This document shows, piece after piece, positions 1-22,246 of a stretch of 22,246 nucleotides of DNA. The stretch spans positions 1 to 22,246 of IMG/VR virus record IMGVR_UViG_3300020215_000145, one strand, 5' to 3'. This stretch comes from a virus. The first letter of the stretch is position 1; each line of letters begins with the position of its first letter. Made by a program: the position numbers and the translations under genes. The notes beneath the pieces were generated by a model that saw nothing but the letters and a program-made list of their open reading frames with translations, was not told the origin of the DNA and ran no database searches.

Positions 1-69
1 AGCACCTGCCGGTCCGTACGAGTCTTGAGGCTGGCGACCCTGCGTAGTCGTCACTGTGAGTAGTAGCCG

Positions 70-83
70 AGGGGAGGTCCCCT
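70..83 (+). promoter_or_regulatory. Hairpin over the ribosome site of the small terminase gene
   Basis: AGGGGAGGTCCCCT ends immediately before the ATG at 84. It folds as five base pairs (AGGGG with CCCCT) closed by the loop AGGT, so the only Shine-Dalgarno sequence (GGGGAGG, 71-77) lies in the stem and loop. A GC-rich stem on top of the ribosome site could hold down translation of the first packaging gene. The stem is short, so an accidental origin is possible. The first 69 bases show no coding region and no promoter I would defend. Confidence 0.4.
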
Positions 84-524
84 ATGTCTGGTGTCCCTGG
101 CCGCGGGGGCCCGGTCCCGAAGCGCACTGAGCAGCGGCGGCGCCGGAACCAGGACGTGCCCGTCGACCGCGCACCGGCTGCGGCGCCGTTCGAGCGGCAG
201 CCGGCCTCGTCGGAGTGGCATGAGGTCGCCCGCCGCTGGTACGACGCTCTGGCCGACTCGGGTCAGGCGCAGTTTTACGAGCCGTCGGACTGGGCGACGG
301 CGTTCTATGTCGCCGAGGCGATGTCCAGAAACCTTGACGGTGGGCGGTTCTCCGCGCAGCTGTTCGCCGCGGTGATGGCTGCCTCGACGTCGCTGCTCGC
401 GACGGAAGGGGATCGGCGCCGGCTGCGCCTGGAGCTGGAGCGGGCAAAGCCCGGCGCGGACTCCGCATCGGAGGCCGACGGTGTCGTCCAGCTCGCCGCC
501 TACGCCAAGCGTCTCTCCGGCTGA
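84..524 (+). CDS. terS: Terminase small subunit (putative)
   Basis: A 146-residue protein, probably the DNA-recognition subunit that docks the concatemer to the packaging motor. It has a basic, disordered N-terminus (about residues 1-35) followed by a helical region from about 40 to 146 containing WHEVARRWYDAL and FYEPSDWATAFYVAE segments. Actinophage small terminases that precede the large subunit look like this. The ATG at 84 follows GGGGAGG with six bases of spacing. Its 3' end overlaps the large terminase gene by 44 bases, which argues for coupled translation. The identification rests on the local sequence pattern and on position. No classical HTH could be picked out by eye, so DNA binding is inferred. 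Confidence 0.75.
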   Translation: MSGVPGRGGPVPKRTEQRRRRNQDVPVDRAPAAAPFERQPASSEWHEVARRWYDALADSGQAQFYEPSDWATAFYVAEAMSRNLDGGRFSAQLFAAVMAASTSLLATEGDRRRLRLELERAKPGADSASEADGVVQLAAYAKRLSG

Positions 525-2160
525 CCGGCTCGTCACTCTGCCGGCTGGGGCGCCGGAGCTGACGCTCGGGTACGCGGTCGCGCAGTGGATGGAGACGTGG
601 CTGATCCAGCCGAACGGCCCGCACGCCGGCCGGCCGTTCCGGGTCATCGACTCGCAGCTGCGTTTCCTGGCCTGGTGGTACGCGGTCGACGAGTTCGGGC
701 ACTGGCTGTTCCACCACGCGGTACGCCGCCTGGCGAAGGGCTCCGGTAAGTCGCCGTTCGCCGCGGCCCTGGCCTTGGCCGAGCTGTGCGGGCCGGTGCG
801 GCTGCGGGACTTCGACCCGCGGCTGCCGGGCGGCTGCGTCGGCCGGCCGGTCGACATGCCCTGGGTGCAGATCGCGGCCACCGCCGAGTCGCAGACGGCG
901 AACACCATGCGGATGGTGCGGGCGTTCGCCCCGAAGGGGTCGAAGATCGTCCGGCAGTACCGGCTCGACCCCGGCAAGACCATGTACTACGCGGTGCCCG
1001 AGGGGAAGCTCGAGGTCATCACCTCCAGCTCCACGGCAGCGGAAGGCGCCGAAGCGTCGTTCGTCATCGGTGACGAAACCGAGCACTGGAAACCGTCCAA
1101 CGGCGGCCCGGAGCTCGCCGCGACGCTGGAGGACAACCTCGCCAAATCCGGTAGCCGGATGCTCGAGACCTCGAACGCGTGGGTGCCGCGCGGCGACGGT
1201 GACGAGACGGTCGCGCAGTTGTCGTGGCAGGCGTGGATCGCCCAGGAAGAAGGCCGCACCCGCGCCGAGTCGAAGATCCTCTACGACGCGCGGATCGCCC
1301 CGCCGGACACCGACGTCGCCGACGAGGCGTCGCTGCGCGCCGCGCTGGAGCACGTGTACGGCGACTGCCATTGGGTGGACCTGCGCCCGATCATGAACCG
1401 GATCTGGGACCTGCGCTCCAGCCCCGATGACTCCAAGCGGAAGTACCTGAACCGGCCGACGGTCACGGCCGATGCGTGGACGACGCCGGAGGAGTGGGCG
1501 CTGTGCGTCGACCCCGAACTGGTGGTCGCCGACGAAGACCCGGTCGTGTTGTTCTTCGACGGCTCCAAATCGGACGACGCCACCGCGCTGGTCGGCTGCG
1601 ATATCGAAACCGGGCACGTGTTCGTCATCGAGGTGTGGGAACGGCCACCGGGGGCGGCCGGTGACGGTTGGCAGGTTGACCGGGTCGACGTCGACCGGGT
1701 GGTGCGGCGCACGTTCGAGCTGCGGAACGTGGTGGCGTTCTTCGCCGACACCAAAGAGTTCGAATCCTACGTGGACACGTGGGGTCAGGACTTCCGTGAG
1801 CGGCTGCTGATCGACGCCACCACGGGCAAGTCCCGTCACCCCGTCGCGTGGGACATGCGGACCAACGTCCGCGACTTCACCCTCGCCGCCGAGCGGATGC
1901 TGGTCGACATCAAGGCCCGCACCGTCACGCACGACGGCGACGGCCGGCTGCAGCGGCACATCACCAACTGCCGCCGGTCCCCGAACAAGTACGGGGTGTC
2001 GGTCAGCAAGGAATCCCGCGAGTCGCCGAAAAAGATCGACGGCGCGGTGTGCGCGATCGGCGCGCGGATGGTGCGCCGCCTGGTCCTCGCATCCGATGCG
2101 TGGGCCAAACGCCAGCAAGGACCGAAGAAAAAGCCGGGTCGCGTAGTCGCGTGGGGGTGA
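481..2160 (+). CDS. terL: Terminase large subunit
   Basis: The 559-residue packaging motor: an ATPase that pumps DNA through the portal and a nuclease that cuts it. The Walker A-like loop is AKGSGKS (residues 85-91) and Walker B is FVIGDE (194-199), where the final D and E are the metal-binding and catalytic acids. The C-terminal RNase H-like nuclease shows its expected acids at D360 (in FFDGS), D423 (in FFADTKE) and D520 (in KKIDGAV). All motifs are present and correctly ordered, so the enzyme looks intact. The start is GTG at 481, supported by GGAGG at 470-474 with six bases of spacing, although it lies inside the small terminase gene. The portal gene begins four bases after the stop. Confidence 0.97.
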   Translation: MSSSSPPTPSVSPADRLVTLPAGAPELTLGYAVAQWMETWLIQPNGPHAGRPFRVIDSQLRFLAWWYAVDEFGHWLFHHAVRRLAKGSGKSPFAAALALAELCGPVRLRDFDPRLPGGCVGRPVDMPWVQIAATAESQTANTMRMVRAFAPKGSKIVRQYRLDPGKTMYYAVPEGKLEVITSSSTAAEGAEASFVIGDETEHWKPSNGGPELAATLEDNLAKSGSRMLETSNAWVPRGDGDETVAQLSWQAWIAQEEGRTRAESKILYDARIAPPDTDVADEASLRAALEHVYGDCHWVDLRPIMNRIWDLRSSPDDSKRKYLNRPTVTADAWTTPEEWALCVDPELVVADEDPVVLFFDGSKSDDATALVGCDIETGHVFVIEVWERPPGAAGDGWQVDRVDVDRVVRRTFELRNVVAFFADTKEFESYVDTWGQDFRERLLIDATTGKSRHPVAWDMRTNVRDFTLAAERMLVDIKARTVTHDGDGRLQRHITNCRRSPNKYGVSVSKESRESPKKIDGAVCAIGARMVRRLVLASDAWAKRQQGPKKKPGRVVAWG

Positions 2161-2164
2161 GCTT

Positions 2165-3544
2165 GTGGCGCTGTCCGCCGACGATGCCGTGCGCGTCGCC
2201 GCTGACCTCCTCAAAATCCGTAGCGCCGAGGCCGAACGGCTGGACCTGATCCGCGAGTACATGCGCGGCAAGGTGTGCCGGATCTACGTCCCCCGCTCGG
2301 CGACCCAGGAATACAAGGACCTCGTCCAGCAGTCCCGGATCAACGTCATGCCGCTGGTCGTGACCGCGGTGGCGCAGAACCTGTTCGCCGACGGCTACCG
2401 GCCCGCCCGGGCCAGCGACAACGCGCCGGCATGGGAGATCTGGCAGGCCAACCGGATGGACGCCCGGCAGGCCGGCCTCTACCGGGCAGCCCTCACCTAC
2501 GGGGTGTCGTACGCCACCGTCCTGCCCGGCAGCCCGGTGCCGGTGATCCGGCCGTACTCGCCGCGGGAAATGACCGCGGTCTACGACGACCCGATCAACG
2601 ACGAATGGCCCGTCTACGCCCTCGCCGTCCGCGACGGCTACGACGGGGCGCGGAAGGTGCGCCGGATGCGGCTGCTCGACGCCACCCACGTCTACGAGCT
2701 CGCCGCCGGAGACGGGGACGCGGCACCCACATTCACCCGCTCCTTCGCGCACGACCTTGGCGTGTGCCCGGTGCCGCGGTGGCTGAACGAATACGGCGAC
2801 ATCGACGACGGCTCACAAGGCGAAGTCGAGCCGCTGATGCCGTTGCAGGACCAGGTGCAGCAGACCACGTTCGGGCTGTTGATGGCCCAGCAGTACGCGG
2901 CTTTCCGGCAGCGGTGGGTGACCGGCATGGCCATCCCCGAAGACGAGAGCGGCCGCCCGATCGAGGCGTGGAACGCGGCCGTCAACCGGGTCTGGCAGGC
3001 CGAAAGCCCAGACGCCAGGTTCGGCGACTTCGCGGAAACGTCGCTCGACGGCTACCTGGCCAGCCGCAAAGCCTCCCTGTCGATCATCTCGGCGATCGCG
3101 CAGATCCCACCCCACGCCCTGCTCGTCTCCGACGGCATCTCCAACCTCTCCGCCGAAGCCTTAGCGGCGATCGAGTCCGGGCTGCAGCGGAAGGTCGGCG
3201 AACGCAAGACCTCGTTCGGTGAATCCGACGAGCAGATGCTGCGCCTGGCGTCCCGCGCCGCCGGCGACCCGGCCGGCTGGGAAGACACCTCCGCGCAGAT
3301 CGTCTGGCGCGACACCGAATCCCGCAGCCTGGCGCAGGTCGCCGACGCCCTCGGGAAGATGGCCCAAATGCTCGGCATCCCACCCCGGGCGCTGTGGGAA
3401 CGCATCCCCGGCGTCACCGACCAGGACATCCAACGCTGGCAGCGGATCGCCGAGGAAGACGAAGGAATCGACGCTCTGAGCCGGATGGTGGAGGAGACCA
3501 CGCGTGCCCAGCCCGGCCGCGAACCAGCTGACACGCCGGCATAG
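2165..3544 (+). CDS. Portal protein (SPP1 gp6-like)
   Basis: A 459-residue portal protein that would form the dodecameric ring at one capsid vertex through which DNA enters and leaves. The N-terminal RINVMPLVVTAVAQNLFADGYR stretch (near residues 58-79), the central LMPLQDQVQQTTFGLL helix, and the later LVSDGISNLSAEALAAIE segment are typical of SPP1 Gp6-like portals in actinophages. Length and position after the large terminase also fit. The GTG at 2165 follows a G-rich GGGGGTGAG stretch that can serve as ribosome site. The 3' end overlaps the MuF-like gene by 41 bases. No defect is visible. Confidence 0.95.
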   Translation: MALSADDAVRVAADLLKIRSAEAERLDLIREYMRGKVCRIYVPRSATQEYKDLVQQSRINVMPLVVTAVAQNLFADGYRPARASDNAPAWEIWQANRMDARQAGLYRAALTYGVSYATVLPGSPVPVIRPYSPREMTAVYDDPINDEWPVYALAVRDGYDGARKVRRMRLLDATHVYELAAGDGDAAPTFTRSFAHDLGVCPVPRWLNEYGDIDDGSQGEVEPLMPLQDQVQQTTFGLLMAQQYAAFRQRWVTGMAIPEDESGRPIEAWNAAVNRVWQAESPDARFGDFAETSLDGYLASRKASLSIISAIAQIPPHALLVSDGISNLSAEALAAIESGLQRKVGERKTSFGESDEQMLRLASRAAGDPAGWEDTSAQIVWRDTESRSLAQVADALGKMAQMLGIPPRALWERIPGVTDQDIQRWQRIAEEDEGIDALSRMVEETTRAQPGREPADTPA

Positions 3545-4232
3545 AGCCCAGGTCATCGCGGTCGGCCGGGCAGTCGTCCGCCCCGTCCGCGCCACCGCCG
3601 GCCGGGCGTCCGTCGGTGACGTCGACTCCTGGTTCGACTCCGTCCTGGACCGGCTGCTGCACATCATCCGCGGCGGCTGGGTGACCTCACGGACCCTCGG
3701 CGACCGGTACGTGCGCGAGCACGCCCGGGTCGAAGGCCGCGCGGTGGTTCCGGAGCCGGCGCTGTGGGTGCCCGACCGCGTCACCACAAGCCTGCGGGTC
3801 ACGGGCCCGGTCGAGTTCAAACGACACCTCGAGCTCACCGGCAACGAGACCGCCGCGAAGCGGGTCATGGCCAAGACGATGTCGGCGTCCGCGCAACGCC
3901 ACGCCCTGGCCGGCGAGCGGGACACCGTCGCCCAGACCGCGGCCGCGTCCGACGTGATCGTTGGCTGGCGCCGGGTGACTGACGGGAACCCCTGCGCGTT
4001 CTGTGCCATGCTCGCCGGCCGCGGCGCCGTCTACGGACAAACGTCCGTCCACTTTGACGCCCACGACGGCGACGAGTGCACCGCCGAACCGCTGTACGAG
4101 CACGAAGACGAACCCGAAACGGTGCTCGCCCTGCAAGAGCAATGGCGCCAAGCGACCGCAGGCACCTCCGGGAAAGCGGCCCTACGAGCGTGGCGACGCC
4201 ACTGGGATGAACAGAGAGGCTCCGATGGCTGA
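3504..4232 (+). CDS. MuF-like capsid maturation / minor head protein
   Basis: A 242-residue minor head protein. The C-terminal half has the cysteine/histidine signature of phage MuF/VG15-type proteins: C164 and C167 in NPCAFC, H187 in DAHDGDEC, and C192, probably a structural metal site. The N-terminal half is helical and basic. These proteins are carried in a few copies in the procapsid, near the portal, and in some phages are injected with DNA. The start is GTG at 3504, inside the portal gene but preceded by GGAGGAG (3490-3496). Its stop overlaps the ATG of the next small gene. No toxin or ADP-ribosyltransferase extension is present at the C-terminus, unlike some longer MuF proteins. Confidence 0.88.
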   Translation: MPSPAANQLTRRHRAQVIAVGRAVVRPVRATAGRASVGDVDSWFDSVLDRLLHIIRGGWVTSRTLGDRYVREHARVEGRAVVPEPALWVPDRVTTSLRVTGPVEFKRHLELTGNETAAKRVMAKTMSASAQRHALAGERDTVAQTAAASDVIVGWRRVTDGNPCAFCAMLAGRGAVYGQTSVHFDAHDGDECTAEPLYEHEDEPETVLALQEQWRQATAGTSGKAALRAWRRHWDEQRGSDG

Positions 4233-4473
4233 ATTCAGCGCCGAGCAGCGCCGCGACCTGGCCGCCCGCGGGGACGCCATGTCCGGGGGCCGGTTCCCGA
4301 TCCGGAACCGCTCCGACCTGGAAAACGCTATCCGCGCGGTCGGGCGCGTGCGTCCCGACACCGACGCCGCCCGCGCACAGGTGCGGCGTTTCATCATCAA
4401 ACGCGCCCGCGCTCTCGGCCTCGCCGACGCCATCCCGAACAGCTGGAACAGCGACGGCTCCCTGAAGACCTGA
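4225..4473 (+). CDS. Small conserved phage head-region protein of unknown function
   Basis: An 82-residue protein starting at ATG 4225, chosen over the in-frame ATG at 4207 because AGAGAGG (4212-4218) sits six bases upstream of it. It overlaps the MuF-like gene by eight bases. Residues resemble a recurrent actinophage type: an FSAEQRRDLAARGDAM opening, FPIRNRSDLENAIRAVGR in the middle, and RRFIIKRARALG followed by IPNSW. The pattern recalls small basic helical domains sometimes fused to capsid protease or scaffold proteins in other phages. That placement suggests a role in head assembly, but the biochemical function is not known to me. Confidence 0.8.
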   Translation: MAEFSAEQRRDLAARGDAMSGGRFPIRNRSDLENAIRAVGRVRPDTDAARAQVRRFIIKRARALGLADAIPNSWNSDGSLKT

Positions 4474-4513
4474 CACCACCGCCAAACCCCGACGCCCAGA
4501 AAGGGCAACCCGT

Positions 4514-5137
4514 ATGACAACGCCCAACGAGCCTGCGCCTGGTGCAACGGCTCAACCCGAGACGGCGCCTGGTGCACCGCCTCCCACCCCGCCGGCGCCT
4601 GGTGCACCGGCCGGACCGGTCGACATCAACACCCTGCCGGCACAGGTCCAGGACTACATCAAGCAACTGCGCGACGAAGCCGGAAGCAGCCGCACCCGCG
4701 CCAAAGCCTCCGCCGCGGAACAGGCACGGGCCGAGGTGCTCCAGCAGATCAGCCGCGCTATCGGACTCACCGAAGACGTCACCGACCCGGAAGTCCTCGG
4801 CGAGCAGCTCGCCGCCACCCAGCTCGCCGAAGCCGGCGCACGGCTGGAGCTCGACGTGTTCCGCACCGCGGTCCGGCTCGGTGTGGACGCCGACCGGCTC
4901 CTCGACTCCCGACGGTTCGCCGAAGAGGTCGACGCTCTGCCCGCCGAAAACTTCGACCAGCACCTGCAGACGCTGATCACCACGTGGGCCACCCGCGACC
5001 CGAGCCTGCGCGCCGGCGGTGCGGCCGCCACGCCAGGGCGCCCGGTGGAGGCCCTGCGATCCGGTGCCCTCCCCGCCGGGGAGCCGGCAACCGTCGACCC
5101 CAACGAGTGGATGCGCCGTCGCGCGTCCCGTTCCTGA
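4514..5137 (+). CDS. Capsid scaffolding protein
   Basis: A 207-residue scaffold candidate, which would template procapsid assembly and then leave or be degraded. It has a proline/alanine-rich, low-complexity N-terminus (residues 1-35), then charged helices (about 42-110) with coiled-coil character, and a short basic C-terminus (NEWMRRRASRS) of the kind scaffolds use to grip the capsid protein. Location directly before the major capsid gene is the standard one. The ATG at 4514 follows AAAGGG (4500-4505). The N-terminus contains three APGA motifs in exact ten-residue steps, matched by repeats in the DNA. No protease gene is visible nearby. Confidence 0.85.
   Translation: MTTPNEPAPGATAQPETAPGAPPPTPPAPGAPAGPVDINTLPAQVQDYIKQLRDEAGSSRTRAKASAAEQARAEVLQQISRAIGLTEDVTDPEVLGEQLAATQLAEAGARLELDVFRTAVRLGVDADRLLDSRRFAEEVDALPAENFDQHLQTLITTWATRDPSLRAGGAAATPGRPVEALRSGALPAGEPATVDPNEWMRRRASRS
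4535..4606 (+). repeat. Three 12-base repeats, 30-base period, inside the scaffold gene
   Basis: GCGCCTGGTGCA occurs at 4535-4546, 4565-4576 and 4595-4606, an exact 30-base step. Each copy encodes APGA, giving a degenerate decapeptide repeat. The 12-base cores are identical at DNA level while the bases between have diverged, consistent with recent slippage or with selection on the core. Confidence 0.85.
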
Positions 5138-5194
5138 TCACAGCAGCACGGCACGGGCCGGCTGCCCATCACCACAGAAAGGTAGGCACCCGCC

Positions 5195-6160
5195 GTGCCG
5201 TACGACACCGTATCCACGTCCAACCCGGACCTTCTGCCCGTCGAGTGGTCCCGGCAGGTCATCAAGGAAATGCAGGAGTCCTCGGCGGTCCTCGGCCTGT
5301 CCCGGCGGCTGACGATGTCCACCCGCACGCAGGTGCTGCCCGCGTCGTCGGCGCTTGCCCGCGCCTACTGGGTGGGCGGCACCGACAGCACCGGCCTGAA
5401 GCAGACCACCAAGAACGAGTGGAAGGGCGTCTACCTGCGGGTCGAGGAACTCGCCTGCCTGGTCGCGATCCCGCACGCCCACATGGACGACAACGCCTTC
5501 CCCGTGTGGGAGGAGACCCGGCCGAGCCTCGTCGAGGCGATGGGCGCCACCCTCGACGCCGCGGTCCTGTTCGGGGTCGACAAGCCGCTGAGCTGGCCCG
5601 GTCCGATCTACCAGTCGTCGGTCCTCGCGGGCAACAACACCGTGTTCCCGACCGGCGACGACCTGGCGCAGGACATCTCCGAGTCGGCGCGGAAGCTGCG
5701 CCGGCAGGACGGCTACCGCACCACCGGGTTCGCCGTCGAGCCCGGCCTGCAGTGGGAGTTGGTGGGTCTGCGGGACGCTCAGGGGCAGCCGATCTATCAG
5801 ACGAACCTGCCCGGGGCGATCAGCACCGGCATCTACGGTTTCCCGCTGCTGGAGGCCGGCAACGGCGCGTGGGACATTGACGAGGCGAAGATCATCCAGG
5901 GTGACTGGTCCAAGAGCATCGTCGGTATCCGGCAGGACATCACGTTCACCCGCCACGACTCCGGCGTCATCAACGACGACGCCGGCGTCGTGGTCTACAA
6001 CGCGATGCAGCAGGACTCCACGATCTGGCGTGCGGTGATGCGGGTGGCGTGGGCGACCGCGAACCCGCAGACCCGCATCGCGCAGGCCGGGGGTTTGACC
6101 GACCAGCAGCGGTACCCGTTCTGGGTGATCCAGAACGGCTCCACCTACGACTACTCGTGA
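5195..6160 (+). CDS. Major capsid protein (HK97 fold)
   Basis: A 321-residue capsid subunit. Its length, its place after the scaffold, and the sequence pattern match actinophage HK97-fold capsid proteins: a LLPVEWSRQVIKEMQESSAVLGLSR-type opening, the VYLRVEELACLVAIP strand, a long spine-like helix around VEAMGATLDAAVLFG, and IVGIRQDITF followed by NAMQQDSTIWRAVMRVAWA near the end. There is no obvious N-terminal delta domain of HK97 size, consistent with a separate scaffold. The GTG at 5195 follows AGAAAGG at about 5176-5182, somewhat long spacing. The stop TGA (6158-6160) overlaps the GTG start of the glycosyltransferase gene, coupling the two. Confidence 0.95.
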   Translation: MPYDTVSTSNPDLLPVEWSRQVIKEMQESSAVLGLSRRLTMSTRTQVLPASSALARAYWVGGTDSTGLKQTTKNEWKGVYLRVEELACLVAIPHAHMDDNAFPVWEETRPSLVEAMGATLDAAVLFGVDKPLSWPGPIYQSSVLAGNNTVFPTGDDLAQDISESARKLRRQDGYRTTGFAVEPGLQWELVGLRDAQGQPIYQTNLPGAISTGIYGFPLLEAGNGAWDIDEAKIIQGDWSKSIVGIRQDITFTRHDSGVINDDAGVVVYNAMQQDSTIWRAVMRVAWATANPQTRIAQAGGLTDQQRYPFWVIQNGSTYDYS

Positions 6161-7191
6161 GGGTCCTGACCCTGGCCCACCGGTACGTGCCGGTCCACTG
6201 CGCGGGCGCGGAGACCATGCTCCACAGCATGCTCCGCGCCCTCGCGCAGCGCGGCCACGACGTGCAGGTGGTGCTGTCCGCGCAGGGCGGCCAACCCTAC
6301 GAGCTCGACGGCGTGAAGGTGGCGCCGTTCGTGTCCAAGCGCGACGTGTTCGCGCACCTTCCGCACGCCGACGTCCTCATCAGCCATCTGATGAACACGC
6401 CGCGGGCCACATTCCTTGGCGGCTGGAACGGGGTGCCTGTGGTGCTGATCCACCACAACACCTTCGAGGTCACCAAACGCGCCTTGCTCACCCCGCAGGC
6501 CCGCGTCGACCTCGTCGTCGCCAACAGCCAGTGGATGGCCGACGACCTGCACGCCTGGTTCGCCGCCCGCGATATCCCGCCACCGAAGACGGTCATCGTG
6601 CGGCCACTGGCCGACCCCGGCGAGTACGCCACCACCCCCGGCGACCGGGTGACGCTGGTCAACCTGCGGCAGATGGACCGCGACCCCGGCACCGGATCCA
6701 CCATGGGCAAAGGCGCCGAGGTGTTCTGGGCACTGGCCGAACGCATGCCCAACACCCGCTTCCTCGGCGTCCGCGGCGCCTACGGCACTCAGATGATCCG
6801 TGACCTGCCGAACGTCGAAGTCCTCGAGCACGTGGCCCACGACGCGATGCGGGACAAGGTGTTCGCCCGCACCCGCGTGCTGCTCATGCCCAGCTCCTAC
6901 GAGAGCTGGGGCCGCGTCGGCGTGGAAGCGATGGCCTCCGGCATCCCCGTCATCGCCCACCCCACACCAGGGCTGCGCGAATCCCTCGGCGACGCGGGCA
7001 TCTTCCTCGACCGCGACGACACAGACGGCTGGTGCCGCGCCCTGCGCACCCTCGCCATGCCCGGACCCTACAAAGCCGCGTCCCGGCGCGCGCTGGCCCG
7101 CGCCGGCGAGCTGGCGCCGGGCCCCGACCTCGACCGCTGGTGCGACGCCGTCGAACACGCGGCGTCCCGACGACTCACGGGAGTGCGCTGA
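6157..7191 (+). CDS. GT4-type glycosyltransferase, coupled to the capsid gene
   Basis: A 344-residue GT-B fold retaining glycosyltransferase of the GT4 family. The N-terminal domain opens with RVLTLAHRYVPVHCAGAE, the usual first strand and glycine loop. The C-terminal nucleotide-sugar domain has the E-x7-E signature at E249 and E257 in YESWGRVGVEAMASGIPV, and MGKG with K185 upstream. The start is GTG at 6157, overlapping the capsid stop as GTGA; an in-frame extension to 6049 would run through capsid coding sequence and is rejected. The next gene begins at the last base of its stop. Donor sugar and acceptor are not readable from sequence. The position suggests modification of a virion protein, perhaps capsid or decoration protein. 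Modification of host wall polymers to block other phages is an alternative. Confidence 0.9.
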   Translation: MRVLTLAHRYVPVHCAGAETMLHSMLRALAQRGHDVQVVLSAQGGQPYELDGVKVAPFVSKRDVFAHLPHADVLISHLMNTPRATFLGGWNGVPVVLIHHNTFEVTKRALLTPQARVDLVVANSQWMADDLHAWFAARDIPPPKTVIVRPLADPGEYATTPGDRVTLVNLRQMDRDPGTGSTMGKGAEVFWALAERMPNTRFLGVRGAYGTQMIRDLPNVEVLEHVAHDAMRDKVFARTRVLLMPSSYESWGRVGVEAMASGIPVIAHPTPGLRESLGDAGIFLDRDDTDGWCRALRTLAMPGPYKAASRRALARAGELAPGPDLDRWCDAVEHAASRRLTGVR

Positions 7192-7817
7192 TGGCGCTGA
7201 ACACCAACGGCCGCAACGCCCTGGTCAACGGACTGGCGTCCGTCGTCACCCACATCTCCGTCCACAGCGCAGTGCCGGACGACAACGGCTCCAACGAACT
7301 CACCGGCGGCACGTACGCCCGGCTGCCGGTCACCTGGACCGCCGCCGCGAACGGAGTCCGGGACAACCAGGGCCAGCTCGACCACAACATCCCCGCCGGA
7401 TCCACCGTGGTCGCCTACGGCCTCTGGTCCGCTCTGACCGTGGGCACCTTCTACGGCTACATCCCGCGCACCGGCACCGGCGAAGCCCTCTTCGGGTTCG
7501 GCTCGGTCGACGCCGCCGGCGTCACCGCGGACGCGATCCAGTCAGCCGGCCACGGCCTGGCCAACGGCATGCGGGTGCTGCTGTACAACGTGCTCGCCGA
7601 AACACTGCCGGGCGGACTGGCCGAGGGCACCCTCTACTACGTCGTGGCCGCGGCCACCGACACGTTCGAGGTGTCCCTCACCGAGGGCGGCGCGTCCGTG
7701 AACATCACCAGCCAGGGTGAGCTGTTCTGGCAACGCGCCGTGCCCGAAACGTTCGCGTCCGCCGGACTGCTGTCCACCGCCGCCGGTGCGCTGGACCTGT
7801 CCACCGCGGTGATCTGA
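7191..7817 (+). CDS. Virion surface or fibre-like protein with an inserted beta domain
   Basis: A 208-residue protein starting at ATG 7191, overlapping the glycosyltransferase stop by one base. Residues 1-104 (NGLASVVTHISVHSA, GGTYARLPVTW, IPAGSTVVAYGLWSA) match a beta-rich type recurrent in phages and often annotated as tail fibre or decoration protein. A second unit at about 115-178 (AGHGLANGMRVLLYN, EGTLYYVVAAATDTFEVSLT) resembles a small beta domain common in phage structural proteins. The final VPETFASAGLLSTAAGALDL strand looks like the end of the first fold, so the second unit appears inserted into it. Its place beside the capsid gene favours a head surface role, but fibre function cannot be excluded. 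Confidence 0.75.
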   Translation: MALNTNGRNALVNGLASVVTHISVHSAVPDDNGSNELTGGTYARLPVTWTAAANGVRDNQGQLDHNIPAGSTVVAYGLWSALTVGTFYGYIPRTGTGEALFGFGSVDAAGVTADAIQSAGHGLANGMRVLLYNVLAETLPGGLAEGTLYYVVAAATDTFEVSLTEGGASVNITSQGELFWQRAVPETFASAGLLSTAAGALDLSTAVI

Positions 7818-7825
7818 CCCCGGCC

Positions 7826-8728
7826 GTGGCCGAGTCGATCTTCACGGCGCAAACCCCGCTCGCGGGGAACGTCAACGACGGCACCCAATACACCCTCGGC
7901 ACCGTCTGGACGCCAGCCGTCGACGGCACCGTCACCCACATCCGCGTCTACGCCCCCACCGGAACCCCCGCCGCCGCGTTCGTCGGCGTCCTCTACACCA
8001 TCACTGGCGAGGCCGCCGGGACCGAACTGGCCAGAGCCACCTTCGGCGCCCTCACCCCTGCGGCGTGGAACACAGTCCCGTTGCCCGCACCGGTCCCCGT
8101 CACCGCCGGCAACCACTATGTGGCCTGCTACATCACCGCCGACCTGTTCGTCCTCACGACCTTCTTCTTCACCGACGCCGGCGTCACCAACGGTGACCTC
8201 ACCGCCATCCAATCGGGCGTCCCGTACGGCAACGGGCGCCTGCATGCCGGCGACGGCTTCCCAGAGGTCGCGTCAGGTCAGCAGTCCTGCTACTTCGCCG
8301 ACGTGGTCTTCGAAGCCGGCGCCGCCCCCGTCGCCGCGGAAGGGACCGGTCTCGGCGGCGGCACGGGCCGCGCCGCCGGCACCAAGGCAGCACCCGCCGC
8401 CGGCGCCGTGTGCGGCGCCGCCGCCGGGCACGGCGCCGGACAGAAGGCAGCACCGGGCACCGCGGGCGGCAACGCAGCCGCGTACGCCACCGTCCAAAGC
8501 CTCAAGCGCACACCGGCGGCAGGCAGCGCCCACAGCGCCGCTGTAGCCGCCGCCGCCGGCGTGAAGGTCGTCCAGTCCGGCGGCGTGCTTTACGGCGCCG
8601 GCTACGGCCTCTCCGGCGCCGCCGGGCCGACCGCACGCGGCCCGATCGTCGTCACCACCAGCGCCCACCCAACCGCCGCCGTCGACACCCGCACCACAAC
8701 CGTCACCGTGGAGGTGAGCGCGCGATGA
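7826..8728 (+). CDS. DUF4082-like surface protein with Ala/Gly-rich tail
   Basis: A 300-residue two-part protein. Residues 1-165 look like DUF4082: SIFTAQTPL, a strand ending TVTHIRVYAP, AAWNTVPLPAPVPVTAGNHYVACYIT, then FFFTDAGVTNG. This beta-sandwich-like domain occurs on bacterial surface and secreted proteins, often alongside carbohydrate-linked domains. Residues 170-300 are a low-complexity Ala/Gly-rich region with spaced lysines. The start is GTG at 7826 with only a weak ribosome site, so coupling to the previous gene is likely. The stop overlaps the next start as ATGA. It is probably a virion decoration protein or short fibre, and a possible substrate of the neighbouring glycosyltransferase. 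That link is inference from position only. Confidence 0.75.
   Translation: MAESIFTAQTPLAGNVNDGTQYTLGTVWTPAVDGTVTHIRVYAPTGTPAAAFVGVLYTITGEAAGTELARATFGALTPAAWNTVPLPAPVPVTAGNHYVACYITADLFVLTTFFFTDAGVTNGDLTAIQSGVPYGNGRLHAGDGFPEVASGQQSCYFADVVFEAGAAPVAAEGTGLGGGTGRAAGTKAAPAAGAVCGAAAGHGAGQKAAPGTAGGNAAAYATVQSLKRTPAAGSAHSAAVAAAAGVKVVQSGGVLYGAGYGLSGAAGPTARGPIVVTTSAHPTAAVDTRTTTVTVEVSAR
8384..8454 (+). repeat. AAGGCAGCACC direct repeat in the Ala/Gly-rich tail
   Basis: AAGGCAGCACC appears at 8384-8394 and 8444-8454, exactly 60 bases apart, encoding KAAP both times. The surrounding residues form a degenerate repeat of roughly 20 residues. The stretch is typical of repeat-expanded linkers. Confidence 0.6.
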
Positions 8729-9642
8729 CCGACATCGGCGACGACGTCACCATCCCCATCACGGTCAAGGTCGCCGGCGCACTCACCGACCCGGCCAGCA
8801 TCGAAGTCCACACCACCGCCCCCGACGGCACCGAGGACACCCTCACCCCAGCCCGGCTGTCCCTGGGCACGTACGAAGCCCACGTCGCCGCAACCGCAGG
8901 CGGCCGCTGGCTGTACCGGGTCGTCACCGTCGACCCGGACCACGTCGAGCACAGCTACTTCGACGTCGCCGCCAACCCGCCCCCGCCAGCGCGGCTGATG
9001 CCCCTGGCCACCGTCGCCGACCTCGAAGCCCGCTACGGCACCCTCACCGACGACCAGCGGGCCCGCGCCGACGCCCTCCTGGCCGACGCCTCCGCGAAGA
9101 TCCGCGTCTACACCGGGCAGAACTTTGACCTCACCCTCGGCGACGTCATCACCCTCCGCCCCGTCGGAACCACCGTCCGCCTTCCGCAACGCCCCGTCCG
9201 CGCCGTCCACCAGGTCGTCGCCGTCGGCGGCACATCATCCATCCCGGACATCACCCTCCCGAGCGGGGCGTGGACGTGGGACGGCATCGACCTCGTCGAC
9301 GTGTGGCCCACCAACACCGGCTGGATCCTGAACCTGCCCGAGGTGTGGCTGGAAGGCTACCCACCGGACACCTACCGCATCACCTACGACCACGGCTACG
9401 ACACCACCCCCGACGATGTGATCGCTGTCTGCTGCTCCATGGCCCTGCGCGTCCTGACCTCACCCACCCAGGTCGAAGGGCTCCAGTCCGAACGCATCGG
9501 CCAGTACTCCTACCAGTACGGCCAAGGCGCCGGCGGCCAATCCCCCGGCCTGACGCCGCGGCTCACCGACGCCGACCGCGAAGACCTGCAGCCCTACCGG
9601 GCCACCAAACGCGCCTCGACGATCGCCCTGCGGGTCCGCTGA
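8725..9642 (+). CDS. Head-tail adaptor fused to an N-terminal Ig-like domain
   Basis: A 305-residue protein starting at ATG 8725, overlapping the previous stop by ATGA. Residues 1-85 form an Ig-like beta domain (VTIPITVKVAG, SIEVHTTAPDGT, LGTYEAHVAATAGGRWLYRVV). A proline linker (NPPPPAR, 84-90) leads to the adaptor part. From residue 92, MPLATVADLEARYGTLTDDQRARADALLADASAKIRVYTGQNF is the classic opening of the gp6/gp15-like adaptor that forms the first ring under the portal. In many phages the Ig-like unit is a separate small gene or absent, so the fusion is notable. The Ig-like part could project from the neck. I found no internal ribosome site that would separate the two halves. Confidence 0.85.
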   Translation: MTDIGDDVTIPITVKVAGALTDPASIEVHTTAPDGTEDTLTPARLSLGTYEAHVAATAGGRWLYRVVTVDPDHVEHSYFDVAANPPPPARLMPLATVADLEARYGTLTDDQRARADALLADASAKIRVYTGQNFDLTLGDVITLRPVGTTVRLPQRPVRAVHQVVAVGGTSSIPDITLPSGAWTWDGIDLVDVWPTNTGWILNLPEVWLEGYPPDTYRITYDHGYDTTPDDVIAVCCSMALRVLTSPTQVEGLQSERIGQYSYQYGQGAGGQSPGLTPRLTDADREDLQPYRATKRASTIALRVR

Positions 9643-9995
9643 TGGGCGTGCCCGCCGGCCTGCTACCGCACACCGTGACCCGTGTCCGCCCGGCCGTCAC
9701 CACCAACCCGTACGGAGACAAGACGTACAACTACGGGGCCGCCGCGGTCCGCAAACCGATGGCGGCGTGGATGCAGCAGGACCAACGCACCGAACCACTC
9801 GCCGACGGCCGCGACCCCCTCACCCAAAACTGGCTGATGGTCACCAACGACCCAGACGTGGCCGGCCACGACCGCATCGAATGGACCGCCCCAGCCGGAC
9901 CGACAGTGTTCGAAGTGGACGGACCCCCCGCACCCGTCTACACACCGGCCGGCTACCACCACACCGAATCCACACTCCGCCTCGTAGAGGGGTAG
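9642..9995 (+). CDS. Head closure (stopper) protein
   Basis: A 117-residue protein, starting at an ATG that shares one base with the preceding stop. The pattern (HTVTRVRPAVTTNPYGDK, an AAWMQQDQRTEP segment, LMVTNDPDVAGHDRIEW, then PAPVYTPAGYHHTESTLRLVEG) is that of short beta-barrel head-completion proteins of siphophages, which plug the connector after packaging. Size and position between adaptor and tail terminator agree. The closing HHTESTLRLVEG motif is typical of the actinophage version. Confidence 0.82.
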   Translation: MGVPAGLLPHTVTRVRPAVTTNPYGDKTYNYGAAAVRKPMAAWMQQDQRTEPLADGRDPLTQNWLMVTNDPDVAGHDRIEWTAPAGPTVFEVDGPPAPVYTPAGYHHTESTLRLVEG

Positions 9996-9997
9996 GC

Positions 9998-10237
9998 ATG
10001 GGCGCCCAGGATCTTCAGCCAGCAGATATCCGGATCGTCGAGCGACGCAAGCGCAGCCACGATGAACCACCAGGCATCATCCCGAACGATGTCCTGATCA
10101 ACGGGCAGTCAGTGGCCATGATGTCCAACCGGCCGGTGAAGGTGCACGAAATCGAGCAGTACGGCAATTCTCTCGTAGAGGTCACGCTGACGCTCGTTGC
10201 GCGCCGCGTAGCGTTCGAAGTGGAGTACGAGGACTGA
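9998..10237 (+). CDS. Small connector-region protein of unknown function
   Basis: A 79-residue protein at ATG 9998, two bases after the previous stop; GAGGGG (9986-9991) is the ribosome site. It reads as a short beta protein: DIRIVERRKR, NDVLINGQSVAM, VKVHEIEQYGNSLVEVTLTLVARRVAFEVEYED. The VTLTLVARRV segment recalls other small proteins found between head closure and gp10-like genes in actinophages, whose function I do not know. By hand count about 60 percent of bases are G or C, clearly lower than in its neighbours, and codons such as ATA, GTA and TCT appear. This hints at later acquisition. Confidence 0.75.
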   Translation: MGAQDLQPADIRIVERRKRSHDEPPGIIPNDVLINGQSVAMMSNRPVKVHEIEQYGNSLVEVTLTLVARRVAFEVEYED

Positions 10238-10533
10238 TGGCCCTCGTTCGCTACCGCCCCAACCGCCGCGGGCTGCGTGAGCTGCTCGGCGCCGACTTCG
10301 TCCGCCGCGACCTCGAACGCCGCGCGGAGGAGATCGCCGAGGTCGCCCGCGCCGACTACGCCGCCCGCCCCCCGCACGAGGGCGACGTGGAGGTGACCGT
10401 CGACTCTTCCGCCGGCGAGACCGGCGCCCAGCTACGCGCCCGCGCCACCGTCATCGCCAAACACCCCGGCGTCGTCCACATCGAAGCCGACCGGCGGCCG
10501 CTCGGCGCCGCGATCGACGCGGCGAAGTTCTGA
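10237..10533 (+). CDS. HK97 gp10-like neck protein
   Basis: A 98-residue protein at ATG 10237, overlapping the previous stop by one base. A long N-terminal helix (DFVRRDLERRAEEIAEVARADYAARPPHEGD) followed by strands is characteristic of HK97 gp10-like proteins that join head and tail. It is shorter than most members, lacking a substantial C-terminal region, but it ends cleanly with the next gene starting at its stop. The identification rests on helix pattern and gene order; a minor tail assembly role is an alternative. Confidence 0.72.
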   Translation: MALVRYRPNRRGLRELLGADFVRRDLERRAEEIAEVARADYAARPPHEGDVEVTVDSSAGETGAQLRARATVIAKHPGVVHIEADRRPLGAAIDAAKF

Positions 10534-10919
10534 TGCCCTACCCGGATGCGGTGGCGCTGCTGCGCGCCTACCTACTGCCCATCGTCGCCGTGGACATCGC
10601 CTCCCGGATCCCCGACCCCCGTCCGGCGACGTGGCTGCAGGTGCGCCGCGTCGGCGGCCCGCAGCTGCGCCCGGTCCGGGACCAGCCCCGAATCGACGTG
10701 TTCGCCTGGGCACCCACCGACCCCGAAGCGTGGACGCTCGCCGAGCTCGCCCGGCGTTCCATCCACGCCCTGCAGGCGACCACCCTGCTCGGCCCGATGT
10801 GCTACCGAGTCGACGAATTCCTCGGCCCGCGCCAGTTCGACGACCCGCTCACCGGGTCGCCGCGGGTCTGGGCCACCTACAGCCTGACGATCCGCGCCGA
10901 CGACGCGATCGCCCGCTAA
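10533..10919 (+). CDS. Tail terminator protein
   Basis: A 128-residue protein whose ATG shares a base with the stop upstream. Tail terminators cap the tail tube at the head side and dock to the head closure protein. Visible features are an N-terminal helix (PDAVALLRAYLLPIV), a strand with WLQVRRVGGPQLRPVRDQPRIDVFAWA, the helix AWTLAELARRSIHALQ, and the final strand PRVWATYSLTIRA, the usual order in this alpha/beta family. It lies directly before the major tail gene, as expected. The 57 bases after it contain a weak CCGGC/GCCGG stem and the strong ribosome site of the tail tube gene. Confidence 0.82.
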   Translation: MPYPDAVALLRAYLLPIVAVDIASRIPDPRPATWLQVRRVGGPQLRPVRDQPRIDVFAWAPTDPEAWTLAELARRSIHALQATTLLGPMCYRVDEFLGPRQFDDPLTGSPRVWATYSLTIRADDAIAR

Positions 10920-10976
10920 ACCGCCCGGCTCCGCGCGCCGGCTGATCAGTCCCCGCATCCAGCGCACGGAGGAATC

Positions 10977-11540
10977 ATGACGCTCAACGCGCCTGCCGTA
11001 ACCGTCGGCATCACCGGTGAGGTCTACACGGCCGACTCCGGCGCCACCGTCACCGCCCCCACCTCATCCTCGTCAGTCCTTGACACCGACCTGTTCGGCC
11101 TCGGCTACGTGTCCGAAGACGGTGTCGAAGAGGCGTACGACGACACCGTCGAAGACATCGTGGCCTGGCAAAACGCCACCGTCGTGCGTTCCCTGACCAC
11201 CGAGTCCAAGGCCACCCTCGCCTTCACGTTGATCGAAACCAAGGGCAAGGTGTTGGAGCTGTACCACAAGGGCTCGCAGGTCGAGGTCGTCTCCGCCGGC
11301 GAGTGGAAGATCGACGTCAAGGCCCCCACCTCCGACCGGCGCCCCTTCGTCCTCGACGTCATCGACGGCGCCAAGCACATCCGCTTCTGGGTGCCCACCG
11401 GCGAGGTGACCGAGCGGGAGCCGATCGCCTACCAGAACGGCGAACCGATCGCCTACGGCGTCACGCTCACCTGCTACCCCGACGCGAACAACGTCGTGCT
11501 GACCAAGTTCGCCAACGACGCCAACTGGGGCTACAGCTAA
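10977..11540 (+). CDS. Major tail protein
   Basis: A 187-residue tail tube subunit. The pattern fits actinophage tail tube proteins: FGLGYVSEDGVEEAYDDTVEDIVAWQNATVVRSLTTESKATLAFTLIETKGKVLELYH, then RPFVLDVIDGAKHIRFWVPTGEVTER and a last strand YGVTLTCYPD. It forms hexameric rings stacked around the tape measure. The ATG at 10977 has a strong ribosome site (GGAGGA, 10968-10973), consistent with high production. No C-terminal Ig-like decoration domain is present. The gene is followed by the structured leader of the tail assembly chaperone. Confidence 0.92.
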   Translation: MTLNAPAVTVGITGEVYTADSGATVTAPTSSSSVLDTDLFGLGYVSEDGVEEAYDDTVEDIVAWQNATVVRSLTTESKATLAFTLIETKGKVLELYHKGSQVEVVSAGEWKIDVKAPTSDRRPFVLDVIDGAKHIRFWVPTGEVTEREPIAYQNGEPIAYGVTLTCYPDANNVVLTKFANDANWGYS

Positions 11541-11552
11541 ACCTTTCGATCT

Positions 11553-11626
11553 CCCGGTGGCGTGGATCGCGCGGACCCACGCCACCGGGTCAAACCCTGT
11601 CCGCGCGCACACAAGGAGTTCCGCGC
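11553..11626 (+). promoter_or_regulatory. Structured leader of the tail assembly chaperone (hairpin plus loop-complementary repeats)
   Basis: CCCGGTGGCGTGG (11553-11565) pairs perfectly with CCACGCCACCGGG (11577-11589), a 13 bp stem with an 11-base loop. The loop holds CGCGCGGA (11568-11575), complementary to TCCGCGCG (11600-11607), eight base pairs, which would make an H-type pseudoknot. A second copy, TCCGCGC (11620-11626), lies between the ribosome site AAGGAG (11613-11618) and the ATG at 11629, and can also pair with the loop. No T-run follows, so it is not a textbook terminator. The arrangement suggests control of chaperone translation relative to the tail tube gene, or transcript processing. 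Confidence 0.7.
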
Positions 11627-11628
11627 AC

Positions 11629-11997
11629 ATGACTTTCTCTGTCCGCAAGACCCTCGCCGACGCGAGCCTCGCACCGTTCGAGTACGAGGACGCCGCAGGC
11701 AAGCCACAGGTGCTTCCGCACGCCAAGACCCTCAGCCCAGACCAGGCCATGCGTATCGCCATCCACGGCGACTTCGAGGGCGTCCTCAACGAAATCGCCC
11801 CCGGCCAAGGGACTGCACTAGCCAACCTACCCATGATCGTGATTGAGCCGCTCCTCGCGGCCTGGTTCGAGCACTCCGAAATCGACCTGTCCGGGGCCGG
11901 CCTGGGAAAACCGCCGAAGTCCTCGCCGTCCTCCACCAGCACCCGGGCGCCCTCGAAGCGGACCTCGCGTTCCGCGGCATCACGCTCTCGGAAGTAA
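11629..11997 (+). CDS. Tail assembly chaperone, unshifted product
   Basis: A 122-residue protein (lambda G-like) that coats the tape measure during tail assembly. The start is ATG 11629, with AAGGAG at 11613-11618. Residues 1-93 look like a conserved chaperone (FEYEDAAGKPQVLPHAKTLSPDQAMRIAIHGDF, LPMIVIEPLLAAWFEHSEIDLSG). The last 28 residues are Ser/Arg-rich low complexity, as expected where the zero frame runs antisense to selection for the overlapping shifted frame. An upstream in-frame GTG at 11557 lies in the structured leader and has no ribosome site, so it is rejected. Confidence 0.88.
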   Translation: MTFSVRKTLADASLAPFEYEDAAGKPQVLPHAKTLSPDQAMRIAIHGDFEGVLNEIAPGQGTALANLPMIVIEPLLAAWFEHSEIDLSGAGLGKPPKSSPSSTSTRAPSKRTSRSAASRSRK

Positions 11998-12290
11998 GCC
12001 TGCGCCAGCTGGAGGTCTACGTTCCGGCGCTGGCCGAGACCGAGGGCACGGCCCTGCGCCGGGCGTTGACCGGGGACACCTGGACACGCACCGATCACCT
12101 GCTGGCCTTGGCCGTAGACCGGCTCGGGGTCCTGATCTGGCAGCAAACCAAGGACGGCCGCAAGGGGCGCAACCGGCCAAAGCCGATCAGCCCGCTCGCG
12201 AAGAACAACGCCGCCAAGTACGGCAAGACCAGCCGGTCACCGGAAGAGGTCAAGGCCTACCTCGCGAGGTTCGGGCCGCCGCCCAGCTGA
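11629..12290 (+). CDS. Tail assembly chaperone, -1 frameshift fusion product
   Basis: The predicted lambda GT-like protein, about 220 residues: 94 from the zero frame, then 126 after a -1 slip at 11904-11910. The -1 frame is open from the slip to TGA at 12288. It reads sensibly from the first codon (TAEVLAVLHQHPGALEADLAFRGITLSEV, then LRQLEVYVPALAETEGTALRRALTGDTW and LLALAVDRLGVLIWQQT), ending with a basic NRPKPISPLAKNNAAKYGKTS tail. This frame has no convincing start of its own before 12066 and no ribosome site. A reading that begins at ATG 12066 would lose the conserved helical part. The tape measure gene starts 15 bases later. Confidence 0.87.
11904..11910 (+). other. Programmed -1 ribosomal frameshift site (G GGA AAA)
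   Basis: GGGAAAA in the zero frame reads G GGA AAA, the X XXY YYZ heptamer. After slipping, both tRNAs re-pair on GGG and AAA. It falls at the point where the zero-frame protein turns low-complexity and the -1 frame turns protein-like. G GGA AAA is a slip site widely used in siphophage tail chaperone genes. Confidence 0.87.
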
Positions 12291-12305
12291 CAAGGGGGTG
12301 ACGTC

Positions 12306-14087
12306 GTGGCCGAAGAAGTCGGCGCCGCATACGTCTCCCTCATCCCGTCCGCCCGCGGCTTCTCCAAGCTGGCCCAGCGGGAGCTCGACGCGGAGCTTCG
12401 CGGCAACCGCACCCCGAAGATCCGCGTCACCCCGGAAATCGACGCCGACACCGCCCGGGCGCAGCTCACCGCCCAGCTCACCGGCGCCGGCCAGCGGATC
12501 TCCCTGCCGGTCGACGTCGACCAGCAGACCGCCAGCGCGCTGTTCCGCCAACTCGCCGGCCTCGGCGGCGAGTCCGGGCGTGCGTTCGGCGACAGCTTCA
12601 CCCGGGACGCCTCGGGCAGGCTGCGGGACTCCAGAGGCCGTTTCGTCGCCGCCGGACAAGAGGCCGGCCGCGACGTCGACCGCGGGCTGCGGGCGTCGCT
12701 CAATGAGACCGACCGCGGCCTGCTCCGGAACCTCGGTAACGCCGGCGACACCGACCGGCGCGGCCGGGTGCTCGGAAACCTGTTCGGCCGGGCCCTCGGC
12801 GGTGGCATCGACTCGGCCAAAGGCTCGATCACCGCAGCGCTGACCGCCCCGTTCCGCGACCCGAAGCTCGCCCTGATCCTGGTCGCCGCGCTGGTCTCCC
12901 CGCTCGGCGCGGCCTTGGTCCCGGCGCTTGGCGCCGCCATCTCGGCCGCTCTCATCGGCGCCGCTGGCCTCGGCGTCATCGGGCTCGGCGCGTTCCTGCT
13001 CAAGGACGACCCCCAGGTCAGGAAGGCCGCCGGTGACCTCGGCAAGACCGCGGCGGGTGCGTTCACCGCCGCTGCGCAGCCGCTGGTGCAGCCATTCGTG
13101 GCCTCGCTCAACATCCTCCGCGACCTCGTCAACGAGCTGCGGCCCGAGCTGGCCGAGATGTTCACGGCGATCGCGCCGGCGATCGTACCGCTGACCAGGG
13201 GGCTCGCCGGGTTCATCCGGGAGGCCATGCCGGGACTCCTGGCGCTGGTCAAGGCGGCGACCCCGTTCCTGATGGACCTTGAGCACACCCTTCCCCGGCT
13301 CGGCGATCACCTGAGCCGGTTCTTCGGGGCGATCTCAGCCGGCGGCCCAGGCGCGACCCAGTTCTTCCGCGACTTCCTTCACGTGCTCGGCCTCGGGCTC
13401 GTCTTCTTCGGCAGCCTCATCCGCGTCCTGACCGGCTGGTACGCACACACGCGGACCGTCGTTAAGGGCGTCGCCGCTGTCTGGCTCTTCTTCCAGAGCC
13501 TGACCGGCAGGGTCGTCCTGGCCGTGATCGGCTTCTTCGGGCGGCTGGGCCGCTTCGTGAACGGCGTGTGGACCTCTGCCCGCGCCGAAGGCGGCCGATT
13601 CCTGCGCTGGTTGCAGGGCTTGCCGGGCTGGGTCAAGGCCGCGATCGGTGGTCTGGGAACGCTGCTGATCAACTCTGGTAAGGATTTGATCGCCGGCTTG
13701 ATCCGGGGTATCCGCTCCAAGATCGGCGACCTCGCCGGCGTGATGGGTGACGTGGCGCAGAAGGTGCGTGACTACTGGCCCTTCTCCCCGGCGAAGACCG
13801 GGCCGCTGTCCGGCCGCGGCAGCCTGTTCTACGCCGGCCAGAACCTGTCGACCGACCTCGCCTCAGGCATGGAGCGGCGCTTGCCGGTGGTCGAGTCGGC
13901 CAGTGCCCAACTCGCGGGCGCGGTCGGGTTCGGTACCCGTGGCGGCGACGGCGCCGCGCTCGCACCGGCCGGGATCACCGCCGGCTGGCGGCCGGACGCG
14001 ACCGGTGACCAACTCCTGGACGCGATCCGAGGCCTGATCGAATTCCGGTACGGCGGCGACCCCGTCATGGCGCTCGGCAGCCGCTGA
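12306..14087 (+). CDS. Tape measure protein
   Basis: A 593-residue tape measure, short for the family. It sets tail length and helps DNA entry. Regions: an N-terminal VGAAYVSLIPSARGFSKLAQRELDAEL opening typical of actinophage tape measures; charged helices to about 185; a hydrophobic stretch at about 188-232 rich in Ala, Gly, Leu and Ile; a second hydrophobic block around 355-420; and a C-terminal signature near 488-515 (DYWPFSPAKTGPLSGRGSLFYAG) seen in many actinophage tape measures. The GTG at 12306 follows AAGGGGG (12292-12298). By the usual length rule of about 1.5 angstroms per residue the tail would be roughly 85-90 nm. No peptidoglycan hydrolase domain is evident. The next gene begins at its stop. 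Confidence 0.93.
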   Translation: MAEEVGAAYVSLIPSARGFSKLAQRELDAELRGNRTPKIRVTPEIDADTARAQLTAQLTGAGQRISLPVDVDQQTASALFRQLAGLGGESGRAFGDSFTRDASGRLRDSRGRFVAAGQEAGRDVDRGLRASLNETDRGLLRNLGNAGDTDRRGRVLGNLFGRALGGGIDSAKGSITAALTAPFRDPKLALILVAALVSPLGAALVPALGAAISAALIGAAGLGVIGLGAFLLKDDPQVRKAAGDLGKTAAGAFTAAAQPLVQPFVASLNILRDLVNELRPELAEMFTAIAPAIVPLTRGLAGFIREAMPGLLALVKAATPFLMDLEHTLPRLGDHLSRFFGAISAGGPGATQFFRDFLHVLGLGLVFFGSLIRVLTGWYAHTRTVVKGVAAVWLFFQSLTGRVVLAVIGFFGRLGRFVNGVWTSARAEGGRFLRWLQGLPGWVKAAIGGLGTLLINSGKDLIAGLIRGIRSKIGDLAGVMGDVAQKVRDYWPFSPAKTGPLSGRGSLFYAGQNLSTDLASGMERRLPVVESASAQLAGAVGFGTRGGDGAALAPAGITAGWRPDATGDQLLDAIRGLIEFRYGGDPVMALGSR

Positions 14088-17000
14088 TGGCGTTCCCCGA
14101 CGAGCCGCTGCCGCTGATCGTCGAAGCCGTCTTCGGCGGTGACACCGTTGACCTGTCCGACCGGCTCCTCAGCGACACCGTGTCCATCACCCGCGGCAAG
14201 GCCGCCGGTGCCCGCCAGGTATCCACCGGCTCGTGCAAGCTCGTCCTCGACGACTCTGACGGCGCCCTGACCCCGCTCAACCCGACCGGCGACTACTACC
14301 CGCATGTGCGCCGCGGTGTCGAGGTGCGGGTGCGGCTGCCCGAAGCGCCCGGCAGTGGCGCCGCCGGCGCGGCGTCGGCCAGCGCTGTCGCACCTTCCCT
14401 CGGTGTGGTCGACGGGCCGGCCCTGCTCGTCTGCGCGTGGCTGGTTTTCGACGACGGCACGCCCACCAACTTCAACCTCACCGTGCCCGGAGCGATGGTC
14501 GCCGGCCCGGAGGCGGACGACGGCAGCTTCGGCGGCAGCGTCGCCGCCAGCCAGACCGTGGGCGCCGGCGCGACCGGCACCCGCACCGCCACCGCGAGCC
14601 CAACCCCCGACGGGTGGATGGCCATCAGCGTCGCCGTCCCCGGCACTGTCACCGTCGCCGAACGGCTGTCGGACGCCGCCGTCGCCGCGGACGTCACCCT
14701 CACCACCTCGGCAACACCGGCCAACGGTTGGCTTCTGGCCATCCAGGGCTGGGACCTGAGCGACAACAGCCCACCCCGGCCCTCCGGTGACGGGTGGATG
14801 CTGCTCGGCGAGGCGGACGGCGTCGGCCGGATGCGGGCGTGGCTCAAACCCCTGTACGACCGCAGCCCTCAGTCGGTGACGTTCGGTGCGAGCCCGGCAT
14901 CGGTCGACAACCACGCTCACCTCCTCGTGCTGTCCGGGGTTCGCGCGATGGTGCTGCCGACCGATTCGGCGCCGCGGTTCACCGGCACCGTGTCGTCGTA
15001 CCGGCCGCGGCTGGTGCCGACAACCGACGGAGTCCGCGCTGTTCAGCAGATCGACGTCGCCGGCCCGCTGCGGCGCCTGGAAAAGGGGCAGCCGCCGCTC
15101 GAGTCGCCGCTTCGCCGCCAGGCCCTCAGCGCACAAAACGCCGCGTCGTTGAAGGCGTATTGGCCGTGCGAGGACGGATCCGAGGCCACCCAGATCGCCG
15201 CGGGGCTGCCCGGCGTCCAACCGATGCGGATCACCGGAGACCGGAACTTCGCCGCTGACTCCACGAGTTTCCCCGGTTCGGCGCCGCTGCTGCGTCTGGC
15301 CAACAACACCGCGCTGGCCGCCAACATCCCCACACACGCAGGCACCGGCACTGTCGCCTACCGCGGCCTGTTCGCCTTCCCCCCGGGTGGGCTGACGGAC
15401 GGCACCGTCATCCTCGACCTGTGGCAGGCCGTCACCAACGTGCGCCGCTGGCGCATCACCTACCACACCGGCGGTCTGCTGCAGCTGTGGGCGATCGGCC
15501 CCGGCGGGGCTGTCCTTGCCCAGACCGGACTGATCGGGTTCGCCGTCAACGGCACCGCCTCCATGCTCGGGTTCGCGGTGGTCCAGGAAGGCGGCAATGC
15601 CCACTGGCACATCTTCACCCGCCACGTCGCCGGCGGCCAGGTAGTGCAGGGCGGCCTCGACGGGACCTTCCCCGGCCAACCCGTGAACGTGGCCGCCGAG
15701 CTTTACATCAACCCGTTCGGCGGCCTGACCGACGTCACGACCGGCCACCACCTCGTCGGCACCGACCTCAACCTCGCCAGCGACATCCAGGCCGCGCTCA
15801 CCGGGTACGCCGGGGAGCGGGCCGGCACCCGCTTCCTACGCCTGGCGGTAACCGAGAACGGCGTGGCCGCCAGCGTCGCCGGCAACGTCCAAGACACCAC
15901 ACCCATGGGGCCGCAGGGCGTAGACACGCTGCCGAACCTGCTGCACGAGACAGCGGCCGCCGACGGCGCCGTACTCGGCGAGGCCCGCACCTCAACCGAC
16001 CTCGTCTTCCGTACCCGCACCGACATGTACAACCAGGTGCCCGCGGTAATGGTCGACCTCGCCACCTACCGCACCACCGCCGGCACGTCCGCCGGCGTGC
16101 TGGCCCCGGTGTACGACGTCACCGGCCTCGTCAACGCCTTCACCGCCGAACGCAAGGGCGGCTCCTCAGAGATCGCGGTCGACGACACGTCGATCGCAGA
16201 GGACGGCCTGTTCGAGGACCGCGACGAATACAACGTCTACACCGATGACCTGCTGCCCGACATCGCCGGCTGGGCGGTCCATCTCGGCACCGTCGACGAG
16301 TACCGCAACCCCGCGCTCGCCCTCGACCTGGGCGCCAACCCGCAGCTGATCCCGCAGTGGGCGGCGGTGGAACTCGGCGACCGGATACAGCGGCTCAACC
16401 CGCCCGCCCCGCACCCGCCGGGCGGCATCGACCAGATTCTCGACGGCTACAGCGAGACCATCGGGCCGAAACGGTGGGAGATCTCCGCCAACATGCAGCC
16501 CGGCGGCCCGTGGGGGGTAGCCGAGGTGTTCAACCCGGGCGCCGAGCACGGCTCCCTCGCGCGAGTCGCGGGCGAGCAGGACATGGTCCTCGCACAGGCC
16601 ATCGACGACAACGACACCGCGATCCTCGTGACGAGCCTGTCCGGACAACAGCGGTGGTGCACGCCCACCGACGACGGCGAGTCGGCGGCCGACTTCCCCC
16701 ACGATGTGACGGTCGGCGGAGAACGCATGACAGTGTCCGACGTGGACCCTGGCGCCTCCGACGGGTTCGGTCGCACCGTCGCGGGCGGCTGGGGCACCCC
16801 CGACACGTCCGGAACCGGCGCCGTCTGGGCGGTCACCCACCCCGCGGACTCCTCGGTCACCTCGGGAGAGGGACGCTTCGCGCAGCCGAGCACCGCCACG
16901 CTTCGCACCGCCACGCTCGACATCGGCGCCGCCAATGCCGAGATCTCGGTGGAAACCATTCTCACGGTCGCGAACGCGACCGGGGCCCCGTGGACGAAGT

Positions 17001-17467
17001 GGATCGGCCTGCGATGCGCCGACCTGTCGAACTACTACGTGGCACAGTTGATCCTCAACACGAGCGGTCAGGTCCAGCTCACGGTCATCAAGCGTGTGAC
17101 CGGGGCACTGACGTCGCTGGACCAAGGCGGCTCCCTCGTTACAGCCGGCGTGAACACGGCCATGGACCGGTGGCGCATCACCTTCAAAGCCGCCGGCCCC
17201 GACCTGGTCGCCACAGCGACGAACCTGACCAGTGGCGGCTCGGCGCGGGTCGGCGGCCACGACGACGACCTCTCCGCCGGCAACCTGCTGCTCCTCGGCG
17301 ACCGGCTGGAGGCCGGCAACGGCAACGTCGTGACAGGCCGGTGGGACAACCTGACCGTCACCACGCCGCAGATCCTCACCGTTACCCGTTCCGTCAACGG
17401 GGTCGTCAAGTCGCATGACCCCGCCGCTGTCATCGACGTAGCCGACCCCGCGTACGTAGCCCGATGA
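14087..17467 (+). CDS. Large tail-tip protein, a core interrupted by inserted domains
   Basis: A 1126-residue minor tail protein, the only large tip protein in the window. Core segments read like an actinophage distal tail/baseplate protein: 1-85 (VSITRGKAAGARQVSTGSCKLVLDDSDGALTPLNP), 296-350 (PRFTGTVSSYRPRLV, DVAGPLRRLEKG) and about 565-885. Three units appear set into it. About 86-295 contains a beta domain with a low-complexity entry. About 353-562 is LamG/concanavalin-like (LKAYWPCEDGS, then sandwich strands). About 893-1093 is another sandwich-like domain (DGFGRTVAGGWGTPDTSG, then MDRWRITFKAAGPDLVATA). After it the core resumes with LTVTRSVNGVVKSH. The inserts probably contact the host surface. 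The ATG shares a base with the tape measure stop. Confidence 0.88.
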   Translation: MAFPDEPLPLIVEAVFGGDTVDLSDRLLSDTVSITRGKAAGARQVSTGSCKLVLDDSDGALTPLNPTGDYYPHVRRGVEVRVRLPEAPGSGAAGAASASAVAPSLGVVDGPALLVCAWLVFDDGTPTNFNLTVPGAMVAGPEADDGSFGGSVAASQTVGAGATGTRTATASPTPDGWMAISVAVPGTVTVAERLSDAAVAADVTLTTSATPANGWLLAIQGWDLSDNSPPRPSGDGWMLLGEADGVGRMRAWLKPLYDRSPQSVTFGASPASVDNHAHLLVLSGVRAMVLPTDSAPRFTGTVSSYRPRLVPTTDGVRAVQQIDVAGPLRRLEKGQPPLESPLRRQALSAQNAASLKAYWPCEDGSEATQIAAGLPGVQPMRITGDRNFAADSTSFPGSAPLLRLANNTALAANIPTHAGTGTVAYRGLFAFPPGGLTDGTVILDLWQAVTNVRRWRITYHTGGLLQLWAIGPGGAVLAQTGLIGFAVNGTASMLGFAVVQEGGNAHWHIFTRHVAGGQVVQGGLDGTFPGQPVNVAAELYINPFGGLTDVTTGHHLVGTDLNLASDIQAALTGYAGERAGTRFLRLAVTENGVAASVAGNVQDTTPMGPQGVDTLPNLLHETAAADGAVLGEARTSTDLVFRTRTDMYNQVPAVMVDLATYRTTAGTSAGVLAPVYDVTGLVNAFTAERKGGSSEIAVDDTSIAEDGLFEDRDEYNVYTDDLLPDIAGWAVHLGTVDEYRNPALALDLGANPQLIPQWAAVELGDRIQRLNPPAPHPPGGIDQILDGYSETIGPKRWEISANMQPGGPWGVAEVFNPGAEHGSLARVAGEQDMVLAQAIDDNDTAILVTSLSGQQRWCTPTDDGESAADFPHDVTVGGERMTVSDVDPGASDGFGRTVAGGWGTPDTSGTGAVWAVTHPADSSVTSGEGRFAQPSTATLRTATLDIGAANAEISVETILTVANATGAPWTKWIGLRCADLSNYYVAQLILNTSGQVQLTVIKRVTGALTSLDQGGSLVTAGVNTAMDRWRITFKAAGPDLVATATNLTSGGSARVGGHDDDLSAGNLLLLGDRLEAGNGNVVTGRWDNLTVTTPQILTVTRSVNGVVKSHDPAAVIDVADPAYVAR

Positions 17468-17477
17468 GGAGGCTTGC

Positions 17478-17996
17478 GTGAGTCTGACGTGGACTGTCGG
17501 GCAGGTCATCACCGCCGAGCGGCTCAACCGCCGCAACCCGGTAAGCGTGATGAAGCCCGGCGACACCTCCCGCGCCTCAACCACCACCTCGACCGCCGAC
17601 CCCGACATCGTCCTCGTTTTGAAAGCGAACACGACGTACGACCTGCGCGGCAACCTCTACACCACCGGCGGCAACGCCGCCGGCGCCTTCAAGTACGCCT
17701 GGTCGTGGACGAACACCGCAACGGTCTACATGGGAGCGACCGGTCCACACAACACCCTGCCGTCCGGGTCGGAGGAGCCAGGCGAGTGGGTGTTCCGCCC
17801 GGCGGACTCGACCTCACCTTCGACCGAAACCCCGTACGGCACCTCGACCGCCGGCGTGTCGGTGCGCGTCAACGACCGGATCGTTGTCGGCGGATCCGAC
17901 GTCACCCTCACGCTCATCTGGGCGCAGCAGTCCAGCAACGCAACCGCGACCGTCCTCAAGGGCGGCAGCTACATCACCGCCACCCCGGTCGCGTAA
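17478..17996 (+). CDS. Minor tail or short fibre protein
   Basis: A 172-residue beta-rich protein. The opening SLTWTVGQVITAERLN resembles the N-terminal attachment peptide found on many phage fibre proteins, where a short peptide anchors the fibre to the tip. The remainder (KANTTYDLRGNLYTTGG, FKYAWSWTNTATVYMGATG, VRVNDRIVVGGSDVTLTLIWAQQSSNATATVLKGGSYITATPVA) reads as a compact beta domain that could bind a receptor or trimerise. The GTG at 17478 is preceded by GAGGAGG (17466-17472). The endolysin gene follows after eleven bases. Confidence 0.75.
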   Translation: MSLTWTVGQVITAERLNRRNPVSVMKPGDTSRASTTTSTADPDIVLVLKANTTYDLRGNLYTTGGNAAGAFKYAWSWTNTATVYMGATGPHNTLPSGSEEPGEWVFRPADSTSPSTETPYGTSTAGVSVRVNDRIVVGGSDVTLTLIWAQQSSNATATVLKGGSYITATPVA

Positions 17997-18007
17997 GGAG
18001 GGATCCA

Positions 18008-18715
18008 ATGCCCGACTGGTACCTCAACCCGGCACTCACCCGCTTCCGCGCCGCGGTCAACGCCCGGTACGGGGCGCGTCGCGACCTGGAGTCCGACGGC
18101 ACGATCGGCGACACCGCCCACTCGGCCCGCACCTCCGACCACAACCCTGACCCCGACGGCAGCGTCGACGCCTGGGACATGGACGTTGACGTCAACGGAC
18201 GGGGCCAGCCATACGCGGCGGATGTCGAGGCGCTCAAGCGGGTCTTCCAGTCGCACGAGTCGAGCTCGTACTGGATCCACAACGATCAGATCGCGCGGCG
18301 GGCGAACGGCTGGCGGCGGGAGTCCTATGCGTACGCCGGGCCGAGCCGCAACCGGCACGAGAAGCACGTGCACTGGAACACCCGGCAGAGCCACGAAACC
18401 AGCACGGCTCCCTGGATTCTGGAGGACGACATGACTCCGAAGCAGCTCGAAGAGCACAACGCCAACACGTGGCAGATCCGCAACGTGCCCGGCCCGGACG
18501 GCAAGCGGTACATCCTCACCGGCGCCATGGGCCTGATGGTCCAGCGGCTCGCCGCCCTCGAGAAGACCGTGGCCGCGCTGGCGAACGCGGCACCGACCGA
18601 GCCGATCACACCAGCGCAGCTGGCCGAAATCCTGGCCGCCGCCGAGCGGGAGGCGCGCGAGGAGGTCCGCGACGCGCTGCGCGACGCCGCGGACGCTGCC
18701 ACCCCGCAGGAGTAG
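18008..18715 (+). CDS. Endolysin, M15-like peptidase with C-terminal coiled coil
   Basis: A 235-residue lysin. The N-terminal domain (1-125) has the zinc peptidase pattern of the M15/D-Ala-D-Ala carboxypeptidase-like group: TSDHNPD with H45, DAWDMD with D57, and HEKHVHW with H120 and H122. It should cut peptide stems or crossbridges of the wall. No recognised wall-binding module follows. Residues 142-175 are a short unit (KQLEEHNANTWQIRNV, PDGKRYILTG), then coiled-coil helices from about 178 to 230. The start is ATG 18008 after AAGGAGG (17995-18001); the longer in-frame reading from 17474 crosses the previous gene and is rejected. A second in-frame start with a strong ribosome site lies at 18431. 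Confidence 0.88.
   Translation: MPDWYLNPALTRFRAAVNARYGARRDLESDGTIGDTAHSARTSDHNPDPDGSVDAWDMDVDVNGRGQPYAADVEALKRVFQSHESSSYWIHNDQIARRANGWRRESYAYAGPSRNRHEKHVHWNTRQSHETSTAPWILEDDMTPKQLEEHNANTWQIRNVPGPDGKRYILTGAMGLMVQRLAALEKTVAALANAAPTEPITPAQLAEILAAAEREAREEVRDALRDAADAATPQE
18431..18715 (+). CDS. Possible internal translation product of the endolysin gene
   Basis: GGAGG (18421-18425) stands five bases before an in-frame ATG at 18431, exactly at the junction between catalytic domain and C-terminal region (M142). The product would be 94 residues: the small unit plus the coiled coil. Several endolysins are known to make a separate C-terminal fragment from such an internal start, which then assembles with the full-length enzyme. 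The coiled coil would suit oligomer formation. The ribosome site also encodes LEDD, so coincidence cannot be ruled out. Confidence 0.5.
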   Translation: MTPKQLEEHNANTWQIRNVPGPDGKRYILTGAMGLMVQRLAALEKTVAALANAAPTEPITPAQLAEILAAAEREAREEVRDALRDAADAATPQE

Positions 18716-18718
18716 GCC

Positions 18719-19099
18719 GTGGCTGACGCCGTCACCGCAGCGTGGATCGCGTCGGCCGCTGCGGTAGTCGGACCGATCGTCACCTGGGCCGTCACCCGCC
18801 GACGCGTCGACGCCGCCACCGTCGAACTTACCGAAGCACAGGCCGAGGAGATCCGTGGCCAGGTGTGGGCGCGCCTGAACGACGACCTGCGCTCCGAGAT
18901 CATCCGGCTGCAAGGCCGGATCACCGACTTGGAGACCAGGCTCGCGTCTCTCGATGCCGCGCTCCGCGCGAAGGACACCGAACTCGCCGCGGTGCAAGCG
19001 GAGCGCGACCAGCTACGGATCCAGCTTGCTGCAGCACAGGCGGAGCTGCAGGCGAAGGAGCGGGAGATCGGCGACCTGAAGGCGGCGTTCCCGCGCTAG
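18719..19099 (+). CDS. Membrane-anchored coiled-coil protein, lysis cassette
   Basis: A 126-residue protein with one N-terminal membrane helix (about residues 5-25, AWIASAAAVVGPIVTWAV), a basic flank (TRRR), then an almost continuous coiled coil (about 32-122) full of Glu, Arg, Gln and Ala heptads. It lies right after the endolysin, so a role in lysis as holin-like or accessory protein is plausible. A typical holin has more membrane segments, and Gram-positive hosts lack the outer membrane that spanins act on. The GTG at 18719 follows AGGAG (18708-18712). Its TAG stop shares the palindrome CTAG with the stop of the convergent reverse-strand gene. Confidence 0.78.
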   Translation: MADAVTAAWIASAAAVVGPIVTWAVTRRRVDAATVELTEAQAEEIRGQVWARLNDDLRSEIIRLQGRITDLETRLASLDAALRAKDTELAAVQAERDQLRIQLAAAQAELQAKEREIGDLKAAFPR

Positions 19100-19431
19100 C
19101 GGTCCAGCACCCACCTCTCACCGACCTGACGCCACGGACCCAACTCGCCCACCGGCTCCCGCCGGGCGTTGTAGGCGGCGGGCACGTCCACCCACCCGTC
19201 GCGGCCGGCCTTGAGCCGTTCGATGTCGCGTTCGGCCGCCTCGCGGGTTGGCCACGCCCAGCCGTTGACGCGTAGCGCGGATTGGGTGGTGTGGGTGAAC
19301 CAGCGGCCGTCGGGGAGGCGGCCGAGGGTGATGTAGACCTCGCGCCAGCCGCCGCCGTGGCCGGTCTTCCAGCGGCGTAGGCGCTGCTTGTCGTGGACGT
19401 GCGCGAGGTCGATGGGCTCCCCATCCATCAC
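19096..19431 (-). CDS. Small Trp-rich protein of unknown function (reverse strand)
   Basis: A 111-residue protein read against the late operon. It contains many Trp residues (WKTGHGGGWREVYITLGRLPDGRWFTH, NGWAWPTREAAERDIERLK, GPWRQVGERWVLDR) in a beta-beta-alpha-like order. The composition looks like a real protein, with codon usage as in neighbours. The start is GTG at 19431 or ATG at 19428; the ribosome site is weak (CAGG). I do not recognise the family. Being antisense to the late operon it may be a moron expressed separately, but no convincing promoter is visible upstream at 19432-19594. Confidence 0.65.
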   Translation of the reverse strand: MMDGEPIDLAHVHDKQRLRRWKTGHGGGWREVYITLGRLPDGRWFTHTTQSALRVNGWAWPTREAAERDIERLKAGRDGWVDVPAAYNARREPVGELGPWRQVGERWVLDR

Positions 19432-19594
19432 CTGATGTTCGCACAGGCGTTCGGATGGTTGTAGTCGCTGACCGCTTCTATGTGCGGCCGGGCCGATTAC
19501 CCCCCACTCCCGCCGGTCTCGAATCGGTCACGTCTCTGACCTGCGCGTTCGCTGCGGGGTCCTCCTGTTTCCCCACCTGACCTGAGGAGCGCTC
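19432..19594. other. Divergent intergenic region
   Basis: 163 bases separate the reverse-strand gene from the exoribonuclease gene. It should hold start signals for both, but I see no -35/-10 pair of acceptable spacing on either strand. A small inverted repeat, GGTCA (19526-19530) and TGACC (19537-19541), could be an operator. GAGGAG (19584-19589) is the ribosome site of the gene at 19595. Confidence 0.35.
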
Positions 19595-20131
19595 GTGCGC
19601 GTCTACTACGACACCGAGTTCCTGGAGGACGGCCGCACCATCGACCTCATCTCCATCGGCATGGTGGCCGAGGACGGCCGCGAGCTGTACCTGGTCAACA
19701 GCGAGGCGCCTTGGCGGCGCATCCGCAAGCACGACTGGCTGATGGCCAACGTGGTCCCTCACCTGCCAAAGCCCCACGGGGACTGGCGCAACCAGGCGCC
19801 GAAGTCCTGGCTGGTCGACTTCTGGAACCCCGCCGTCAAGCCGAAGGCGCGGATCGCCGACGCCGTCCGCCAGTTCCTTGCCGATACGCCGGCTGTCGAG
19901 CTCTGGGCGGACTACGGCGCCTACGACCACGTCGTCCTGGCGCAACTGTTCGGCCGGATGATCGACCTCCCCGACGGCGTCCCGATGTGGACCAACGACC
20001 TGCGGCAGGAGGTCGCGCGACTCGGCAATCCGCCCCTTCCGGATCAGCCGGTCGGCGAGCACAACGCACTCGCCGACGCACGACACCTGAAGGTCCGCGC
20101 CGAGCACCTGGCCGCGCTGACCGCGTCCTGA
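19595..20131 (+). CDS. RNase AS-like 3'-5' exoribonuclease (DEDDh)
   Basis: A 178-residue exonuclease resembling mycobacterial RNase AS (Rv2179c-like family), which degrades adenylate-containing RNA from the 3' end. The DEDDh residues are readable: D6 and E8 in YYDTEF, D106 or D111 in WADYGAYDHV, then H156 and D161 in EHNALADAR. The motif HNALADA and the MRVYYDTEFLEDG opening fit the family. The length is near that of RNase AS. The GTG at 19595 follows GAGGAG with five bases between. Placement beside lysis genes is unusual; it could turn over host or phage RNA late in infection, or simply be a host-derived accessory gene. Confidence 0.88.
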   Translation: MRVYYDTEFLEDGRTIDLISIGMVAEDGRELYLVNSEAPWRRIRKHDWLMANVVPHLPKPHGDWRNQAPKSWLVDFWNPAVKPKARIADAVRQFLADTPAVELWADYGAYDHVVLAQLFGRMIDLPDGVPMWTNDLRQEVARLGNPPLPDQPVGEHNALADARHLKVRAEHLAALTAS

Positions 20132-20136
20132 GATGT

Positions 20137-20171
20137 GCCCGGGCCGGCGCCAGGGGTCGCCTGGCCCGGGC
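20137..20171 (+). terminator. Stem-loop after the exoribonuclease gene
   Basis: GCCCGGG (20137-20143) pairs with CCCGGGC (20165-20171), and within it CCAGG (20150-20154) pairs with CCTGG (20160-20164) around loop GGTCG; six unpaired bases form a bulge on the left side. It begins six bases after the stop. No T-run follows, which is common in actinobacteria. It could end the exoribonuclease transcript or protect its 3' end. Confidence 0.55.
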
Positions 20172-20210
20172 CTTCACCCCAACCCCCAACACAGCCCCGA
20201 GGAGGGGAAC

Positions 20211-20453
20211 ATGACCACCACCTACCCGCCGTCCACCGAGGCCGACGCCAAGAACCGCGCCCTCCGCACCTTCGCCCAGGGCCTGCTCATCGACGTCGCC
20301 ACCGTCGTCATCGCGCTGCTCGTCACCCTGCTCTCCGCCGAGGTGCAGTGGACCCGCGAGTACTGGTACGGCGTCGCCGCCCTGGTCGGCAAGACCGCCC
20401 TCGCCGCGGCGGTGTCGTATGTGGCGCGGAAGGTCGTGCCGCCGCAGCCGTGA
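20211..20453 (+). CDS. Holin candidate with two membrane helices
   Basis: An 80-residue membrane protein with helices at about 23-42 (QGLLIDVATVVIALLVTLL) and 53-72 (YGVAALVGKTALAAAVSYVA), a polar N-terminus and a short basic C-terminus (RKVVPPQP). Size, topology and location near the endolysin fit a small class II-like holin that would let the lysin reach the wall. The ATG at 20211 follows GAGGAGGGG, one of the strongest ribosome sites in the window. The gene is followed by a perfect hairpin. Small phage membrane proteins of other function look similar, so the holin call is position-based. Confidence 0.75.
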   Translation: MTTTYPPSTEADAKNRALRTFAQGLLIDVATVVIALLVTLLSAEVQWTREYWYGVAALVGKTALAAAVSYVARKVVPPQP

Positions 20454-20464
20454 GTGGCATGGAG

Positions 20465-20486
20465 AGGGGCCCCTTTCGGGGCCCCT
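20465..20486. terminator. Bidirectional terminator hairpin
   Basis: AGGGGCCCC (20465-20473), loop TTTC, GGGGCCCCT (20478-20486): nine perfect base pairs with a tetraloop. It lies between the stop of the holin gene and the stop of the convergent 45-residue gene, so it can serve both strands and separates the late operon from the island to the right. Confidence 0.85.
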
Positions 20487-20490
20487 GTCC

Positions 20491-20628
20491 TCACTTCAGC
20501 TTGGCGGTGGGGGCGTTCGCGGCGATCCACTTCTCGGCCTGCTGGCGGGCGGTCTGCTCGTCGGGTGCGAGCTCCCAGGTCTCCGTGTCGCCGGTGCTGG
20601 TCTCGATCGCGATGGCGTACCAGTTCAT
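20491..20628 (-). CDS. 45-residue protein of unknown function with its own promoter
   Basis: A small acidic to neutral protein beginning MNWYAIAIETSTGDTETWEL and ending in a helix (EQTARQQAEKWIAANAP). The start at ATG 20628 is chosen over longer in-frame readings because AGGAGAGG stands just upstream on the reverse strand, and because longer readings would run into the promoter. A near-consensus promoter (20674-20702) lies about 45 bases upstream. The gene ends five bases before the bidirectional hairpin. I do not recognise the family; the short beta-hairpin plus helix layout is common in phage accessory proteins. Confidence 0.68.
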   Translation of the reverse strand: MNWYAIAIETSTGDTETWELAPDEQTARQQAEKWIAANAPTAKLK

Positions 20629-20662
20629 TGCCGACCTCTCCTCTGTGGACTTGTCTTTCTCG

Positions 20663-20716
20663 CTTACACCTCTATCGTAAGGGGCCCCCTTGCATTTGTC
20701 AAGACTCCCCTTACAC
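20663..20716. promoter_or_regulatory. Putative operator repeats between the divergent genes
   Basis: GTAAGGGG (20677-20684) and CCCCTTAC (20707-20714) form a perfect 8 bp inverted repeat spanning both promoters. A third half-site, CCCCTT (20686-20691), makes an odd palindrome AAGGGG-C-CCCCTT with the first. CTTACAC occurs as a direct repeat at 20663-20669 and 20710-20716. The -10 of one promoter and the -10 of the other are both covered. The HTH protein encoded to the right is the natural candidate to bind here. Confidence 0.6.
20674..20702 (-). promoter_or_regulatory. Near-consensus vegetative promoter for the 45-residue gene
   Basis: On the reverse strand TTGACA (positions 20702-20697) is followed after exactly 17 bases by TACGAT (20679-20674). 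The -35 box is a perfect housekeeping-sigma consensus and the -10 differs from TATAAT at two positions. This is the best promoter in the window and would be expected to work without phage-specific factors, as in a lysogen. Confidence 0.83.
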
Positions 20717-20717
20717 T
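20690..20717 (+). promoter_or_regulatory. Putative promoter for a leaderless HTH gene
   Basis: TTGCAT (20690-20695), 16 bases, then TACACT (20712-20717). The expected transcription start, about seven bases after the -10, coincides with the A of the ATG at 20724, and no ribosome site is present, so the mRNA would be leaderless, a usual form in actinobacteria. It overlaps the reverse-strand promoter, so the two probably compete or share regulation. Confidence 0.62.
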
Positions 20718-20723
20718 GAATCC

Positions 20724-20987
20724 ATGAGCGACGTCTTCGACCCACTTCGCAAGCTCGCGGCGATCACCGATCCCGCCGACCGGGCCGCCGCACTCAACAC
20801 AGCACTCGCCGCCCTACCCGACATCAACGCCGAGCTGCGCGCCGCCAGACAGGCGGCCGTCCAAGAACTCCGCGCCACGCGCGGCATGAGCCACGCTGAC
20901 GTCGCTGCCCTGCTCGGCATCTCCCGCGGCCGCGCCCAGCAGATCGCCGAAGGCCGCACCACCGGCAAGCGGGCCGACAGCGACTAG
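20724..20987 (+). CDS. Small helix-turn-helix regulator
   Basis: An 87-residue protein. The first half is helical (DPLRKLAAITDPADRAAALNTALAALPDINAELRAARQAAVQELR), perhaps for dimerisation. The second half has an HTH at about residues 55-78 (MSHADVAALLGISRGRAQQIAEGR), where the second helix would read bases. The pattern is widespread in small actinobacterial regulators found on mobile elements. The start at ATG 20724 fits a leaderless transcript. With repeats covering the shared promoter region, autorepression and control of the divergent 45-residue gene is a reasonable inference. It is not a typical full-size phage repressor. Confidence 0.8.
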   Translation: MSDVFDPLRKLAAITDPADRAAALNTALAALPDINAELRAARQAAVQELRATRGMSHADVAALLGISRGRAQQIAEGRTTGKRADSD

Positions 20988-21043
20988 CTCTGTCGCACCC
21001 ACCGGATAGCCTGAGATCTCCCAGAGCCGTACGTCCACACGGC

Positions 21044-21081
21044 AAGCGCCCCGTCTCTCCCGAAGGAGGGGCGGGGCGCTT
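21044..21081. terminator. Bidirectional terminator hairpin between convergent genes
   Basis: AAGCGCCCCG (21044-21053) pairs with CGGGGCGCTT (21072-21081), and the inner bases continue the stem to a CGAA tetraloop at 21061-21064, giving 17 pairs, two of them G-U on the plus transcript. It sits between the stops of the HTH gene and the reverse-strand 225-residue gene and can stop both. It is the strongest terminator-like structure in the window. Confidence 0.88.
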
Positions 21082-21098
21082 CAGTCTGTTCTGGGGCT

Positions 21099-21776
21099 CT
21101 ACAGCGTGATGACGGCGTCCTCCGCGAGCGTAAACAGCCCCGCGTCGAACACGATGCTGCTCAACTTCGCGCCCTTAGGCACATCGAAGTACACAAACGC
21201 GCGTACCTGATTGCCGGGGTTGACCTCGTCCAGGAAACCCTCGCCTTCCTTGTTGCCGTAGATGTTCGCCTCGCCGTCGGCGGAGAACTCGCGACCGGTC
21301 GAGTCCTTCGCCTTCACGGTTCCGTCGGCGTGGAAGTAGTGCGCCTTCTTGCTCACGTTCTTCGCGGACACGTCGACGCGACAGAAGGAGCCCTGCGCCT
21401 TCTTGTTGAGGAACTCGTTGCCCACCTGGGCGATGCCGCACTTCGCGCCGTGCACGATGAACTCGAAGTCGCCACCGCGGACCGTTTGCCCAACGCGGTA
21501 CGTCTTCGCTGCGCCGTCGACCTTCTCCTCGGGCGGTGCCTCACCGCCGGCCGTGTTGGCGGTGGTCGTGTCCGGGTTTCCGCCGACCGCGGCGACGATG
21601 CCGCCGCCGACACAGAGGACGGCGAACACGGCAACGACGACGCCGATGATCAGGCCCGCGTTGGACTTCTTCCTCGGCGGCGGCGCGTACTGGACAGGCG
21701 GGGGCGGACCCCACTGCGGCTGCCCCGGACTGTGTGGCTGCTGCGGTCCAGGAGTAACGGGCGGCTGATATGACAC
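21099..21776 (-). CDS. Membrane-anchored DUF4352-like extracellular protein
   Basis: A 225-residue protein. Residues 1-36 are Pro/Gln-rich and end with a basic stop signal (RKK). A single membrane helix follows (about 41-63, GLIIGVVVAVFAVLCVGGGIVAA). After a spacer the domain at about 90-225 resembles DUF4352, an Ig-like fold exposed outside the cell (YRVGQTVRGGDFEFIVHGAKCG, FCRVDVSAKNVSKKAHYF, ADGEANIYGN, VYFDVPKGAKLSSIVFD). C113 and C132 could form a disulfide. GTG at 21776 has AGGAG at the right distance. Such proteins are common in actinobacteria and their prophages. A role in altering the cell surface or blocking other phages is possible, but not shown. Confidence 0.8.
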   Translation of the reverse strand: MSYQPPVTPGPQQPHSPGQPQWGPPPPVQYAPPPRKKSNAGLIIGVVVAVFAVLCVGGGIVAAVGGNPDTTTANTAGGEAPPEEKVDGAAKTYRVGQTVRGGDFEFIVHGAKCGIAQVGNEFLNKKAQGSFCRVDVSAKNVSKKAHYFHADGTVKAKDSTGREFSADGEANIYGNKEGEGFLDEVNPGNQVRAFVYFDVPKGAKLSSIVFDAGLFTLAEDAVITL

Positions 21777-21789
21777 GGTGATCTCCTAT

Positions 21790-21859
21790 GCAGGGTCTTC
21801 GGCAGGGTCGAGAGGGATTAGACGGCGGCCGGCCAGACCCTGCCGGAGGCCGGCCGCCG
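21790..21859 (-). promoter_or_regulatory. Structured leader of the DUF4352-like gene (hairpin plus loop-complementary repeats)
   Basis: CGGCGGCCGGCC (21823-21834) and GGCCGGCCGCCG (21848-21859) make a perfect 12 bp stem with a 13-base loop. The loop holds GACCCTGCC (21836-21844, plus strand), complementary to GGCAGGGTC (21801-21809), nine base pairs. A second copy, GCAGGGTC (21790-21797), adjoins the ribosome site of the gene starting at 21776. In the reverse-strand transcript the loop could pair with either downstream copy. The hairpin may instead, or also, terminate the upstream 88-residue gene; no T-run follows on that strand. Confidence 0.62.
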
Positions 21860-21921
21860 AGCTTTCTGGGAAGACCGGCCACGGTAGCGGGCGCCGAACC
21901 AGGACTGCTGTCAGATCAAGG

Positions 21922-22188
21922 TCACCGCAGCCGTTCGTACGGCGCATTCGGACAACCCCGCCGCTCCATCTCGTACACAACGTCGGGGCTTTCCGCGACT
22001 ACGTCGCGCAGCGCCGCGCACTCGGCAGGATCCGGCGGGACGTAATCGCCGGAAATCAGCCACACGCCGATCAGGCCGAGGATGAAGATGAGGGCGCCGG
22101 CAAGAAGGCGCCAGGGAAGCGGCCGACGATCCGGTTCTCCGGCGCCACCGGGATCGGGTTCGGGTTTGGTTGGCAGCCGGTCGCGCAC
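21922..22188 (-). CDS. Small single-pass membrane protein of unknown function
   Basis: An 88-residue protein with a Pro/Arg/Asp-rich N-terminus (1-26), one membrane helix (about 27-46, RLLAGALIFILGLIGVWLIS) and an exported tail of about 40 residues (DPAECAALRDVVAESPDVVYEMERRGCP) with C57 and C79 that could form a disulfide. The start GTG at 22188 has no clear ribosome site, and the frame stays open to the window edge, so the true start may lie further upstream. The alternating polar and hydrophobic tail looks folded. The gene is separated from the DUF4352-like gene by the hairpin at 21823-21859. The family is not recognised. Confidence 0.62.
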   Translation of the reverse strand: MRDRLPTKPEPDPGGAGEPDRRPLPWRLLAGALIFILGLIGVWLISGDYVPPDPAECAALRDVVAESPDVVYEMERRGCPNAPYERLR

Positions 22189-22246
22189 CGGTCGACGAAC
22201 CCGCGGCGCACCAGCTGGGCCAGCCTCCCGCAGTGCTGGTGATCGC
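22189..22246 (-). other. Window edge, possible end of another reverse-strand gene
   Basis: In a different reverse frame from the 88-residue gene, an open reading enters from the edge and stops around 22074. It reads HCGRLAQLVRRGFVDRC near the edge and then becomes Pro/Asn- and Ser-rich. It may be the end of an overlapping upstream gene. The evidence is weak, since only a short piece is present. Confidence 0.2.

Follow-up and report, generated by a model that had tools for sequence, protein, structure and literature searches.

A candidate pseudoknot leader with two alternative loop targets precedes the tail assembly chaperone gene in many actinophages

The preQ1 class I riboswitch is an H-type pseudoknot with its 3' strand at the ribosome-binding site, a small ligand pocket and a conserved core. 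The element described here, a hairpin leader before the tail assembly chaperone (TAC) gene of an actinophage, lacks such a conserved core, as its bases vary freely if the pairing is kept. In how they work, the leaders of repZ and timP are closest to it. For repZ of the plasmid ColIb-P9 (IncI-alpha), a pseudoknot upstream of the ribosome-binding site decides translation start; pseudoknot formation activates, and an antisense RNA blocks (Asano and Mizobuchi 1998, via PMC8383071). In contrast to repZ, our element has two tandem targets for one loop, one of them on the start region, and no known antisense RNA. The timP toxin mRNA likewise has mutually exclusive leader folds, the open one with a pseudoknot, but it is a bacterial toxin mRNA with an antitoxin sRNA, and its sequence and layout are unrelated to the element (PMC11228461). 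The closest phage case is gene 32 of T4 and T2, where a leader pseudoknot acts in translational control; in contrast to our element, it is bound by gp32, sits 67 nt before the start, has an A+U-rich operator and offers no second target (PMC3014915). According to a 2010 review, gene 32 may be the sole viral case of a pseudoknot that serves translational autoregulation (PMC3014915).

Two further phage features resemble the element in position or layout. The SAS/ESAS of cluster K mycobacteriophages are repeats beside start codons with inverted repeats upstream, but they have a fixed 13-bp sequence, lie in the right, non-structural half of the genome, and their authors found no support for hairpin pairing (PMC3203893). 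In the window element, by contrast, the start region reads AAGGAGTTCCGCGCACATG instead of the 13-bp GGGATAGGAGCCC, the gene is structural and hairpin pairing is supported. TM4 has both SAS/ESAS and our element, at different genes. In cluster O phages, a hairpin at the tube-TAC position was read as a terminator (PMC4351075). It occupies the same place in the gene order, but it is followed by TTTCT, and no pairing between loop and target was described (PMC4351075).

Judged from its sequence, the window element has the character of a leader pseudoknot, namely a loop complementary to a single strand near the ribosome-binding site, with compensatory change. The original prediction knew of no described element of such form, and our searches agree: Rfam 15 gave no match above the gathering score in 12 loci including the window element, a relaxed threshold gave only chance-level minus-strand matches over 11400-11800, and no description was found in the open literature, a scope outside which most subscription papers fall. 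Long-tailed phages need hundreds of tube subunits and only small, balanced amounts of chaperone. The known control of the tube:chaperone ratio is a -1 frameshift inside the TAC gene (PMC5009743).

The window, by which we mean the entire 22,246-base virus record IMGVR_UViG_3300020215_000145, is an actinophage contig. On its plus strand, the major tail (tube) protein gene (10977..11540; phrog_117, E 9.6e-45) ends with a TAA at 11538-11540. The downstream cistron is a G-type TAC ORF of 122 aa (11629..11997, plus strand), which opens with an ATG at 11629-11631 and lies between the tube and tape measure genes. Alone, this ORF matches no profile. From the sequence, a GGGAAAA slippery site in the TAC frame (G GGA AAA; 11904..11910, plus strand) is predicted to direct a -1 frameshift, giving a GT fusion that would end at 12290. 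The -1 frame (11910-12287) matches the tail assembly chaperone phrog_1326 (E 1.3e-19) as well as PF17318, and the gene after the TAC locus matches tape measure profiles. Because it has a tube gene before it, a slippery site with a TAC-matching -1 frame, and a tape measure gene after it, the locus at 11629 can be assigned as a G/GT chaperone locus, with the expected short ORF and a second TAC frame that a programmed frameshift is predicted to reach. The tape measure gene is followed directly by positions 14087-17467, which encode a 1126-aa protein that matches phrog_5313, of unknown function, and a phosphodiesterase-annotated family.

The element region (11541-11628) is the gap between the tube gene and the TAC start codon. 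All of the predicted parts could be located to the base on the plus strand. A perfect 13-bp stem is formed by a 5' arm, S1 (CCCGGTGGCGTGG, 11553..11565), and a 3' arm (CCACGCCACCGGG, 11577..11589), which enclose an 11-nt loop (ATCGCGCGGAC, 11566..11576) complementary to both downstream sites. The loop segment CGCGCGGAC (11568-11576) pairs with the distal target T1 (GTCCGCGCG, 11599..11607); the pairing had been put at an octamer against 11600-11607 and proves to be one longer, at 9 bp. A 9-nt linker (11590..11598) would span the stem in the T1 pseudoknot. The TAC Shine-Dalgarno sequence AAGGAG (11613..11618) follows, and after it the proximal target T2, TCCGCGC (11620..11626), the second copy placed by the original prediction between ribosome site and start codon, offers 7 bp to loop positions 11569-11575. 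Since the Shine-Dalgarno ends at 11618 and the ATG starts at 11629, T2 fills the spacer between the two.

The window element is not a product of chance. Dinucleotide shuffles of 11541-11628 gave a stem of at least 13 bp in 20/20,000 cases, and none of 20,000 combined a stem of at least 9 bp with a loop 7-mer complemented twice downstream. Folding of 11541-11640 gave a z of -3.1, with 1/200 dinucleotide shuffles folding as well. The two-target structure is thus not frequent in the shuffled controls that had been proposed as a check. Among the 172 window hairpins of at least 11 bp on both strands, the element ties for first in pairing of the loop with two targets; it and one other hairpin reach the floor of p 0.001. 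A TCCGCGC cluster at 6206-6283 was considered as another element and rejected, as it lies at the next gene's start without the layout.

A DNA search of the element region against phages gave no match, and relatives were therefore collected by means of the tube protein; the TAC protein as query recovered none from viral contigs. A tube alignment of 13 rows proved too diverse for pattern search and served instead as a profile for whole genomes, which added prophages of actinobacterial genomes. Viral contigs were also scanned by pattern, discarding chance matches in high-GC coding DNA without a hairpin. The same layout was found in phages and prophages of Streptomyces, Mycobacterium, Gordonia, Arthrobacter, Microbacterium and Rothia and in one Micromonosporaceae bin. 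Tube relatives and pattern scan together yielded 24 distinct elements, with 19 distinct stems, in which the loop is GCGCGGA and TCCGCG occurs two or more times ahead of a start codon. Upstream of these is usually a recognisable tube gene, and downstream a short TAC-like protein, often of a different sequence family. Different loops with matching targets occur in the Streptomyces phages VWB and Samy, Rothia phage Spartoi, Gordonia phages Sapo and Mellie, Arthrobacter phages Brynnie and Marchesin, Microbacterium phage Coltrane, and the mycobacteriophages TM4, Hurricane, Pokerus, Shaobing, Cheetobro, Angel and Taheera. A strict scan of the 1.79 Mb of collected sequence, part of which was retrieved with the pattern itself so that the share of one loop type is raised, found 51 places, 42 of them at junctions found with the tube profile. 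Among the matches listed, eight other distinct places comprise six annotated mycobacteriophage TAC junctions, a second copy in the window and one spurious repeat cluster. Three TCCGCG copies, not two, lie downstream before the start codon in L088, L099 and L131. In L006, L007, L085 and L115 several hundred extra bases lie between the tube gene and the element, which keeps its place beside the TAC start, and L007 has a different 13-bp hairpin directly after the tube gene.

Compensatory change in the stem and loop pairings of related phages had been set beforehand as the test of the element, and the relatives pass it strongly. Across the 19 distinct stems with a GCGCGGA loop, the 11 pairs nearest the loop each show at least two standard pair types with changes on both sides, and the entire alignment holds one non-standard cell. 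The loops also co-vary with their targets. In the related prophages L198 and L200 (tube proteins 71% identical), an extra G in the loop of L200 accompanies an extra C in both targets, which read ACCCGC twice in L198 and ACCCCGC twice in L200. Among 181 unique tube-to-TAC junctions, sampled through one tube profile that does not extend to other tail types, 135 have a stem of at least 11 bp, and in 78 of these the two-target loop pairing goes beyond dinucleotide shuffles (p<=0.05; 55 at the floor of 1/301). Of 99 control hairpins that precede other Shine-Dalgarno starts of these loci, 8 pass this test, and the 57 negative junction hairpins serve as natural controls, so long G+C stems alone do not make the signal. 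When loops were swapped between unlike elements, the median loop/target score fell from 39 to 13. With fixed windows (proximal, the 12 nt before the start codon; distal, everything upstream of -18), the own loop beats 95% of foreign targets in 63/135 hairpins proximally and 70/135 distally, against 4 and 1 among the 57 negatives. GC-repetitive loops are common and inflate some matches, which weakens single cases, not the whole set. Loop matches in direct orientation are also above chance (23/135). Taken from the sequences, RNA pairing of both the hairpin and the loop with its targets is strongly supported.

The geometry is also shared, and the predicted context of tube gene followed by TAC gene, exclusive pairing and a second target at the initiation region holds across many phages. 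In 76 relatives, the linker between stem and distal target is mostly 8-14 nt, the distal target mostly ends 20-30 nt upstream of the start, and in 60 no more than 3 nt separate the end of the proximal target from the start codon. The proximal target of TM4- and Angel-like phages overlaps the Shine-Dalgarno itself (CACCAGGAGG, CACCAGGAG) rather than the spacer. That there are two ways of covering the initiation site, via the spacer or the Shine-Dalgarno, argues that covering it is the point. The two pairings share at least five loop bases in 74/76 relatives and are mutually exclusive, because the same loop bases are used; their mean duplex energies are nearly equal, at -16.3 and -15.9 kcal/mol.

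The original reading of a leader before the TAC gene is supported, and two corrections apply. The element recurs in many phages, but it is neither universal nor exclusive to TAC genes. About half of the sampled junctions lack the element or gave no sign of it, and 57/135 junction hairpins lack the loop pairing, from which we take the element to be dispensable in some lineages. A large Streptomyces TAC family (phrog_10551; L174, L244-L288) has a long G+C hairpin at the junction with no loop/target pairing, which may serve a different role, such as termination. Neither phiC31 nor Streptococcus phage Javan263, both of which have no gap, carries the element, and it is also missing from a Propionibacterium phage with a 26-nt gap and from mycobacteriophage Nadezda, whose gap is 16 nt; no element was detected in the Gordonia phages Catfish and Ronaldo or in Corynebacterium phage Lederberg. 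Look-alikes in Rowa and L192 were set aside, their low-complexity CCACCC targets not being significant. The second copy of the layout in the window lies on the minus strand (21776..21859). Its 12-bp hairpin (21859-21823) has the loop TCCGGCAGGGTCT, which makes ten perfect pairs with GACCCTGCCG (21809-21800) and nine with AGACCCTGC (21798-21790). These are followed by a Shine-Dalgarno AGGAG (21787-21783) and the GTG start (21776-21774) of a DUF4352 gene (phrog_806, 21776-21099). Two relatives of this gene (L314, L315) have no such leader. As the gene behind this copy is not part of the tail operon, the device must have some use besides the tube:TAC ratio.

The hairpin, its complementarities, their co-variation and exclusivity and the location can be read from the sequence, and we think the best reading of them, with a probability of roughly 0.7, is that competing pseudoknots in a cis-acting RNA leader tune TAC translation. 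In the infected cell, the long hairpin would offer a loop of about 7-12 pairing bases, which could form a second helix, as an H-type pseudoknot or a kiss between loop and single strand, with either downstream repeat: T1, between hairpin and Shine-Dalgarno, or T2, which occupies the initiation region and here, as in most relatives, falls in the spacer. Pairing of the loop with T2 would close the leader, block 30S binding and lower TAC translation. If the loop pairs with T1, the initiation region should stay single-stranded and the TAC would be translated. T1 would be transcribed first and is nearer, while T2, similar in strength, would compete with the ribosome. Because T1 comes first and the duplexes are about equally stable, the leader should split between open and closed states. 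The T1 pairing may itself not be neutral, since its helix stops some 20-25 nt before the start, close to where the 30S footprint would begin. The outcome would be that TAC initiation runs at a low, tuned rate while the tube gene of the same mRNA is highly translated, probably in the service of tube:TAC stoichiometry. Such a mechanism would not need a ligand or protein, though it leaves room for either. As to an antisense RNA that would compete for the loop, a promoter scan of the window gave no sigma-70-like site, which is weak evidence in an actinophage.

A broader and more tentative reading, which we consider doubtful, is that the element is a general actinophage RNA device, in which tandem targets compete for a single hairpin loop, and that it has re-evolved at or moved to different genes, the TAC gene in many phages and a DUF4352 gene here. 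It would switch between two states in response to a phage or host factor, for instance an excess of tube or TAC protein. It is improbable that the leader is a feedback sensor, in which tube protein, TAC or another factor flips the fold, or in which the hairpin acts in trans on copies of the mRNA. Equal duplex energies would suit a switch, and T4 gene 32, whose product binds the pseudoknot in its own leader, sets a phage precedent (PMC3014915), but loop, stem and targets all vary and no sequence is conserved outside the pairings, leaving no obvious common binding site, and the mostly 8-14-nt linkers between stem and T1 fit pairing in cis.

Unlikely to a similar degree is that the hairpin is a transcription terminator or a stabiliser of the tube mRNA 3' end that alone lowers TAC, with the loop pairings secondary. 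The hairpin is G+C-rich, and the Streptomyces TAC family keeps one here without loop pairing. Actinobacterial terminators can also be without a U-tract. However, no T-run follows the stem (TCAAACCCTG), the hairpin is not listed by a terminator scan of the window, and termination would give no reason to expect a loop that matches two targets, with one of them at a start codon. Where DNA has been inserted between tube and TAC genes (L006, L085, L115), the element remains at the TAC start, following it rather than the tube stop. The least probable account takes the three copies, one inverted in the loop and two direct, as phage-specific sites for a DNA- or RNA-binding protein with incidental pairing: the ESAS of cluster K phages show that repeats resembling operators, with a consensus particular to the lineage, can lie close to starts (PMC3203893), a changing protein would also make three copies co-change, and a wobble test (36 G-U-compatible differences against 22.3 expected without transition bias) is only weakly contrary, since transitions are common anyway, but the inverted copy forms the tip of a hairpin that covaries, inverted matches are significant in 78/135 hairpins against 23/135 in direct orientation, T1 and T2 in Marchesin and Brynnie can use loop segments that overlap without being identical, and so have no single common core, and the proximal copy in TM4-like phages contains the Shine-Dalgarno.

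Taken together, we propose that a leader tuning TAC translation by competing pseudoknots would form a second control point, upstream of the frameshift, with strong co-variation and carried by widely used phages, TM4 and VWB among them. This makes the tube:chaperone stoichiometry testable by point mutations, and would add a rare phage case of translational control by a leader pseudoknot. If the element were also a general switch, chaperone synthesis would follow tail assembly.
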